64,000 nt of DNA from a virus (IMGVR_UViG_3300042544_002482:1-64000); one strand, 5' to 3'. Positions 1-64,000 are shown, counted from the first letter of the stretch. A program made the numbers and translations. Notes: generated by a model not told the origin, from the sequence alone.

Positions 1-1
1 C

Positions 2-1024
2 GAAATAAGACAACGAGTCCCAATTTTATATTGGCACATTTGGGATAACTTACCAGACCCACAATACAATAGAAACTTCTATGAAAGTTGTGATTGGGTT
101 GGTGGTATTTCTAAACAAACCTACGGTATTGTACATCGTGTTGGTAAAAAAACAGATAAAGTCACATTCAAACCGTTAGAGGATCATCAGATAAGTTATG
201 TTCCACACGGAATTAATCCTGACACATTTAAACCTATAGAAACTATTAGTGAGGAAGTGACTAAGTTTGTTCACGGAGATAAAAAATATGATTTTGTTTT
301 ATTCTATAATAATAGAAACATAAGAAGAAAACAACCTAGTGATGTAATTTATTCATTTAAATTATTCTGTGATATGTTACCGAAAGAAAAAGCCGAGAAA
401 TGTTTATTGTTAATGCACACAGCCTCGGTGGATGAGAATGGAACGGATTTACCTGCGGTTATCGATGACCTTTGTCCTTACAATGTTAGATTCACGGGAG
501 TTAAATTAGAACAGGATAAATTAAATGAGTTTTACAACGTAGTTGACTGTACAATCAACATTGCAAACAACGAAGGATTTGGTTTAACTACCGCAGAATC
601 CTTAATGGCGGGTACACCAATCATTGCAAATGTTACAGGTGGATTACAAGATCAAATGGGTTTTGATTTTACTGAAGACGATTATATCTCAGTAGGTTCT
701 TTACATCATAAAGGTGAGAGAGGTCAAACAAAACATGGAGAATGGGTTTTACCAGTTTGGTCATCAGCGATTAATTTAAATGGTTCAGTACCAACACCAT
801 ATATTTTTGACGATAGAGTTAATAATAATGAGGTTGCCGATGCAATCATGAAAATGTACAAATTTGGTAAAAAGAAAAGAAAAGAAAAAGGATTAAAAGG
901 TAGAGAGTTTATGATTAACAATCTATCAAATAAAATAATGTGTGATAAAATGATTGATGGTATTGATACTACATTAGAAAAATTCACACCAAGAAAAAGA
1001 TTTAACACATACAAAGTAATATGA
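2..1024 (+). CDS. Glycosyltransferase family 4-like, 5'-partial at window edge
   Basis: The frame is already open at base 2, and a GT-B-like VPHGIN segment lies before the first in-frame GTG (257), so the gene starts left of the window. The visible C-terminal half carries EGFGLTTAESLMAG, the E-x7-E signature that holds the nucleotide-sugar donor in GT4 enzymes, followed by a GG loop. The likely role is transfer of a sugar from a nucleotide sugar onto a growing glycan in the cytoplasm. Its last four bases overlap the start of the next gene, which encodes a second GT4 enzyme. The fold call is firm; donor and acceptor are unknown. Confidence 0.88.
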   Translation, partial: EIRQRVPILYWHIWDNLPDPQYNRNFYESCDWVGGISKQTYGIVHRVGKKTDKVTFKPLEDHQISYVPHGINPDTFKPIETISEEVTKFVHGDKKYDFVLFYNNRNIRRKQPSDVIYSFKLFCDMLPKEKAEKCLLLMHTASVDENGTDLPAVIDDLCPYNVRFTGVKLEQDKLNEFYNVVDCTINIANNEGFGLTTAESLMAGTPIIANVTGGLQDQMGFDFTEDDYISVGSLHHKGERGQTKHGEWVLPVWSSAINLNGSVPTPYIFDDRVNNNEVADAIMKMYKFGKKKRKEKGLKGREFMINNLSNKIMCDKMIDGIDTTLEKFTPRKRFNTYKVI

Positions 1025-2277
1025 TTAAACCATTTTTATTATTTAGAGGACCAGTAAAAACAAGAAGTGGGTACGGTGCACATTCAAGAGACTTACTTGA
1101 AGCACTTTATAAAATGGACTTGTTTAATATTAAAATAGACAGTTGTGGATGGGGTAGTACTCCATTTACAGCATTAGAAGAAGGAAATGAATTCCATAAA
1201 TGGATTAACGATAACATCATTACATCCATAACGGAACAACCTGAAATTTATATTCAGGTAACCGTACCTAATGAATTTCAACGAGTTGGTAAATTTAACA
1301 TTGGGGTAACCGCTGGTATTGAAACTACGGTTGCACCTAAAAATTGGGTTGATGGTTGTAATAAGATGGATCACATCATTACCACCTCCACATTTTCTAG
1401 AGATGTTTTGTTACAAACAGTTTACAATGAAACTGAAAATACTACAGGTAAGTTAATTAAACAACATCGTATAGAAAAACCGATATCGGTATTATTTGAA
1501 GGTGTAGATACATCCATTTATAATAACGAATATAAAGGTATCGATGTTGATATTACGGAAGATTTTGCGTATCTTTTTGTGGGTCATTGGTTGAAAGGTG
1601 ATTTGGGTCAGGACCGTAAAGATGTGGGGATGTTAATTAGATGTTTCGTGGAAGCATTTAAAGATGAAGAGGTTAAACCTGCTTTAGTTCTTAAGACATC
1701 GTCAGCATCTTTCTCAGTTAAACAAAGAGAAGAATTTAGGAAAAAGATTGAAGATATTGTTAAACAGAGTGACACCACCACACCTCCATCAATTTATCTT
1801 CTATTTGGTGAATTAACCAATGGTGAAATGAATGAACTTTATAACCACCCAAAAATTAAATCTATGGTTTCATTAACGAAAGGTGAAGGATTTGGTAGAC
1901 CGTTATTAGAATTTACAATGACGGGTAAACCTGTAATTGCATCTAATTGGTCTGGTCATAAGGATTTCCTACCAATGGATAAGGCAATAATGGTTGGCGG
2001 TAAATTAACTGAGGTTCATGATTCGGTAATTGATGACTTTATTATTAAAGGTTCTAAATGGTTCACGGCTAACTATAACGAATTTGTTGAGGTGTTAAAG
2101 TTGGTACAAAAAGACTATGATAAGTTTCTACAGAAATCAGAATCACTTAGAGAGTTTAACTCTGAAAATTTTACGTTAGATAAAATGAAAGACAAGTTTG
2201 AATCTATCTTAAAACAAAATACAGTTCAATCAAAAGAACATAAATTGGTCTTACCAAAATTAACAAAAGTTAACTAA
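1021..2277 (+). CDS. Glycosyltransferase family 4-like
   Basis: A 418-residue protein of normal length for a GT-B enzyme. The N-terminal half opens with RSGYGAHSRDLLEAL, a glycine-rich acceptor-side loop. The C-terminal half has GEGFGRPLLEFTMTGKPVI, containing the E-x7-E donor-binding motif. ATG at 1021 overlaps the preceding gene by four bases, and the stop at 2275-2277 overlaps the next start by one base, so translation is probably coupled. It is paralogous in fold to the preceding gene but clearly diverged. It probably adds one sugar in the glycan made by this operon; substrate not readable. Confidence 0.88.
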   Translation: MIKPFLLFRGPVKTRSGYGAHSRDLLEALYKMDLFNIKIDSCGWGSTPFTALEEGNEFHKWINDNIITSITEQPEIYIQVTVPNEFQRVGKFNIGVTAGIETTVAPKNWVDGCNKMDHIITTSTFSRDVLLQTVYNETENTTGKLIKQHRIEKPISVLFEGVDTSIYNNEYKGIDVDITEDFAYLFVGHWLKGDLGQDRKDVGMLIRCFVEAFKDEEVKPALVLKTSSASFSVKQREEFRKKIEDIVKQSDTTTPPSIYLLFGELTNGEMNELYNHPKIKSMVSLTKGEGFGRPLLEFTMTGKPVIASNWSGHKDFLPMDKAIMVGGKLTEVHDSVIDDFIIKGSKWFTANYNEFVEVLKLVQKDYDKFLQKSESLREFNSENFTLDKMKDKFESILKQNTVQSKEHKLVLPKLTKVN

Positions 2278-2528
2278 TGACATTCAAGTTCTTTACTGGT
2301 AAACAAGATATGTTTTTAAATTTAGAACCCACTCAATTATTAACATTAAGAAGACCTGAAACAATTAATGATGTTGAGTTTTGTTTTCAATTCGACAACG
2401 AGGAACCCGTGGTATTTGCAACAGGGCCAAATGAATGTCATATTCGTTTAAGTCCAACAACTAATAGTAATATGTCATTTAATGATGATGGTAGAATTTT
2501 TAAATTATTCGCTAGAGAAAGACAATGA
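2277..2528 (+). CDS. Small protein of unknown function
   Basis: An 83-residue ORF inside the glycan operon. It overlaps its upstream neighbour by one base and its downstream neighbour by four, and this packing is the main support that it is real. No signal peptide, membrane segment or cysteine cluster is seen. The sequence alternates short hydrophobic strands with polar turns and probably forms a small beta-rich domain. I do not recognise a family. It sits beside a gene resembling a capsid-protein segment, so a structural role is as plausible as one in glycan synthesis. Confidence 0.6.
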   Translation: MTFKFFTGKQDMFLNLEPTQLLTLRRPETINDVEFCFQFDNEEPVVFATGPNECHIRLSPTTNSNMSFNDDGRIFKLFARERQ

Positions 2529-2734
2529 GAAACTTCACATTTTTTAAAGGGTTTTCTAAACCAACATTAACCGCATCCTGGACTACTGAAGTGTCAGATG
2601 ATTTGATTAATTATAATACAGTTAACGCGGAACAAGAACTAACAAGAATGTTATCAGCGGAAATTGCCAGAACCATAGATGAAGATATATTAAGAAGATT
2701 AACAAGAGAAATAAACGGAGGATTAAGAGCATAA
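2525..2734 (+). CDS. Small protein resembling a segment of T4-type major capsid protein
   Basis: A 69-residue ORF starting at ATG 2525 and overlapping the preceding gene by four bases. Its C-terminal half, NAEQELTRMLSAEIARTID and onward, follows the pattern AE-x-EL-x3-LS-x-EI-x3-I-x-x-E. This is characteristic of a helix in T4-like gp23 capsid proteins, recalled from cyanophage sequences and not searched here. The protein is far too short to be a capsid subunit (usually over 400 residues). It may be a detached capsid-derived peptide, a small decoration or scaffold protein, or a chance helical likeness. It ends two bases before the next start. Confidence 0.55.
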   Translation: MRNFTFFKGFSKPTLTASWTTEVSDDLINYNTVNAEQELTRMLSAEIARTIDEDILRRLTREINGGLRA

Positions 2735-2735
2735 T

Positions 2736-3581
2736 ATGAAAATTTTAGTAACAGGGGGAGCGGGGTTCATTGGAACCAACCTAATTAAAAGATTAGTATC
2801 TGAAGGACATAATGTAGAGTCTATTGACAACTACGATAGTGGGTTAGTATCTAATCACGTAGATGGATGTAACTACCATACGGGAGACATTGAATCGATT
2901 GATTTAATGGATAAAGACTTTGATATGATTTATCATTTAGCGGGATTAAGTAGAATCCAACCATCGTTTAAAAATCCAACAGAAACTTTCAGAGTTAATA
3001 CAATTGGTACTGAAAGTGTTTGTTCGTTTGCAAAGAAAATAAATGCTAAGGTTGTTTATGCAGGTTCGTCGTCGAGATGGCACGACCCATTTCAATCACC
3101 ATACGCTTGTTATAAACATATGGGTGAAGAGATTTGTAAAATGTATAGAAAGGTTTACGGTATGGATATTGAAATCGTTAGGTTTTATAATGTTTATGGA
3201 CCAAATGAAATTGTGAATGGTGATTGGGCTGCGGTTATTGGTATATGGAGAAGACAAGTTATGAATGGTGAACCAATTACTATTGTTGGAGATGGGAATC
3301 AAAGAAGAGATTTCACTCACGTTATTGACATTGTGGATGGATTATATCGAGTGGGTATTAATAATGAAAAACACGAGGACGCTTGGGAACTAGGTACTGG
3401 TACAAACTACTCCATTCTTGAAGTTTATGAAATCTTTAAAGAAAAGTTTGGGTGTGAGAAGTTACACATTGAAGATCAGAAAGGTAACTACCGCATAACT
3501 CTACGTGAAAATAATGATGCGATTGACCGTTTAGGTTGGTCACCAGAAAATAGATTAAAAAATTATATAGATAGTTTATGA
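2736..3581 (+). CDS. NAD-dependent epimerase/dehydratase (extended SDR)
   Basis: A 281-residue extended short-chain dehydrogenase/reductase. The N-terminal TGGAGFIGTNL is the NAD(P)-binding glycine-rich loop; SPYACYKHMGEE carries the catalytic Y-x3-K pair; GSSSRWHDP supplies the nearby serines. This family interconverts nucleotide sugars such as UDP-glucose/UDP-galactose or dTDP-/GDP-sugars. It is somewhat shorter than a typical GalE (about 330), so its C-terminal substrate domain is trimmed. With UDP-galactopyranose mutase in the same operon, supply of a UDP-hexose precursor is an attractive role but remains inference. ATG 2736 follows the previous stop by one base. Confidence 0.85.
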   Translation: MKILVTGGAGFIGTNLIKRLVSEGHNVESIDNYDSGLVSNHVDGCNYHTGDIESIDLMDKDFDMIYHLAGLSRIQPSFKNPTETFRVNTIGTESVCSFAKKINAKVVYAGSSSRWHDPFQSPYACYKHMGEEICKMYRKVYGMDIEIVRFYNVYGPNEIVNGDWAAVIGIWRRQVMNGEPITIVGDGNQRRDFTHVIDIVDGLYRVGINNEKHEDAWELGTGTNYSILEVYEIFKEKFGCEKLHIEDQKGNYRITLRENNDAIDRLGWSPENRLKNYIDSL

Positions 3582-4201
3582 AAATAAGTTTTGCTATAAC
3601 TGTTTCCAAAGAGTTAAATGAGATTAAACAATTAGTTCCATTTTTATTAAAACATAAACGACCTCAAGATGAGATTGTTATTTTGTTTGACCAAAAAAAT
3701 GGTGAACAAGATGTTCTTGATTTTTTATTACCGTATAATAAATTACCAAATGTTCAGACTTGGAGAGGTTTGGATTTCGATTATAACTTTGCCGATTGGA
3801 AGAATAAATTAAATTCCTATTGTGTTGGTGATTATATATTTCAATTGGACGCGGATGAAATGATTAGTGAATATATGGTAAAGAATGTTAATGAAATTAT
3901 CTCTATGAATGAGGAAGTTGAATTATTTTTTCTTCCTAGAATAAACCTAGTGGATGGGATAACCCAAGACCACATTGATAAGTGGAATTGGAGAGTTGAC
4001 GATTTAGGTAGAATTAATTTTCCAGACTTTCAAGGTAGAATTTACAAGAAAGGTATGGAATGGATGGGAAGAGTTCACGAAAGAATCGTGGGTGTAAAAT
4101 ACTATTCACTACTACCGTCAGATGAAGAATCGTATTGTATTAAACATTACAAAAACATAACTAAACAAGAACAACAAAACGATTTATATAGTAGAATATG
4201 A
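3578..4201 (+). CDS. Glycosyltransferase family 2-like
   Basis: A 207-residue GT-A-fold protein. The N-terminal beta strand leads into a short nucleotide-binding region, and QLDADEMI (DAD at residues 91-93) is the D-x-D metal and nucleotide-sugar site. A central RINFPDFQGRIYKKG segment resembles the acceptor side of GT2 proteins in this class. It is shorter than many GT2 enzymes (about 250-300), so it is a minimal catalytic domain. Start and stop overlap the neighbouring genes by four bases each. Donor and acceptor cannot be read from the sequence. Confidence 0.8.
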   Translation: MKISFAITVSKELNEIKQLVPFLLKHKRPQDEIVILFDQKNGEQDVLDFLLPYNKLPNVQTWRGLDFDYNFADWKNKLNSYCVGDYIFQLDADEMISEYMVKNVNEIISMNEEVELFFLPRINLVDGITQDHIDKWNWRVDDLGRINFPDFQGRIYKKGMEWMGRVHERIVGVKYYSLLPSDEESYCIKHYKNITKQEQQNDLYSRI

Positions 4202-4746
4202 AACTAGAAGAAATATACAATCAAAGATGTTCAACTCCATCGGACATTAATGAACACTTACCAACATTGAAGAAATACGCTGAGGAGTGTGACCACATTA
4301 CCGAAATGGGAGTTAGATGGGTGGTATCAACTTACGCCTTTATGATGGGGGGACCTAAAAAATTAATATCAATTGACATTAACCCCGTTGAAAAACACGG
4401 AATTAAAGTTGAAGACTTAGTTGAATTGGCCAAAGAAAAAAATGTTGATTTTGAATTTCAATTAGGTGACACTACTGTAATTGAAATTGATGAAACTGAT
4501 TTTCTTTTTATTGATACTTGGCACGTTTACCAACAATTAAAAACAGAATTAACACTACACGGTAATAAAGCTAGAAAATACATTGGATTCCACGACACTA
4601 CAATATTTGAAACTAAAGGGGAAAATGGTCATCCTGGTTTATGGCCCGCAATTGAAGAGTTCTTATCTGAAAACCCCCATTGGTTAGTCCACGAAAGGTT
4701 TACAAATAACAACGGATTAACTATATTAAAGAGAAATGAAGATTGA
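4198..4746 (+). CDS. Class I SAM methyltransferase-like protein
   Basis: A 182-residue Rossmann-type protein resembling the Methyltransf_24/CmcI group. The SAM-loop equivalent is TEMGVRW, with E-x-G-V in place of a classical G-x-G-x-G; then ISIDINP with the acidic residue after strand 2; then FLFIDTWHVYQQLKTEL and YIGFHDTT. These late motifs are typical of sugar O-methyltransferases and macrocin-type enzymes. It probably methylates a glycan or glycosylated intermediate made by this operon. It overlaps upstream by four and downstream by eleven bases. Catalysis is inferred; some family members have lost it. Confidence 0.72.
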   Translation: MKLEEIYNQRCSTPSDINEHLPTLKKYAEECDHITEMGVRWVVSTYAFMMGGPKKLISIDINPVEKHGIKVEDLVELAKEKNVDFEFQLGDTTVIEIDETDFLFIDTWHVYQQLKTELTLHGNKARKYIGFHDTTIFETKGENGHPGLWPAIEEFLSENPHWLVHERFTNNNGLTILKRNED

Positions 4747-5314
4747 GTTTATAATACCAACCTATAATAGGGTACATCACTTAATGACTATTATTAGTTC
4801 AATATTTGCTCAAACTAATCCAAATTGGTCTATACATGTTGTTGCTGATTGTCCACCTGAAGGTACTTTAGACAAAATCATGAATTTTTATAAAGATAGT
4901 GATAAAATAAAATTCACAATTTTAGAAAAAAGGTATAACGATTGGGGACATACTCCAAGAAATTATGGATTAAAAAACTCTAAAGAAGAGTGGGTTATTA
5001 TGACGGGAGAGGATAACTACTACGTTCCTACTTTTGTTGAGGAATTTTTAAAAGTTGCAACTCACAACACCATATTTGTTTATTGTAATATGGTTCATAA
5101 TTGGAAAAATAAGGATTATGTTGCAATTAAATCTCAACCAATATTAGGTCATATTGATATTGGTAATTTTATGGTTAAAAAAAGATTAGCTAAAGATATG
5201 GAATTAGACGTAACGAAAATAAACGCTGATGGATTATTTGTTGAGGATTACCTAACTCAATATCCATTTGGTAAAAGAAAAATAATAAAAAAATATCTAT
5301 ATGTCCACAATTAA
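4736..5314 (+). CDS. Glycosyltransferase family 2-like
   Basis: A 192-residue GT-A protein opening with the classical GT2 strand and loop IIPTYNR. The donor-site D-x-D is represented by GEDNYY (residues 91-96), an acidic variant also seen in functional GT2 enzymes. HTPRNYGLKNSKEEW follows the usual GT2 pattern before that motif. It is a compact catalytic domain without membrane segments. The start lies inside the end of the methyltransferase-like gene and the stop inside the next glycosyltransferase gene, so the three are probably translated together. Substrates unknown. Confidence 0.82.
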   Translation: MKIEFIIPTYNRVHHLMTIISSIFAQTNPNWSIHVVADCPPEGTLDKIMNFYKDSDKIKFTILEKRYNDWGHTPRNYGLKNSKEEWVIMTGEDNYYVPTFVEEFLKVATHNTIFVYCNMVHNWKNKDYVAIKSQPILGHIDIGNFMVKKRLAKDMELDVTKINADGLFVEDYLTQYPFGKRKIIKKYLYVHN

Positions 5315-6071
5315 AAAGAAATGTGCAGTTTTTACTATTGTAAAGAATGAAAATTACTTCTTACCAATATGGTTAAAACATTATAAAAAATACTTTAATA
5401 ACGATGACATTTACATCTTAAATCATCAATCTACAGATGGTTCAACAGAAGGTTTAGATGTTAATGTTGAATTGATTGTAAACGAATTGGCTTTTGATCA
5501 CCAATGGTTGGTTGACACCGTTCAAAATTTTCAAGTTAAATTGCTTGAAGAATATGAATCAGTTTTATTTGCGGAATCGGATGAATTGATTTACACATTA
5601 GGTAAACCTTTAAATGAAGTTATTGATGAATTTTTATTAGATACCCTATCTATAGTACAAACCTGTACCGCTAAGGAGGTAATGGAGAACATTGGGGTTG
5701 AAAAAGAATTAGAACCAGGTGATGAGATATTCAAACATAGAAATCAATGGTTTAATGATCCGATATACCACAAAACATTATTATCAAAGATACCAATTAA
5801 ATGGGTTTGGGGTTTTCACTTCAGTCAGAATACTAAGGTTGATAAGAAATACAATTTACAACTTGTTCATTTACATAGATGTGATTTTAATTTTATGTTA
5901 AAGAGACACGAAGAAAGAGCAACCAAATGGAATTTAAAGAATGATGGCGATGGTATCGGTTTCCAACATAGAATAGGTGATAGGGAAGGTGTTTTAAAAT
6001 ATTTTAACAACATAGGAAGTAAATTAGAAATAATTCCACAAGAACATAAAGACGCATTAAATGGTATATGA
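5301..6071 (+). CDS. Glycosyltransferase family 2/92-like
   Basis: A 256-residue protein with the opening FTIVKNENYFLPIWLKHY, diagnostic of the Glyco_tranf_2_4/GT92-like group in which a KNE motif precedes the acceptor-side helix. It continues with NHQSTDGSTEGL and the acidic site FAESDELIY in place of D-x-D. A histidine-rich stretch, LVHLHRCDFNFMLKRHEE, follows near residue 195. It overlaps the previous gene by 14 bases. It is similar in style to the gene at 47557-48408. It probably adds a hexose to the operon's glycan; specificity cannot be read. Confidence 0.8.
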   Translation: MSTIKKKCAVFTIVKNENYFLPIWLKHYKKYFNNDDIYILNHQSTDGSTEGLDVNVELIVNELAFDHQWLVDTVQNFQVKLLEEYESVLFAESDELIYTLGKPLNEVIDEFLLDTLSIVQTCTAKEVMENIGVEKELEPGDEIFKHRNQWFNDPIYHKTLLSKIPIKWVWGFHFSQNTKVDKKYNLQLVHLHRCDFNFMLKRHEERATKWNLKNDGDGIGFQHRIGDREGVLKYFNNIGSKLEIIPQEHKDALNGI

Positions 6072-6087
6072 TTAAAAAAATTTTTAT

Positions 6088-6510
6088 ATGGAGATAGACC
6101 ACCCATTTAAACCTAGAGAATGTATAGATAAGAAACCAACATTAATGATATTAAAGGGTAAGTCAATGGTTGGTAAAACAAATTTAGGTTTTTTATTGAA
6201 AAACACACCTAATTCATATTATGTTAGTTTAGATCAATTAACATTAGACGAAAATTTACCTATCGATCGTATTAAAAATTTTAAAAATAAATTAGGGTAC
6301 GATTTTGCATCTAAATCAATAAATCAATTTTATGATATTGTTTTTAAATATAAACTAGTTTTTATTGATTACTGTTTTGATTTCATTTCAAATAAACAAT
6401 TTGATTTATATTTGTTTGACAGTACATATTTCAATAATGAGGAGTTTTTAAATGACTTTATCAAAAAATTTGAAGATAAATATTATATATGGGTCACAAC
6501 TAGACCTTAA
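6088..6510 (+). CDS. Small P-loop NTPase/kinase-like protein
   Basis: A 140-residue protein with a Walker A motif GKSMVGKT at residues 24-31 and a hydrophobic strand LVFIDYCFDF near residue 90 that could serve as Walker B. No sensor or lid motif is clear, so it may be a small kinase of the gluconate/APS-kinase type or a nucleotide-binding regulatory protein. I cannot name its substrate. It stands in a short gap between a glycosyltransferase and UDP-galactopyranose mutase and is transcribed with them. An upstream ATG at 6068 gives only a short frame that stops quickly, so ATG 6088 is preferred. Confidence 0.6.
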   Translation: MEIDHPFKPRECIDKKPTLMILKGKSMVGKTNLGFLLKNTPNSYYVSLDQLTLDENLPIDRIKNFKNKLGYDFASKSINQFYDIVFKYKLVFIDYCFDFISNKQFDLYLFDSTYFNNEEFLNDFIKKFEDKYYIWVTTRP

Positions 6511-6521
6511 AAAAAGAATAA

Positions 6522-7616
6522 ATGAAATACGATTATTTAATTGTAGGTTCTGGATTTTTTGGTTCAATATGTGCATACGAACTTAATAAAATCGGGAAAA
6601 AAGTTTTAGTTATTGATTCGAGAAATCATATAGGTGGTAATTGTCACACCGAAAATAAAGATGGTATCAATGTCCACACATATGGTCCTCACGTGTTCCA
6701 CACATCTAATGAAGAGGTATGGAAATGGATTAATCAATTCGTTGAATTTAATAACTTTAGATTGAACCCGGTTGCAAATTATAAAGATGAATTATATTCT
6801 TTACCTTTTAATATGTGGACATTCAATAAGTTATGGAACGTTACAACTCCAGAACAAGTTAAACTTATTATTGAGAGTCAATCTAAAGAAATTGGTGAAC
6901 CTACTAACTTAGAAGAACAAGCAATTAAGTTGGTTGGAAAAGACGTTTACGAGAAACTAATCAAAGGGTACACAACAAAACAATGGAAGAAAGACCCAAA
7001 AGAATTGCCAAAAGAAATTATAACTAGATTACCGGTTAGATTTACATTTGACGGTAACTACTTCAATGACAAATATCAAGGTATTCCAATTGGTGGGTAC
7101 ACTCAAATATTTGAAAAACTATTGAATGGTATTGAAGTGAGGTTAGGTGTTGATTATTTTAAAGATGAATTACCTGAACACACTAAAGTAATTTACACTG
7201 GACCGATTGACAGGTTCTTTGATTATAAATTTGGTGAGTTGGAATATAAAACAACTAGGTTTGAACATAAACATTTTGAAACATCGAATTATCAAGGAAC
7301 TCCACTTATGAACTATACCGAACAGGAAATAGAACATACTAGAGTAATTGAACATAAACACTTTGAAAGTGTCGACACGCCAACGACTTGGGTTTCTTGG
7401 GAATATCCTCACACATATAAAGCAGGTGAGACAGAACCATACTATCCTGTGAACGATAAAACGAATACTGAGATATATTCAAAATATAAAGAAGAAGCGA
7501 ATAAACTAGATGATAAGATTTTATTCGGTGGTAGGTTGGCGGAATACAAATACTATGATATGCATCAAGTAATTGCATCGGCATTAGATTTTATAAATAA
7601 AGAAATTAATAAATGA
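6522..7616 (+). CDS. glf: UDP-galactopyranose mutase
   Basis: A 364-residue flavoprotein of normal family length. The N-terminus has the FAD dinucleotide-binding fold (LIVGSGFFGSICAYEL), then IDSRNHIGGNCHT and YGPHVFHTSNEEVW, both hallmark Glf motifs. GYTTKQWKKDP lies in the substrate-binding lid region. The enzyme interconverts UDP-galactopyranose and UDP-galactofuranose through a flavin-sugar adduct and needs reduced FAD. It implies that a glycan made under phage control contains galactofuranose. The adjacent GT2 gene, overlapping by four bases, is a natural candidate for the matching transferase. Confidence 0.95.
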   Translation: MKYDYLIVGSGFFGSICAYELNKIGKKVLVIDSRNHIGGNCHTENKDGINVHTYGPHVFHTSNEEVWKWINQFVEFNNFRLNPVANYKDELYSLPFNMWTFNKLWNVTTPEQVKLIIESQSKEIGEPTNLEEQAIKLVGKDVYEKLIKGYTTKQWKKDPKELPKEIITRLPVRFTFDGNYFNDKYQGIPIGGYTQIFEKLLNGIEVRLGVDYFKDELPEHTKVIYTGPIDRFFDYKFGELEYKTTRFEHKHFETSNYQGTPLMNYTEQEIEHTRVIEHKHFESVDTPTTWVSWEYPHTYKAGETEPYYPVNDKTNTEIYSKYKEEANKLDDKILFGGRLAEYKYYDMHQVIASALDFINKEINK

Positions 7617-8725
7617 ATATAACATTCGTATTAGCGGTATTAAATAAATTAGATTTAACGAAGGATTGTTATAATCATTTACGTAAACTATATCCTGAAA
7701 CACCATTAGTAATTAGTAGTGGTGGATCTTCAGATGGAACTAAAGAATGGTTAGAATCTTTGGACGATGAGTATGTTTCATATTTTCACGATGATGAAAG
7801 GTTAACATTTTCTGACACCTATAACGCCGGTATTAAATTAGTTGACACGGAGAAGTTGGTGTTGATTCATAATGATATGGTAATCGGTGAACAATTCTTA
7901 GAGAACTTAGATAGGTTATTGGATGAGAACCCGAACACTTTACTATCGTATACCACAATCGAACCTCCTATCTTTAAAGGTCATAAGAGACCTGGTAAAG
8001 TGTTATTAGATTTAGGTTCATCATTCCACAATTTCAACCATACATTATTTGAACAATACGTTCAAGAGAATAAGGATAACTGCAACATATATGATGGTGC
8101 TGTTTTCTTTATGAGTGGGTTCAAGAAAATGTTTGATGACATTGGTGGTTTCGATGGGTTTAGTTTTGTTCCATGTTTCTGCGAAGATGATGATTTTCTA
8201 ATTCGTGCGAAACTAAAAGGGTATCAACTTAAAACCACGGACTGTGCAATCACTTATCATTTTGTTTCGCAAACATCTAGATTCAGTGATGACTATAGAG
8301 ACCAAAGAAAAATATATGAGGTTTGTTCAAATAGAAACTTCGTTAGGAAATGGGGGTTACCATTCTCAGCGTTTAATGAGATTAGGTATTGGGAAGAGAA
8401 GGAATTTAAATATAAAACCTTCTCAATGGGATTAACAACTAGAAATAAGAGTAGGATGTATGAGATTGAATTATTCTTCGATAAAATCGATTTAGGGGAC
8501 ATTCCTGAGGATTATATTGAGAATGAACAAAAGAATACACGATATGATTTAAGGTCGAAATTTACCCTTACAGACACCGTTGACGTAATGATTTATGAAA
8601 CCGCTCCATTCACAGATGAAGACATCTATACTTTGAACCGATTAAGGTTATCTTTACCTCTTTATGAACCCGGACAATACAATATAGGTAATATGTTAAT
8701 AGAAATAAAAAAGGAGATTAATTAG
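7613..8725 (+). CDS. Glycosyltransferase family 2, possible galactofuranosyltransferase
   Basis: A 370-residue GT-A enzyme. VLAVLNKLDLTKDCYNHL opens the fold; SSGGSSDGTKEWL is the nucleotide loop; LIHNDMVIG is the HND variant of D-x-D; CEDDDFLIRAKLKGY is the catalytic ED-x-D region typical of GT2 enzymes of the rhamnosyl/galactofuranosyl type. About 120 extra C-terminal residues follow. It directly follows and overlaps glf by four bases, which suggests but does not prove use of UDP-galactofuranose. Its TAG stop (8723-8725) lies in the loop of the terminator hairpin shared with the opposing gene. Confidence 0.85.
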   Translation: MNITFVLAVLNKLDLTKDCYNHLRKLYPETPLVISSGGSSDGTKEWLESLDDEYVSYFHDDERLTFSDTYNAGIKLVDTEKLVLIHNDMVIGEQFLENLDRLLDENPNTLLSYTTIEPPIFKGHKRPGKVLLDLGSSFHNFNHTLFEQYVQENKDNCNIYDGAVFFMSGFKKMFDDIGGFDGFSFVPCFCEDDDFLIRAKLKGYQLKTTDCAITYHFVSQTSRFSDDYRDQRKIYEVCSNRNFVRKWGLPFSAFNEIRYWEEKEFKYKTFSMGLTTRNKSRMYEIELFFDKIDLGDIPEDYIENEQKNTRYDLRSKFTLTDTVDVMIYETAPFTDEDIYTLNRLRLSLPLYEPGQYNIGNMLIEIKKEIN

Positions 8726-8739
8726 CTCCTTCTTTTTTT
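8711..8739. terminator. Bidirectional rho-independent terminator between converging genes
   Basis: AAGGAG (8711-8716) pairs with CTCCTT (8726-8731) around a 9-base loop. On the + strand it is followed after one base by seven T (8733-8739). On the - strand the stem runs into six T. The stop codons of both converging genes (TAG at 8723-8725; TAA read from 8718-8720) fall inside the loop, so one short element ends two transcripts. Confidence 0.8.
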
Positions 8740-9197
8740 ACTTCCTTTTTAATCAGTTTAAATAGTACCTGATACTTGTCTTTTGTTTTACCCGCATCCT
8801 TCAAATCTTCTTTTGTGATTTCAGGATATTCAATTTCAATTTCCTGATTTAAAAGTACACCGTATTCATTATCAAATTCGATGTATTGAGGGTTAATAAC
8901 TTTACCGGTTACATTACCTTCGTCGTCTTTAACTTCATTGTACATCTTTACCAAGATGCCGCCATTACCATCTTCTTCTCCATACTTTTTGATTAATTCA
9001 TCTCTTAAAGTTTCAACCTTACTTCTCTCACCTTTAAGTTCTGTTGAAAAGTCACTCAATTCGTATTTCAAAATGATTGAAAGGTTTTGTTTACTAAATC
9101 CTTCAAATACTTGTTCTCCGGTTTGTGGGTCCGTGTATCCGTTTATTTCACTTTCTAATTGTAGAACGTCTCCTAATTTTAATGTGATTTTTTCCAT
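8718..9197 (-). CDS. Conserved-type phage protein of unknown function
   Basis: A 159-residue acidic and lysine-rich soluble protein beginning MEKITLKLGDVLQLES. A central charged region, LKGERSKVETLRDELIKKYGEE, is predicted helical, and the C-terminus is strongly basic (KKEVKKEGAN). No cysteines, signal peptide or membrane segment. I do not recognise a characterised family. It is the last gene of the leftward transcript and shares a terminator with the glycan operon. A candidate promoter directly upstream (9219-9247) suggests it can be expressed by itself. Confidence 0.7.
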   Translation of the reverse strand: MEKITLKLGDVLQLESEINGYTDPQTGEQVFEGFSKQNLSIILKYELSDFSTELKGERSKVETLRDELIKKYGEEDGNGGILVKMYNEVKDDEGNVTGKVINPQYIEFDNEYGVLLNQEIEIEYPEITKEDLKDAGKTKDKYQVLFKLIKKEVKKEGAN

Positions 9198-9218
9198 AAA
9201 TTTTTAATTATCTTTTAT

Positions 9219-9247
9219 AATATATATCTTATTTTCAAAAAAGTAAA
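9219..9247 (-). promoter_or_regulatory. Candidate sigma70-like promoter
   Basis: On the - strand, TTTACT is followed after 17 bases by TATATT, ending about 22 bases before the ATG at 9197. The region is very AT-rich, so a chance match is possible. Confidence 0.4.
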
Positions 9248-9249
9248 CA

Positions 9250-10257
9250 CTATATAATCGTTAAAAGTGCGTACGTCATCATTAACGAAATCCATACAAT
9301 TAGAGCTTTCAAATAGGTCATAAAACCAGTATGAAAATACTTCTGACCTATGGGTAAACATTTATGAGATGGGGAAATCAAATATGCTGAATACTCCAAA
9401 GTAAAGAATAGAACGAAATATTGCATACCAAACACACTCGTCAGTAAACTAACAATACCCGCATATTTTGCTGAAGACCCCAATAAAAATGACGCTAAAA
9501 ATCCTAACACAGAAACAATTATAATATGTTCAGGTTCACCATATTGTTTAATATATAATTCTATTACATCGTAATAAGACCCAACAATGTTACCTAAAAT
9601 TATAACCAAACCAACAATCCATATTAGTTCCCAATCAATGTAACTAAGTATTTTATTCCAACTCTTAGAGTAATATACCAACCATGCCGTAAATCCAGTG
9701 AAAAACCCAAAATAATATTTGGTAAGAAACACACACATTAATATGGTTACCAAAAATGGTATAACCACCATGGTTATGTTTTGCATATTAATTGGTTCAT
9801 CCTTAACTTCAATATCTATTTCATCATCTTTTAATGATAAGATATAATATGTAATATACAATACAGATATCAAAAGTAATGGCCAAATATATGACATGAA
9901 TTGAGTATAGGTTAATCCTAATACCGCCATTGGTATAATAACAGTTTTTTCTATTGGTGACCATAAATAATAATGGTGTGTTGACAAATAGTCAATGATA
10001 CCAAACTTCTTACGTTTCTTATTATCAACGGGTGCAATACTATTTAACATACTCGCAGATAAAGCCACTCTACCTGGTATTGGTAATATACCTCCGAATA
10101 ACGATACTAAAAATACCACCATTCTTTTAGACTTAACTTTTTGTTCAAGCAGTCTGAAGATGTCCATAAGGTATCCTCTTTCTCTGAGGATACCTGTTAC
10201 GAACATAATGAATATTAAATAGACAAGAAACTCTTGTCCTTTGATTAAAATCTCCAT
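9250..10257 (-). CDS. Multi-pass inner-membrane permease-like protein (DUF401-like)
   Basis: A 335-residue protein with about nine or ten hydrophobic segments and a conserved-looking loop GGILPIPGRVALSASMLNSI. This resembles the DUF401/TIGR00529 group of integral membrane proteins, distant relatives of anion and organic-acid permeases, recalled rather than searched. A second helix-loop, SPSHKCLPIGQKYFHTG, lies near the C-terminus. A perfect inverted repeat (10169-10195) lies within its early codons. Its start overlaps the end of the outer-membrane protein gene by 13 bases, so the two envelope proteins are probably made together. Such cargo is unusual in a phage; the transported substrate is unknown. 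Confidence 0.65.
   Translation of the reverse strand: MEILIKGQEFLVYLIFIMFVTGILRERGYLMDIFRLLEQKVKSKRMVVFLVSLFGGILPIPGRVALSASMLNSIAPVDNKKRKKFGIIDYLSTHHYYLWSPIEKTVIIPMAVLGLTYTQFMSYIWPLLLISVLYITYYILSLKDDEIDIEVKDEPINMQNITMVVIPFLVTILMCVFLTKYYFGFFTGFTAWLVYYSKSWNKILSYIDWELIWIVGLVIILGNIVGSYYDVIELYIKQYGEPEHIIIVSVLGFLASFLLGSSAKYAGIVSLLTSVFGMQYFVLFFTLEYSAYLISPSHKCLPIGQKYFHTGFMTYLKALIVWISLMMTYALLTII
10169..10195. repeat. Perfect 10-bp inverted repeat inside a coding region
   Basis: AGGTATCCTC and GAGGATACCT flank a 7-base loop about 60-90 bases into the permease gene. The mRNA would form a stable hairpin just ahead of an in-frame ATG (the GYLMDIF region). It could tune translation, or it may be a coding coincidence. 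Confidence 0.6.
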
Positions 10258-11129
10258 GCAAATATAATTGTGGTTCTTGATTTATGAGCGTCTTGGTTTA
10301 ACCCAGGCATGTGTTCAATATTCAAATAACCTTTGTTACTAAAACGATATTGTAAAAGTGGACCAACATACCATTCTTGTGATCCACCATTGAAATCGTT
10401 ATATCTAAACATATGTGAAACACCTAACGTTAAATCGTTATTGATGATGTTTGCGTATGATGCTGTATATGCATATTCATCTTCACGAAGTTCTTTTACT
10501 CTTGATAGGTTACCTTCATAAATTGCGTTGAAACCCCAAATACCCTTTTCACCGATTCTGTCACCTAATAGTAATTTTGGTTCAATACCCCAACGACCAT
10601 CTAACATTTTTGTTTCCCAATATAGAGTTGGGTTACCCCATAACTTGCCCCAATCGGCAAGTGCATATCGAAATTCCCAGGAGAATCCTCTCCATTTGAA
10701 TTCCTTATCTCCATTTTCACCGTCATAAACCGTGTGAGAATATAAGTCTAATTGAAGTCTCTTACCCAATCCGAATGTGAATTCATCTCTCATTCTAATT
10801 TGTGCGGGACCGTTTCTTCTTTGTCTAATGTCGAACCATTTTTCGTACATTGCTGTACCAGGTGGGTTCATCACATAAACTCTTGTGGATGCAAACATTC
10901 TCATCGTTGTCCAAAGTGGTTGACCATAAGGACCAACTTTGGTCATTAACGGGACTTTCTTTGCCGTTACAATGATTTCTTGTAATTGATTATTGGTTGT
11001 GTCTGTTTGAACTTTTAAGGATTGTTCAGAACCTTTTTGAATTGCACTACTACTATATTGACCATATGACAACGTTGTAGTAAACAATAATGCTAACATT
11101 AGCGATAGCATTGTGATTGTTTTTCTCAT
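10245..11129 (-). CDS. Outer-membrane beta-barrel protein with signal peptide
   Basis: A 294-residue exported protein. Residues 1-23 form a signal peptide (basic MRKT, hydrophobic core, cleavage near LSYGQ), a form common in Bacteroidota. A short EIIVTAKK follows, resembling the segment before TonB-dependent plug domains. The rest alternates polar and aromatic residues as in a beta-barrel and ends in ...FAWRF, the terminal-phenylalanine signal for BAM-mediated insertion. At about 270 mature residues it is a small barrel, not a full TonB receptor. It overlaps the permease gene. Possible roles are a channel or superinfection exclusion; neither is shown by the sequence. Confidence 0.75.
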   Translation of the reverse strand: MRKTITMLSLMLALLFTTTLSYGQYSSSAIQKGSEQSLKVQTDTTNNQLQEIIVTAKKVPLMTKVGPYGQPLWTTMRMFASTRVYVMNPPGTAMYEKWFDIRQRRNGPAQIRMRDEFTFGLGKRLQLDLYSHTVYDGENGDKEFKWRGFSWEFRYALADWGKLWGNPTLYWETKMLDGRWGIEPKLLLGDRIGEKGIWGFNAIYEGNLSRVKELREDEYAYTASYANIINNDLTLGVSHMFRYNDFNGGSQEWYVGPLLQYRFSNKGYLNIEHMPGLNQDAHKSRTTIIFAWRF

Positions 11130-11160
11130 TTTGTTTTTTGTTTAAGAAAAGTTTATTTTG

Positions 11161-11252
11161 CGGGGAGAAAGGGATTCGGACCCTCGATTGACTTTTTTAG
11201 GTCCAATGACAACTTCGGAGGTTGCTGGTTTAGACCACTCACCCACCTCCCC
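11161..11252 (-). tRNA. Class II tRNA, serine-type body with CCG anticodon
   Basis: A 92-nt cloverleaf on the - strand. The acceptor GGGGAGG pairs with TCTCCCC, and the discriminator is G. The D-arm is GGT/ACC. The anticodon stem GCAAC/GTTGT closes a 7-base loop CTCCGAA, giving anticodon CCG (11216-11218). A long variable arm of about 20 nt and a T-arm GAGGG/CCCTT complete it. CCA is not encoded. The long variable arm and G73 are serine-type, whereas CCG would read the arginine codon CGG. Isotype and anticodon therefore disagree. Confidence 0.85.
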
Positions 11253-11290
11253 AACAATAATAATATAAACAAAAAATATTAGATAATCAA

Positions 11291-11956
11291 CTATCGCTCA
11301 ATAAGAAATATACCTAACCCATTCCAGAAATCGTTAGTGTCTTCACCTGATGTGTACAATTCTCTATAATGACTAATAAATAAGTTGTTATCACTAACAA
11401 ACTTTTCAAAAGCCCCACTGTTCCAATTCCAATCATCCATAATAAGAATTGTTTCTTTGGAGAAGATTGGTAACATATTGGTTAACGCAACATATTGATC
11501 GTGGAATTTTGTTTCTCCGTCATAAAAAATGATATCAACATTTGATAGTGATTTAAAATCAAAGGTTTGATAATCAGTTTTATATACTGATGTTTTATCG
11601 ACATTACAATGTCTTTTAACATTCGATAAAAATTCTTCTTGTGGTGGTGTGTCGATATTATGTTTATAGTAGTTGCCAATTTTTTGACTTACACCTTTTG
11701 GTGTTAAGTTAGGTGACATAAAGTTGTCAATACCTATCGAATAAATGTCATTACCATACACCGCGGAACAAAAAGTCGCACCTCTAAAAACACCCACTTC
11801 AAGATATGTTGCATTATCAATATTACAAATGTTATTAAGAAAACATTTAACTTTATTACTTGTTATTCCGTGGATATCAAGTATGTCTTGATTTAATTTA
11901 GATACTTCAAGTTTACCCCATTCAATAGAGTCGTCAATGTGTTTAATTAAGTCCAT
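11291..11956 (-). CDS. Class I SAM methyltransferase (Methyltransf_24-like)
   Basis: About 221 residues from ATG 11956; a longer frame would need a TTG at 11980, and A-rich sequence precedes the ATG. YLEVGVFRGATFCSAV is the SAM-binding motif I region; YSIGIDNF is motif II; IIFYDGETKFHDQYVAL and LIMDDWNW are the post-motifs typical of small-molecule and sugar O-methyltransferases. It overlaps the end of the U32-like gene by 14 bases, so it belongs to a unit with the U32-like and radical SAM proteins upstream. Substrate unknown. Confidence 0.75.
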   Translation of the reverse strand: MDLIKHIDDSIEWGKLEVSKLNQDILDIHGITSNKVKCFLNNICNIDNATYLEVGVFRGATFCSAVYGNDIYSIGIDNFMSPNLTPKGVSQKIGNYYKHNIDTPPQEEFLSNVKRHCNVDKTSVYKTDYQTFDFKSLSNVDIIFYDGETKFHDQYVALTNMLPIFSKETILIMDDWNWNSGAFEKFVSDNNLFISHYRELYTSGEDTNDFWNGLGIFLIER

Positions 11957-12983
11957 GAGATTTCTTTTTATGGTCGGCAACTATGTCGCAATAATTACAA
12001 TCCCAACATTGGAATTTACATTTCTTTATTTTATTTCTCCATCCCTTCAATTCATCATATGGAATACCGTCCAAATATGTTTCAGAGGTCTTGGATAGAA
12101 CTTCACTATTTGCAACGTAGGAGTCAACAATTTCAATTGTTTCATCTAATCTATTAAAACTATCTCTACCGTGCATTTTGAATACGTCGATATATTCTAA
12201 TAATTCATCAAACTCCTCTTTAAATGGTGGTATTGTTGCTGCCTTAAAAAAGAATGCGTTAATTTCTTTTTCCCATTTGTACTCACACGTTACTTTGGAT
12301 ATCTCATGATGAAAATATGGTAGTTCATTAGGTTGTCTAAGATTATTATATGAATAGTGTTCATCCATAACTGGACATCTACCTAAACAACCTTCATTAA
12401 CAAGTAATGATAGTTTTACATATCTACCTTTCTCCTCATAATATTTTAATTGTGCTCTCTTGATGTTTTTTAATTCCTCAACATCTCTCATTAAAATTCT
12501 ATCGAGATTAATGTAGTCAAATCCTTGGTCCGCATTATACCAAAAGTCTTGTCCCGTTGCAACTTTTCTTAATATGGTATTTTTAATTTCCATCTCAGGA
12601 AAATGTTTCTTCAATCCCATAGCAACCCAATGACCATGTGGGATAGTTATACACCTTAAACCCTTTTCATATAATGGTTTCAAATTGTCAACAAACAATT
12701 TGTAATTTTCATACTTGGGTGAGACATTAATATTATTGAACGTTGCACTTATTTTAATACCTAATGCTTTTTGTATTATCATTGCATTTTCAAATATAAC
12801 ATCTATATCCTCTTCTCTAAACACAGCACCCATCGCATCCTGTGTGAATGGTGGTATTCTACACGTGAAATAAATGTCATAAATCCAATCTTTATTTCTT
12901 TCTAAGAATGGATAAAACTTATTTACGAACATATCCTCCGTCAACATCGGATTAAACGGTATTGAAAATATTTTCTTTGTCAT
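11943..12983 (-). CDS. U32 peptidase-like (UbiU/UbiV-type) Fe-S TIM-barrel protein
   Basis: A 346-residue protein with the alternating strand-helix pattern of a TIM barrel and the motif NEGCLGRCPVMDEHY (C199, C203), which is the cysteine signature of the U32 family. C233 and a terminal C-x3-C-x2-C-x2-C cluster (C322, C326, C329, C332) follow. Characterised U32 members (UbiU/UbiV, RlhA, TrhP) are hydroxylases, or parts of hydroxylases, of ubiquinone precursors or RNA rather than proteases, and some bind a 4Fe-4S cluster. The gene overlaps a radical SAM gene by four bases, suggesting a joint two-enzyme modification. The target is unknown. Confidence 0.75.
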   Translation of the reverse strand: MTKKIFSIPFNPMLTEDMFVNKFYPFLERNKDWIYDIYFTCRIPPFTQDAMGAVFREEDIDVIFENAMIIQKALGIKISATFNNINVSPKYENYKLFVDNLKPLYEKGLRCITIPHGHWVAMGLKKHFPEMEIKNTILRKVATGQDFWYNADQGFDYINLDRILMRDVEELKNIKRAQLKYYEEKGRYVKLSLLVNEGCLGRCPVMDEHYSYNNLRQPNELPYFHHEISKVTCEYKWEKEINAFFFKAATIPPFKEEFDELLEYIDVFKMHGRDSFNRLDETIEIVDSYVANSEVLSKTSETYLDGIPYDELKGWRNKIKKCKFQCWDCNYCDIVADHKKKSHGLN

Positions 12984-13981
12984 TTGCTACCTTCCATACA
13001 ACCTCCACATATTCCATTACATTCTGTCTTATAAAAAACACAATCTAAACAATCTTGTGGGATTGAATAATTTTTATGATTATCAATATAAAGTTTATCG
13101 AACTCTTCTCTTAGACCTAAGATACCATTTTTTCCTGATATTTCCAAAACATTCTTAATCTTTACTTTATCCTCTAATGGGTAACAATGGATTGAACTTC
13201 CGTCTGGGAATATATCTAACGGCATAAACCCACATATGGTTTCATACTCAGGGATTTTGAATGTAGCAAAATTTAATGAGTTTTCCATTACGGCACCCTT
13301 TGTTTTACCCTCCCAAAGACATGGAGGTACTTGACAATCAGATGTAATCTTTATTTGATTATATAGACCGAATTTAAGTATCTTAGTCATCTCGACACCC
13401 ATTTCCTTATTATTGATAAGATATGTGCCTGTGAGATCTAAACCTAACCTTATGGCGTTTATTTTACCATCTAATTCGTGATATAACCATTTAATGTATT
13501 CGTAAAAATTTCTGTCTTTCCAATCCTTTGACATTGTTAACGCCAAATATAATCTGGGGTGGTCTTCGAACCCCCACGTATTTGCATATGCCTTATAAAT
13601 TTCTAGATAGTTTTTTTTAAAAATAACCATCCTATTTTTTTCATTAAGTTCCGCAGCATTCGGGAATGTCCATCTAATGTTTTTAATGTTTTCTATTATG
13701 TAATCTTTGGTGGTTTTACCAAATAAAAAATTACTAACAAGATTTACTTTAAATCCTTTAGAAAATATATGATCTAATATCCCAGTAAAATTTGAATGTT
13801 GTGTTGGTTCACCACCGAGTATGGTGATTTCTTCATTGGAGTTATTTAGACGATAATGGTCGATAATTTTATCGACCATTTCTATATCCATTTCTCCTAA
13901 CGTGTGTTTTAATCTTGCATCTTCTTTTGTGAAACAAAATGAACATCCCTTAGCACACGTTCCGTTTATCGCTAAATTCAT
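12980..13981 (-). CDS. Radical SAM enzyme with C-terminal SPASM-like domain
   Basis: A 333-residue enzyme. C9-x3-C13-x2-C16 (TCAKGCSFC) binds the 4Fe-4S cluster that cleaves SAM, and ILGGEP is the SAM-amino-group motif. The last 110 residues hold a cysteine series (CLW, TICGF, IHCYP, CLDC, CNGICGGC) typical of a C-terminal SPASM domain with auxiliary clusters. This domain order is conventional, unlike the eight paralogs at 33287-44546 whose extra cysteines are N-terminal. SPASM enzymes modify peptides, proteins or small molecules by radical chemistry. It overlaps the U32-like gene by four bases. Confidence 0.88.
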   Translation of the reverse strand: MNLAINGTCAKGCSFCFTKEDARLKHTLGEMDIEMVDKIIDHYRLNNSNEEITILGGEPTQHSNFTGILDHIFSKGFKVNLVSNFLFGKTTKDYIIENIKNIRWTFPNAAELNEKNRMVIFKKNYLEIYKAYANTWGFEDHPRLYLALTMSKDWKDRNFYEYIKWLYHELDGKINAIRLGLDLTGTYLINNKEMGVEMTKILKFGLYNQIKITSDCQVPPCLWEGKTKGAVMENSLNFATFKIPEYETICGFMPLDIFPDGSSIHCYPLEDKVKIKNVLEISGKNGILGLREEFDKLYIDNHKNYSIPQDCLDCVFYKTECNGICGGCMEGSK

Positions 13982-13991
13982 TAAAAATTAT

Positions 13992-14732
13992 TTAAAAGTC
14001 CATTCTCAATGTGAGAGGTGTTGTTTCAATATTCTCGTCTTCTCTTTGTTGTTTACTTAATGCGATACCAAATTTCTCATGCTTAAGTCTATGACAATCA
14101 GCAATAGTTACACATGATTTAATTCTCTCTTCTAACAATTGTTGTTCTAATAATAAGTTAGCTAACTTTGTGTTATATGCTGTAACATTATTAATTATTT
14201 TTTGAACAAATGTTGATTTATCAATATTTCTACCTGTACACAAAATGTCAATTATCGGTGTTTGATAATCCTCATCAGCCGTCCAACCAAACGCCTCTCT
14301 TTTCTGTTCTTCCCAAGTATCTTTCTCTAATATTGATGCGTCAACCATTAATTCTTTATATCTTTCGGAGAATCTATCTGCAACAACTTTTTTCATTGCG
14401 GCTTTATTAAACGCTACACCAGCTGCTTTATCTTCTTCAGTAAGAAAATGTTTCACCTTTTCTGTTTCTGTTTCACTAGATTCCGCCAACTGTGGGATTT
14501 CATCCATGATATGTGAGTTTGTTCTAACGCTAATATAATCTTTATATATGTCAGCAAAAACAAATCCTTTGGCCACCTCTTCTGAGATAACAGTTGCGCC
14601 GAGTTTATTTAATTCAACTCTCATGTCATTGTACTCATCGGCTATTCTACCATAATTGTAATTTAAATACATTCCAACTACATGTATATAACCTGGAGTA
14701 TTTCCTTGTACTTTAAAAAGAATATGTGTCAT
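13992..14732 (-). CDS. Phage protein, possibly tail-fibre related
   Basis: A 246-residue soluble protein. Residues 60-110 are charged and alanine-rich. The region around EEQKREAFGWTADEDYQTP and ILCTGRNIDKSTFVQKI resembles tail-fibre assembly or DUF4376-like proteins of marine phages in layout, with a predicted helical pair afterwards (LANLLLEQQLLEERIKSC). The likeness is by pattern only. It sits between the U32/radical SAM unit and a second phage-type gene upstream, overlapping the latter by one base. Function uncertain. Confidence 0.55.
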   Translation of the reverse strand: MTHILFKVQGNTPGYIHVVGMYLNYNYGRIADEYNDMRVELNKLGATVISEEVAKGFVFADIYKDYISVRTNSHIMDEIPQLAESSETETEKVKHFLTEEDKAAGVAFNKAAMKKVVADRFSERYKELMVDASILEKDTWEEQKREAFGWTADEDYQTPIIDILCTGRNIDKSTFVQKIINNVTAYNTKLANLLLEQQLLEERIKSCVTIADCHRLKHEKFGIALSKQQREDENIETTPLTLRMDF

Positions 14733-15496
14733 TATAATAATTTTTCTGTTTCTATTTTATTTGGTTCTGTTAATCTCAATTGATTCTTTAACGACTCCTC
14801 AATTGAGAAACTATTTGTTGTTGCTTGTGTCATTAATTGATTAATATTTTTATCAATTGATATTGTATAAGATGACGCTAAAGATAATACTTGTTTTTGT
14901 TGTTCTGGATCCATCATAAGAATTGAATCTAAGTTACCTGTACCAATTCTACCGTATGAAATCATATCTAACATTGCTTGTTTAGCCATACGAACTGTCC
15001 AATAGTCTTTTTCATATTTTTCCTCTAAATCTGGATTACCAAAAACATCAATTAATTTGGTACCGTCAGGTAAGATTGCGTCATCTGATTCCAAATATTC
15101 CTTAATTAAATCAATAAACCCTTGTCTTTCTCTATATGCATCTTTAAGATTTCTATTAAATTTTCTTAAATCAATACGTTTATCTGCAATAGTTAAATCA
15201 ACCATTTCTTTTCTTTTAGGGTCAGTAATAAATTCTTTACTTTCTTCATCCATTTGAATTTCTAATTCAGCTTTTTTTACTGTATATTCTAAATGTTCAA
15301 CCGCATCTTCTCTACCTCTCAATTCTAAAAGCCATTGTTTTAATCTTGCGTATGGTGTTATTTGTGCACCACCAACAAAATTATATGCTTTGTATTTTGG
15401 TAACGCAAAAGACATACTTTCGGATATTTGCATTAATTTTTCATCAAAAGGATTGTTAATGAAATTAGACCTGTCGTATTTGTAACCTTGTTCCAT
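14732..15496 (-). CDS. Phage protein of unknown function, helical
   Basis: A 254-residue protein, mostly charged helix. The centre (about 75-145) is rich in K/E/R with heptad-like spacing and may form a coiled coil. No catalytic motif, signal peptide or cysteine is present. It is the first gene after the fibre block in the transcription direction and has a near-consensus promoter immediately upstream. Its one-base overlap with the next gene links the two. I suspect a virion or assembly role because of the position next to fibres, but this is inference. Confidence 0.6.
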   Translation of the reverse strand: MEQGYKYDRSNFINNPFDEKLMQISESMSFALPKYKAYNFVGGAQITPYARLKQWLLELRGREDAVEHLEYTVKKAELEIQMDEESKEFITDPKRKEMVDLTIADKRIDLRKFNRNLKDAYRERQGFIDLIKEYLESDDAILPDGTKLIDVFGNPDLEEKYEKDYWTVRMAKQAMLDMISYGRIGTGNLDSILMMDPEQQKQVLSLASSYTISIDKNINQLMTQATTNSFSIEESLKNQLRLTEPNKIETEKLL

Positions 15497-15511
15497 AATT
15501 GTTTTTTTATT

Positions 15512-15540
15512 AATATAGTGAAAATTTTTTAGAATGTCAA
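15512..15540 (-). promoter_or_regulatory. Near-consensus sigma70-type promoter
   Basis: On the - strand, TTGACA (15535-15540) is separated by exactly 17 bases from TATATT (15512-15517), in the only sizeable gap between the fibre genes and the genes at 11291-15496. The -10 box ends 16 bases before the ATG at 15496. The spacer carries an A/T tract. It probably starts a separate leftward transcript. Confidence 0.6.
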
Positions 15541-15541
15541 G

Positions 15542-16651
15542 TTATCTCCAACCACAATGTCCAGATGATGTTCCAGGATTAACCCGAGGTGCTAATCCAG
15601 GTATAGATGCTGACCCAGTGTCTGTTGCATATATTAATTGCCAACTTATGTTATTTTGACCAGTACCATCGTAATTACCTAACATATATTGCCAATCTTG
15701 ACCTAATGCGAAGTTTTCTTCTCCACAGTTAGGGTGTGGCTTTGCAACATTACCAAGATTCGTATCAGTGGAGTTACTCCACCTTCTTAGGTTATAACCC
15801 CCATTATATGAACCCTCATTACCACAATACCCCTTTCCTACTTTAGATGGTATACCTTTTTGTTGTGCGTGTGCACCCCATTGTGTTGAGGAACTTGGTG
15901 TTTCATTAGAGAAATTAAATTTTATTCCTGCGGATGTTGTCCACGCATATCCAAAACTTTCATCATAAAATGCACCAGCACCATCCGTTCCACTTATTGA
16001 CGTTATACCAAATCCACTTACATAACTTTCGTTAGATAAATTAAATTTTTCAATAGTAGTTGATCCACCAGAAATTAAATAAGCAAATTCCGTTTCCTTT
16101 TGCATGGTAGCAACGTCACTTCTAGCAATACCTGTATTAAATTTAGCTTGGTGAGCATAGTTTGTGTCATTAAACATATTAATTGCTGATGTCCGGGTCC
16201 CATGAATTGCATCTGGGGCTTTCCATAAGTTATCATCGTTTACTGACCAAATAAATAATATTGTTTTATTACACGCTCCTGATGTATAAGATACTGGATA
16301 ATCTAATAATTCACCAACGTGTGTTGTTTGACTTGTTGAGTTTGTTGTTTTGTGTACGTTTCTCCATGGTGATGAGTCTTTATAACCACCAGCCAAATAT
16401 GTGTATGATAAAACTTGTCTATATTTAAACGCAATTGGTATAGTTTCTTGTGCGGCAATTCTTTCCCATCCATTATCAATATTTGACACTCCAGTATATA
16501 ACATTAAGAAACTACCACTAGTGGACTCCTCCAAATATAATGAACCAGATAATGGTGAACCAGGTCTATTCGTTCTTGTTCCTCTAGGTGGTCTATTCAC
16601 CACTCTATCCGATGTTAAACTACCACTAACTTCTAAATTTTCGTATATCAT
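15542..16651 (-). CDS. Fibre-tip/adhesin-type protein, paralog 1 of 3
   Basis: A 369-residue virion-type protein. Residues 1-70 are a fibre-linking segment (MIYENLEVSGSL, then GSLYLEESTSGSF). Residues 100-135 hold the conserved YLAGGYKDSSPWRNVH block. The C-terminal third is rich in G, N, Y and W (GNEGSYNGGYNLRRWSN, PHPNCGEENF, QYMLGNYDG) and ends SSGHCGWR. The same blocks recur in the next two genes. Many differences between the copies fall in the middle third, which may be the exposed receptor-contacting part. It is 14 bases from the next paralog. A host-recognition role is inferred. Confidence 0.7.
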   Translation of the reverse strand: MIYENLEVSGSLTSDRVVNRPPRGTRTNRPGSPLSGSLYLEESTSGSFLMLYTGVSNIDNGWERIAAQETIPIAFKYRQVLSYTYLAGGYKDSSPWRNVHKTTNSTSQTTHVGELLDYPVSYTSGACNKTILFIWSVNDDNLWKAPDAIHGTRTSAINMFNDTNYAHQAKFNTGIARSDVATMQKETEFAYLISGGSTTIEKFNLSNESYVSGFGITSISGTDGAGAFYDESFGYAWTTSAGIKFNFSNETPSSSTQWGAHAQQKGIPSKVGKGYCGNEGSYNGGYNLRRWSNSTDTNLGNVAKPHPNCGEENFALGQDWQYMLGNYDGTGQNNISWQLIYATDTGSASIPGLAPRVNPGTSSGHCGWR

Positions 16652-16665
16652 AATTTAATTATTTT

Positions 16666-17772
16666 TTATGCTCTCCAACCACAATGTCCTGAAGATGTTC
16701 CAGCATTCACACCAGGGTTTAATCCACTTACACTAGTTGTTCCCGTATCTGTTGAATAGAAGAATTTCCAACTTGTATTATTTTGTGCACCATCATAATT
16801 ACCTAACATATATTGATGATCTTGTCCTAATGTAAAATTCTCCTCTCCACAGTTAGGATGTGGTTTTGCTACGTTACCAATGTTAGTATCATTGGCGTTG
16901 CTCCATCGTCTAAGGTTGTATCCACCGTTATAAGAACCTTCATTTCCAGCGTAACCTTTTCCAACTTTTGAACTAATACCTTTTTGTTGTGAGTGATTTC
17001 CCCATTGAGTGGATGATGTAATTGTTTCTGTTGCGAAACTCATTTTAATACCTGCTGAAGATGTCCAACCATAACCAAAGTTTTCATCAGAAAATGCTGA
17101 ACCACCATCACCACCATCGATTGTTGTTAAATGAAACCCTGTTGAAATTGTTTCTGTACTTAAATCAAATCTCTCAACTCTAGTACTACCTCCCGTGAAC
17201 ATATATGCGGTTTCTGTCTCTTTATGCATTGTACCAAGGTCACTTCTATTTGCGGTTATATCGAATTTAACATTATGTGCATATTTCGTATCATTATTCA
17301 TATTAATGGCCGAAGTTCTAACGCTATGAACATCCGCAGGACCTTTAAACGCACCATCTGTGTTAACAGACCAAACGAAAAAGATATATTTACTACAAGC
17401 TCCCGATGTATAAGTTGCAGGAAAATCTAGTAACTCACCAATATGTGTTGTTTGATCAGTGGCATTAATTGTTTTATGAACATTTTTCCAAGGTGTTGAA
17501 TCTTTGTATCCACCAGCCAAATAAGAAACACTAATTATCTGTCTAAATTTAAATCCAACATTAGCGTTTACTTGTGACGATACTCTAACCCAACCACTAT
17601 CATTGTTACTCACACCAACATAAACCATTAAAAAACTACCACTAACCGCCTGTTCTAAATATAATGAACCTGTTTGTGGGCTACCTGGTCTGTTTGCTCT
17701 TGTTCCTGTTGGGGGTTTTGCAACTCCTTGTGTTCTTAGTGAACCACTAATCTCAATATTTTCGTGTATCAT
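16666..17772 (-). CDS. Fibre-tip/adhesin-type protein, paralog 2 of 3
   Basis: A 368-residue protein with the same order of blocks as its two neighbours: the MIHENIEISGSLRTQG entry segment, GSLYLEQAVSGSF, YLAGGYKDSTPWKNVH, a variable middle, and the GKGYAGNEGSYNGGYNLRRW and PHPNCGEENF C-terminal blocks. This copy reads GYAGNEG where the others read GYCGNEG, so one cysteine is lost. An A/T-rich 18-base gap containing TATTTATA precedes the ATG. The three genes probably arose by tandem duplication and may form mixed trimers or alternative tips. Confidence 0.7.
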   Translation of the reverse strand: MIHENIEISGSLRTQGVAKPPTGTRANRPGSPQTGSLYLEQAVSGSFLMVYVGVSNNDSGWVRVSSQVNANVGFKFRQIISVSYLAGGYKDSTPWKNVHKTINATDQTTHIGELLDFPATYTSGACSKYIFFVWSVNTDGAFKGPADVHSVRTSAINMNNDTKYAHNVKFDITANRSDLGTMHKETETAYMFTGGSTRVERFDLSTETISTGFHLTTIDGGDGGSAFSDENFGYGWTSSAGIKMSFATETITSSTQWGNHSQQKGISSKVGKGYAGNEGSYNGGYNLRRWSNANDTNIGNVAKPHPNCGEENFTLGQDHQYMLGNYDGAQNNTSWKFFYSTDTGTTSVSGLNPGVNAGTSSGHCGWRA

Positions 17773-17790
17773 ATATTATAAATATAATTT

Positions 17791-18930
17791 TTAAGTTCTC
17801 CAACCACAATGTCCTGAAGATGTTCCACCATTAACTCCTGGAGCTAATCCACTAGGATTTACAACCCCACTATCTGTAGCATATGTGAATTTCCAACTAG
17901 TATTATTTTGAAGACCATCATAGTTTCCAAGCATATACTGATGGTCTTGTCCCATAGTAAAGTTTTCTTCTCCACAGTTAGGGTGTGGCTTTGCCACATT
18001 ACCAATATTTGTTTCGGTGAAAACATTCCATCTTCTTAAATTATAACCACCGTTATATGTCCCCTCGTTACCACAATATCCTTTACCAACCTTAGAACTA
18101 ATTCCTTTCTGTTGTCCACTCGCTCCCCATTGTTGATTATTTGTGAATGTATCGTTTGCAAAAAATAATTTTGTACCACTTTGTTGTGTCCATCCATAAC
18201 CATAATTCTCGTCAGAAAATCCAGAAGCCCCTGAAGGACCACTACCTGTAATTGATGTTGTTGTGGTATAGTATGGTGCACCTGCTTGGTAATAAACACT
18301 ATACATCGTTTCGTTTGTTAAATTAAATTTCTCAACCGCAGCAACACCAGCACCGAATATCCAAGCAAACTCAGTTTCTTGGTGTAAGGTACCACAGTCA
18401 TCTCTTGCATTTGCTAAGTCCCACTTTGTTTGATGTGCGTATGCGGTTTCATTAACCATGTGTATTCCACTAGTCCATGTTGAGTGGATTGTGCTATCTC
18501 CTTTAAATGTACCATCTGTATTTGTTGACCAAAGAAATAAAATACTTTTACTACAAGCTCCTGATGTATATGATGCTGGATAATCTAATAACTCACCTAA
18601 GTGAACTGTTTGGTCTGTTGAATTTGTTGTTCTATGAACATTCTTCCAAGGTGAGGCGTCTTTATAACCACCAGCCAAATAAGAAACATTAATAACTTGT
18701 CTATATTTAAATCCTGTTCTATCTGTATCCTGTGATCCTACGGGTTCCCAACCACCATCATAATTTGATGATGCGGTATATGTCACAACAAAACTACCAC
18801 TTGTGGATTCTTCCAAATATAAAGACCCAATGTCAGGACTAGAAGGTCTATTTGCTCTCGGTCCTCTAGGTATGATATATTGCCCACTTACATTTAATGA
18901 TCCACTTACTTCAACGTTTTCTCTTAACAT
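17791..18930 (-). CDS. Fibre-tip/adhesin-type protein, paralog 3 of 3
   Basis: A 379-residue protein, about ten residues longer than its paralogs because of an insertion in the middle (the VYYQAGAPYYTTTTSITG region). Entry segment MLRENVEVSGSLNVSG, then GSLYLEESTSGSFVV, YLAGGYKDASPWKNVH, and the shared C-terminal GKGYCGNEGTYNGGYNLRRW block. It lies directly downstream of the 1818-residue fibre, 19 bases away, so it may be the distal part or tip mounted on that fibre. That assembly order is inference from gene order in other phages. Confidence 0.7.
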   Translation of the reverse strand: MLRENVEVSGSLNVSGQYIIPRGPRANRPSSPDIGSLYLEESTSGSFVVTYTASSNYDGGWEPVGSQDTDRTGFKYRQVINVSYLAGGYKDASPWKNVHRTTNSTDQTVHLGELLDYPASYTSGACSKSILFLWSTNTDGTFKGDSTIHSTWTSGIHMVNETAYAHQTKWDLANARDDCGTLHQETEFAWIFGAGVAAVEKFNLTNETMYSVYYQAGAPYYTTTTSITGSGPSGASGFSDENYGYGWTQQSGTKLFFANDTFTNNQQWGASGQQKGISSKVGKGYCGNEGTYNGGYNLRRWNVFTETNIGNVAKPHPNCGEENFTMGQDHQYMLGNYDGLQNNTSWKFTYATDSGVVNPSGLAPGVNGGTSSGHCGWRT

Positions 18931-18949
18931 ATTCTATAATATACGAATT

Positions 18950-21900
18950 TTATCTCACAACTACAACCCTTCCTGATCTAGAAGATGAAAAAGTTATTGT
19001 AACGACAGATGTACTTGTTGTAACAATCGATGATGGCCAAAACATATTATCAGAACTATCATAAACAAATACCGCCACGTCTTTTGTTCCTAAACTATGT
19101 GTTACTGTTACTGATGAAACACTACTGAATGATGTTGAGTATGATGAGTTAGCAACAGTTTTTACAACACTACCTGCAGAATACATCGCACCGGCAACAC
19201 TAAATAAACCATCCGACGCTCTTAATTCTGCCTTAACTGTTGGCGTTGTTTGAGTTGCAGTACCCGATTCCCATGTCCATCCATATCCTGTTTCACCTTC
19301 GATAAATCTTCTTAATGCCCAATTGGTAACGTATGTTCCCGCTGGTGCGGTAATGTTAGCATTTGGACCACAACCCGTAGCTGCTGCGGGTGACATGTAA
19401 TCACACCATGATGAATAACTCGTAGAATACCATGATATACCCGTACCCGCACCACTATCTCTCTTCATATTAATACCCTTGTTAGAGAATAATAAGTTAC
19501 CCGTCATGGTTCCGCCGGCTAAAGGTAATGCATTATCTGCCTTTGTTCCTTGAGCCGCAGTTGCAAAATCTCCAGTTGCACTATTTGCTGCTGTTCCAAA
19601 TGTTCTATATGCTAAAACATCTGTACCAATAACTAAACCTAAGTTTGTTCTGGCACCTGCTGCGGTTGTTGCACCGGTTCCACCATTTGCAACAGCAACT
19701 GTTCCTGAAACGTTGGATACCGTCTGTGATCCGATATTACCTGAATCAATAATTGTTTTCCAAGCCTGTGACGTGTTAATTGCAGTTGCTGAAAAACTTC
19801 TATAATATAAATTTCCATTAGAACTAAATCCTAATTGACTATAATAATTGTCTGGATGCCTATTAACAGTAAGGATACTATTTGAATTATCAACCGCCGC
19901 AAATAAACCAGTTTGTGGATTAGTAATTGCGTATGAATATCCAACAGTTCCATTACCATATTGAGTTGTTAATCCTCCCGATGCAGTTATGACTCCAGCA
20001 CTTGCAGCAGAACCGTCAACACTAACACCTGTCAATGTTTGAGACGCACTTGCCCTACCTAATGATATTGATGTTGTACCAATGTTAAAAGATGAATTTG
20101 CTAAATATGCGTTTGCGATTGCGGTACCATTCCATACACCCGTTGTAATTGTACCAACAGTAGCTAAGTTGGCTAACGATGTTAAACTTGTATTTGAACT
20201 CGCAGTTATATTAGCTGCGGTTCCACTTGTACTCTGATTAAATGTTGGTACGGAAGCTGTTACTGTTGAACTATCAGCTAATGTAATTGTAACCGTTGAA
20301 CTTGAAAAACCTAATGTTGATATTCTTTTATTATATGATGTGTTCCAATTCGATGCCGAACTAATATATGTGTCACCAATCGCAGTACCATTCCATACAC
20401 CTGTTGTAACTGTACCCATGTAAACAGTTCCATCACCATAAACCCTAAATAAATTATCCGCACCCCAATGCCCAAGACTTACGTAGTTACTATTTGATGC
20501 GGAACTAGACCAGTTATAACCTAAGTAACCAGCATTTTTTGTGTTACCAGCTTGACCGACAACTAGAAGGTTTGTTTGACCCGCAACCATATTCGCAGCA
20601 AAATTCTCTTGCGAATGTATAAAAGAGGCAGCAGTAGATGTGTTAATTTTTAATGTTGCCGAACCACCTGTTCCCGTTGAACCTACAATTAATTGACCAG
20701 TCATGGTGTCACCAGCCTTTAGTACAAAGGTTGTTAATTGTGCGGAACCTGATATTGTACCTGATGGTAATGATGATATTACTTGTGCCGACCCACTAAT
20801 AACTCCTGATGGTAATTGTGCTGATCCAGACCATATGCCTGTACCAGATAAAACTTGTGATGAACCTGATACTGTGCCAGAAGGTAATGAAGAAATAACT
20901 TGTGCCGAGCCCGAAATAACTCCTGATGGTAATTGTGCTGAACCAGACCAAATACCTGTTCCCAATAATACTTGTGAAGAACCTGATATTACACCCTCCG
21001 TATTTAATTCTTTTTTAACCCCATCTAAAAAGTGTACTGAACCAGTATCCAATGTTAATGTTCTTGTTGCGGCAATTGTACCTCCACCACTTAAACCATT
21101 ACCAGCGGATACTGAAACGGATGTGTGGTCAACGTGTTGATTTGCATCATAGTTTGTAGTTGCATTATGATTAACCTGCACAGAACCACTAATAACACCA
21201 TCAGTATTTAATTTACTTTTAATTGTTGTGTTGATTGAACTAGTAAATGAATTTAATGAACCCGTACTTGTTTCAATATTATTGATTCTAGTAATTTGTG
21301 TGTTAAATTCTGTTTCTCTTACTAATCTTTGTTCTGATCCTAATTGACCAGCAACCCAATAATCATTTGTTGAATCCCATAATAAAGATCCCGATATTTG
21401 ACTTGGTGCTGTTGTGTCTTTAACTCTTAAACCAGCAAATGTCGCACCACTACCATTTAAATTAATTAAGTTATTGTCGACATCAAGTGTTGACGTGTTT
21501 ACGTTTGTTGTTGTACCTTTAACTAAAAAGTCGCCCCTAACTGTTAAGTTAGATCCCGTTAATTCTATTGCTGTCAATAACGATGATGTGAAACTGTTTA
21601 AACTGCTAGTAGATGTTTCTATTGCAGTTATATTAGGGCTAGTTATGTTTCCTGTAACTTTTAAAGTTCCGGTTACTTCAGTATTTGAATTTATAGAAAC
21701 CTTCGTACCCGTATCTGTGATATTACTATCACCAATGTGTTCGTCGTTGATAGACTTTGGTAATCTATTATTTGTTAAATGGATTTCATTACCTAAATCG
21801 TCAAAGGTCTCCGGACCCATTATTAATAATGACGATGTAACGGATGTTTGATTTTGGTGAACGAATATCCATTCGTTCTCAGTAGCGTCAAATAACAACG

Positions 21901-24406
21901 ACCCAGATACTTGTGGTGAAGAACCACTATCAATAACCGCCAATCCTCCAAATCTTAATGCTGGGTTCTGTGCGTTAACTGTGATAATATTATCAGCAAT
22001 GTTAACAACAGATGAGCTGATATGTTGAATCGAAGATGATCCAGCAACTATTAAGTTTTCTGAAATATATAATGAACCTGTTATTGTTTGATTACCTTGA
22101 TATATATTCGACCCTGTAGTTGCATAACTTCCGGTTTTACCTTCAATAGAATCTAATCTATTATTTTGTCCTAAATTTGTTGTTGCAACCGATGAAGATA
22201 AACTTCCAATACTTGAACTTAGTCCAGATGTTGTTGTTGCAACTGATGAACTTAAACTTGTTATTGTACTTGTTAATCCAGATGTTGTTGTAGCAATACT
22301 AGAACTTAATCCATTTGTTGTTGTTGCAACAGAAGAACTTAATCCATTGATTGCAGTACCAACACTAGAACTCAATTCACTAATGCTTGTAGATACGCTT
22401 GAACTAAATGTTGAATAACCAGTTGTTCCTGTAATTAAAACTTGAACACTACCAGATATTACTGATTCAGTATTAAGTTTATTTTTAATTGTTGTATCAA
22501 TAGAAGATGTGAACGAGTTTAATGAACCAGTTGAAGTTTCAATGCTCGTTAATCTACCATTTTGAGTATCGTTAGTTGTACTAAGTGATGATGATATGCT
22601 TCCAATACTAGAACTAAGCCCCGATGTTGTTGTGGCAACCGACGAACTTAAAGTATCAATTGATGCACTAATACTTGAACTTAATGATGCAACACTTGCA
22701 GATAAACTTGTTGATATACTTGAGCTAAATGTTGAATACCCCGTAGTTCCAGTAATCAGTACTTGGATACTACCAGATATCACAGACTCAGTGTTAATTT
22801 TATTTTTAATTGTTGTATCAATTGAACTAGTAAATGTATTTAAACTACTCGTTGCGGATTCAATACTACCTAATCTACCATTTTGGGTATCATTAGTAGA
22901 ACTAAATGAAGAAGAGACACTTCCAATACTTGAACTTAATCCAGATGTGGTCGTTGCCACTGAAGAACTTAAAGAAGTTATCGACGCACTAAGACCTGAC
23001 GTTACTCCTTCAACAGATGAACTTAATGAACCTATACTTGAACTTAAACCAGATGTTGTTGTGGCGACGCTAGAACTTAATGCTCCGATACTTGTAGAAA
23101 CACTAGAACTAAATGTTGAATATCCCGTTGTACCCGTGATTAAAACTTGAACACTTCCCGATATAACCGTTTCTGTGTTAAGTTTATTTTTAATTGTTGT
23201 ATCAATAGAACTAGTAAATGTGTTATATGATGATGTGGAATTTTCAATTGCAAATAATCTACCATCGTTTGATGATGTATACGATTGGAAAGTTGTTTCA
23301 TCTAACTTACCTGTACCAATCGCTTGACCATTTAATGATATTGACCCACTTATATTAGCGACACCAAAAAGATTAATTGAACCTGTAACATCTACAGAAC
23401 CAGTTACCACTAATGACCCACTTGTTCTTTGAATGTTTGTAAAGTTATTTGACCCCGTTGTGGCAAATGTTGTTGTATCTACGTTAATTAGTCCAATATT
23501 GGATTGACCATGTAGAAAATCCGAATATACCGTTATAGAATTACCCATCCCAACGTGATGGTCACACCAATAATAGAGTGTTGCGGCGGTGGCATCGGTA
23601 ACATCAACTTCAACATAAAAAGGGTCGAGATTGGTTGTTATTCCAGTGGTATATGTTGTACCTCCATTGTGTTCCCCATCGTTGGTTAAAGAGAAAAGTA
23701 ATGGATGTGTCTCATTGTTATTAAAATAAAATCTGTATTTGAAACCCCTAATGAAGGATAGTCTTGGGGATTTAACTCCGTTAACATAATATTTCCCACC
23801 ACCATCTGTTATGGTCATATCAACAATGTTGTTACTACCTAAATTTACTTTGTTAAGTTTTAACGCTCCCGTAATTTCGGTATTTGAGTTAACTCTTAAA
23901 CCATTTGCAGAAGAAATTGATGCTGTGGCACTTCCATCCGCAATCCGTGTTAAATTAAGACCCGTAACTCCACTTGCTGGTATGTTATATATATTTGAAC
24001 CATCTCCCTTTAAAGAACCTGATATTTGTCCTGTGACAGTCAAAGCCCCCGTAATTTCGGTATTTGTATTAACCCTTAAACCATCCGTACTTGAGATTGA
24101 TGCGGTTGACGAACCTTGACCTATTTGGGATAAGTTTAACCCTGTGATTCCACTTGATGGGATATTATATAAACCTGACCCCTCTCCTTTAAATGAACCA
24201 GTAAATGAACCTGTGGTATAAGAACCAGTAAAAGTATGAAAGCTAGAAGTTAGTGTGTATTTTGGGGCCTCGGATGCGCTTATAGCGTTATCGGTTGTTC
24301 CAGATATGGTACCACGAATGGTTCCAAGTACTGTTAAATCACCTGAAATTTCACCTGAACCCGATACTGATAGGGAGCCCGATATAAGTGGATCAAATAT
24401 ATTCAT
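18950..24406 (-). CDS. Giant tail-fibre protein with repeats and a cupredoxin-like domain
   Basis: An 1818-residue fibre. Residues 1-185 hold two copies of a GDGSNIYNIPASGVTGLNL-type module. Residues 205-297 look like a cupredoxin domain (H234 in ETHPLLF; C281, H284, M287 in WCDHHVGMG). Residues of about 390-760 are repetitive, with SGLSSSIGSLSSSV runs and three ISGSVQVLITGTTGYSTFSS units. The centre carries ISGSAQLPSG-type repeats also present in the other fibres. The C-terminal part has GISWYSTSYSSWCDYMS and ends SGRVVVVR. No enzyme site is seen. It is probably a trimeric fibre for host contact. Confidence 0.85.
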   Translation of the reverse strand: MNIFDPLISGSLSVSGSGEISGDLTVLGTIRGTISGTTDNAISASEAPKYTLTSSFHTFTGSYTTGSFTGSFKGEGSGLYNIPSSGITGLNLSQIGQGSSTASISSTDGLRVNTNTEITGALTVTGQISGSLKGDGSNIYNIPASGVTGLNLTRIADGSATASISSANGLRVNSNTEITGALKLNKVNLGSNNIVDMTITDGGGKYYVNGVKSPRLSFIRGFKYRFYFNNNETHPLLFSLTNDGEHNGGTTYTTGITTNLDPFYVEVDVTDATAATLYYWCDHHVGMGNSITVYSDFLHGQSNIGLINVDTTTFATTGSNNFTNIQRTSGSLVVTGSVDVTGSINLFGVANISGSISLNGQAIGTGKLDETTFQSYTSSNDGRLFAIENSTSSYNTFTSSIDTTIKNKLNTETVISGSVQVLITGTTGYSTFSSSVSTSIGALSSSVATTTSGLSSSIGSLSSSVEGVTSGLSASITSLSSSVATTTSGLSSSIGSVSSSFSSTNDTQNGRLGSIESATSSLNTFTSSIDTTIKNKINTESVISGSIQVLITGTTGYSTFSSSISTSLSASVASLSSSISASIDTLSSSVATTTSGLSSSIGSISSSLSTTNDTQNGRLTSIETSTGSLNSFTSSIDTTIKNKLNTESVISGSVQVLITGTTGYSTFSSSVSTSISELSSSVGTAINGLSSSVATTTNGLSSSIATTTSGLTSTITSLSSSVATTTSGLSSSIGSLSSSVATTNLGQNNRLDSIEGKTGSYATTGSNIYQGNQTITGSLYISENLIVAGSSSIQHISSSVVNIADNIITVNAQNPALRFGGLAVIDSGSSPQVSGSLLFDATENEWIFVHQNQTSVTSSLLIMGPETFDDLGNEIHLTNNRLPKSINDEHIGDSNITDTGTKVSINSNTEVTGTLKVTGNITSPNITAIETSTSSLNSFTSSLLTAIELTGSNLTVRGDFLVKGTTTNVNTSTLDVDNNLINLNGSGATFAGLRVKDTTAPSQISGSLLWDSTNDYWVAGQLGSEQRLVRETEFNTQITRINNIETSTGSLNSFTSSINTTIKSKLNTDGVISGSVQVNHNATTNYDANQHVDHTSVSVSAGNGLSGGGTIAATRTLTLDTGSVHFLDGVKKELNTEGVISGSSQVLLGTGIWSGSAQLPSGVISGSAQVISSLPSGTVSGSSQVLSGTGIWSGSAQLPSGVISGSAQVISSLPSGTISGSAQLTTFVLKAGDTMTGQLIVGSTGTGGSATLKINTSTAASFIHSQENFAANMVAGQTNLLVVGQAGNTKNAGYLGYNWSSSASNSNYVSLGHWGADNLFRVYGDGTVYMGTVTTGVWNGTAIGDTYISSASNWNTSYNKRISTLGFSSSTVTITLADSSTVTASVPTFNQSTSGTAANITASSNTSLTSLANLATVGTITTGVWNGTAIANAYLANSSFNIGTTSISLGRASASQTLTGVSVDGSAASAGVITASGGLTTQYGNGTVGYSYAITNPQTGLFAAVDNSNSILTVNRHPDNYYSQLGFSSNGNLYYRSFSATAINTSQAWKTIIDSGNIGSQTVSNVSGTVAVANGGTGATTAAGARTNLGLVIGTDVLAYRTFGTAANSATGDFATAAQGTKADNALPLAGGTMTGNLLFSNKGINMKRDSGAGTGISWYSTSYSSWCDYMSPAAATGCGPNANITAPAGTYVTNWALRRFIEGETGYGWTWESGTATQTTPTVKAELRASDGLFSVAGAMYSAGSVVKTVANSSYSTSFSSVSSVTVTHSLGTKDVAVFVYDSSDNMFWPSSIVTTSTSVVTITFSSSRSGRVVVVR
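22140..23230 (-). repeat. Tandem fibre repeats within the 1818-residue protein
   Basis: Three units encode nearly the same ISGSxQVLITGTTGY segment (about 22408-22472, 22725-22795 and 23113-23175). They are separated by runs of short SGLSSSIGSLSSSV repeats, with many synonymous base differences between units. Confidence 0.8.
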
Positions 24407-24464
24407 CTAAATGTGTGTTATTTACTTAGATAAATACTTAAAGATATGATTATGTCTCCACATT

Positions 24465-24490
24465 AAACCCTTAAAATGTTTTAAGGGTTT
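24465..24490 (-). terminator. Terminator-like hairpin after the acetyltransferase gene
   Basis: A perfect 12-bp inverted repeat (AAACCCTTAAAA / TTTTAAGGGTTT) with a 2-base centre, just after the GNAT stop codon in transcription order. A second stem (24494-24501 with 24511-24518) overlaps the gene end. No long T-run follows, so termination is likely but not certain. It marks the boundary between the modification island and the giant fibre gene. Confidence 0.6.
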
Positions 24491-24497
24491 CTTGGGT

Positions 24498-24932
24498 TTA
24501 ATTTGTGGGGTTAAACCCTAATTTTTCAAAAACTTTTTGAGATTTCACATTCCATTCGTCAATATCAGCCACAATTACCCCACTCGTATGGTTTTTTATT
24601 AATAAATATAGTAAATCGGTGGCACCGTAGTTTCTATTGGTTATATCAATTCCAATAAAGACATTATATATATAATACTCAAATTCATTGAGTGATTTTA
24701 ACCAACAATATCCCACAAGATTATTTTCATAATATCCAACAAACAATTTTTCACCATTATTGATACGTTTGTTAGCCTCATTTAAATCAAACATATTATC
24801 CCACGTAATCTTAGAATTAAATAAATCAATACAACGTTTAATAACATCGCCATCTGCTGTTTCTACTATCTTAAAATCCAGGTGAATGTTACGTTCTATT
24901 AAGTCTTCGTAGTTTAATTTATATTTTATCAT
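24498..24932 (-). CDS. GNAT-family N-acetyltransferase
   Basis: A 144-residue acetyltransferase of standard GNAT length. The N-terminal half has helices and the VGYCWLK strand. YNVFIGIDITNRNYGATDLL corresponds to motif A, with R-x-x-G-A in place of the usual R/Q-x-x-G-x-G/A pyrophosphate loop of acetyl-CoA. NVKSQKVFEKLGF is the C-terminal motif B (N...A/S...YEK-x-GF pattern). It is the last gene of the modification island before a terminator-like hairpin and lies six bases from a sulfotransferase gene. The acceptor, possibly an amino sugar or a protein amine, is unknown. Confidence 0.8.
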   Translation of the reverse strand: MIKYKLNYEDLIERNIHLDFKIVETADGDVIKRCIDLFNSKITWDNMFDLNEANKRINNGEKLFVGYYENNLVGYCWLKSLNEFEYYIYNVFIGIDITNRNYGATDLLYLLIKNHTSGVIVADIDEWNVKSQKVFEKLGFNPTN

Positions 24933-24937
24933 TTATA

Positions 24938-25525
24938 TTAAATAAGATTTGTTCTTTTATTAACATCTATTCTATATTTACCTCCTATTGGGAAATTTAT
25001 ATTTTCAACGCAGTCCAAATTTAAATAATCGACTATTTTTTGAAATCCGTTTTCATTGTACAATTCCTCGTATGATATTTTAAAATGGGTTGGGTCGGTT
25101 AAGTACCGTTCTCTAAAAGTTTTTTTTAATTCTCTAAAAAAATTAACTTCCGTTTCGTCTAATTTAAAGTCACCCTTAAGGTACACCCATCGATTGCTCC
25201 AGTTATTTGTTTTCTTAGCATTTACCCAAGACTCAATTTGTCCAGATTCATTTTTTCGATACAAACAAATTACCTTGTCCGAAATATTGGTAAACTCAGA
25301 ATAATCTTTATAATGATAAAAATCTTCTTTAATTAGTACATGTTCTGTTTTATATTCGTAATTTTTAGGTGAAATCTCGTTTTGATACCATTTATCATCT
25401 AATGAGTTTATGTGTTCTGGTGGGATATCTGGATTAAACAATATGGTAAAATTTTTATTATAATAAAACCAATTCGCTAAATTAGTTGATCCACTTCTAG
25501 GTTCACATAATAATAGTATAACCAT
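24938..25525 (-). CDS. Sulfotransferase-like protein
   Basis: A 195-residue P-loop sulfotransferase-type protein. EPRSGSTNLANWF (residues 8-20) matches the 5'-phosphosulfate-binding loop of PAPS-dependent sulfotransferases. ISDKVICLYRKNESGQIESW resembles the 3'-phosphate-binding R...S region. It is shorter than eukaryotic enzymes (about 280) but similar to compact bacterial and phage forms. It would transfer sulfate from PAPS to a hydroxyl of a glycan or small molecule. It is separated by three bases from a second sulfotransferase gene, and an APS kinase lies 3 kb upstream in the same direction. Confidence 0.75.
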   Translation of the reverse strand: MVILLLCEPRSGSTNLANWFYYNKNFTILFNPDIPPEHINSLDDKWYQNEISPKNYEYKTEHVLIKEDFYHYKDYSEFTNISDKVICLYRKNESGQIESWVNAKKTNNWSNRWVYLKGDFKLDETEVNFFRELKKTFRERYLTDPTHFKISYEELYNENGFQKIVDYLNLDCVENINFPIGGKYRIDVNKRTNLI

Positions 25526-25528
25526 ATT

Positions 25529-26254
25529 TTATATTAATGTATTTCGAGAGATAAAACGTTTTTCAAAGTTATCGAAAACCCATTTTTTTAACTTATCATC
25601 TTTTATGATGTTGTTTTTTATTGGGTGACTTTTATTTATTCTATCTACCTTAAAATCAATATCATATCTCTCACTAATAAATTTTTCAAATTTATCAATC
25701 TCAGTAATGTCAAATTCATAAGTGCATTTTTGGTTATCAACCCAATATGATTGAGATTGTAACAATATGAGTGGGTTAAAAGTGTGGTCTATATTTTTAG
25801 GTATATTTTTGGTGAATTTATATATTATCGATTTGTTAAACTCTCTCATTTTAATTATGTCATCATATTTCGTTAAATCGGTTTTCATTTCCCCAATCGA
25901 ATAAATTGAATCCACATAATCATTAGTAAAATTATTATATATAAAATCGTTGTTGATGTCCTCCCATTTTACAGATATTTTAATACCTGCAATTTCGTAC
26001 ATATTCCAAACATGTTGTAGTGCGCTTATCCATCTATCAAAATAATTCCTTTTAACAACTACGGTTTCCATTTTTCCAAAATTTACATATAGTTCAGATA
26101 ACTTAACGTGTATGTGTTTTGGGTACTCTCTAGCCGTTCCAAATCTATGGTGATTAATTATAAGTGGAGAATTAAGAATAGAACGTTCTATTGATGTACT
26201 GGCACATCTCGGAACTGATACCCATATTAAATCATTATTTATACATATAGACAT
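25529..26254 (-). CDS. Sulfotransferase family protein
   Basis: A 241-residue protein. WVSVPRCASTSIERSIL (residues 11-27) is the 5'-PSB loop of the Sulfotransfer_2/carbohydrate-sulfotransferase type, where the pattern is P-K/R-C/S-A/G-S/T-T-S. METVVVKRNYFDRWISALQH matches the 3'-PB element (R...S/W). It is probably a carbohydrate sulfotransferase acting on the glycan made by neighbouring transferases. It lies seven bases from the zinc-ribbon gene. It is diverged from its neighbour, so the pair is not a recent duplication and may act on different positions. Confidence 0.78.
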   Translation of the reverse strand: MSICINNDLIWVSVPRCASTSIERSILNSPLIINHHRFGTAREYPKHIHVKLSELYVNFGKMETVVVKRNYFDRWISALQHVWNMYEIAGIKISVKWEDINNDFIYNNFTNDYVDSIYSIGEMKTDLTKYDDIIKMREFNKSIIYKFTKNIPKNIDHTFNPLILLQSQSYWVDNQKCTYEFDITEIDKFEKFISERYDIDFKVDRINKSHPIKNNIIKDDKLKKWVFDNFEKRFISRNTLI

Positions 26255-26260
26255 AATAAA

Positions 26261-26542
26261 CTAAATAAATGTTTTATTAGTTTTTTCCACTATTTTGTAT
26301 TTTTTATCAATTTCTTCCCATTTCCCTAATGGGCACGGGTTATATTCTATACTAAAAATTTTTTTGGATATTGGGCAACCGCATTCACCACAAACTGTGG
26401 CAAGTTTTAATTTTTTAGTAATTACTTTTCTTGATGGACACACTTCACATATCTCACCTCTTTCAATTGATTTGTTTAATTGAGTTTGACTTGGGTTAAA
26501 GCTAATAATCCACGCATCGATTATCTCCTTAATATTAATCAT
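26261..26542 (-). CDS. Small zinc-ribbon protein
   Basis: A 93-residue protein with C32-x2-C35 (ICEVCPSR), C51-x2-C54-x-C56 (CGECGCP) and C70 in NPCPLGKW. This arrangement suits one or two zinc sites. Proteins of this pattern, ending in CPLGKW, recur in marine myophages without known function (established by recall only). It could be a nucleic-acid-binding or scaffold protein. It sits between a sulfotransferase gene and a possible 25-codon ORF. Confidence 0.7.
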   Translation of the reverse strand: MINIKEIIDAWIISFNPSQTQLNKSIERGEICEVCPSRKVITKKLKLATVCGECGCPISKKIFSIEYNPCPLGKWEEIDKKYKIVEKTNKTFI

Positions 26543-26547
26543 TTTTT

Positions 26548-26625
26548 TTAACTATTGGTTTGTACAATTAGATTCCCTATTTCGGTAACCATTGAGTCTG
26601 TAAGTTGTTTTTCTTGATTTGTCAT
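26548..26625 (-). CDS. Possible 25-residue peptide
   Basis: An ATG at 26625 opens a 25-codon frame ending TAA (26548-26550), encoding a polar peptide that begins MTNQEKQLTD and ends VQTNS. It fills the gap between the zinc-ribbon gene and the ATP-grasp/Hint gene almost exactly. AAGAAAAG lies upstream of the ATG. Support is limited to position and packing; it may be spurious. Confidence 0.3.
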   Translation of the reverse strand: MTNQEKQLTDSMVTEIGNLIVQTNS

Positions 26626-26652
26626 ATCTTTTCTTGATTAATAATTTATTTT

Positions 26653-28131
26653 TTAATTTATACAATACTCACAGACTGCAAATGGGCCACAACATTGTCC
26701 CTTGGGGCAACTACCTTGTCCGTAGTATGGTGTACCAAAACAACTAGCATAGTTATGTTCAACGGCGGCAAAATAAGACACGTATGTAGTTGTTGGGTTA
26801 TCAGTTGATGTTAAAAACAAATGTGCTCTTTCTACACCAATTGTCCATCCTGAAAATTCTTCATCCACAATATTGATTGATTGAACAATTTTTTCCACTA
26901 TTTGAACATTTTCATTTTCCGATGTATCTATAAGTAAAACAACATTTCCTGGAACAAAATCCATTATTTTAACGAATTTAATTTCATTATTTTCGTAAAT
27001 TAAATAACTTGAGTTAATGGTATCAAACCATTCTGTTTCATCGGTAAACGTTATTTTAGCAATTTCTACATTAATATCAATTCTTTTTTTGCTTATAATT
27101 TTGTTTGTACTATAAACTACACCATCCAAAAAAGTTTGCATATCAATTTGATAATTCGCTAAAACGTTTACCGCATCGATATTATCAGCATTAGGGATGT
27201 CTATAGTTCTAACAATATCCCCAATTTGTAAATCTAATCCACTTTTTGTTGAACCATCGGCCATAATAACATAATCGTCATCCAATAATTTTGGAAGGTT
27301 GATTTTAAAATCTGAAGTGTAATAAATATTTCTGTAAAGATTATCGATTTCAAACGTTTCATCACTATAAGTGACATTATTTGTTAATTTTTGAATTGCG
27401 ATGTCGGTATACCCCCCTATGTGAATAGATTCTAAATTTGGGGGGAATAACATACTTATTTTTCTAATCTTAGTTACCTTATTAGAGTATACCTTCGATT
27501 CGTTAAAATAATATGGCATTAAAAAATAATCTTCAGTAACGTTTTGTAAAACAAGGTCCAATTCTGTTTGATTTGTCACCTTATAAAACTTAGGATAAAC
27601 TTCCTTATTATAAGCGGGTTTTATAGCTTTTAAAATAAAATTAGGATGTATCCCATTGTCTTGAATGTTTGTTATATTATTTATTAGGACATCTTCATCA
27701 TTTAAATAAGCGAATTCCGAACCAAATTCACTATCCTTAATCAAATTTAGATATTCAATTTTATTAGCACAATAGGAACTATCCAATATAGCCGTGGTGT
27801 CAAATGAAGTCCTCACAATTAAATGTGTTTCACTATCTTCAATATATGGAATTGTTATCGAATTTGGGGCGGTAGCTATTGTTTCAAATTCCAAAGATAA
27901 ATTTGCGGCTACGTTCTGAATTTGTTCTTTAATTTTAACGTTAGCCCCCATATATGTTATCTTCGTAAACAAATTTGAGGTGACAAAATTCTGAAAATCC
28001 GTCATATCAAATACTTCATTATCGTTTTCTATTTTTTGTGTGGAATATCCGATATTCGTATTCATCTCAATAGGTCTTAAATTACCCCCTGAATCGTAGA
28101 CAAAATCCAAACCAACTATTACTGCTCTCAT
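26653..28131 (-). CDS. ATP-grasp-like / Hint-like protein with cysteine-rich tail
   Basis: A 492-residue protein of unusual composition. Residues 7-30 (GLDFVYDSGGNLRPIEMN) look like the Mg-ATP segment of ATP-grasp enzymes. Residues 160-240 hold conserved-looking K, P and YPKFYKV blocks. Residues 285-445 resemble a Hint (intein/hedgehog) fold: VIMADGSTKSGLDLQIGDIV at its start and GVERAHLFLTS at its end. The nucleophile Cys/Ser before the first strand and the final HN are not in the usual places, so splicing activity is doubtful. A short tail has six cysteines (C464 to C490). It may be a virion protein; function unknown. Confidence 0.55.
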   Translation of the reverse strand: MRAVIVGLDFVYDSGGNLRPIEMNTNIGYSTQKIENDNEVFDMTDFQNFVTSNLFTKITYMGANVKIKEQIQNVAANLSLEFETIATAPNSITIPYIEDSETHLIVRTSFDTTAILDSSYCANKIEYLNLIKDSEFGSEFAYLNDEDVLINNITNIQDNGIHPNFILKAIKPAYNKEVYPKFYKVTNQTELDLVLQNVTEDYFLMPYYFNESKVYSNKVTKIRKISMLFPPNLESIHIGGYTDIAIQKLTNNVTYSDETFEIDNLYRNIYYTSDFKINLPKLLDDDYVIMADGSTKSGLDLQIGDIVRTIDIPNADNIDAVNVLANYQIDMQTFLDGVVYSTNKIISKKRIDINVEIAKITFTDETEWFDTINSSYLIYENNEIKFVKIMDFVPGNVVLLIDTSENENVQIVEKIVQSINIVDEEFSGWTIGVERAHLFLTSTDNPTTTYVSYFAAVEHNYASCFGTPYYGQGSCPKGQCCGPFAVCEYCIN

Positions 28132-28158
28132 ATTATTTTCTTATTTTTATATAAATAT

Positions 28159-28374
28159 CTATTTTTTATCTTTTAATCCGTATTTAATCCATCTATACCA
28201 TATCCTCTCATGAAGATAATATTGAATGGGTTTATATACCAACTCAGCAACCCCAAACGCGGCTCCAACCTTAATTGAACCACTTATTAACCACATTAAA
28301 CCAAATCCAATTAAAGTACTTATAATTCGATATGAAATGGTTTTAGCAATGTGTCTCCTACGCTCTACAATCAT
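28159..28374 (-). CDS. DUF2061 membrane protein
   Basis: A 71-residue protein. HIAKTISYRIISTLIGFGLMW starts the conserved DUF2061 pattern, followed by a second hydrophobic segment (VGAAFGVAELVYKPIQYYL) and the closing HERIWYRWIKYG. Two transmembrane helices place it in the inner membrane. In bacteria DUF2061 genes are often beside sulfate-activation genes, and here it directly follows a nucleotidyltransferase and an APS kinase, which supports the sulfation module. The biochemical role of the family is not known. Confidence 0.85.
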   Translation of the reverse strand: MIVERRRHIAKTISYRIISTLIGFGLMWLISGSIKVGAAFGVAELVYKPIQYYLHERIWYRWIKYGLKDKK

Positions 28375-28754
28375 TATCCTTTAGTTTGGTCATATTTTAT
28401 AGTTCCATCTGGACTCATGTGTCCAGTTCTTATTGCCGTTCCACTTATTACCGCCACATCCGCTGGAGGTTCGTGATATATTACATCATAACCCACACCT
28501 CTACCATAGTTTATACTTTCAATGTCAGGAATAATCGATATTAATATTTTATCAAAGTTCTGACTAAAAAAGGGTTCATGTATTAACATCTGCAACACTT
28601 CCTGTGCGGTTTTTGGGTTATTTTCATCCACCTCAACATCTCTAATCGCCACCCATACATTCTTACCTTTTTCCAATTGTTGGTTGATTAACCATTCGTG
28701 ACCCTTGTGCCAATTCTGCCAACGGCCAACATACATTGCGTACTTTTTACTCAT
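28374..28754 (-). CDS. HxGH-type nucleotidyltransferase
   Basis: A 126-residue protein of the cytidylyl/adenylyltransferase superfamily. GRWQNWHKGHEWLI carries H16-x-x-H19, the HxGH catalytic motif, and ISGTAIR (103-109) is the second ATP-binding motif. The superfamily includes NMN adenylyltransferase, glycerol-3-phosphate cytidylyltransferase and ATP sulfurylase. The length fits the compact cytidylyltransferase/NadM forms. Its one-base overlap with the DUF2061 start and four-base overlap with the APS kinase gene suggest it may make APS from sulfate, replacing ATP sulfurylase. This is a context inference; NAD or CDP-sugar synthesis are alternatives. Confidence 0.75.
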   Translation of the reverse strand: MSKKYAMYVGRWQNWHKGHEWLINQQLEKGKNVWVAIRDVEVDENNPKTAQEVLQMLIHEPFFSQNFDKILISIIPDIESINYGRGVGYDVIYHEPPADVAVISGTAIRTGHMSPDGTIKYDQTKG

Positions 28755-29185
28755 AATGTTATAATATTTAATAATTTATTTGATGATTGTTCCACGGTTT
28801 CTGTGGTGGTATCAATATCTATAAAGTCTTCTGTTGGTGGTTCGTAATTAGATACGTGGAAATTTTCCCTACCTCTAATCTCACTAGTGTGTACATAAAC
28901 CTCTGTAACATCTGCTAGTTTTTTAAATGTGTCTCTTTGGTCCTTATATGGTGAAACCAATGACACTAAAACCGTGTACCCTTTCCTATGTAGGAAAAGT
29001 GCAATGTCTTGAGCCCTCTCAATATTCCTTCTTCTTCCTGCTTCGGAATAATCTTTATTTTGGAAAATGTCTCTTAAATCGTCACCATCAATATGTGCGG
29101 TAGATGTGGGTGAAAGAGTTTTCATCAATTCTAACGCAATAGTTGTTTTACCCGATCCGGGTTGACCCGTAAACCAATATATCAT
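28751..29185 (-). CDS. cysC: Adenylylsulfate (APS) kinase-like protein
   Basis: A 144-residue P-loop kinase. GQPGSGKTT (7-15) is Walker A; HIDGDDLRD (31-39) is the D-G-D APS-binding motif; GRRRNIERAQDIALFL is the R-x-x-N region; LVSPYKDQRD includes S78 at the site of the CysC phospho-serine. It is shorter than typical CysC (about 200) because the lid insert is reduced to a few residues. It would convert APS plus ATP to PAPS, the sulfate donor for the two sulfotransferases downstream. The gene starts after a 36-base A/T-rich gap following a glycosyltransferase gene. Confidence 0.83.
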   Translation of the reverse strand: MIYWFTGQPGSGKTTIALELMKTLSPTSTAHIDGDDLRDIFQNKDYSEAGRRRNIERAQDIALFLHRKGYTVLVSLVSPYKDQRDTFKKLADVTEVYVHTSEIRGRENFHVSNYEPPTEDFIDIDTTTETVEQSSNKLLNIITL

Positions 29186-29221
29186 ACATATAATATATGA
29201 AAATAGATTGAAATAATAAAG

Positions 29222-30373
29222 TTAAATTACACTTTTATCATAAAATTGAAATCCTGTTATTTTTTCATACATTTTTTCTCCGGGTGATAAAAGTGGTAGA
29301 TTAATGTTATATTTTGGGTATATCTCTCTATAGTAACTATTCACCTTACGTAACCACTCAACCCCAAATCTGTGGGCGATTTGTCCAATAATTAAACATT
29401 GTATTATGGGTGACCATTTATGATGAGCTAAATGTAGTATACCACCAAAATCATGATTAAAATATTTTAACATATCCTCCTCATCTTTTATAGTGTATTT
29501 GTTCTTTTTTAGGTTAGACACACCACAACAATCACAGATAAATTCTTCATCGTAGTGGTAATTGTTTTGAAACATTAATGGGAATTCAAAATCGTTCTCT
29601 AAGTACGTCCCATCTCTTCGTTCCTGTAATATTTGAAAGAACCATTTATTAGCTAAAAAACACTCTCCAGATGTGATTGAATTTTTATATTTATCACTCA
29701 ATTCCATTAAGTTTAAATGTATCATTAATTGTTCAATGTAACAAGCTCCATATCCTTTATCATATGAGTCTATCTTTTCTTTATTTTCTTCGTAGTGACT
29801 TAATGATAATTGTGTTGCCTTTTTGAATAATTCGAAATCTTTTACATATATTAAATTCATATTTGGGATGTCTCCAACTTTAAAGTTTTTAATTTTTTCT
29901 TCCGAATGAAATTTTTTCATATCATTAAACGGAACCCCATATGCATTCATTGCACTAGTAAAATAATCATTAAATCCTTTTGGTGTTGTGTTACGTCCTA
30001 AATCTGGAAAATCTCTATGTGCGAACATAACGTCTTGTTCTAATGGAAACGTTATTTTTTTATTAATAATAGTGTCGGTATCAATGTGAATAAAAGGTTC
30101 ATTCATCGATTCGAACACCTTCATTTTCACAACACTAAACGTAGTTGGGTTTAATCCATCTAACACATCTATATCTATTTCATCATATGGAATACCAATT
30201 TTAACAATTTGTTCCATAACAAACTCATTTGTGTATAATTTTATATTCCCTTGATTTCTTTTAATCATTAACGCGCTAAGTAATTGTACATATAAAACGT
30301 CTTTCCATATGACGTGTGTATATTTTTTATCGACATTAAAGTTATTTGGAATATAGCTATGTATAAATTTCAT
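29222..30373 (-). CDS. Glycosyltransferase-like protein (DUF6734/GT-A type)
   Basis: A 383-residue protein. An N-terminal nucleotide-fold half leads to FIHIDTDTIINK, a D-x-D donor-sugar site. A second region contains YIEQLMIHLNL and a cysteine knot-like FICDCCGVSN near residue 275, then HLAHHKW, a histidine-rich segment near residue 320 also common in this phage family. It resembles the next gene in layout. Transfer of a sugar in the modification island is likely. It shares one base with the next gene upstream. Confidence 0.68.
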   Translation of the reverse strand: MKFIHSYIPNNFNVDKKYTHVIWKDVLYVQLLSALMIKRNQGNIKLYTNEFVMEQIVKIGIPYDEIDIDVLDGLNPTTFSVVKMKVFESMNEPFIHIDTDTIINKKITFPLEQDVMFAHRDFPDLGRNTTPKGFNDYFTSAMNAYGVPFNDMKKFHSEEKIKNFKVGDIPNMNLIYVKDFELFKKATQLSLSHYEENKEKIDSYDKGYGACYIEQLMIHLNLMELSDKYKNSITSGECFLANKWFFQILQERRDGTYLENDFEFPLMFQNNYHYDEEFICDCCGVSNLKKNKYTIKDEEDMLKYFNHDFGGILHLAHHKWSPIIQCLIIGQIAHRFGVEWLRKVNSYYREIYPKYNINLPLLSPGEKMYEKITGFQFYDKSVI

Positions 30374-31314
30374 TAAATTAACTTTTTATTTACTTTATTA
30401 ATTTCATTTTTGTATTCCTCAATTTTCATATTTCTATATTCTTCATTTAATTTTAATGCGTGTTTATTAAACCACACGTGTTCGTAATTCAAATTTTCAG
30501 TGTGATCAACTCTGTTTGGGTCCTTTAACCAAAATAAAGCCTTTCCTGGTGCGGGATTATCACCAATAGAATGTGATTCTGAATATGACATATAAATCTT
30601 ATTCTCAATACTCTCCACTTTCATATTCAATTTTCTAATCCCGTAACCAAGTATCCCTTGATCAGCAATTAACCATAACCACTCAGGTATGTATTCATAT
30701 TCTCTAGTGATTATATCTAAATGTCTTTTTAGGTAATCATCTCTTAATGTCTCATTGTTCATGAAAACAAATGATGTATTTGGTATAAACATATTTTGAT
30801 TGAAGTCTTCAATACCACCGATACGGTTTACTTGATTTTCAAAAACAAAAAATTCTCCCCTTTGAATTTCCCATTGGGTGTGTACTAAATCGTAATTCCA
30901 AACCCAATCAGGTAATTTACTCCTTACAATAAAATCTAAATCTAAAAATAGATATGGTGTGGGTTCTTTACCAATTACAATTGATTTACCCGTTGTCCAA
31001 AATCTACCTGGTTCAATGTATGAGTATTCTTTATTGAATGTCTCTAAAACATCCGTATCCACCTCATCCCATAACCCCAACATTCCTTTTTTCTTATAAA
31101 ATTCATACCCAATATTATCAGTATACAATTTTGTTACCCCAACATACTTTTTCGCGTTTCTTACTGCTAATTCCTGTATAACTAATTCATAATCAACAAT
31201 ATCATATTCATCGTCGGGTAAATCAAACATCTTCATTCTATTATACCCTTGAGCATCATTCTTGTGAAAAAATGGCGCGGTCCAATTAACAAAGATTACT
31301 TTTAAATTATTCAT
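30373..31314 (-). CDS. Glycosyltransferase-like protein (DUF6734/GT-A type)
   Basis: A 313-residue protein with LFLDLDFIVRSK as the D-x-D site, preceded by TTGKSIVIGKEPTPY, and FNQNMFIPNTSFVFMNN near residue 180. LWLIADQGILGYGI carries an acidic residue suitable as a catalytic base region, and HVWFNKHALKL closes the domain. The layout parallels the gene at 29222-30373 without close sequence identity. The start overlaps the next gene upstream by eight bases. A GT-A sugar transferase is likely; donor unknown. Confidence 0.66.
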   Translation of the reverse strand: MNNLKVIFVNWTAPFFHKNDAQGYNRMKMFDLPDDEYDIVDYELVIQELAVRNAKKYVGVTKLYTDNIGYEFYKKKGMLGLWDEVDTDVLETFNKEYSYIEPGRFWTTGKSIVIGKEPTPYLFLDLDFIVRSKLPDWVWNYDLVHTQWEIQRGEFFVFENQVNRIGGIEDFNQNMFIPNTSFVFMNNETLRDDYLKRHLDIITREYEYIPEWLWLIADQGILGYGIRKLNMKVESIENKIYMSYSESHSIGDNPAPGKALFWLKDPNRVDHTENLNYEHVWFNKHALKLNEEYRNMKIEEYKNEINKVNKKLI

Positions 31315-32002
31315 ATATAAAATATAAGTCTTGTTTTAAATCATTGGTTTTATATAAAGGTACCCCCGAATTTAAAATCGATATACCTATTATTAATCCC
31401 TCACCTCTACCTAATGGTTTGTTATTAAATTTAACATCATTATTGTTTATTTCTTTTTTTAAACAATTAAAAATTTTAAAAAAGTCATTCAACTTTTCAT
31501 CTCTACTAATAACGAAAAATCTTTCACCAATTAATTTAGCATCGCTAATTTTTAAATTGTTTTTTTTACAATGATTTTCAATATGATCAAAATAATCATC
31601 TTTAATGATGTTCTTAAATTCTTGATATGTTAAAGGGGTTTCTAACCAATCTTCAGTATAATAAATCCCGGGGTTAAATTTTGCTTCACAGAAGTTATCA
31701 ATATTTAATGTGATATCAGAATCAACATATAATATCGTCTCATATTTTTTTAAAGCAATTTCACAAATCAATAATTTATCCGTATAAGATTTGTCTACTT
31801 CAGTATACGGGACAATAATAACATTTAAGTCCTTAAACTCTTCTGGACTGTCAGTTAAAACAAGAATATCTACTGGGTAAGATTTATAGGTCTTAATATT
31901 TTTAATCGCCAAATCAATATAATAATTGTCTTCTTCTTTTTCTATTATACCGTTTTTAACTAATGGAGATTTAAATACAAATAAACAAATAGCTTTATTC
32001 AT
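31307..32002 (-). CDS. Glycosyltransferase-like protein (GT8/GT77-like)
   Basis: About 231 residues from ATG 32002; a TTG two codons upstream is less likely and the ATG gives an eight-base overlap with the upstream gene. YSVDILVLTD-type strands lead to ETILYVDSDITLNID, the D-x-D site, near residue 92. FVISRDEKLNDFFKIF and a final glycine-rich RGEGLIIGISI segment follow, a pattern of GT8/GT77-like retaining transferases. It resembles the protein at 49130-49864 in the GEG-I-I/S-I ending. Substrate not readable. Confidence 0.68.
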   Translation of the reverse strand: MNKAICLFVFKSPLVKNGIIEKEEDNYYIDLAIKNIKTYKSYPVDILVLTDSPEEFKDLNVIIVPYTEVDKSYTDKLLICEIALKKYETILYVDSDITLNIDNFCEAKFNPGIYYTEDWLETPLTYQEFKNIIKDDYFDHIENHCKKNNLKISDAKLIGERFFVISRDEKLNDFFKIFNCLKKEINNNDVKFNNKPLGRGEGLIIGISILNSGVPLYKTNDLKQDLYFIYE

Positions 32003-32576
32003 AATCAATTTTATGGTTTTGTATTAATGTTAAGCTTTGCCCAACCAAAACATCTCTTCGCCCATCTGTAACTGGTTTTATAAAATGTGGGTGTGTCAAT
32101 CCACCTGGAAAGATAATAATATCACCCAATTCTAAATTATAAGAAATGTCTTGTCTTGGAAAACAAAGTTCACCACCTTTAAAATTATTATTAAGTAAGC
32201 CAACAAATGTTAAACCACTAAAATCCCAATGAACATTCTTTTCTGAAAAAATTGTATTGTCTCTATAATAATGTAATAAAAACATATCCCTCCATTTTGT
32301 TTTAACAAAATCTTTTATATTTTTTATTGTTTCGTGAGACGCGTTTAATCCAATACCATTTTCAATATCATAAATTTTTAGATAGTCGTCTAAAAGCGGA
32401 TATTCAATATTATTGAACCAAAAATCATTAATTTTATAAAATAAACTCATATCAATTTTATCTACATCAATCCTATCAATACCACCAATATTATCACGAA
32501 CTAATAATAATTCATCAATAATAGATTTTGGTATTATAGATTTAAAAACGAAAATATCTGAATCTATTTTTATCAT
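31995..32576 (-). CDS. 2-oxoglutarate/Fe(II)-dependent oxygenase
   Basis: A 193-residue double-stranded beta-helix protein. NVHWDFSG gives the H116-x-D118 iron ligands; THPHFIKPVTDGRR gives the distal histidine (H162 or H164) and the arginine that binds 2-oxoglutarate. FKGGELCFPRQD and GDIIIFPGG are typical of the prolyl-4-hydroxylase-like group. It hydroxylates a C-H bond, possibly in a peptide, sugar or nucleotide. It overlaps the preceding glycosyltransferase by eight bases and abuts a second oxygenase gene. Confidence 0.82.
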   Translation of the reverse strand: MIKIDSDIFVFKSIIPKSIIDELLLVRDNIGGIDRIDVDKIDMSLFYKINDFWFNNIEYPLLDDYLKIYDIENGIGLNASHETIKNIKDFVKTKWRDMFLLHYYRDNTIFSEKNVHWDFSGLTFVGLLNNNFKGGELCFPRQDISYNLELGDIIIFPGGLTHPHFIKPVTDGRRDVLVGQSLTLIQNHKIDYE

Positions 32577-33287
32577 TTATATTTCAATATTAAAATTAAT
32601 TACACATCTATGGGTTTTACCATAGAATGGTTTAACTGAATGTATAATATCAGCCGGCCACATCATTAACATACCTTTTTTAGGTCTTATAAAGTGAGAC
32701 ATTCCTCTGATATGAAACGTAAAAACACCACTGTATGGATGATCTGCGATTGGCTCACCATCTGATAAATAATATCCGCCAACAAAACTTAAAGGTGCTG
32801 ATTCATAAATAGACCACCTACAATGGTTGTGTTGATTATGTCCTCTTCCAGAAGTTGGCTCATAATATTGTATCCAACTTTCTGTCACCTTTGGGTTGTT
32901 GTTATGTTTAAAATTTAATAAATTTAAAAAATCAATAAAACCATCTGTACATCGTTTCTTAATTAGTTTAACACATTCTTCTTCTCTATCTAAAAACTCA
33001 TTTGTGGGCACAAGAAAACGACTACCTATTGGGTTGAATTCTGTCGGTTCAACCCATTTATCATGTTTACCATAATTTATTTCATATGTGCTTTGTCTAT
33101 CCTGATCATATTGTTCAGGTAATTCTTGCCCCATTAATTTTTGTTCGGGTGTTAACTCATTAAACCCTAAATTATAAACCAAATCATGTAAATCATGATC
33201 ATCAAATTGTTTCATGTATACTGGTATGGGGGCTAAAAGATATAGATTGTCTTGACCGCTTGGCCAAAGTGGATTGTGAAAATACAT
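32577..33287 (-). CDS. Putative 2OG-Fe(II) oxygenase, second type
   Basis: A 236-residue protein of the 2OG-FeII_Oxy_5-like pattern. SGRGHNQHNHCRWS supplies histidines (H150, H153, H155) near the first strand; SFVGGYYLSDGEP is the next strand; RPKKGMLMMWPADIIHSVKP has the distal H216; and HRCVINFNI ends the fold with R227 placed to bind 2-oxoglutarate. The first H-x-D is not obvious, so ligand assignment is tentative. No bases separate it from the other oxygenase, and it overlaps the end of a radical SAM gene by one base. Confidence 0.72.
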   Translation of the reverse strand: MYFHNPLWPSGQDNLYLLAPIPVYMKQFDDHDLHDLVYNLGFNELTPEQKLMGQELPEQYDQDRQSTYEINYGKHDKWVEPTEFNPIGSRFLVPTNEFLDREEECVKLIKKRCTDGFIDFLNLLNFKHNNNPKVTESWIQYYEPTSGRGHNQHNHCRWSIYESAPLSFVGGYYLSDGEPIADHPYSGVFTFHIRGMSHFIRPKKGMLMMWPADIIHSVKPFYGKTHRCVINFNIEI

Positions 33288-34480
33288 TAGCTTAATTTTA
33301 AAATATTATATGTTATTGGGAATATATCTTTAAATTTTTGATCCCTAGATTCATCTAGTAAATTATTTATTTTAATAAATGAATTCCAGTCCTGTTCTGT
33401 CGATTCTTTACTATTAAGGTATTGCGTAATATTTGTAAATTGTTCTTTAATTTCCGGGCTTTTTACCGGTAAACTATTATAAGATTCATTAACATATTTT
33501 TCAATATCTATTTTTAAGTTTTCTGGAATATTGTTTATGCAATAGTATTTTGGTTGTGATAAAAAGTTACAATGTATTCGAATATTATTCTCAATTGCAA
33601 ATTCAGCGACTTCGTTAAAATCTAGGACATTCATAATTGAAACTGTGTAACAAATATGAAACTTGAAATTTTTTAAATCTTTTGTTTTATCTAACCATAA
33701 TAAAATATTATTTTTTACTTCATTCCAGTTTGCACCATATCTTAAATAATTAAATTTATCACCAACACCGTCTATACTAAATGAAATATCAGAAAGCTCA
33801 AAGTTTTTTAATATTTCAAAATATTCATCTTTAAAAATAGTACCATTAGTGTTAAAATGAACATACTTATTTTTAGCAATACCAGTATATACACATTTTT
33901 CTAAAATGGACCATTGTTTTTTCATTAACATTGGTTCACCACCATATAGATCAAGTATTTTTACTGATGATATATTTTTTTCAATTTCATCCCAAACCAT
34001 ACTGTCGTCAGCAAATGGTAAAGAACAAGATTTTGTAATCTGATTTAGTTTTTCATCTGAAATATCCGGGTTTAAAACTGATTTATGTTCTTTTTTCCAG
34101 TTTGAAGATGAATATACGTTACATATTCTACAAGTTAGATTACAAATATTCCCCATGTTTAATTCTAAAAAATGTATTTCACTTTCTAGTAGGGTTAAAT
34201 GTGCAACTCTATTATTATCTCTAATTCTTTTACTTTCAACTCCCGAATCTTCTAAATTCCAACAACCATTACACTCTGGTGATTTTATTCCATTTTTAAA
34301 ATCTTCTTTAAGTTTTTTTAATGTAGGTGATTGTAGTGCGTCTTGGAAGGTTGTGTTTAGAACACTCATAACATTACCATCATCATCTTTAAGATATGTT
34401 TCACTAGCAATACAACATGGTGTAAATTTTCCATCCGTTGTTACCCTCAACCCATTATTTATGTTTGCACATTTTATCAT
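33287..34480 (-). CDS. Radical SAM protein with N-terminal twitch-like cysteines (array member 1)
   Basis: A 397-residue protein. C113-x3-C117-x2-C120 (CNLTCRIC) is the SAM-cleaving cluster site, and LYGGEPMLM is the GGE motif. Cysteines before it (C4, CC at 22-23, C70-x-x-C73) form an N-terminal auxiliary-cluster domain resembling half a SPASM domain moved to the front. SISFSIDGVGDKFNYLR is the usual barrel strand. It is the leftmost member of the eight-gene array and abuts the oxygenases. Substrate unknown. Confidence 0.87.
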   Translation of the reverse strand: MIKCANINNGLRVTTDGKFTPCCIASETYLKDDDGNVMSVLNTTFQDALQSPTLKKLKEDFKNGIKSPECNGCWNLEDSGVESKRIRDNNRVAHLTLLESEIHFLELNMGNICNLTCRICNVYSSSNWKKEHKSVLNPDISDEKLNQITKSCSLPFADDSMVWDEIEKNISSVKILDLYGGEPMLMKKQWSILEKCVYTGIAKNKYVHFNTNGTIFKDEYFEILKNFELSDISFSIDGVGDKFNYLRYGANWNEVKNNILLWLDKTKDLKNFKFHICYTVSIMNVLDFNEVAEFAIENNIRIHCNFLSQPKYYCINNIPENLKIDIEKYVNESYNSLPVKSPEIKEQFTNITQYLNSKESTEQDWNSFIKINNLLDESRDQKFKDIFPITYNILKLS

Positions 34481-34481
34481 C

Positions 34482-35504
34482 TTATAATGTTAAATTATGT
34501 TTTATTCTTTCTGTTTTTGGTAATCGATTATATATTTCAATCAACTTATAATACTCATCGTGATTAGAATCACCAATATCCGTTTTTTTAAATTGTTCGG
34601 CGGTATATGTACCCCAATTAACCACTCTGTTATAAAACACGGACCAATTTTTACTTTTATTTGAGAAAATGTTTTTAACCATTTCATAAAACAAAACCAT
34701 TTCTTGATAGTTTTCATATTGGACAACGAATGATATTGTTACATCACGTAGGTAAGGTAATGTCGAAATAAAATTTAAATTATTTTGGATATCTTCCCAT
34801 TTACCTCCAATCCTTACTTTATTTTCATATGTTTCTTTTATTGCGGAATCAACCGATATTTCACAACTCTTTACGTACTTGTGAATGTTTTTCATTCTCG
34901 ACCAGTTAGATTCATTCCACAGTGTTGCGTTAGTGTGTAAATGGATTTTTTTAAGGTTGGGGTATTTTGTAAAATCAAAATTCATCATCCACTTTCTAAA
35001 CGTTCTAGAAAAGAATGGATCACCTGACCCCGTACATTCGATATGTTCTAAACCACCGCTTAATTCCTGTTCAATGTGTTGTATTAATTGTTCGGTTCTT
35101 TCTCGTTCATCTCCCTCGTAATTAATAAATGTAGTTCTACATGATGGACATTTTAAATTACAACTTTGGTCAAAATTCATTTTGATTGTTGTTGGGAGTC
35201 CATTATCATATTTATTTCTATTTTTAAGGAATTCTTCTTTACTTACAAAACCATGTGTTTTACCTTCCTTAAGTCCTGTTAGTTTGGGGCATCTTGATTC
35301 AATACAAAATTTATATGAGCCATCTAACATACTCTCCCTAACTTGTTCGGCAATATCTGACTTCCAATTAGTTTCAATAGACATTGGGTCACCTAGATTT
35401 ACGGGCAACCAATTCGGACAACACATAAAAGTCTTATGGTCAAATAACTCCAAAAAATTAAATGGTTGTGTGCAAACCCAATCCTTTTTATCTAATTGAT
35501 TCAT
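34482..35504 (-). CDS. Radical SAM protein, array member 2, variant GGE motif
   Basis: A 340-residue protein, the shortest of the array. C115-x3-C119-x2-C122 (CNLKCPSC) is intact and the N-terminal cysteines are C11, CC 28-29, C67 and C72. The usual GGEP motif is replaced by GSGDP (159-163, about 35016-35030), a variation also seen in some active radical SAM proteins. FDHKTFMCCPNWLPVNLGDP resembles the front cysteine region of its paralogs. It overlaps the next gene by four bases. It may act on a different substrate or bind SAM differently. Confidence 0.85.
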   Translation of the reverse strand: MNQLDKKDWVCTQPFNFLELFDHKTFMCCPNWLPVNLGDPMSIETNWKSDIAEQVRESMLDGSYKFCIESRCPKLTGLKEGKTHGFVSKEEFLKNRNKYDNGLPTTIKMNFDQSCNLKCPSCRTTFINYEGDERERTEQLIQHIEQELSGGLEHIECTGSGDPFFSRTFRKWMMNFDFTKYPNLKKIHLHTNATLWNESNWSRMKNIHKYVKSCEISVDSAIKETYENKVRIGGKWEDIQNNLNFISTLPYLRDVTISFVVQYENYQEMVLFYEMVKNIFSNKSKNWSVFYNRVVNWGTYTAEQFKKTDIGDSNHDEYYKLIEIYNRLPKTERIKHNLTL

Positions 35505-36811
35505 ATTAATGTATCGTCGTTTTTTATTTCGTTTAAAAAGGATTTATCAACTATTGAGTTTTCAATTTCAGTAAACCAATCAACATATTGTGGATTAACA
35601 TCTAAAAACTTTTCATTTCTTCTTTTATCTAATATGAGAGTTGACCTAAGTAAATGTCTTTCGGAATCTTTAATGTCACCTTCAAATGGTGTGTTCATGT
35701 GTTTTTCCCATGCATTAATGGCATTATCAACTATTCTCCTAACATGTGGATTTTCGATGGTCTTTGTATAATCATGTAATTTATTTATTAAATCAACCTT
35801 AAGATTTGATGGTAATATTCTGATGTCGTACCAATGTGGTGTTGTTAGTAAATTATTTAATGATACCGTATTTGGATTAACTCCGACAGTTATTGCCATA
35901 TCAATTAATTCATTAATGTGGAATATGTTTAGTATACTGATTGTTGGTGAAATATGTACCTCCATTCCTTTATCAACACATGATTTAATGTTTTCATAAA
36001 CACTATTCCATTTTGTCCCATTACGAATTACTTCCGCTAATTTACCAACAGCATCTAAAGATGCAAATAACATGATTCTACCATTTGGATCATTCAAAAA
36101 GTGACTCCACAAACCATGTAAATCCCATTTTTTAAATTTAATGTGACTAAAATTTGTGTTGTATCTAATTCTCACATTTGTTCTACCCGCAGCAATTAGT
36201 TTTTCTAATATGATATAATGTTCATCCATGATTAATGGTTCACCACCCGCAAAATAAATTTCTTCAACATCGTTGATGAATCTGTCCACGTATTTAAAAA
36301 TATCTTCCTTACTATCTGAGTTATAATTCAGTAATCCGTTGTTATCCATTTTTGTTCCGTATAGTGCAGTCTCATCTTCGTACCATTTACTACTTGAAAA
36401 CGCTCCACACATTCTACATTTAAAATTACAAATGTTAGACCACCTAAAATCCCAATACTTTAATACAAATTTATCATTATGTCCAGTTTCAGGATTTGTT
36501 TCTTTAATTAAATCAGGAATCTCGTTATTAAAAAAATGGTTGTGGGTGTTTCGTGGACTTAACAGACCACTATCTTCAATTAGAAAACATCTTTCACAAA
36601 GATTTGGTCTTTCTCCTTCTAACATTTCTTTTCTGATTGTTTTCATGTCATCACCATTCCATATTTCTTCTAAGGTGTCTTTACTAGTGTTACCTATTGA
36701 TTTACCATAAGGAGCCATACAACAAGGGTAAATGTCACCATTAGGTTGTACGTTTAAATGTGCCCATGGTAGAACACAAAATGTTTTTGATATATTGTTA
36801 CCGTTACTCAT
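35501..36811 (-). CDS. Radical SAM protein with N-terminal twitch-like cysteines (array member 3)
   Basis: A 436-residue protein. The N-terminus shows the clearest form of the front domain: FCVLPWAHLNVQPNGDIYPC, then C31 and the pair C72-x-x-C75. The core site is C128-x3-C132-x2-C135 (CNFKCRMC) and FAGGEPLIM is the GGE motif. MEVHISPTISILNIFHINEL matches a barrel strand and helix shared with members 1 and 8. It overlaps member 2 by four bases and abuts member 4, as expected for one operon. It most resembles array member 8 in the core motif. Confidence 0.88.
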   Translation of the reverse strand: MSNGNNISKTFCVLPWAHLNVQPNGDIYPCCMAPYGKSIGNTSKDTLEEIWNGDDMKTIRKEMLEGERPNLCERCFLIEDSGLLSPRNTHNHFFNNEIPDLIKETNPETGHNDKFVLKYWDFRWSNICNFKCRMCGAFSSSKWYEDETALYGTKMDNNGLLNYNSDSKEDIFKYVDRFINDVEEIYFAGGEPLIMDEHYIILEKLIAAGRTNVRIRYNTNFSHIKFKKWDLHGLWSHFLNDPNGRIMLFASLDAVGKLAEVIRNGTKWNSVYENIKSCVDKGMEVHISPTISILNIFHINELIDMAITVGVNPNTVSLNNLLTTPHWYDIRILPSNLKVDLINKLHDYTKTIENPHVRRIVDNAINAWEKHMNTPFEGDIKDSERHLLRSTLILDKRRNEKFLDVNPQYVDWFTEIENSIVDKSFLNEIKNDDTLI

Positions 36812-38047
36812 CTATAATAATTTTTTTTGTAAAACTTCTTTTATTTTTGGGAATGTGTTCAAAAAACTTTCACTCCTTATTTCATCAACCTTATTTGTTA
36901 CATTAACAAATAAATCTTTTTCTCCATTTTCAGGTGTATTGTAATAAACACCATACAAGTCATTAAAGAACTCATCACTTACCAAACCTTTTATTTCATC
37001 AATTTTTTTTCTCCTCACATCAATAGGAAAAACATTTGGACTTTGGTATGATGGTGAAAAAACATGATTAGGTGTTAGTCGATAAATTTTACCTGAACCA
37101 TCTAACTTATATAAACCTTCTTTTATAAGGAATTGAGCCAACTCCTCAATATATAAAAAATTAAACGCGTTGATAGTTTGTGTGATACTAATATGGAAAT
37201 TATATTCATTAATGTACCTTTTAAGGTTATTAATTGTTAAATCCCAATTACTTAAACTCCTAATAAATGTATTTCTATCTTTGACATCGTCAATACTAAT
37301 AGATAATGCCACATTTTTAAATGACTTTAATTTTTCTAATGTTGGTTTTATTTTGTCAAAATCATAATTAGCGTTGGTGATATATGAAATTGTTGTATTT
37401 TTAGCGTGACCCTCCTCAACCATTCTTTTAATTAAGTAATCGTGTTTTGAGACAAGAAACGGTTCACCTCCACTTACTTGTAATAAATTAAGGTTAGGTG
37501 TGAACTTAATTAAGTCATCATAAAATTCAACTTTGTCAGGCCATTCATAGTCTGAATCCTCACTATTTTTTATAGATTGATAATCAGATGGTAAAGGTAC
37601 AACGTCTTTTAATTTATAATAATCGGTTATCCAAGATGTACTCGATTCGGCATTACATGAACGACATTTAAAATTACAAAAATTACCAAGTCTTAATTCT
37701 ACGTTTGTTAAATTAGGTACTATACTACCATCCTCATTAATTGAGGTGTTAATAATTTCTCTATTTTCTTTAATTCTTTTAGATACGTTACCATTCTTTT
37801 CAACATTATAACAAGTTAAACAGGCGTTAGGTACTTCACCATTAACCATTTGTTTTCTAACTTTTTTAAAACTATCAGAGTTAATTACTTTTTCAACACC
37901 TTGATTTATGTTAACAACCTTTCCATCGGTTTTGGCAAAGGTTTCTTCCGCTTCCCAATTAGCTTCACAACAAACAGAACAATGTCCATGTGGATGAACA
38001 CTGATATGGTTCCACAATAAATTACATATGAATTTTTTATTTTCCAT
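36812..38047 (-). CDS. Radical SAM protein with N-terminal twitch-like cysteines (array member 4)
   Basis: A 411-residue protein. The front region FICNLLWNHISVHPHGHCSV has C8 and C23, then CC at 26-27, and C76-x-x-C79. The core is C124-x3-C128-x2-C131 (CNFKCRSC) and VSGGEPFLV is the GGE motif. The residues VALSISIDDVKDRNTFIRSL correspond to the barrel strand with D in place of the usual G. It is separated by three bases from member 5. The extra cysteine (C23) may form part of a second auxiliary cluster. Confidence 0.87.
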   Translation of the reverse strand: MENKKFICNLLWNHISVHPHGHCSVCCEANWEAEETFAKTDGKVVNINQGVEKVINSDSFKKVRKQMVNGEVPNACLTCYNVEKNGNVSKRIKENREIINTSINEDGSIVPNLTNVELRLGNFCNFKCRSCNAESSTSWITDYYKLKDVVPLPSDYQSIKNSEDSDYEWPDKVEFYDDLIKFTPNLNLLQVSGGEPFLVSKHDYLIKRMVEEGHAKNTTISYITNANYDFDKIKPTLEKLKSFKNVALSISIDDVKDRNTFIRSLSNWDLTINNLKRYINEYNFHISITQTINAFNFLYIEELAQFLIKEGLYKLDGSGKIYRLTPNHVFSPSYQSPNVFPIDVRRKKIDEIKGLVSDEFFNDLYGVYYNTPENGEKDLFVNVTNKVDEIRSESFLNTFPKIKEVLQKKLL

Positions 38048-38050
38048 TTT

Positions 38051-39391
38051 CTATAATGTTTTAAACCAATTTATAAATTCAATTGGCATATATTCTTCTA
38101 TTGGTTTATTTCTTCTTATTGAATATTGATTAACGAATTTTTTAAGGTCGTTTATTTTATTTTCAGTACTATCACTATCCTCATAGGATATGTCAACTTG
38201 TCTCAAGTATAAAACCAATCTGTCAAAATGATTTACTTCCCATTCTTCCATCCATGGTTTATTACTAATAACCGATGATTCAATATTATCTGCCAATAAG
38301 TTTTTTATGTTTTGGTCAATCATATTAATACTTTGAAACGAAGGGAACCTTAAAATATTTACACTCATTGAGAATGTATGGATATTATTTAATTCTTTTC
38401 TCCATTTAACAATTTCATCTAAAAACAAGTCTACAGTCCAAATACTTAAGACACTAATTGTCATCATAATATTAAGTCTTCTAACCTTTTTGGATTTTTC
38501 GACTTTGAACATATTGTCTTTCCATAAATCCCACTTAAATCCATCTCTAACGAATTCCTGGTGTTTACCGAAACATTCGGCTGAGGTATAGATGTCCAAC
38601 GACTTAAACTTATCAGAAGAATTTAGTAACCTATAAAGTCTCTCATCGTCCATAATGAGATTACTATTAACCGCAAAGTCAAACTTATCATTATTACAAA
38701 CATCCAACAGTTTCCAAAATGAAGGACTTCTTGATGGTTCACCACCAGATACTCTTAGTTCCATTAACTCTCCCCTTATTTCTTCGAACCAATTGAAAAA
38801 GTTATTTACGTAGATGTTGTCTTCATTTTTATTACCGAACGGCATGGCAATTGAACCGTCACTTTTATATGTTAGTCCACCATTAGTTTTCATTCCCTCA
38901 TATTCACCATTGTTCAAAATATCTTTGGACCAGGTTGAACTGAACTCTGAATTACAGTAGCTACAAGCCAAATTACAAAGATTATCGAAACAGATTTCAA
39001 TCGTTTTAGGTATCACATTCGCGTCCCACGGCATTGTTTTAATTTTTTCAATGTCTTCCTTGGTATACCTAGATGTTTGGTACATTCTATCACTAAAAAT
39101 ATTTGGGTTGTCTTTTGCCGCATCCTCCACTCTCCAACAATATGAACATTCTTTTGGTCTAACACCTTCTAACATCTCCTTTCTTCTTTCTTTCTTGAAG
39201 TTGGTATTATGTAGGGCGGATGGATTACTATTTAACTCATCTAATGGAATTGGATGTGCTAGTGGGTGGTGACAAGATGCGGTTTTACCGTTACCTAACC
39301 ATATAGATACGTTATACCATTTCGCAGCACAAAAAGAGGACGAAAAATCGTCCATCAATTTTTTAATTTCGGTATAGGGTATATTAGACAT
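38051..39391 (-). CDS. Radical SAM protein, CHHP-type (array member 5)
   Basis: A 446-residue protein. The front motif is GNGKTASCHHPLAHPIPLDE: the CC pair of other members is replaced by C-H-H-P. ECSYCW (C82, C85) and C139-x3-C143-x2-C146 (CNLACSYC) follow, with VSGGEPSRS as GGE motif. It shares this CHHP form with the genes at 40019 and 41970. A histidine-containing auxiliary cluster or a metal other than iron is possible. Unlike them it is not followed by a LamG-like gene in transcription order. It overlaps the upstream LamG gene by one base. Confidence 0.87.
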   Translation of the reverse strand: MSNIPYTEIKKLMDDFSSSFCAAKWYNVSIWLGNGKTASCHHPLAHPIPLDELNSNPSALHNTNFKKERRKEMLEGVRPKECSYCWRVEDAAKDNPNIFSDRMYQTSRYTKEDIEKIKTMPWDANVIPKTIEICFDNLCNLACSYCNSEFSSTWSKDILNNGEYEGMKTNGGLTYKSDGSIAMPFGNKNEDNIYVNNFFNWFEEIRGELMELRVSGGEPSRSPSFWKLLDVCNNDKFDFAVNSNLIMDDERLYRLLNSSDKFKSLDIYTSAECFGKHQEFVRDGFKWDLWKDNMFKVEKSKKVRRLNIMMTISVLSIWTVDLFLDEIVKWRKELNNIHTFSMSVNILRFPSFQSINMIDQNIKNLLADNIESSVISNKPWMEEWEVNHFDRLVLYLRQVDISYEDSDSTENKINDLKKFVNQYSIRRNKPIEEYMPIEFINWFKTL

Positions 39392-40032
39392 TAAATGATT
39401 TTTTGTTTTGGTGCGACATTATTAAACATATCGATTGATTTATTAACATATTCTGGGTCTTCGATTAGAATTCCGTGATTTCCATTCCCACTATTGTCGA
39501 ATGTTTTAAACTTAGAATTTTCTTCGAAATTCATATTAATATACATATTTTTATCCGTATAATCAACTAACGTGTTATATATAATTATGTTATTAATGTC
39601 ACCATTAAACCATTTATCGTTTTCACCGTTAAATGGATATAGGGACCCAATTAAGAGTCTTTTTTCTGAATAATCAATAATATCACCTTTAACTTTAGAA
39701 TCCATTAAAACGTCATTAAAATACAAACCAATCGATTCTGATACCGTTACCTTTATATTCATTCTTTGTTTAATGTCATCAATTATAAATCTAACATCAT
39801 TATATCTATTTCCGGTTGTGTACCAAACAAATTTCACTATGTTAGGTAGTTCTAAAAATAAACCCATTGGGTGACCATCTTTAGAAATGATTGTTGCTTC
39901 GTTATCTACAAAATCAAATAACCTAAAATCAGCTATAATTGTAAAGTTATTTTCAATTGAAGAATAATCTTTAACGTTAGTGTTGTTCTTAGTTTTATTT
40001 GGTATGTAGTATGATGTTTTATTGAATATCAT
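39391..40032 (-). CDS. LamG/concanavalin-like domain protein, free-standing (copy 1)
   Basis: A 213-residue protein of alternating beta strands. FTIIADFRLFDFVDNEATII, HPMGLFLELPNIVKFVWYTT, and KRLLIGSLYPFNGENDKWFN are the strand series of a LamG/ConA-like jelly roll; the same pattern occurs at 41405-41986 and inside both galactosyltransferase-like proteins. No signal peptide. It starts inside the end of a CHHP radical SAM gene (14-base overlap). It is probably a glycan-binding or dimerising domain acting with that enzyme; no catalytic residues are evident. Confidence 0.66.
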   Translation of the reverse strand: MIFNKTSYYIPNKTKNNTNVKDYSSIENNFTIIADFRLFDFVDNEATIISKDGHPMGLFLELPNIVKFVWYTTGNRYNDVRFIIDDIKQRMNIKVTVSESIGLYFNDVLMDSKVKGDIIDYSEKRLLIGSLYPFNGENDKWFNGDINNIIIYNTLVDYTDKNMYINMNFEENSKFKTFDNSGNGNHGILIEDPEYVNKSIDMFNNVAPKQKII

Positions 40033-41401
40033 GGTAAAATTTTTCTAATTCAGGGAATGTTTTAACAAAATTGGTTCCTCTTCTTCTATCGTGTTCGTCA
40101 ACAAAGATTTTAAAATCTTTTTTGTTTGTTTTTAACCAATCGTCCTCTTCTTTTACTAGCATCCAATCGTGAATTCTATTTAACTTATTAATTTCTATAT
40201 CCGTAAAACCGTACCCATCCATTCCAACTCTTATCTGTTCATAAAAATCCATTAGTTGTGCTTGTTCTTTAACTTCTTTTACCCAATCATCACCTAAAAT
40301 CTTTACGGTTTGATATTCTGGGTGTCTCAAATATGATGAGTCTAAAATGATAGATGATCCGTAATATCTATATGGGTTATGGTATTCTTCTTTTAGTTTA
40401 TAAACATTTTTAATTAAGTCCTTATATCTTGGTACCGATAGTGCGTTATATGTGGACATTATAATGATTGTCAATGTTGGTATTTCTTTTAATAGAATAT
40501 TGATTCGATCCCATACTAAATTAAAAGTCATCCCGTTTCTGATATATTCTGCTTGATTACCCCACGTATCGACACTAGTGAATACGATTACCTCGTTAAC
40601 TCTATCTTCATCTATTATTCTTTTTATTTTGTTTAAAAATTCATTGAATAACTTATCAGGTGCACCTAAATTGGTGTTTATTGAAAAATTCAAATTTTTG
40701 TTTGGGTTGGGGTTATCGATAATGTAATCCAACACTTTAAACGTATCTTTTGAAAGTAGCGGTTCTCCTCCAGTAATTCTAAACGTGTGTAAATCTCGAT
40801 ATAAATCCGGCCACCATTTCCAAAATGATTCAACATAAGGGTTAAATTCATTATGTGGGATTGGCATCTTATTCTCACTTTTTAACCATTCAAGATTACC
40901 GAACTCATTCGATGTTGGGTACTTCCCGTGTTGTAATATCTCCTGCATCCACTGAGATGAGTAAGATGGACCACAATAAGAACATTTGTAGTTACAATGA
41001 TTACTAAATGCCACCTCAACATATTTTGGGTTATAATTGTTATTCCAATTAAGGTTTTTTATTTCATCTATAAATGGTTTAGACCATGGTTCAGACGATT
41101 TGTATGTCCTATCTGAAAAGGCGTTTGATGAATCCTCAATGTTCCAACAATATGAACATTCTTTGGGTTTACCACCTTCTAACATTTCTTTCCTCTGTTC
41201 TTTTTTAAATTGTGTATTGTGTAAAGCCGAGGGATTATTTTTTAATTCTTCTAAGGGTATGAAATGTGGTGACGGGTGGTGACACGAATGTGTTTGACCC
41301 ATTTGTAGGTGTAAAGTTACTTGTGTCCATTTTGCTAAACAAAATCCACACCCCACAGAATTTAATTCTTTTCTTGTCTTCTCAAAAATTTCGTTTAACA
41401 T
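40019..41401 (-). CDS. Radical SAM protein, CHHP-type (array member 6)
   Basis: A 460-residue protein. The front is GFCLAKWTQVTLHLQMGQTH followed by SCHHPSPHFIPLEELKNNP, then ECSYCWNIED. The core C136-x3-C140-x2-C143 (CNYKCSYC) and ITGGEPLLS are intact. It is very similar to the gene at 41970-43352 along its whole length, including the ending (RRGTNFVKTFPELEKFYHD), so the two are recent paralogs. The stop overlaps the start of a LamG gene by 14 bases, mirroring the other copy. The two units together form a duplicated cassette. Confidence 0.88.
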   Translation of the reverse strand: MLNEIFEKTRKELNSVGCGFCLAKWTQVTLHLQMGQTHSCHHPSPHFIPLEELKNNPSALHNTQFKKEQRKEMLEGGKPKECSYCWNIEDSSNAFSDRTYKSSEPWSKPFIDEIKNLNWNNNYNPKYVEVAFSNHCNYKCSYCGPSYSSQWMQEILQHGKYPTSNEFGNLEWLKSENKMPIPHNEFNPYVESFWKWWPDLYRDLHTFRITGGEPLLSKDTFKVLDYIIDNPNPNKNLNFSINTNLGAPDKLFNEFLNKIKRIIDEDRVNEVIVFTSVDTWGNQAEYIRNGMTFNLVWDRINILLKEIPTLTIIIMSTYNALSVPRYKDLIKNVYKLKEEYHNPYRYYGSSIILDSSYLRHPEYQTVKILGDDWVKEVKEQAQLMDFYEQIRVGMDGYGFTDIEINKLNRIHDWMLVKEEDDWLKTNKKDFKIFVDEHDRRRGTNFVKTFPELEKFYHDIQ

Positions 41402-41404
41402 TTT

Positions 41405-41986
41405 TTATATTTTATGTATGAAGTTACAGTTATTTGTTAAGTCATAACTTTTATTATGAATGAATTTTTCAAATGTGTGTTCAGATATGAGTGCCCCATC
41501 TTTTTTAATTGATAGGTATGAAATGGTACCATCAAAATAATTTAAATTGTAATCATTCTTTGGGAAATTACCAGAACCAAAGATTATGTGAGGTTTATTA
41601 TCCTCAATTAAATTAGTTTTTAAAGTAATATCAAATATCAATTCATTGTTGATGGTTACTTTAATATCGTTACCATCTTTTGTTATTTCTAATCTATATT
41701 TTTTATTTGGTTCCCATCCATAATTCTTAGTTAGGTATTTTGTTTCATCTCCCTCTTCATTGAAAATTACTAACAATCCACTTATTTCAATATCAATACC
41801 GAAGTACGTTGGTAACTTGGCAAATAACGTCATTTTATTTGTTACCACATCTGATAATTGAAATTCAATTAAGAAATTAAAGTTTCCCCTATAGTCAAAG
41901 ATTTTATTACTTGGGTAATCAATAAAATTATCAGCAAGAAAATCTGGCCACATTACCCATATGTTTTCTTTATTTATTTTTAACAT
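41405..41986 (-). CDS. LamG/concanavalin-like domain protein, free-standing (copy 2)
   Basis: A 193-residue protein with LamG-type strands: FNFLIEFQLSDVVTNKMTLF, YFGIDIEISGLLVIFNEEGD, YRLEITKDGNDIKVTINNEL, HIIFGSGNFPKNDYNLNYFD. The order strand, turn, strand with an N-x-L turn matches LamG domains. ATG 41984-41986 lies inside the end of the radical SAM gene at 41970-43352 (17-base overlap). It is more diverged from copy 1 than the neighbouring enzymes are from each other, which hints at faster evolution of this partner. A glycan-binding or substrate-presenting role is inferred. Confidence 0.66.
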   Translation of the reverse strand: MLKINKENIWVMWPDFLADNFIDYPSNKIFDYRGNFNFLIEFQLSDVVTNKMTLFAKLPTYFGIDIEISGLLVIFNEEGDETKYLTKNYGWEPNKKYRLEITKDGNDIKVTINNELIFDITLKTNLIEDNKPHIIFGSGNFPKNDYNLNYFDGTISYLSIKKDGALISEHTFEKFIHNKSYDLTNNCNFIHKI

Positions 41987-43352
41987 CGTAATAAAAGTTT
42001 TTTAGTTCTGGAAAAGTTAGAATGAAATTTGTACCTCTTCTTTCATCATATTCATCAACAAACGATACAAAGTCTTTTCTATTTTGTTCCACATCAAATG
42101 TTTCATCTTCAGCAATTGAGTAATCGTAGATTCTTTTTATTTTTTGAACTTCAACATCGGAAAACCCTACGTTATCGTGATTAAATTCTGGTGTTGCATA
42201 ATAGAATGCTTTTTTGGCTGATTCTAAAATAAGTTCTTTGTGTTCTCTTTCTAATATTTTTACCGATAGATGTTTTGGCCATCTTAAATACGATGTGTCT
42301 AATTGTATTGCCGATATCCAATATCTAACATTGTTTGCATGTTTTTTCTTCATATCGAATATTTGTTCAATAACATCCCCATATGTGAAAACTGATAAGG
42401 CGTTAAATGTTGCCATTACGTTAATTGTTACTTTAGGTAATTTTGTTAGTATCTTATCTATGTTATTCCAAAATTTTTCATAATCTAAACCAAACCTAAC
42501 ATATTCCGCTTGTTTATCTTTAGCCTCTACCGATGTGAAAATGATTAATTCTTTTATCTTATTATTATTACACAAATCCTCGGCAATCTCAATAAACTTA
42601 TCTATTAAATTATCGGGTACTCCTAAATTACTATTAATGGCTAAAGATAGGTTGGGGTTTTGTTCCCAATTTGTTTGTATGTACTCTAAAACTTTAAATG
42701 TATCTTTCGCCAATAGAGGTTCACCACCTGTGATTCTAAACGTATGTAAGTCTTTATAAAGATTTGGCCACCATTCCCAAAAGGCTTCCAAATATGGATT
42801 ATGTTCGGAATGTTTATATGGCATTTCTTTTTTTAACTCCAATTCCTCTATGTTGTTGTAGTTGGTTGAAGTTTTATATCCGCCATACTTTTCAATTTCT
42901 TCCACCCATTTTGAAGAGTACTGTGGTCCACAATATGCACATTTAAAGTTACATGTGTTAGAAAAAGAAACCTCAACATATCTTGGATTAAAATTTTCTC
43001 TCCAGTTTAATTCTTTTATTTCGTTGAAGTGTGGCATAGACCATTGTTCAGACGATTTAAAAACACGATCCGAAAAATTACTACTATTATCCTCGATATT
43101 CCAACAGTACCCACATTCTTTGGGTTTATTACCCTCCAACATTTCTTTTCTCTGTCTTTTTTTATACAGAGTATTGTGTAGTGCAGATGGGTCCCTTTTT
43201 ATCTCAGATATCGGTATCTTATGTTGAGCGGGGTGGTGACATGAGTGTGTTAAACCAATACCTAAATGCATAGTTACTTGTGTCCATTTTGCTAAACAAA
43301 ATCCACAACCAACCCCATCTAATAAATCCTTCGTATCTTTAAAATTATTCAT
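41970..43352 (-). CDS. Radical SAM protein, CHHP-type (array member 7)
   Basis: A 460-residue protein. GVGCGFCLAKWTQVTMHLGI, THSCHHPAQHKIPISEI and ECGYCWNIED form the front cysteine domain. Core C134-x3-C138-x2-C141 (CNFKCAYC) and ITGGEPLLA are intact. Region YVEVSFSNTC precedes the core as in member 6. The ending RRGTNFILTFPELKNFYYD closely matches member 6. It abuts member 8 (zero-base gap) and overlaps the LamG copy 2 gene by 17 bases. The role is presumably the same as its close paralog on a different acceptor, or a gene-dose effect. Confidence 0.88.
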   Translation of the reverse strand: MNNFKDTKDLLDGVGCGFCLAKWTQVTMHLGIGLTHSCHHPAQHKIPISEIKRDPSALHNTLYKKRQRKEMLEGNKPKECGYCWNIEDNSSNFSDRVFKSSEQWSMPHFNEIKELNWRENFNPRYVEVSFSNTCNFKCAYCGPQYSSKWVEEIEKYGGYKTSTNYNNIEELELKKEMPYKHSEHNPYLEAFWEWWPNLYKDLHTFRITGGEPLLAKDTFKVLEYIQTNWEQNPNLSLAINSNLGVPDNLIDKFIEIAEDLCNNNKIKELIIFTSVEAKDKQAEYVRFGLDYEKFWNNIDKILTKLPKVTINVMATFNALSVFTYGDVIEQIFDMKKKHANNVRYWISAIQLDTSYLRWPKHLSVKILEREHKELILESAKKAFYYATPEFNHDNVGFSDVEVQKIKRIYDYSIAEDETFDVEQNRKDFVSFVDEYDERRGTNFILTFPELKNFYYDVKNK

Positions 43353-44546
43353 TTAAAACATTATTTCAATCCAAGGACAAATTTCTTTATAGTCTGTGTT
43401 TCTCATACTATCTAATTTTTCCAAGTATTCTTTTAGGTCGTCTTTATTTTGGTTACCTCTTATTAATGAGGAGTCTATTTTTAAATGATTAATAAAATCA
43501 TTCATAATTGTCACAATTTTACTATAGTATTCTTTTTTACTTAGATTTTCATTAATGTAATCAATGACTTTGTTTTTAAATTCAATCGGCGCAGCACCTA
43601 CCGCAAACCAATAAGGTGTCGTTGCCCAGTGAATATGAATCAAATCTTTTTTTGTATAATTGTTTTCTAAAACATAATCAATAAAATCAAAGGTATGAAA
43701 TATATTCATCATTGTTATGGTATATTCAATCTCAGCATTTACATTTGGATTTGTTAAGTTAAAATCTGAGATTTTTTTCATGTTATCAAAAAACTTATCA
43801 GATATGAATCCAGTTCTTTGAAACTCACCAACCTTTCCATAACCATCACAAGAACAACCCACAATAACATTCTTAAATTTTTTTAATGATTCAAGAATGT
43901 CTATATTTTTATATTTTAAATTGGATAAGTTTGTGTTTATATAAACATTTATATTTTTTGATTGGTCTTCACTAAACCTATCAATTAATTTGAACACATC
44001 TTCATTAATGAAAGGTTCTCCACCTGCAAAGTAAAGGTGTTCGATATGGTTTAAATCTTCGTCTGAGAATTTATTAACTGGGTCGTCACCTATTTTATAT
44101 GATTTACTAAAAAGTTTACTCACACCTTCACCATATATTTCAACTAAATCATCATACCAAGAAGATGAAAGTGTTGGTCCACACATTCTACATTTGAAAT
44201 TACATAAATTAGAAAACCTAACATCTAAGTATTGTAATTTATTTACCGAATAATCCTCATTGAATAGTGTTGGGTCTTCGAATTTATCTTTCCAGTTATT
44301 ATTCCACACATCTTTCAGTGTGTTACCCTTTTTAAAACAAATATCACATGGTTTAGGTGTTATACCATTATCCATGTCTTCTCTTAACTTTTTGAATTGT
44401 TTACTGTTCAATATGCCCATTACATTATCATGGTCGGACCATTTTAATTCCTCTTCAAAATTATCAGCAATACAACAGGGTCTTACCAGTCCATCTGGGT
44501 TAACATATAATGAGGTATATGCTAATATACATTGGGTGTCTTTCAT
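43353..44546 (-). CDS. Radical SAM protein with N-terminal twitch-like cysteines (array member 8)
   Basis: A 397-residue protein, the first of the array in transcription order. The front has MKDTQCILAYTSLYVNPDGL, the pair CC at 24-25, and C67-x-x-C70. The core is C115-x3-C119-x2-C122 (CNFKCRMC) and FAGGEPFIN is the GGE motif. YVNPDGLVRPCCIADNFEEE matches the PCC front pattern of array members 1 and 3. It overlaps the galactosyltransferase-like gene by four bases. This ties the radical SAM array to the galactosyltransferases in one operon. Confidence 0.88.
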   Translation of the reverse strand: MKDTQCILAYTSLYVNPDGLVRPCCIADNFEEELKWSDHDNVMGILNSKQFKKLREDMDNGITPKPCDICFKKGNTLKDVWNNNWKDKFEDPTLFNEDYSVNKLQYLDVRFSNLCNFKCRMCGPTLSSSWYDDLVEIYGEGVSKLFSKSYKIGDDPVNKFSDEDLNHIEHLYFAGGEPFINEDVFKLIDRFSEDQSKNINVYINTNLSNLKYKNIDILESLKKFKNVIVGCSCDGYGKVGEFQRTGFISDKFFDNMKKISDFNLTNPNVNAEIEYTITMMNIFHTFDFIDYVLENNYTKKDLIHIHWATTPYWFAVGAAPIEFKNKVIDYINENLSKKEYYSKIVTIMNDFINHLKIDSSLIRGNQNKDDLKEYLEKLDSMRNTDYKEICPWIEIMF

Positions 44547-45940
44547 TTCATTTTACAATTTATAATTTTAGTGTTAGGGTATGTTGAGTTGTCAACATTA
44601 TCCACGTCTAACACATTTAATATTTGTGATAAACCATCATTTTTATAATCAATCTTTCTTTGTTGCATTTCAGTCACAAATCGTTTTTCATTTCTTGCTG
44701 TCGTTTCACCTTTAGCCCATCTTCCATGTATAAACCCCTCATCTACGTGTGGTAAACAATAAAAAGAACCTTCACGTCTGAATGGGATTACGTTTTCGAT
44801 AATTTCAATATCCTCATTTGTGATTTGAATGTTTTGTTTAATAATATTTTCATTATTTAAATCAAGACTTAAAACTACGTTATCAACATTTGTTGGTATG
44901 TCGTTAATGTCTTTAAAAAATCTATCATAAATCTTAAAATCGGATATCTTACCTTTATATCTTGTGTTTACTTGTGGACAAAATCCCAATATAAATGGTT
45001 TTATTGCATCATGTGTTTTTAAATCGTTTTTTACTAGGAACGGTATATTTTGTTTTATTCCGTTAATGTGACAAATTAACTCGTCATTAATATAAAGATA
45101 TACATTTTTTTCTTCACTATTATAACTAAATGTAACTTGTGTCCACATACCCTCAAATCTCTTAGCCCAATTATAGTGGTTTCGATTGTCTCTATCGAAA
45201 ACCTGAGCGGTAACGGCTCTAGAGTTGTTGAAGGATAAACCCCAGGTCCAACTACCGTCCTTTCTTAATAAAGGGTATTCAATAAAACGTTTGTTTTCGT
45301 CACCAACTAACCAAATCGGAACCTTTTCGTCCTGTTGTTCTGCGTTAAATGTTAATGTTATTGTATGATCATTATGTAAACAAGAACTGATTTCACGATT
45401 TGTTGGTATGAAAATTGCCGATGAGTCACCATCAAAATTAGCAACAATTTTGTTTTTTTCAGTTTTAACTGTTCTTCCAGTTGTCATTTCTTCAAAATAA
45501 CATCTCCAGAATAAGTCGTCATCTTCTTGACCCCAATCCCAATACTCATTAGAATAACCATTTATGGTTTTCGCTTGTTCTTTAGTGAATAATACAACAC
45601 CACCGAAGTATTGGTCATAACCTAAACCGTATTGATACTTGGATAACTTAGTTGCTATGTGTATCGGATTATTTTCTGGATATGAATAGTCACATTCTTC
45701 ATGTGGTAACATATCAACATCGTGCCAAGCGATGTAATCACAACCATCATTAAACGCATATTCAGCTGCAATATTTTTCATTGCACCTCTATTGAATAAT
45801 TTATCATCAACCTGATGTCCAACATAAAATTCATGTTCAATACCTTGTTGAGTTAAGTGTTTACTTAGGTGTGGAACCAATCTTTCTAAATGTTCCTTTC
45901 TATTTCTGTATGGTATACATATACCTAATTTATGTCTCAT
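44543..45940 (-). CDS. Beta-1,4-galactosyltransferase-like protein interrupted by a LamG domain
   Basis: A 465-residue chimera. Residues 5-150 are a GT7 (beta4Gal-T) catalytic half: CIPYRNRKEHLERL, FNRGAMKN, HDVDMLP, YFGGVVLF and WDWGQEDDDLFWR. Residues of about 165-360 are LamG-like (VANFDGDSSAIFIP, LGFCPQVNTRYKGKISDFKI). Residues of about 390-465 resume the GT7 C-terminus (RFVTEMQQRKIDYKNDGLSQ). In animal enzymes the region after the break carries M-x-x-H metal ligands; here the segment reads VIPFRRE, so the histidine is missing. It probably transfers galactose or a related sugar, or has lost activity. Confidence 0.82.
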   Translation of the reverse strand: MRHKLGICIPYRNRKEHLERLVPHLSKHLTQQGIEHEFYVGHQVDDKLFNRGAMKNIAAEYAFNDGCDYIAWHDVDMLPHEECDYSYPENNPIHIATKLSKYQYGLGYDQYFGGVVLFTKEQAKTINGYSNEYWDWGQEDDDLFWRCYFEEMTTGRTVKTEKNKIVANFDGDSSAIFIPTNREISSCLHNDHTITLTFNAEQQDEKVPIWLVGDENKRFIEYPLLRKDGSWTWGLSFNNSRAVTAQVFDRDNRNHYNWAKRFEGMWTQVTFSYNSEEKNVYLYINDELICHINGIKQNIPFLVKNDLKTHDAIKPFILGFCPQVNTRYKGKISDFKIYDRFFKDINDIPTNVDNVVLSLDLNNENIIKQNIQITNEDIEIIENVIPFRREGSFYCLPHVDEGFIHGRWAKGETTARNEKRFVTEMQQRKIDYKNDGLSQILNVLDVDNVDNSTYPNTKIINCKMK

Positions 45941-47361
45941 AATCCCACATTAATTTGCGTTATTTTATTTCTTTTTTCTTTTCCGTGTATGTGATAGGTT
46001 AACGTTGATAAACCATCACCATTTAATAGGTCATCATTAATTGAAACCTCGTTGTGGAATCTTAATTGATTCCATCTAGTTGCCTGATCTTTCCATTTGT
46101 TACCTAAAAACCCATTCTCTTCGTGTGTTAAGGATTTAAATGTAGATTTTCTTCTATGTGGTATTTTTATATTGGTATACTCATCAAAATTAACATCCAC
46201 AATTTCACATTTTTTTATCACACCATCGTTAGTACCTTTTAAATCCACCAATTTATAATTTTCAATAAAATTCGCATCATAATATGTTACCAATGACGAT
46301 GAAGATTTATAACTTCCAAAATTTTTAGTTAATAACTCCGTTTCGTTATGTGATATGTCCTTTATTTCATCATCATTAAGAATGTCATCGTAATATGCAA
46401 AACTATCTATAGTACCTCTAAAAAAATTAGGTATACCCACTCTATCTGGTTTACCTACACCTAAGTAGAACTTCTTTTCTTTGTTGTAGAATAATAATTT
46501 TTTAAATGTTGGGGTTTCTCCTATGAAATAACCATCTTGGTATACTTTTATTTTATTATCAATTTTATCTAAAACAACTACTATATTTGTTTTATAGTTT
46601 GGTTTAATAATTGAGTTTATGTATAAAGCGTTATGTTCGGAGTCGAATGTGCAAAAGTTATATCTAGAAAATGAATTATAACATATTGCAAAGTCCCAAC
46701 CAGGAATACTAAATGTGGTAAATTCATCGGATTCTTTTTCGTGATTTAAAGATAACTTATCAGGTCTAAATGATATAAAAAAAGTTGCATTATTATTTAC
46801 ATCAATAATATTATTACACTCCACATACGCATCTATTCCATTAAACTTTAATGTCTTTCCTTTCCTACCATAATTCTTTAGACGTAAAGTATCTAATTCA
46901 ATTCCTTTTCGTTCACACCTTAATAATAAATCATCATCCTCATAACCCCAACCCCAATATTTGTTAGAATATCCATCAATCTTAATAAAATCCTGCACCG
47001 TAAACATAGTAACCCCACCAAAATATTGGTCGAACACTTCTCTATTTTTTTCATCTTTTTGTAAGATGAAGTCTGTTGCTAAATGTAATGGAATATCTGA
47101 ATATGAATAATCAACATCTACTGGTAACATATCCACATCATGAAACACAACATAATCACATTTTAATTTTTTCGCCTCTACGAACCCAATGTTTAGGGTC
47201 ATACCTCGATTAAATTGTTTTGCGTTATCTTGATTAACCACAATTATTTCGTAGTTAATCTTACGTAGTTTCAAATAAATTTTAATACACGTTAAAAACC
47301 TATTTAAATGTTCTAGTCTATTTCGATATGGAACAATTATCCCTAATTTATGGTTATCCAT
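45937..47361 (-). CDS. Beta-1,4-galactosyltransferase-like protein interrupted by a LamG domain
   Basis: A 474-residue chimera built like its downstream neighbour. Residues 6-150 are GT7: IVPYRNRLEHLNRFL, FNRGMTLN, HDVDMLPVD, YFGGVTMF and WGWGYEDDDLLLRC. Residues of about 168-355 are LamG-like (LKFNGIDAYVEC, FYLGVGKPDRVGIPNFFRGT). The C-terminal GT7 part returns with IKIPHRRKSTFKS, in which H is placed like the metal-binding histidine, then LRFHNEVSIN, LNGDGLSTLTYHI and KITQINVGL, a close pattern match to the animal ending. It overlaps the small gene upstream by eight bases. Likely an active galactosyltransferase with an added lectin-like domain. Confidence 0.85.
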   Translation of the reverse strand: MDNHKLGIIVPYRNRLEHLNRFLTCIKIYLKLRKINYEIIVVNQDNAKQFNRGMTLNIGFVEAKKLKCDYVVFHDVDMLPVDVDYSYSDIPLHLATDFILQKDEKNREVFDQYFGGVTMFTVQDFIKIDGYSNKYWGWGYEDDDLLLRCERKGIELDTLRLKNYGRKGKTLKFNGIDAYVECNNIIDVNNNATFFISFRPDKLSLNHEKESDEFTTFSIPGWDFAICYNSFSRYNFCTFDSEHNALYINSIIKPNYKTNIVVVLDKIDNKIKVYQDGYFIGETPTFKKLLFYNKEKKFYLGVGKPDRVGIPNFFRGTIDSFAYYDDILNDDEIKDISHNETELLTKNFGSYKSSSSLVTYYDANFIENYKLVDLKGTNDGVIKKCEIVDVNFDEYTNIKIPHRRKSTFKSLTHEENGFLGNKWKDQATRWNQLRFHNEVSINDDLLNGDGLSTLTYHIHGKEKRNKITQINVGL

Positions 47362-47560
47362 TTATAGTTGGGTCTTTTGGTTTGGTTGTATTGTGCCATT
47401 CCGATAGATAATATTGAATTCTATCACTCCATTCCTGTTTATCAACCTCTTCAAACCAAATGGTTAAAGCATCTAACGAATTAGCAATTTTTTCTAATGC
47501 CTTTACTTTTCTTGTTTCTAAGATTTGTTGTTCTTGTTCTTTTTCTACTTTTGTACTCAT
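47354..47560 (-). CDS. Small helical phage protein
   Basis: A 68-residue charged protein, mainly helix (KVEKEQEQQILETRKVKALE), then ANSLDALTIWFEEVDKQEW and a conserved-looking RIQYYLSEWH. Small proteins of this type recur in marine myophages (recalled, not searched) with no assigned role. There is no signal peptide or cysteine, so it is not an obvious substrate peptide for the radical SAM array, although its place at the head of that operon invites the question. Overlaps both neighbours by 4-8 bases. Confidence 0.65.
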   Translation of the reverse strand: MSTKVEKEQEQQILETRKVKALEKIANSLDALTIWFEEVDKQEWSDRIQYYLSEWHNTTKPKDPTING

Positions 47561-48408
47561 ATTGATATTATTTTATTGTATAGTTTATTCCATTGTTTGT
47601 ATTGATTAAATTTTGGTTCTGTTAAATCTAAACCAAACATAAAATCTGGATTTGTTAAATCAATTTTAAATCTACATCTTCTTAGTTTATCATACATTAA
47701 CCTATATTCATCCGAATAAGCGTAAGGTTGTTTTATATTTGCAACATCTTTAATCCTATCGATTGATGTTCTATCCCATTTAAAATGGTGCACTTGTACG
47801 CTATTATGTTTTGATATTAGTGGGTGATTCCACCCTTGCCATCTCCATGTTGTATGTCCATCTAATTTGGCGTAATGTTGCCCTGACGTTAATTCAACGT
47901 GACCCTTTTTAATGCATATTTTATTTGGGTTGGCACCACTTAAAGGGTAACGGAAAAATCCCGCATTTGGGAATTGTTCCCATATTAGTTTGTCTTTTTT
48001 AATATCGACGAATTCACCGTCAATCCCAATTCTATCTATAAATCCACCTCTAACTAATACGTAACCATATTCATTACAACTTTTAATTATTGATGGTAAA
48101 TGGTCGTTTTCATATAAATGAAATTCATCAATATCCGCCACTACCCACCAATCGTTGGGGGATTTGTTTGTTACGAAGTTGTATAATTTTGTAACCTGTT
48201 CCCAATCAAAAATTCTATCCTTATGAACTTTAACAATTTTAACATTATCAAAATCACTAATAACCTCTTTTACCTCATTAACTAATAATGGGAATTCTTG
48301 GGTTTCATAAACAACAATATTAATTTCATCAACGTGAGATTGGTAATGATTAATAAAGTGTGGGAGTAATTCTATTCCGTGACCTATAACTGTAACTAAT
48401 CTAATCAT
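47557..48408 (-). CDS. Glycosyltransferase family 2/92-like
   Basis: A 283-residue protein. LVTVIGHGIELLPHFINHY starts the GT92/Glyco_tranf_2_4-like fold, with WWVVADIDEFHLY as the acidic metal site (D-I-D) near residue 95. A histidine- and tryptophan-rich C-terminal half (GQHYAKLDGHTTWRWQGWNH, VQVHHFKWDR) is typical of this group. It overlaps the methyltransferase gene upstream by four bases. It is similar in layout to the protein at 5301-6071 in the left operon, so both regions draw on the same enzyme type. Confidence 0.78.
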   Translation of the reverse strand: MIRLVTVIGHGIELLPHFINHYQSHVDEINIVVYETQEFPLLVNEVKEVISDFDNVKIVKVHKDRIFDWEQVTKLYNFVTNKSPNDWWVVADIDEFHLYENDHLPSIIKSCNEYGYVLVRGGFIDRIGIDGEFVDIKKDKLIWEQFPNAGFFRYPLSGANPNKICIKKGHVELTSGQHYAKLDGHTTWRWQGWNHPLISKHNSVQVHHFKWDRTSIDRIKDVANIKQPYAYSDEYRLMYDKLRRCRFKIDLTNPDFMFGLDLTEPKFNQYKQWNKLYNKIISI

Positions 48409-49151
48409 TTTTTCCTGTTAATAATGGTAATACCGCTTGATGACGGCTTGTCCACTAATATACGGAAATTATGTAAATTAATCAAGTTCCAGGTAGGATT
48501 TTCTTGTAATTCTTTAATTAATTTGGATGGTCCATCAAATCTATGAAAGTCCTTTCGTTGGTCCTCAGATACGATTAAAGTTCTTTCATATTCAGAATCG
48601 GTATCGTGTATAATGATTATACCATTTTCAGATAATATCTGTGAATATAAATCAAAATCTTGTTTTACGCCTTCATATGAGTGGTCTCCATCAATAAACA
48701 ACAAATCTATTTTTATATCCTGTAAAACAAAGAAATTATAATATGCTTCTTCAGATGTGGATTTAATAAAACGAGGATAGAAATTTTTACGGTAGAATGA
48801 GTCTTCGTTTTCTAGGTCATTAGGACCCCCTACACCGTTACAAGCATCCACGACATATGTTGACCCTATGTCACCCCAATTAAGGTCAGAATCACCCTCA
48901 AATATCCCTTGTTTATGGAGATCTAATCTAGCCTGTGTTAATATCCTCGGTATGAAACCTCCACCCGACCCAATACAAACACAAGTCTTAAATCTCATAT
49001 GTTGTATAATAGAATACACAACAAGACCGTCTCCCATATGTAAATCTGTTGCACCATGTGTCCACCTATATGGTACAGGTTGGTCATTATTGTTAGTAAT
49101 GTTTTTTCTAATATATTCTTCATTTGTTATCATTTCATCCAATTTGGCCAT
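48405..49151 (-). CDS. Class I SAM methyltransferase-like protein
   Basis: A 248-residue protein. KTCVCIGSGGGFIPRIL is the SAM-binding motif I (G-S-G-G-G); TYVVDACNGVGGPND follows with an acidic residue after strand 2; DLLFIDGDHSYEGVKQDFDL and IIIIHDTDSEYE are the post-motifs of the Methyltransf_24/macrocin O-methyltransferase type. The D-G-D-H element often binds a divalent metal in these enzymes. Overlap with the upstream glycosyltransferase is 22 bases from ATG 49151. It probably methylates a sugar hydroxyl. Confidence 0.8.
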   Translation of the reverse strand: MAKLDEMITNEEYIRKNITNNNDQPVPYRWTHGATDLHMGDGLVVYSIIQHMRFKTCVCIGSGGGFIPRILTQARLDLHKQGIFEGDSDLNWGDIGSTYVVDACNGVGGPNDLENEDSFYRKNFYPRFIKSTSEEAYYNFFVLQDIKIDLLFIDGDHSYEGVKQDFDLYSQILSENGIIIIHDTDSEYERTLIVSEDQRKDFHRFDGPSKLIKELQENPTWNLINLHNFRILVDKPSSSGITIINRKK

Positions 49152-49864
49152 AAATGTCGTGGTGTATATCTTCTACTTATACTTATCATTTTACCTTCTA
49201 ATATTTTATACAATTCAATGTCTCTTTGTACTTCCATATTTGCGGATTTACAACTTATTTGTATTGATATTCCTTCACCCGCACCGATTATTTCTTTTTT
49301 CAAAGGTAAGTCTGAAAATTCTTTTACTACTTGTAATTTTTCATAATAATAGTAAAATGAATCCATATCAAATCCGTCTTTATTGATTACCAAAAAATAT
49401 TCCCACATTGTTTCAAAATTAAAAAATGGTGGATATAGTTTAGCCGCATACTCAACATATGTTTTCCATTCTGGATTGGTTTCGTTGATTAAATCTTTTA
49501 CAAATTCTTTTTTTGCACTATGATTCAATAAGGTATCGATATATGAAACTCCACCTTTGAAATTATATGTTTTTAATGATTCTAAAAATGAGTAGTCTGT
49601 GACGTGTGTGTCTGCATCAAGTAGGATACAAATGTTGTGATTTTTTAAGATGTATTTTGGTAATATCATCTTATCCGAATATGATTTTAAATGTCTATTG
49701 TATTGAATAATATGTACTTGTGGGTATTCGGTAAATTCTTCGGGTTTATCTGTTAATACGTAAACAGATAATTCAACATCTAATAGTTGTTTAATTTTTT
49801 CTTTGGTTCCTCTATAATAATAGTCCTCACCAAAACAAAATATACCAAATCCTATGTTATTCAT
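49130..49864 (-). CDS. Glycosyltransferase-like protein (GT-A, GT6/GT8-like)
   Basis: A 244-residue protein opening GFGIFCFGEDYYYRGTKEKI, with ICILLDADTHVTD as the D-x-D site near residue 85. NHSAKKEFV and a final GAGEGISIQIS segment are in the pattern of GT6/GT8-type retaining enzymes. The first gene of the modification island in transcription order, it follows a 35-base A/T-rich gap containing the palindrome at 49872-49888. A role in adding the first decoration sugar is possible but not shown. Confidence 0.72.
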   Translation of the reverse strand: MNNIGFGIFCFGEDYYYRGTKEKIKQLLDVELSVYVLTDKPEEFTEYPQVHIIQYNRHLKSYSDKMILPKYILKNHNICILLDADTHVTDYSFLESLKTYNFKGGVSYIDTLLNHSAKKEFVKDLINETNPEWKTYVEYAAKLYPPFFNFETMWEYFLVINKDGFDMDSFYYYYEKLQVVKEFSDLPLKKEIIGAGEGISIQISCKSANMEVQRDIELYKILEGKMISISRRYTPRHLWPNWMK

Positions 49865-49871
49865 AGGTAAA

Positions 49872-49888
49872 ATATAAATAATTTATAT
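49872..49888. promoter_or_regulatory. A/T palindrome upstream of the modification island
   Basis: ATATAAAT and ATTTATAT flank one central base, 8 bases from the ATG at 49864. It may be a protein-binding site or part of an AT-rich promoter. Composition alone makes it weak. Confidence 0.35.
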
Positions 49889-49899
49889 TAAAATGTAAA

Positions 49900-50484
49900 T
49901 TACATAGCCCCTAAAAACATTCCCGTAAATAAAAAGTAATCTGAGTAGAATCTACCAACGGTTCCACCGAAATATGGTCGAACACTAACATAATCACCTA
50001 TACCTAAATAAATGATACCGTGTGTATGAATACCATCTACGTGATTTGCAACAGCACCATGACCATATATGTTTAATGGGGTATATCCTTCGTTCCAAGA
50101 ATCCACACCGTTTTTACCAAATCCAAAATGAATATATCCTGAGGTTGAGTTATTATCGTTATAATAATATGCTTGTGCGTAGAAATAATAATGTCCCGCT
50201 AATGGTGCGGTGAATCTACCTGTTGCATTACTAAATCCAGAACCAACTTGAGTTGATGTGTATCCCATTTGACTACCGACTTCTCTCCATCCTGTTCCAC
50301 CGAAATTACCGGAATATAACCAACTACCGACAGTTCCTGCGGCATTAAAAGATGGTTGTCCTGATGCCCGTAAGTTTGTACCAACACTTAAATTACCATT
50401 CAAAGATACTGCAGTTTCAAACGCACCAGAGTTTTGATTTATTGTTGATTCAGTATATGTTGTATCTCCTACGTATATTGCCAT
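49900..50484 (-). CDS. C1q-like fibre head protein, paralog 1 of 3
   Basis: A 194-residue protein. Residues 1-40 are a variable entry segment (MAIYVGDTTYTE). Residues 65-194 form a C1q/TNF-like jelly roll: TGRFTAPLAGHYYFYAQAYY, GYIHFGFGKNG, GIIYLGIGDYVSVRPYFGGT and a final FTGMFLGAM. The pattern G-x-F/Y-T-A-P-x-A-G-x-Y-x-F is diagnostic of C1q-like heads, which trimerise and often bind surfaces. It shares this plan with the genes at 50488 and 51397. Probably a receptor-binding tip; the receptor is unknown. Confidence 0.73.
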   Translation of the reverse strand: MAIYVGDTTYTESTINQNSGAFETAVSLNGNLSVGTNLRASGQPSFNAAGTVGSWLYSGNFGGTGWREVGSQMGYTSTQVGSGFSNATGRFTAPLAGHYYFYAQAYYYNDNNSTSGYIHFGFGKNGVDSWNEGYTPLNIYGHGAVANHVDGIHTHGIIYLGIGDYVSVRPYFGGTVGRFYSDYFLFTGMFLGAM

Positions 50485-50487
50485 AAT

Positions 50488-51075
50488 TTAACCTATTAAA
50501 TATCCACAAAATAATGTATAACTACCATAAATTCTACCAATAGTTCCACCCCAATATGGGATAATACTAACATAGTCACCGACACCTAAACTCATTATTG
50601 CTGATACGTTTATACCATCTGAGTGTTGAGCTAATTCCCCATGACCATAAATATTATATGGTGTCCTACTATTGTTCCAAGTTACATTACCATTTACTGC
50701 TAATTGGTAATGAATATATCCTGATGTACTATTACTATCAATATTATAGTACGCTGAGGAGTGAAAATAGTACTTTCCTGCAACGGGTGCGGTGTATCTA
50801 CCAGTAGACGTACTGAATCCATAAGACCCCGCACCTTGTTGTGATACTCCCCAACCTACTGGACTTCCTAATTCTCTCCATGCACCACCTCCACCAAATG
50901 AAGATGGGTAAATCCATGCACCACTACCGTTTGCATTAAATGCTGGTTGAACACCAATAGTTGTTGAAAAAGCAGAGGGTGATGGTTGGACTAGGTTACC
51001 AGTCAACGCTAACGCACTACTTGCTCCTGCGATTGTATTGTTACTATATGTTGCTCCCCCTAAATAAATTGGCAT
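50488..51075 (-). CDS. C1q-like fibre head protein, paralog 2 of 3
   Basis: A 195-residue protein with the same layout as the gene at 49900: entry segment MPIYLGGATYSNNTIAG, then TGRYTAPVAGKYYFHSSAYY, GYIHYQLAVNGN, AIMSLGVGDYVSIIPYWGGT, and a closing FCGYLIG. Residues of about 60-85 (WREL, GWGVSQQG) differ most from the sister proteins and may face the host. The stop of this gene lies 3 bases from the start of paralog 1, and its ATG overlaps the end of the small gene at 51075-51365. Receptor binding is inferred from the fold. Confidence 0.73.
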   Translation of the reverse strand: MPIYLGGATYSNNTIAGASSALALTGNLVQPSPSAFSTTIGVQPAFNANGSGAWIYPSSFGGGGAWRELGSPVGWGVSQQGAGSYGFSTSTGRYTAPVAGKYYFHSSAYYNIDSNSTSGYIHYQLAVNGNVTWNNSRTPYNIYGHGELAQHSDGINVSAIMSLGVGDYVSIIPYWGGTIGRIYGSYTLFCGYLIG

Positions 51076-51365
51076 TATAAAAATGGATCTGGTGATGGGT
51101 TTATTATATCATTATAAACGTCCGGTTGAATTTGACTTCTTTCTTCGGCTGAAACAATATTTGAAGCCATAACAATATCATCTTTTGAACCAGATATTGT
51201 TTCACCCGCTTCTAATTTTCTTTTTATTTCATTATTTACAATTTCATCAATTGCCGATTCACATCTTGCAAATACAAAATTTTCAATCCAATCTTGTGGG
51301 TCAACTGCAACCCATCTTAACGCTTTATCTTGTGCGTCTGTTAATGTTACTGTGTACTGTGCCAT
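51075..51365 (-). CDS. Small phage protein, fibre-associated, unknown function
   Basis: A 96-residue helical protein. YTVTLTDAQDKALRWVAVDP and AIDEIVNNEIKRKLEAGETI match a recurring small protein family of marine myophages (recalled), usually near tail-fibre genes. No catalytic motif. It overlaps the C1q-like gene downstream by one base and follows a 31-base gap with an A/T motif. It may help fold or attach the fibre heads, but this is inference. Confidence 0.65.
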   Translation of the reverse strand: MAQYTVTLTDAQDKALRWVAVDPQDWIENFVFARCESAIDEIVNNEIKRKLEAGETISGSKDDIVMASNIVSAEERSQIQPDVYNDIINPSPDPFL

Positions 51366-51396
51366 ATTTTTTGTTTTTTATAAATATAATTAATTT

Positions 51397-51990
51397 TTAA
51401 CCAATTTTCCACCCCCAAAATCCTGTGTGTGCACCATAAAGTCTAGTTGTGTTCGCATTAATATAAACTCTAATGTCGACATAGTCACCCGCAGCTAATG
51501 ACATAACCCCCGATACACAAATACCATCGGGATAATTCGCCGCTGCACCATATGTGTAAATTGTATATGGTGTTTGACCATTATTCCAACCTAATCCTCC
51601 ATTTTTTGCAAATTGTGGGTGAATGTAACCAGCTCCAGTATTATATGGTGCAGATATATCGTTTAACATGTAAAGATTCATCATAAAATGATAATAACCC
51701 GCAGATGGTGCAGTAAATCTACCAGTACTAGTACTAAAATTATTTGTTCTATCTGTCGTTACCCACGCTATTCTTGAATCTAATATATTCCAATTTGCTG
51801 CTCCATTCCAACCGGCATCGTTTGGGTACCGCCACGCATTTAATGAACCGTTTGCTCTGAATATAGGGTTGTTAATACCTCTTCTATGCCAACCACTAAT
51901 TGCCAATGATGTGCTTGGTAATGACAATGTACCAGATGCCGGTGTAATTGTTTTATCTCCAAATATTGTACCTTCTACATTTAATGGCAT
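51397..51990 (-). CDS. C1q-like fibre head protein, paralog 3 of 3
   Basis: A 197-residue protein: entry segment MPLNVEGTIFGDKTIT, then STGRFTAPSAGYYHFMMNLY, GYIHPQFAKNGG, GVMSLAAGDYVDIRVYINAN, and closing FWGWKIG. Same C1q-like plan as the two genes downstream but more diverged in its first 70 residues. It directly follows the 1246-residue fibre (one base between), so it may be that fibre's tip. The three heads could be alternative or mixed receptor-binding tips. Confidence 0.73.
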   Translation of the reverse strand: MPLNVEGTIFGDKTITPASGTLSLPSTSLAISGWHRRGINNPIFRANGSLNAWRYPNDAGWNGAANWNILDSRIAWVTTDRTNNFSTSTGRFTAPSAGYYHFMMNLYMLNDISAPYNTGAGYIHPQFAKNGGLGWNNGQTPYTIYTYGAAANYPDGICVSGVMSLAAGDYVDIRVYINANTTRLYGAHTGFWGWKIG

Positions 51991-51991
51991 A

Positions 51992-54900
51992 CTATACTAT
52001 TTCTGTTAAATCTATTTTGAACTTCTTACCATTCTTATTATTGATGATGTATAAGTTTTCATTACCTTCCTGTATAGTCCAATCACCTGTTGTTCCATCT
52101 ATTTCATTTCCACCTTCTTTACCTTCATTACTTAAGTGTAAGTCATTCGTAAATAAGTTAGCCCATCTAAGTGATGAACTACCTAAATTGTATGAATTGT
52201 TTGCGGATGGTATTAAATTCGTGTGACTTCTAACGTTACTATCACCGTTGGATATTGAAAATAGTACGGTACCTAAATCCTCGGTATCAAAAAATCTAAT
52301 ACCTCCATATCCAGGTGTTGCACCCATACGAATTCCCGTATGCCATCTTAAATCTAATTTAGTATAGTTACCACCAACGTTTTCTAAGTTTGTACCTATG
52401 TAGTAGTTTGCCACTGCGTCACTATCTCCGCCACCAAAGAATAATCTTGTTGACGATACTGCATTATAGGCGTTGTTTGAATAGTTACCCGCTATAACCA
52501 AATAACCACTTGTAACAGCATTACTTGATAAAGTACCAGTACTACCTGCGGTTGTTGCGGATGTTGCGGATGTTGCGGATGTTGCGGTTGATGCATTACC
52601 TATAAAATTACCACTATTATCAATGTAAGATACATCTGTTCCATTTCTTCTAAACTGAACAATTCTATCTGAACCACTATCAGACACTATATACCATCTT
52701 GCTGCGTGATATTGTATTTTTCCTTGAGTTCCTGGGTCACCAGTCCAGTTAGAAGTTGAATTGCTTCTTATATCTGTATTTGTTATTGTTATAGTACCAG
52801 TCATTGTACCTCCAGCTAATGGAAGTTTAGTTGTGTCTGACGTTATAAATCCCGCACCATTTGTAAGTTGATTAGTATTTGTTGGAATAGTTGCCGAACT
52901 ATACGCTAAAGACCCTAAACCTAAGAAAGATTGTACTTTAGCCGCAGTTGCTGACCGGTGATAGTTATCACCGAACTTAGCCACAATATGTGTTATTGTT
53001 CCTGTACTTACATCATCAGTTGTATTTATATAACTATAAAATCCATAGTTACCAGTTATATGTCCACTACCATCTCTATATACTATAGTATTCGCAGTGG
53101 CTGCAGCTGTAGGATTGTTAAACCCTGATATAGACCCCGCAGTTCCGTCAACACTTACTCCTGTTAATGTTTGTGAAGCCGACCCTCTACCTAACGATAT
53201 GGATGTTGTTCCAACGTGGAACGATGAATTTGTTAATTGTGCATTACTAATTCCAGTTACTTGTGCAGAACCAGAGAAAACACCAACAGCGTTTAATCTT
53301 GTTAAGATACCACTTGCATAGTTTGTTGTTGATGTTAAATCAATTTGTGATGAACCTGAAACCAATCCACCAGGAATGCTACTAATAGAACCAAAAGTAA
53401 TCTGACTAGACCCAGAAACCAATGCAGGTTTATCGGTTATACCATTAAAAGATATTTGAGCGGAACCCGATACTACACTAATACCGTTAAAAAACGCTCC
53501 CGAATGTATTGTTGTTCCATTTAATACTTGTGATGAACCTGAAACAGTTCCCGAAGGTAATAATGACACCACCTGAGATGAACCAGAAACTATACCTGTC
53601 GGTATGTTAGATAAACCTGTATATGATATTTGTGATGAACCCGATACCAATGTTGTTCCCTGAGAAACTATTGTTGAGGTAATGATTACACTACCTGTTA
53701 TTTCTGTATTATTCTTTAGACTAATTTTACTTCCATTATCAAAAATACTTGAAGTGGTTAAATGGTGACCATGACCATTGTCTTCAACCTTGGTTAAAAA
53801 GTTTCCAACTAGTGTTGGTGCATTATCTATACCCGTACCCAATGGTCCGTATAATAAAATACTTGCATCATCGGTACCAACATCTGAATGTTGAAATTTC
53901 CAATTGTTTGTTAGTGAGTCATAAAACAAAGACGCGGTAACATTTGTTGACCCCGAATCAAAAACAGAAATACCCGCATATCTAATTGCTGGTGTGTTAG
54001 AGTTTAATATAATTTTATTTGTACCAATACTAACGGCAGATGCTGTTATATTTTCTAAAGAAGATGATCCTTGTACAATTAAGTTTTGTGATATATAAAG
54101 TGAACCAGTTATGGTTTGATCACCTTTGAATATGTTACTACCTGTTGTTGCATATCTACCTTCAATAGTTGTAAGTCTAGTATTGTGTGAAGTGTCTGTT
54201 GAACTAAATGACGAACTAAGTGAATTCATTGATGAACTCAAATCATTTACACTTGTTGCAACAGAAGAACTAAATGTTGAATATCCTGTTGTTCCTGTTA
54301 ATATAACTTGGGAACTTCCTGATATGACACCATCACTATTTAATTTAGATTTGATTGTTGTGTTGATGGACGAAGTAAAAGTATTTAAACTACCTGTACT
54401 TGTTTCAATTGCCGATAATCTATTAATTGCTGATGCCGTAAATGTATTTAAATTACCCCCAGCACTTTCTAAATTACCTATTCTAGTGTTAACAGAAGAA
54501 CTAAAATCTGTAAGGTTTATTCCTTCGATTGTACCTGTAATATCAATAGAACCCGATACAACAATATCGTTTGCAAAAACAACTGGTGTTCCACCTACTG
54601 AAGATTGGATTTTTTGTCCGTTTAGTATTTCAACAGGACCTTTTAACATTATCTTACCGTTTGTTGGGTCCAATAATATGTCTCCGTCTGCACTAGATTT
54701 TAATTCAATGTCACCATCCGCAGTTTGTAAAATAATAGAGTCAGTTGTACCTTCTAATATTTTTAATGATTGACCTGTGTCGGTTGTAATTGTTAATTCC
54801 TGTGCTGTTGACGAAATTACTTTTGTTCCATCAATGTATAATGAACCCGATGAGATATAAACGTCTCTCCATTGATACTCCGCACTACCTAAGTCATATG

Positions 54901-55732
54901 TGTTATCAACAGAAGGTAATATTGATCCGCTATGTGTTTGTGTTCCTTTAAATAAATTTGAACCCGTCGTTGCATAACTTCCAGTTTTATTTTCAATTGA
55001 ATCTACTCTGTTTTTTGTGTTTAATGTTGTTGTTGCAACTGAAGAACTTAAAGAACCAATACTAGAACTCAACTCACTAGTTGTTGTTGCAATCGAAGAA
55101 GATAAAAATCCAATACTTGATGTTAATGAAGAGCTAAATGTATTATAATTTGTTGTTCCACTAATATCAACTTGAATACTACCTGAAATAACGTTTTCAG
55201 TGTTTAATTTAGATTTGATTGTTGTATCAATAGACGAAGTAAAACTATTTAAACTTCCTGACGATGTTTCTAATGCTGAAACTCTACTATTATTACTTGA
55301 AGTATATGATTGAAACGTTGTTTCGTCTAATTTACCCGTACCAATCGCTTGTCCATTTAATGATATTGAACCCGTAATTTGAACAGAACCTGTAAATTGA
55401 TGTACATCATTATCATCGTTACCAAACATAGATGAACCACTAGCAAAACTTGTGGTCATATAAGTTACAGATGAACTTACAATATAATTGGTTGCAATAA
55501 TTGATCCTGTAACGGATAAATCACCTTGAATTTGGGTACTTTTATTAACAGTGAATCCTGTTGTCGAAATGGACGCTGTAGCGTTTCCACTCGATATTTG
55601 AGATAAATTTAAACCAGTTACACCACTAGCTGGTAGATTGTATAAACCACCACCATCACCTATATATGAGCCGGTAAATGCTGAGGCCGTAACTGACCCC
55701 GAAATATTGAATATCGAACCGTAGAATTCCAT
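51992..55732 (-). CDS. Long tail-fibre protein (1246 residues)
   Basis: A repetitive fibre. The N-terminal module GDGGGLYNLPASGVTGLNLS matches the giant fibre at 18950-24406. ATTTSELSSSIGSLSSSVAT repeats follow, then an ISGSSQV series. Residues of about 290-400 carry a SGSLYIDGTKVISSTAQELT module shared with the fibres at 56870 and 62799. The C-terminus, HLSNEGKEGGNEIDGTTGDW to KKFKIDLTEIV, is the attachment module also found at the end of the 820-residue fibre. It is probably a trimeric fibre, with the C1q-like genes as candidate tips. Confidence 0.82.
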   Translation of the reverse strand: MEFYGSIFNISGSVTASAFTGSYIGDGGGLYNLPASGVTGLNLSQISSGNATASISTTGFTVNKSTQIQGDLSVTGSIIATNYIVSSSVTYMTTSFASGSSMFGNDDNDVHQFTGSVQITGSISLNGQAIGTGKLDETTFQSYTSSNNSRVSALETSSGSLNSFTSSIDTTIKSKLNTENVISGSIQVDISGTTNYNTFSSSLTSSIGFLSSSIATTTSELSSSIGSLSSSVATTTLNTKNRVDSIENKTGSYATTGSNLFKGTQTHSGSILPSVDNTYDLGSAEYQWRDVYISSGSLYIDGTKVISSTAQELTITTDTGQSLKILEGTTDSIILQTADGDIELKSSADGDILLDPTNGKIMLKGPVEILNGQKIQSSVGGTPVVFANDIVVSGSIDITGTIEGINLTDFSSSVNTRIGNLESAGGNLNTFTASAINRLSAIETSTGSLNTFTSSINTTIKSKLNSDGVISGSSQVILTGTTGYSTFSSSVATSVNDLSSSMNSLSSSFSSTDTSHNTRLTTIEGRYATTGSNIFKGDQTITGSLYISQNLIVQGSSSLENITASAVSIGTNKIILNSNTPAIRYAGISVFDSGSTNVTASLFYDSLTNNWKFQHSDVGTDDASILLYGPLGTGIDNAPTLVGNFLTKVEDNGHGHHLTTSSIFDNGSKISLKNNTEITGSVIITSTIVSQGTTLVSGSSQISYTGLSNIPTGIVSGSSQVVSLLPSGTVSGSSQVLNGTTIHSGAFFNGISVVSGSAQISFNGITDKPALVSGSSQITFGSISSIPGGLVSGSSQIDLTSTTNYASGILTRLNAVGVFSGSAQVTGISNAQLTNSSFHVGTTSISLGRGSASQTLTGVSVDGTAGSISGFNNPTAAATANTIVYRDGSGHITGNYGFYSYINTTDDVSTGTITHIVAKFGDNYHRSATAAKVQSFLGLGSLAYSSATIPTNTNQLTNGAGFITSDTTKLPLAGGTMTGTITITNTDIRSNSTSNWTGDPGTQGKIQYHAARWYIVSDSGSDRIVQFRRNGTDVSYIDNSGNFIGNASTATSATSATSATTAGSTGTLSSNAVTSGYLVIAGNYSNNAYNAVSSTRLFFGGGDSDAVANYYIGTNLENVGGNYTKLDLRWHTGIRMGATPGYGGIRFFDTEDLGTVLFSISNGDSNVRSHTNLIPSANNSYNLGSSSLRWANLFTNDLHLSNEGKEGGNEIDGTTGDWTIQEGNENLYIINNKNGKKFKIDLTEIV

Positions 55733-55735
55733 TAA

Positions 55736-55754
55736 TTTATAGTTTAACTATAAA
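55736..55754. promoter_or_regulatory. Inverted repeat just upstream of the 1246-residue fibre gene
   Basis: TTTATAGTT and AACTATAAA flank one base, starting four bases before the ATG at 55732. The position suggests a control element for this fibre, although the A/T content lowers its weight. Confidence 0.4.
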
Positions 55755-55762
55755 TACTTGAG

Positions 55763-55783
55763 ATATCGGTTATGGGGCGATAT
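55763..55783 (-). terminator. Weak hairpin after the 120-residue gene
   Basis: ATATCG and CGATAT with a 9-base G-rich loop, four bases after the stop at 55787. No T-run follows, so this is a candidate only. Confidence 0.3.
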
Positions 55784-55786
55784 TAT

Positions 55787-56149
55787 TTAAGGTATGATGA
55801 GTTCTAACGAACCATCCCAAGGATTTGGATTCTCTTGATTTGACCAATCTCTAACTGCATCAATGAAAACACCCATTTTTGTGACCTTTTCTGCGTCATT
55901 TTCTCTAAGAATATTAGATTGTTTCCATGAAGGATAATATTTGAAAATATGTTCTTGAGCAAATTCATTTATTTCTGAATTTTCCCACTCAATATAAAGT
56001 TCTTCATCTGTTTTTGTGTAAACTAAAACAGGTGGGTCTTGCGTAAAGTCATAAACTTCCTTATATTTTAATAAATCGTCTTTACAAGTAATTCCTTTAT
56101 TTTCTTTTGGACCATTCCAAATACAAATTTCATATTCTATAATTTTCAT
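55787..56149 (-). CDS. Small phage protein, possibly tail-fibre assembly
   Basis: A 120-residue acidic protein. YYPSWKQSNILRENDAEKVT with GVFIDAVRDWSNQEN resembles the conserved C-terminal region of tail-fibre assembly proteins (pattern W-x-Q-x-N-I/L-R, then A-V/I-R-x-W). It lies between a fibre-tip type gene and the 1246-residue fibre, the normal place for a fibre chaperone. The likeness is by pattern. It ends near a small hairpin (55763-55783). Confidence 0.55.
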   Translation of the reverse strand: MKIIEYEICIWNGPKENKGITCKDDLLKYKEVYDFTQDPPVLVYTKTDEELYIEWENSEINEFAQEHIFKYYPSWKQSNILRENDAEKVTKMGVFIDAVRDWSNQENPNPWDGSLELIIP

Positions 56150-56167
56150 ATTAATAAATTTTAAAAA

Positions 56168-56869
56168 TTAACCTCCTGTGGTACCTAATTTACCATGGAT
56201 TATATAAACCAAATCAACAATTCTTAACCGACTACGGTCATCACTACTTCCACCTAAATTTATTATTCTTAATGTGTCAGAACTATCAAACAAACCACTA
56301 ACGTGGTTTGCTAAACAATACCAACCACCGTACGCCCCTCCAGCATAAAATTGTCCACTTACTTTAAAATTCGCAAAACTGTTAAGACTATTTGAATTGT
56401 CTAATGTTCTAGGTTCAGTATAATCTGGTGTTACTGAACCCGTTCTAATAAAAGCATGATTTGCACCTGCAGCATTTTTTAACATCGCTAACCTAGTGTA
56501 CGAATAATCATATCCTGGATGGGGATGATCTCCAACACCAAGTTGTGCCCATAACGATACCCTTCCAATATCACCTATTGCAGTTCCTGCGTTACCATTT
56601 CTTCTTCCGGAGTTACTATCGTGTGTGTTATTATACCAAGTACTATGATGTGGAAACATTGGTAATGATAAATCAACATAAGCAGCACCACCTGCAGCCG
56701 CGGATGGTGCATAATCTCCAGCAGAATTAAATATTTTTGTATCGGCCGTTGAATTATTATATCTTGGATTTATAGTTATACTTCCCACAGTTGTTGCGGC
56801 ATGTTCAACAATAGGGATTTGAATTTGCATATATTGAATAGGTAATCCTGAACTTGATAATATTGCCAT
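56168..56869 (-). CDS. Virion/fibre-tip-like protein
   Basis: A 233-residue protein rich in G, S, N, H and aromatic residues, without charged helices. The N-terminus, LPIQYMQIQIPIVEHAATTV, is followed by a compact beta-rich body (LPMFPHHSTWYNNTHDSNSG, LGVGDHPHPGYDYSY) and ends LVYIIHGKLGTTGG. Histidine clusters (HPHPG, PHHS) could bind metal. It abuts the 820-residue fibre (zero bases), so it may be that fibre's distal or receptor-binding part. No family recognised. Confidence 0.62.
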   Translation of the reverse strand: MAILSSSGLPIQYMQIQIPIVEHAATTVGSITINPRYNNSTADTKIFNSAGDYAPSAAAGGAAYVDLSLPMFPHHSTWYNNTHDSNSGRRNGNAGTAIGDIGRVSLWAQLGVGDHPHPGYDYSYTRLAMLKNAAGANHAFIRTGSVTPDYTEPRTLDNSNSLNSFANFKVSGQFYAGGAYGGWYCLANHVSGLFDSSDTLRIINLGGSSDDRSRLRIVDLVYIIHGKLGTTGG

Positions 56870-59332
56870 TTATTCTGTTATTTTTTCTAATTTTATTTTA
56901 AATTTCTCACCACTTCTATTATTCAACATATAGATATCATTCTCACCTTCTTGTAATGTCCAATCACCCCACGTTCCATCAACAACGTTTTGTTTTCCTT
57001 CGTTTGATAGGTGTAAGTCAGTTGTGTATACGTGGTTCCATCTTAAAGATGTTGAACCTAAATTGTAAGTTGCGTCTGCTGTTGGTAAGATTGTAGATTT
57101 GACTTGCATTGAAGAACTACTAACAATTACAATTCTCTCATTATTAACTTTTAATGATATTGGGGTATTGGTATCTGTACCAACGTACATTTCAGATTCT
57201 GTCCATGAACCTAACGCATCACTATTACTAGCTCTATTTAATCCAATTGAACCATATGTTGTTGAACTTCTTTGAAAATGGATTACCGGTAAGTATGTAT
57301 TTTGGTGAAACGAATCGATATATAAGAAACAGTGTTCACCTGTTGATCTAAAAATTGTATGTTGTCTCTGGCTTCCGTACACAAATAAACCATCACTTCC
57401 TGTTGCACCATAATTGACTGTTAATCGTTTGGATGGATTCGCATCGTTTACCCCGACACCATTTGGATTTAAAAATGCCGCAACACCATTCGCTTCTAAA
57501 TAAATTTTAGGATTGCCAGCAGAATATAAATAATGAAATCCATGTGAGCCTTCAGTTCCAATAATACTAACAGCATTTGGACCAAATTTAATACCATCAG
57601 ATGGTGTTATTAATAATTTTGTTGACCATGATGGTGATGACAATGTTCCTGTAGATGTGTAAATTTTTACTCCTCCACCAGAAACACCTTCAATTAAACC
57701 TGTTGCCTGATCTGACGTTCCTGCAAATGCTATTGCTGGTGACCCCGTTCCTTTTTTGAGTACTAGAGTATTTCCACCACCACTAAATGTACCTGTACCT
57801 GTAAATGTTGCATCACCAGATGTTGATAATATAAAATGTTTAGTTGCCGAACCTGCACCCATAGAAATTTCACCACTATGATTTAATGCGATGTACGTAT
57901 TTCCTGGTGTGTATGAACTATTACTTGTACCTAAGAATATATCAATACCGCCATCACCTAAAAATGTTCTTGCACCTGAGGCAAATGAATCACTAACACT
58001 ATCTATTTGAATTCTAAATAAACCGTTCGTATCTCCACTATCACCATTAATCATTAATGGTTGTGTTGATGTTGTTGCTTGAGTATATGTTCCATTGTTA
58101 GTTAATCCCGCAAATGTTGGTGAACTTGATGTTAGGACCGCTTGATTTAAAATAGATCCATATCCTGTTGTTGACGATAATGTTATTTGGGCAGAACCTG
58201 AAACAGTTCCTGATGGTAATTGTGCTGAACCTGACCAAATACCTGTTCCAGATAATACTTGTGAACTACCTGAAACCAATCCTGAAGGAACACCACTTAC
58301 GGAACCAAAAGATATTTGTGATGAGCCCGATACCAATCCAGATGGTAGTTGTCCACTACCACTAACAATACCACTTGGTATACTACTTAATCCACTATAT
58401 GTGATTTGTGACGATCCTGAGACCAATCCCGAACCTGGTATACTAATACTTCCACTAACGGTTAAACTCCCCGTAAATGAATGTGTATCACCTAATTCGT
58501 CACCGAACTTAGTACTACCACTTCTATATAAAATTGAACTACTAATATATGTTGTTCTTAACTCCTGAGTTTCAATAAAACCAGTCACTATTAGTGAGCC
58601 AGTCATTGTTACACTATTACCGAATTGAATTGCATTACCATCAGATGATAATATTTTATTACCAGCATATAATGTGGTTGTTCCTTTTAACGCAATTACT
58701 CCTGTTGTTGGGTCTAATATAACGTCTCCACCACCAGAAGTTGCAAGTGTGATATTACCGTCACCAGATTGTAATGTGATTGTATCCGAACCTGCCTCTA
58801 ATATCTTGAATGATTGTCCTGTATCGGTTGTAATTTGTAACTCTTGAGTTGTACTACTTAAAACTTTTGTTCCATCAATGTATAATGATGCCGATGAAAG
58901 ATATAAATCTCTAAATTGGTGTGTAACACTACCTAAATCGTAGGTATTATCAACTGAGGGTATAATTGATCCTGATATTGTTTGATTTCCAACAAATATG
59001 TTAGAACCTGTTGTGGCAAAACTACCTGTTTTACCCTCTATGGAATTTAATCTTGGTGATGTTGATGATGTAAATCCGTTTAAACTACTTGTTGTAGTTT
59101 CTATAGAATTTAATCTAGTTGTTACAGAAGATGTGTATGTATTTAAACTACCTGTTGTGGTTTCTAAAGAGTTTAATCTTGTAATTGTTGTTCCACTAAT
59201 TGCTGCACCTTCAAGAGATGCAATTCTATTGTCCTGTGACAAATTAGTTGCCGCAACCGAAGATGAGATTAATCTAATGTCTTCCCCACTACTTGTATGG
59301 GAACCCGTTACTAAGAGATTGTGAACTTTCAT
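56870..59332 (-). CDS. Tail-fibre protein (820 residues) with C-terminal attachment module
   Basis: A repetitive fibre. The N-terminus, SISGTTITRLNSLE-type segments, forms short coiled coils. Residues of about 110-270 hold the SASLYIDGTKVLSSTTQELQ module that also occurs at 62799-64000 with nearly identical protein sequence. VSGSSQISFGSVSGVPSGLV repeats occupy the centre. The C-terminus carries YNLGSTSLRWNHVYTTDLHL and EGENDIYMLNNRSGEKFKIK, the same closing module as the 1246-residue fibre. Probably trimeric. The preceding A/T-rich gap contains TATTTATA. Confidence 0.82.
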   Translation of the reverse strand: MKVHNLLVTGSHTSSGEDIRLISSSVAATNLSQDNRIASLEGAAISGTTITRLNSLETTTGSLNTYTSSVTTRLNSIETTTSSLNGFTSSTSPRLNSIEGKTGSFATTGSNIFVGNQTISGSIIPSVDNTYDLGSVTHQFRDLYLSSASLYIDGTKVLSSTTQELQITTDTGQSFKILEAGSDTITLQSGDGNITLATSGGGDVILDPTTGVIALKGTTTLYAGNKILSSDGNAIQFGNSVTMTGSLIVTGFIETQELRTTYISSSILYRSGSTKFGDELGDTHSFTGSLTVSGSISIPGSGLVSGSSQITYSGLSSIPSGIVSGSGQLPSGLVSGSSQISFGSVSGVPSGLVSGSSQVLSGTGIWSGSAQLPSGTVSGSAQITLSSTTGYGSILNQAVLTSSSPTFAGLTNNGTYTQATTSTQPLMINGDSGDTNGLFRIQIDSVSDSFASGARTFLGDGGIDIFLGTSNSSYTPGNTYIALNHSGEISMGAGSATKHFILSTSGDATFTGTGTFSGGGNTLVLKKGTGSPAIAFAGTSDQATGLIEGVSGGGVKIYTSTGTLSSPSWSTKLLITPSDGIKFGPNAVSIIGTEGSHGFHYLYSAGNPKIYLEANGVAAFLNPNGVGVNDANPSKRLTVNYGATGSDGLFVYGSQRQHTIFRSTGEHCFLYIDSFHQNTYLPVIHFQRSSTTYGSIGLNRASNSDALGSWTESEMYVGTDTNTPISLKVNNERIVIVSSSSMQVKSTILPTADATYNLGSTSLRWNHVYTTDLHLSNEGKQNVVDGTWGDWTLQEGENDIYMLNNRSGEKFKIKLEKITE
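58450..58900 (-). repeat. Shared fibre module, copy A
   Basis: About 150 codons, from SASLYIDG to DTHSFTGSL, whose protein sequence is almost the same as copy B at 63550-64000. Many third-codon positions differ. Confidence 0.75.
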
Positions 59333-59360
59333 ATGTTATATAAATAGTTCATTGATTGGA

Positions 59361-59567
59361 TTAGATCTCAACAATTCTGTAAACTCTTTCAGACGGATCT
59401 GCGGTTTCTAACTCAGTCTTTTTGGTTTCAGCTTCTTCTAGGGTGTCGAACTCATCCACAGTATCTTCTGCGTTTAATTTTGCTACCCATATTTGTCTTT
59501 TTGCCCAATCTGGATCACCATTATTGGTGTCTACTGGTACGAATTGTTTTTGTATTCTATATGCCAT
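59361..59567 (-). CDS. Small acidic phage protein, unknown function
   Basis: A 68-residue soluble protein: AYRIQKQFVPVDTNNGDPDW followed by AKRQIWVAKLNAEDTVDEFD, then a helical K/E-rich segment. No motif recognised. Its position between fibre-associated genes suggests a virion-associated or assembly role. The ATG at 59567 is preceded by an A/T leader with TATTTATT. Confidence 0.55.
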   Translation of the reverse strand: MAYRIQKQFVPVDTNNGDPDWAKRQIWVAKLNAEDTVDEFDTLEEAETKKTELETADPSERVYRIVEI

Positions 59568-59581
59568 ATTAATAAATAGTT

Positions 59582-59950
59582 TTATTCTTCAGTATATTCT
59601 ACCCAAGATTGTCCATCTTCATTCCACGTATAAACTTTACCATCAGATGGTCTTTCTATTGGTGCTTCCCATAAACAAGTTTCTTCATTTAACACCCAAG
59701 AAGAGAATGGTTTTGATGGTAAAAATGCATCTCTAATTTCATCATACGTATCATCTAAACCAGCATATCTTTTTCTAAAATTTGAATTATATGATGTTTG
59801 TTTCCACGTTCCAGTTAACCCAATTGAACTTATAAAATTTTGTCCAACGATTTCACTTTCAGGAAATTCTAAATTTCCGCAATCCTCGTTTGTAATTACA
59901 ATAACTTGTTTAACTATATTGTTTTCATCTATTTGTGCAAAATGTGCCAT
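59582..59950 (-). CDS. Small virion-associated phage protein (marine-phage family)
   Basis: A 122-residue protein. AHFAQIDENNIVKQVIVITN, WKQTSYNSNFRKRYAGLDDT, and AFLPSKPFSSWVLNEETCLW match a recurring family in marine myophages (pattern recalled, not searched) found near tail-fibre genes. The tryptophan-rich pattern suggests a small beta-rich virion protein. It lies 14 bases from the next small gene and 13 bases from the glycine-rich fibre upstream. Confidence 0.72.
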   Translation of the reverse strand: MAHFAQIDENNIVKQVIVITNEDCGNLEFPESEIVGQNFISSIGLTGTWKQTSYNSNFRKRYAGLDDTYDEIRDAFLPSKPFSSWVLNEETCLWEAPIERPSDGKVYTWNEDGQSWVEYTEE

Positions 59951-59963
59951 ATTTTTTTAATAT

Positions 59964-62453
59964 TTAAATTCCGTATTTATTTTTATATGAGTTATAATTT
60001 TGTAAAACTTCAGTAGAAGTTAAAACTCGATTATATAATTTAAAAACACCCATATTACCTTTGAAAAAATCTAAATTCCAGTTCTGCCCTGAATTTGTGT
60101 TAAAACTTTTTCCAATATCAATAATATTAGATCCAATGTATATACCTGGTGATGACCATTGTGCATATGTTGCTACATCAAAATTTGCGGTGGCTGATAA
60201 TACACCATTTAAATATATTTCCATCAAACCTGTTATTGTGTTTTTATTGAAAATAACATGATGATATTGATTTAAAGTAATTGTTGACGTTGTCTGTGCA
60301 ACAACATAAACTTGTGATGCGGCGATAACCGACGCCCATATTTGATTGTTTTCACGAATATATAACCAACCAATAGTACCGTTGCTATAACCACCGTTAT
60401 GTCTATAACCACCCAAACTCATTCTTGTATTGTTTGTTGTTGGTTTAAAAATAACCTCAATTGCACTACTACTTAAATGACTATGACTTGTTGGTATATC
60501 TAAAATTTGATCATTAACTCCATCAAATAACATTGTACCACCATTTTCAGGACTATAAGCAATATCACCCGTTAATACCGCATGACTTCCGTATCCGCTT
60601 ATATCATTCCAACCAGCTCTTGTTGTGTCTGTTGGTGTAAATGTTCCGCTTGATGTAAATGTATGAACTGTATACCCATTAACTGTTGATATTGTTCCTC
60701 CAGTTGCTTTTGGAGCTCCGAAGTATCTTACACATACAATACCCGAACCACCATTTCCTGAACCTCCACCGGCACCTCCTGTTGTTCCTCCACCTATTCC
60801 ACCAGGCGAACTTGATCCACCACCTCCACCGCCAGAAAACCAACCACTCGCGTTAAAGTTTGTACCAAATTTATCACCATAATATAATCCATTACCACCT
60901 CTACCACTATTATTTCCATTTTGACTATCTTGTCCCATGTTACCGGCTCCTCCACCACCACCTCCAGGATAATTTGGTCCTGTATAATTTCTTGCTCTTC
61001 CTCCAGCATATCCTTGACCTGTTGTTCCTGAACCGGCGAAACCATCTGGTCCATCTGGACCATCACCACCTCCACCTGAACCACCACTTAATCTATTAGT
61101 ACCACTAACATTACCACCATCACCGGTATAACTAGCACCTCCGCCACCACCTGATGCTGTAACACCAAACGCTGAACTATCCGAACCTTTATTACCACTT
61201 GCATTTGTTACTGATGTACCACCAGCACCAACCACTATTGATGAAGCGCTTTGTGTTTGATTTATGTTTAAAGTTGTTGTACCAAATACTAATCCACCGG
61301 CACCTCCACCTCCACCAGAACCACCAGGTCCATGATTTCCACAACCACCAGCACCTCCGCCAGTATTTGCAGTTCCATCTGGTGATTTTGTACTACCTCC
61401 ACCACCAGCACCGCCACCAGCAACTATGAGATACTCAACAGTTAATGTTTGTGTAAATCTAGTTGGGTAACTTACATCATTTGACGCGTCTAAGTTTAAT
61501 ACAACACCATCTGTTACGTTTATATTTTCATTGATTGATGATTGATTTTTGGTATAACGTATAATAACAATACCCGATCCTCCAGCACCACTACTTCTAA
61601 TTGTTGATCCTCCATTGGCTTCAGTACCTCCACCTCCACCACCTCTATTTGCAGTTCCACTAGTTGCTGTTGCTCCGCCGTGTATGCCACCCTTTCCACC
61701 ACCACCTAATCCACCATTACCACTATCTCCTCCATATGATACTGAGTTTCCTCCACCACCACCGCCACCATAATATGTGGCAGTTCCTGATATAATACTT
61801 TGCATTCCATTTCCGCCAGAACCGGACCCACCACTTTGTGGCCCAATACCGGCAAGACCAATACCACTTGCACCTCCACCGCCTGAAACAAAATCACCAC
61901 TTCCACCATTACTACCTTGTCCTCTTGTTCCTAATGCCACTGTTGGTCTTTGGTTGCTACCTCCACCACCGGATCCTCCCGCATTACCTCGTCTTCTATC
62001 TGGTATAGTACCACCGTAAGGTGAACTTAAATCATCACCTCCACCTCCACCACCACCTATTGCAGTTAATCCTAATGCAGTTGTATTTGAACCATTATTA
62101 CCAGCAGGTCCTGTTGTACCTTGAGCGGTTCCACCACCTCCAATTGTAATATTGTATGATTGTTTGGCTAGTGTCATCATTCCGGTTAATACACCTCCCG
62201 CACCTCCTCCGGCGCCGGGTGTACCACTATTACCATAACAGTTTCCACCACTACCCCCACCAGCAACAATTAGATATTCAACCATTAAAGTTGGGTCAAT
62301 AACTGTGAATTGTCCACTACCTGTAAATGTATGTATTCTGTAATTACCTGATTCTGTTATTGTTCCACCAACAGCTCTAATACCTTGAGCCCTCAATAAA
62401 GATTCAGAATCGAATCCATTTAACCCTCTTTGTTGTGATGATTTTATTGCCAT
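59964..62453 (-). CDS. Glycine-rich fibre protein with C-terminal LamG-like domain
   Basis: An 829-residue protein. Residues 1-300 and 330-590 are two glycine-rich blocks, each starting with a VEYLIVAGGGSGG-type segment and rich in GGGGG runs and GSGI-VIVRY strands. This resembles polyglycine-sandwich tip domains of T4-type fibres. A linker, VNGYTVHTFTSSGTFTPTDT, leads to a LamG-like domain of about 200 residues (MLFDGVNDQILDIP, IEVIFKPTTNNTRMSLGGY, GIYIGSNIIDIGKSF). The glycine-rich part may be the adhesive tip and the LamG part a glycan-binding domain. Two similar blocks in one chain suggest internal duplication. Confidence 0.8.
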   Translation of the reverse strand: MAIKSSQQRGLNGFDSESLLRAQGIRAVGGTITESGNYRIHTFTGSGQFTVIDPTLMVEYLIVAGGGSGGNCYGNSGTPGAGGGAGGVLTGMMTLAKQSYNITIGGGGTAQGTTGPAGNNGSNTTALGLTAIGGGGGGGDDLSSPYGGTIPDRRRGNAGGSGGGGSNQRPTVALGTRGQGSNGGSGDFVSGGGGASGIGLAGIGPQSGGSGSGGNGMQSIISGTATYYGGGGGGGNSVSYGGDSGNGGLGGGGKGGIHGGATATSGTANRGGGGGGTEANGGSTIRSSGAGGSGIVIIRYTKNQSSINENINVTDGVVLNLDASNDVSYPTRFTQTLTVEYLIVAGGGAGGGGSTKSPDGTANTGGGAGGCGNHGPGGSGGGGGAGGLVFGTTTLNINQTQSASSIVVGAGGTSVTNASGNKGSDSSAFGVTASGGGGGASYTGDGGNVSGTNRLSGGSGGGGDGPDGPDGFAGSGTTGQGYAGGRARNYTGPNYPGGGGGGAGNMGQDSQNGNNSGRGGNGLYYGDKFGTNFNASGWFSGGGGGGSSSPGGIGGGTTGGAGGGSGNGGSGIVCVRYFGAPKATGGTISTVNGYTVHTFTSSGTFTPTDTTRAGWNDISGYGSHAVLTGDIAYSPENGGTMLFDGVNDQILDIPTSHSHLSSSAIEVIFKPTTNNTRMSLGGYRHNGGYSNGTIGWLYIRENNQIWASVIAASQVYVVAQTTSTITLNQYHHVIFNKNTITGLMEIYLNGVLSATANFDVATYAQWSSPGIYIGSNIIDIGKSFNTNSGQNWNLDFFKGNMGVFKLYNRVLTSTEVLQNYNSYKNKYGI

Positions 62454-62456
62454 ATA

Positions 62457-62786
62457 TTATGTTAATTCTGAACCAAATGCGTTAAAACTCATATTTGCAG
62501 AACTTGCATATATTGTTATTACATCTGTTGTTGCTAAAGTTATTCCTAATGTGAATGTTACGGTATCGTTTGCTGCAATTGCCGAATCGAACACAATATA
62601 GTGTTGATTTGCAAGTGATGCACCTGATGGCCGAACTGCAATTCTAAATGTTCCCGCAGAACTATCTCTATTACATACTGTTAATGTTGACACTATAGTT
62701 GAAGTACTTGAAGGTACTGTGTATAGTGTTGTTGCTGTTGTTGCTGAAGGTGCTGATTGACCTAATACTTTATAAGTTGCTGGCAT
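62457..62786 (-). CDS. Small virion structural protein (marine-phage family)
   Basis: A 109-residue protein. MPATYKVLGQSAPSATTATT, LYTVPSSTSTIVSTLTVCNR, RIAVRPSGASLANQHYIVFD and FTLGITLATTDVITIYASS match a recurring small beta-sandwich protein of marine myophages (recalled), often near the tail fibres. It has no signal peptide. The start is 12 bases from the neighbouring fibre gene. A structural role, perhaps at the baseplate or fibre base, is likely. Confidence 0.75.
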   Translation of the reverse strand: MPATYKVLGQSAPSATTATTLYTVPSSTSTIVSTLTVCNRDSSAGTFRIAVRPSGASLANQHYIVFDSAIAANDTVTFTLGITLATTDVITIYASSANMSFNAFGSELT

Positions 62787-62798
62787 ATTTTAAATTTT

Positions 62799-64000
62799 TT
62801 ATGATCCCATTAATAAAAATTGTTGAGCGAATAAATCATTTGGTAATGATAATCCGTTTATTGTTCCTGTTGTTGTTAAGTTACCATTAATTGTTGCGGA
62901 ACCAGATGTTAGTGTTAATGTTAAATTTGAATCTCCAACAAAAAATCTTAAACCGGATGTATTATCCGCACCATATATTGATCCTCTATTAACACCATCT
63001 TTTCTAAAAAATAAATAGGGTTCTCCAGATGTACTTCTATTAATTAGAACTCCACTTGAATTAACGTTAATGTCTCCGGTGGTTGTTAAACTACCGCTAA
63101 CAATTGCATTACCATTAACATCTAATGTTGCATTTGTTCCATTCTTATTAATGCCTACTTGACCACTACCGCTTGCAAATATGATAACATTACCATTAGC
63201 CGCAGTGGCATCATCTTCTCTGAAAATTCTTAACGCATTTCCACTCCAGTTATCTACATTATATCTATTAACTGGTCCTCTTAAAATTAATTGTCCACCT
63301 TCTGTTCCTAAATTATCAAAAGATGATTCTATTGACCCACTTACCCTAAAACTACCACTAACAATTTGATTACCTACAAATGTATTTGAACCCGTTGTTG
63401 CTAATCTTGCGATGTTTGTTGTTGACATGACATCAACTTGTGCACTTCCCGACACAACACCTGATGGTAATTGAGCACTACCGCTCCATACACCACTTCC
63501 ATTTAATATTTGTGATGATCCTGAAACTAAATTAGAACCTGGAACACTAATCGTTCCACTAACCAATAAACTTCCTGTGAATGAGTGAGCATCGCTTAAC
63601 TCATCTCCGAATTTTGTGCTACCACTTCTATAAAGTATAGACGATGAAATATAAGTTGTTCTTAACTCTTGTGTTTCGATAAATCCTGTAACAATTAAAC
63701 TACCTGTTATAGTTGCACTATTACCAATTTGAATTGCGTTTCCGTCTGATGATAATATCTTATTTCCAGCATATAATGTAGTTGTACCTTTAAGTGCAAT
63801 AACTCCTGTTGTTGGGTCTAATATGACATCTCCTCCACCACTTGATTTCAATTCAATATTTCCATCGGCAGATTGAAGTGTGATGTTATCACTTCCGGCC
63901 TCTAATATCTTAAATGACTGACCTGTATCAGTTGTAATTTGTAATTCTTGAGTAGTACTACCTAATACTTTTGTTCCATCAATGTATAACGATGCTGATG
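62799..64000 (-). CDS. Tail-fibre protein, 5'-partial at right window edge
   Basis: The frame is open to base 64000, so the N-terminus lies outside. An internal TTG at 63851 can be mistaken for the start, but the sequence upstream continues as ASLYIDGTKVLGSTTQELQ, the module shared with the 820-residue fibre. At least 400 residues are visible: the shared module, VSGSAQVDVMSTTNIARLAT, a DVNGNAIVSGSLTTTGDINV region, and an end LPNDLFAQQFLLMGS. It is a paralog of the fibre at 56870-59332 with a different C-terminus. Confidence 0.78.
   Translation of the reverse strand, partial: SASLYIDGTKVLGSTTQELQITTDTGQSFKILEAGSDNITLQSADGNIELKSSGGGDVILDPTTGVIALKGTTTLYAGNKILSSDGNAIQIGNSATITGSLIVTGFIETQELRTTYISSSILYRSGSTKFGDELSDAHSFTGSLLVSGTISVPGSNLVSGSSQILNGSGVWSGSAQLPSGVVSGSAQVDVMSTTNIARLATTGSNTFVGNQIVSGSFRVSGSIESSFDNLGTEGGQLILRGPVNRYNVDNWSGNALRIFREDDATAANGNVIIFASGSGQVGINKNGTNATLDVNGNAIVSGSLTTTGDINVNSSGVLINRSTSGEPYLFFRKDGVNRGSIYGADNTSGLRFFVGDSNLTLTLTSGSATINGNLTTTGTINGLSLPNDLFAQQFLLMGS
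63550..64000 (-). repeat. Shared fibre module, copy B (cut by window edge)
   Basis: Nearly the same protein segment as copy A at 58450-58900, with frequent synonymous differences. A more distant third copy lies near 54540-54850. Confidence 0.75.

What the first reader, a model, noticed from the sequence alone, without database searches (positions are those of the whole stretch)
24938..29185. A compact sulfation module: nucleotidyltransferase, APS kinase, DUF2061 and two sulfotransferases
APS kinase (28751), an HxGH nucleotidyltransferase (28374) and DUF2061 (28159) overlap as a trio, and two PAPS-type sulfotransferases lie downstream on the same strand. In bacteria DUF2061 neighbours sulfate activation genes. 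The small nucleotidyltransferase could act as a minimal ATP sulfurylase. This would let a phage make PAPS and sulfate a glycan or protein.
Basis: partly seen in the sequence, partly recalled or inferred. Interest (0 to 1): 0.68.

Follow-up and report, generated by a model that had tools for sequence, protein, structure and literature searches.

The report
Phage sulfation kit, possible new sulfurylase
Many lake and sea viruses of bacteria carry a small gene set that appears to activate sulfate and attach it to other molecules, and in place of the usual first enzyme they have an unusually tiny protein that no one has tested.

Summary
On the minus strand an APS kinase-like gene, a 126-aa HxGH nucleotidyltransferase (NT) and DUF2061 overlap end to end, with two divergent sulfotransferase-like genes downstream. 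This is a recurring module. In 51 non-redundant NT loci from IMG/VR, an APS kinase gene is present in 45, DUF2061 in 47 and a sulfotransferase in 40. Loci chosen by the kinase instead give NT in 39 of 42. Among same-lineage phages chosen by ClpP, sulfotransferases occur in 7/7 with NT and 1/27 without. Partners are fused (APSK-NT, NT-APSK, DUF2061-APSK), and some relatives pair the NT with an APS kinase that has all signature motifs. No canonical ATP sulfurylase or PAPS reductase was found in 41 records. In bacteria, DUF2061 often sits beside CysD/CysNC, and in a rhizobial plasmid between the NodH-type sulfotransferase and NodPQ-type genes. The module therefore most likely makes PAPS for sulfation, with the NT in the ATP-sulfurylase slot. 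The NT is not a PF01747 protein: its nearest family is archaeal-type NMN adenylyltransferase, with the later acceptor-side segment missing. Its substrate is unproven. The published view that aquatic phage cysC serves sulfate assimilation looks wrong for these phages.

The parts
28751..29185 (-). APS kinase-like gene (short-lid 'mini' form): intact P-loop GQPGSGKT, DGDDLR, GRRRNIERA and SPY..R motifs; lacks the RDPKGLYKKARAGEI..F lid segment
   Evidence: PF01583 69.7 bits; TIGR00455 73.9 bits, below its equivalog cut-off 138.7; alignment with full-length phage kinases and NodQ-type CysNC
28374..28754 (-). Minimal HxGH nucleotidyltransferase (NT), proposed occupant of the ATP-sulfurylase slot: GRWQNWHKGH, R38, PDIESINYGRGVGY, ISGTAIR
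   Evidence: NadM-like profiles; AlphaFold pLDDT 92.2; Foldseek best hits NadM/PPAT; invariants over 51 relatives
28159..28374 (-). DUF2061 small membrane protein, partner of sulfate activation
   Evidence: PF09834 61.6 bits; CysD/CysNC neighbours in bacteria; fused to APS kinase in L097 and probably L164
25529..26254 (-). Sulfotransferase-like gene ST2 (5' PRCASTS loop and 3' RN...RW.S motif)
   Evidence: family profile A3 hits HS 2-O-sulfotransferase 6e-5; a member hits PF03567 1.1e-5
24938..25525 (-). Sulfotransferase-like gene ST1 (PRSGSTN loop)
   Evidence: family profile A2 hits NodH/CurM sulfotransferases E 0.02-0.03; members hit PF13469 and PF00685
29222..32008 (-). Genes just upstream, read by eye as glycosyltransferase-like; possible source of the sulfate acceptor (membership in the module uncertain)
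   Evidence: the 29222-30373 protein hits DUF6734; a 30373-31314 homologue also lies next to the trio in L017, L021 and L043

Best explanation
The genes form a phage-encoded PAPS-making and sulfation module. Proposed steps: (1) the NT joins ATP and sulfate to give APS and pyrophosphate, a job done elsewhere by Sat/Met3 or CysDN ATP sulfurylase (inferred); (2) the APS kinase phosphorylates APS at the 3' position to PAPS (kinase family shown by profile; lid-less form inferred to be active); (3) the sulfotransferases move sulfate from PAPS to a glycan or protein on the virion or host surface (family shown by profile and motif; acceptor unknown); (4) DUF2061, a small membrane protein often found beside sulfate-activation genes in bacteria, supports the first step, perhaps at the membrane (inferred). 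The NT is an offshoot of the NadM fold in which the later acceptor-side segment is replaced by a short conserved PDIESxNYGRGVGY loop, as would suit a very small acceptor such as sulfate.
For: Co-occurrence from the NT side: 51 non-redundant loci, APSK 45, DUF2061 47, sulfotransferase 40, all three 33. From the kinase side: 42 loci, NT 39, DUF2061 36, sulfotransferase 34. Same-lineage control picked by ClpP: sulfotransferase families in 7/7 NT+ and 1/27 NT- records. Pfam-level sulfotransferases lie within 3 kb of the NT in 14 of 20 cases, 0.9 expected. Overlapping or fused arrangements: L114 DUF2061-APSK-ST-NT; L097 DUF2061-APSK fusion, ST, NT; L116 ST, APSK-NT fusion, DUF2061; L127 NT-APSK fusion; phrog_10255 kinase-NT fusion. 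NTs 83% identical are paired with either a short-lid or a full APS kinase. No PF01747 match over cut-off and no PF01507 in 41 records. Sulfotransferase-DUF2061-CysD-CysNC in Mesorhizobium; CysD/CysNC beside DUF2061 in 13 of 21 Bacteroidota genomes. The NT keeps R11, H19 and R109, aligned with the R11, H19 and R136 mutated in solved archaeal NMNAT structures, has new invariant R38 and R85, and in the model lacks NadM's later strand-helix-strand segment.
Against: No activity has been measured. The NT is closer to NMN adenylyltransferase than to ATP sulfurylase; only 8 of 51 members touch PF01747 (best 4e-6). The window kinase lacks the APS-binding lid and falls below the apsK equivalog cut-off. 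Six of 51 NT loci have no APS kinase within reach. A host ATP sulfurylase could supply APS, leaving the NT another job. The sulfotransferase profiles were built from loci near the NT, which favours the co-occurrence count.
Confidence: 0.6

Rival explanations
1. The host's own ATP sulfurylase makes APS; the phage adds APS kinase and sulfotransferases, and the NT adenylylates or cytidylylates some other small acceptor (for example a phosphorylated sugar or phosphonate) used in the same glycan pathway.
For: NT sequence is not ATP sulfurylase; it lies among sugar and glycosyltransferase-like genes; NT-DUF2061 pairs occur without the kinase.
Against: NT is fused to APS kinase in both orders and is linked to DUF2061, which in bacteria often goes with ATP sulfurylase; association with sulfotransferases holds across divergent phages.
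Confidence: 0.2
2. The NT is a reduced NMN adenylyltransferase that serves NAD supply or NAD-based counter-defence, and its place beside the kinase is secondary.
For: All 51 members match NadM profiles, best 2.5e-17; hhalign 99.3%; the kinase-NT fusion in a Stenotrophomonas phage lies next to a NADAR-domain gene.
Against: The NadM segment after strand 3 is missing, the Arg of NadM's GER motif is mostly replaced, and R38/R85 are new invariants; the consistent partners are sulfate-activation genes, not NAD genes.
Confidence: 0.12
3. The short-lid kinase is not an APS kinase: the kinase-NT pair makes a different 3'-phosphorylated nucleotide donor, in the manner of the cytidine diphosphoramidate kinase of Campylobacter capsule synthesis (recalled, not tested here).
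For: Lid segment absent in the window kinase and score below the apsK equivalog cut-off.
Against: Near-identical NTs pair with kinases carrying every APS kinase motif including the lid; the DGDxxR arginine and the R..N of DRxEN are kept in the short form (their role in APS binding is recalled); the sulfotransferases would need PAPS.
Confidence: 0.06

Closest known systems
NodP-NodQ-NodH sulfation genes of rhizobia (Mesorhizobium huakuii plasmid p_1, NZ_CP050299)
   Same: Sulfotransferase, DUF2061, sulfate activation and APS kinase in one gene run beside nodulation-factor genes
   Different: ATP sulfurylase there is CysD plus the CysN domain; in the phage that slot holds a 126-aa NadM-like protein
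Bifunctional PAPS synthetase (PAPSS; Sat-CysC fusions)
   Same: A nucleotidyltransferase and an APS kinase coupled, sometimes in one polypeptide (L116, L127)
   Different: The sulfurylase part is PF01747 in PAPSS; the phage NT is not over that cut-off
Archaeal-type NMN adenylyltransferase NadM
   Same: GRxQxxHxGH and SGTxxR motifs, core fold
   Different: Lacks the later strand-helix-strand segment; R38 and PDIESxNYGRGVGY are NT-specific
Phage cysC reported as an auxiliary metabolic gene of assimilatory sulfate reduction (PMC10914622, PMC9529941, PMC12713726)
   Same: APS kinase genes of aquatic phages; probably the same kind of genes, not checked one by one
   Different: Those papers assign assimilation; term searches of two of them find no sulfotransferase or nucleotidyltransferase
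PHROG phrog_10255 'kinase' (Stenotrophomonas/Xanthomonas phages)
   Same: Kinase domain plus NT domain in one protein
   Different: No DUF2061 or annotated sulfotransferase in the stretches read; kinase more divergent

Membership tests
ATP sulfurylase (PF01747) | Match over the Pfam cut-off | tested here: not met
   No record of 41 over cut-off; window NT no hit; 8 of 51 relatives weak, best 4.2e-6
ATP sulfurylase (PF01747) | QxRNPxHxxH and GRDHAG motifs in register | tested here: not met
   NT has GRWQNWHKGH and NYGRGVGY; hhalign aligns only the SGTxxR end
ATP sulfurylase (PF01747) | Forms APS from ATP and sulfate | not testable with these tools
   Needs an assay
NMN adenylyltransferase NadM (TIGR01527) | Score over the equivalog cut-off | tested here: not met
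   26 bits against 181.2
NMN adenylyltransferase NadM (TIGR01527) | Catalytic GRxQxxHxGH and SGTxxR motifs | tested here: met
   R11 50/51; Q13, H16, H19, R109 51/51
NMN adenylyltransferase NadM (TIGR01527) | Complete second half of the domain | tested here: not met
   Alignment leaves long NadM stretches after strand 3 without a counterpart; model shows three strands then a loop
APS kinase (PF01583 / TIGR00455) | Pfam cut-off, P-loop, DGDxxR, SPY..R | tested here: met
   69.7 bits; alignment
APS kinase (PF01583 / TIGR00455) | Equivalog cut-off and substrate lid | tested here: not met
   73.9 vs 138.7 bits; lid missing in the window copy, present in L089, L094, L104, L112, L120, L123
PAPS-dependent sulfotransferases | Pfam match of the window proteins themselves | tested here: not met
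   No hit for 24938-25525 or 25529-26254
PAPS-dependent sulfotransferases | PAPS-binding loop and R..S motif, family profile reaching solved sulfotransferases | tested here: met
   Alignments and profile hits; the ST1 profile match is weak (0.02)
DUF2061 (PF09834) | Match over the Pfam cut-off | tested here: met
   61.6 vs 23.1 bits

The most novel reading that the evidence does not exclude
The NT is a third kind of ATP sulfurylase, unrelated to CysDN and outside the Sat/Met3 family, built on a cut-down NadM fold of about 126 residues and spread through large aquatic phages as part of a sulfation module.
Probability: 0.5. Interest if true: 0.85.

Novelty: new variant of a known kind. Interest (0 to 1): 0.7.

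Why it matters
Phage APS kinase genes are common in lakes and the deep sea, and in one lake their transcripts at times exceeded those of bacteria (PMC10914622). They are read as helping hosts reduce sulfate. Here they sit with sulfotransferases and not with PAPS reductase, so the likely product is sulfated glycan or protein, not cysteine. That changes what these genes say about sulfur cycling and points to sulfation as a phage strategy for virion or host-surface modification. If the NT makes APS, a very small new ATP sulfurylase becomes testable with one enzyme assay.

Tried and rejected
A first AlphaFold run on 14 close relatives was weak (pLDDT 72.7) and its fold search uninformative; it was replaced by a 51-sequence alignment. 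A structural protein as lineage marker found only two relatives; ClpP was used instead. My L085 kinase query was read in the wrong frame (its row in the alignment is meaningless); the conclusions there rest on the window kinase, the other phage kinases and CysNC. L086 proved to be an ordinary archaeal NadM. A genome search failed on syntax, a paper search on a disallowed sign, and a first report on its format. Considered and rejected: sulfate assimilation as the purpose (no PF01507 in 41 records). No published account of the trio was found in the searches made, which cover open-licence papers only.

Full report
WHAT IS THERE. The window is part of a 93,592-base IMG/VR virus record. On the minus strand an APS kinase-like gene (28751-29185), a 126-aa HxGH nucleotidyltransferase, NT (28374-28754), and DUF2061 (28159-28374) overlap end to end. 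Downstream come a 492-aa protein, a zinc-ribbon protein and two sulfotransferase-like genes, ST2 (25529-26254) and ST1 (24938-25525). APSK and DUF2061 pass their Pfam cut-offs. The sulfotransferases are too divergent for Pfam one by one, but their families are recognisable: profile A3 (ST2) finds heparan sulfate 2-O-sulfotransferase at 6e-5, profile A2 (ST1) finds NodH and CurM weakly, with nothing else ranked above them, and members hit PF13469, PF00685 and PF03567.

THE TRIO IS A REAL MODULE. Scans of IMG/VR with the NT gave at least 361 relatives and a second, diverged set. In 51 loci non-redundant at 95% NT identity and with at least 5 kb on each side, APSK is present in 45, DUF2061 in 47, a sulfotransferase in 40 and all three in 33. 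Starting from the kinase, 42 non-redundant loci give NT in 39, DUF2061 in 36 and sulfotransferase in 34. The partners are fused in several ways: APSK-NT (L108, L116-L118), NT-APSK in the opposite order (L127), DUF2061-APSK (L097), and a kinase-NT fusion in cultured Stenotrophomonas and Xanthomonas phages. In L114 DUF2061, APSK, a sulfotransferase and NT run one after another with overlapping ends.

SULFOTRANSFERASES BELONG TO IT. In 41 large records, 15 carry Pfam-level sulfotransferases; 14 of the 20 genes lie within 3 kb of the NT where 0.9 are expected by random placement (some records are near-duplicates). As a control, 34 records of the window's lineage were chosen by a ClpP-like gene: NT is in 7, and ST1/ST2 families are in all 7 of these and in 1 of the other 27 (hypergeometric about 1.5e-6 by my arithmetic). 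The ST profiles were built from NT loci and four of the seven records were among the records already in hand, so this test is not fully independent; the three new ones agree.

CANONICAL PARTNERS AND MISSING ENZYMES. The window kinase is a short form without the substrate lid; other phages of the module have kinases with every APS kinase motif, lid included (L089, L094, L104, L112, L120, L123). NTs 83% identical to each other pair with one form or the other, which suggests the two forms do the same job. None of the 41 records has a PF01747 ATP sulfurylase over cut-off or a PF01507 (CysD/CysH) protein. So the module has an APS user and PAPS users, but no known APS maker; the NT is the only candidate encoded beside them.

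DUF2061 AND SULFATE. In 198 Bacteroidota genomes 22 had DUF2061; leaving out the phage contig, CysD or CysNC lies within about 1.5 kb in 13 of 21; the other eight show neither in wider stretches. On a Mesorhizobium plasmid the order is nodB-nodC-nodI-permease-sulfotransferase-DUF2061-cysD-cysN, the latter with an APS kinase domain. Other plasmid DUF2061 genes stand apart from sulfate genes, so the link is frequent, not universal.

WHAT THE NT IS. All 51 aligned members match NadM profiles (best 2.5e-17); 8 weakly match PF01747. hhalign gives 99.3% for NadM and nothing useful for ATP sulfurylase. AlphaFold on 51 sequences is confident (pLDDT 92.2, pTM 0.82) and Foldseek ranks NadM first (6e-4), then PPAT and others. 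Compared with NadM the segment after strand 3 is cut to a loop with the pattern PDIESxNYGRGVGY. G10, Q13, H16, G18, H19, R38, P47, I78, G84, R85, G88, T106 and R109 are invariant. R11, H19 and R109 align with residues mutated in solved archaeal NMNAT structures (R11, H19, R136). R38, at the end of strand 2, and R85 are new; placing them at the acceptor site is inference from where strand ends lie in this fold. A small acceptor fits the cut-down domain, but no coordinates were inspected and no ligand was modelled.

VERDICT ON MECHANISM. Shown by sequence: kinase family, sulfotransferase families, DUF2061, linkage. Inferred: NT makes APS; short-lid kinase makes PAPS; sulfotransferases use it; acceptor probably a glycan, given the glycosyltransferase-like and sugar genes around. 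I put about 0.8 on a PAPS-and-sulfation module and about 0.5-0.6 on the NT being its sulfurylase.

RELATION TO THE LITERATURE. Phage cysC is listed as an assimilatory sulfate reduction gene and not validated (PMC12713726); a freshwater survey found 62 cysC and 167 cysH phage genes, cysC phages having larger genomes and at times more cysC transcript than bacteria (PMC10914622); a trench study modelled viral CysC over stretches of 109-135 residues (PMC9529941). Term searches of the latter two find no sulfotransferase or nucleotidyltransferase. Whether those exact genes belong to this module was not checked.

Noticed in passing
26653-28131 and 26261-26542 (minus strand): A 492-aa protein with an ATP-grasp-like start, a Hint-like middle (read by eye) and a Cys-rich end, beside a zinc-ribbon protein; homologues lie near NT in 19 and 16 of 51 loci.
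   Followed up: partly
L027, L037, L053, L060, L068, L078: NT-DUF2061 pair without an APS kinase, in a different gene setting (UV-endonuclease-like and peptide-deformylase-like neighbours, read by eye).
   Followed up: partly
L082 5587-6327; L087 5998-6729: Kinase-NT fusions in Stenotrophomonas phages, one next to a NADAR-domain gene and a DNA methyltransferase.
   Followed up: no
L097 5984-7156: DUF2061-APS kinase fusion that appears to continue into a HAD-like domain (DFDGVIHDYS).
   Followed up: no
L296, L297, L298: Phage APS kinases with no NT, DUF2061 or recognised sulfotransferase in the stretch held; these could be true assimilation genes.
   Followed up: no
L084 (Chitinophagaceae MAG contig): The trio on a phage-like contig binned with a Chitinophagaceae genome, a hint of Bacteroidota hosts.
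   Followed up: no
18950-24406 (minus strand): 1818-aa Ser/Thr-rich repetitive tail-fibre-like protein with several long antisense open frames.
   Followed up: no
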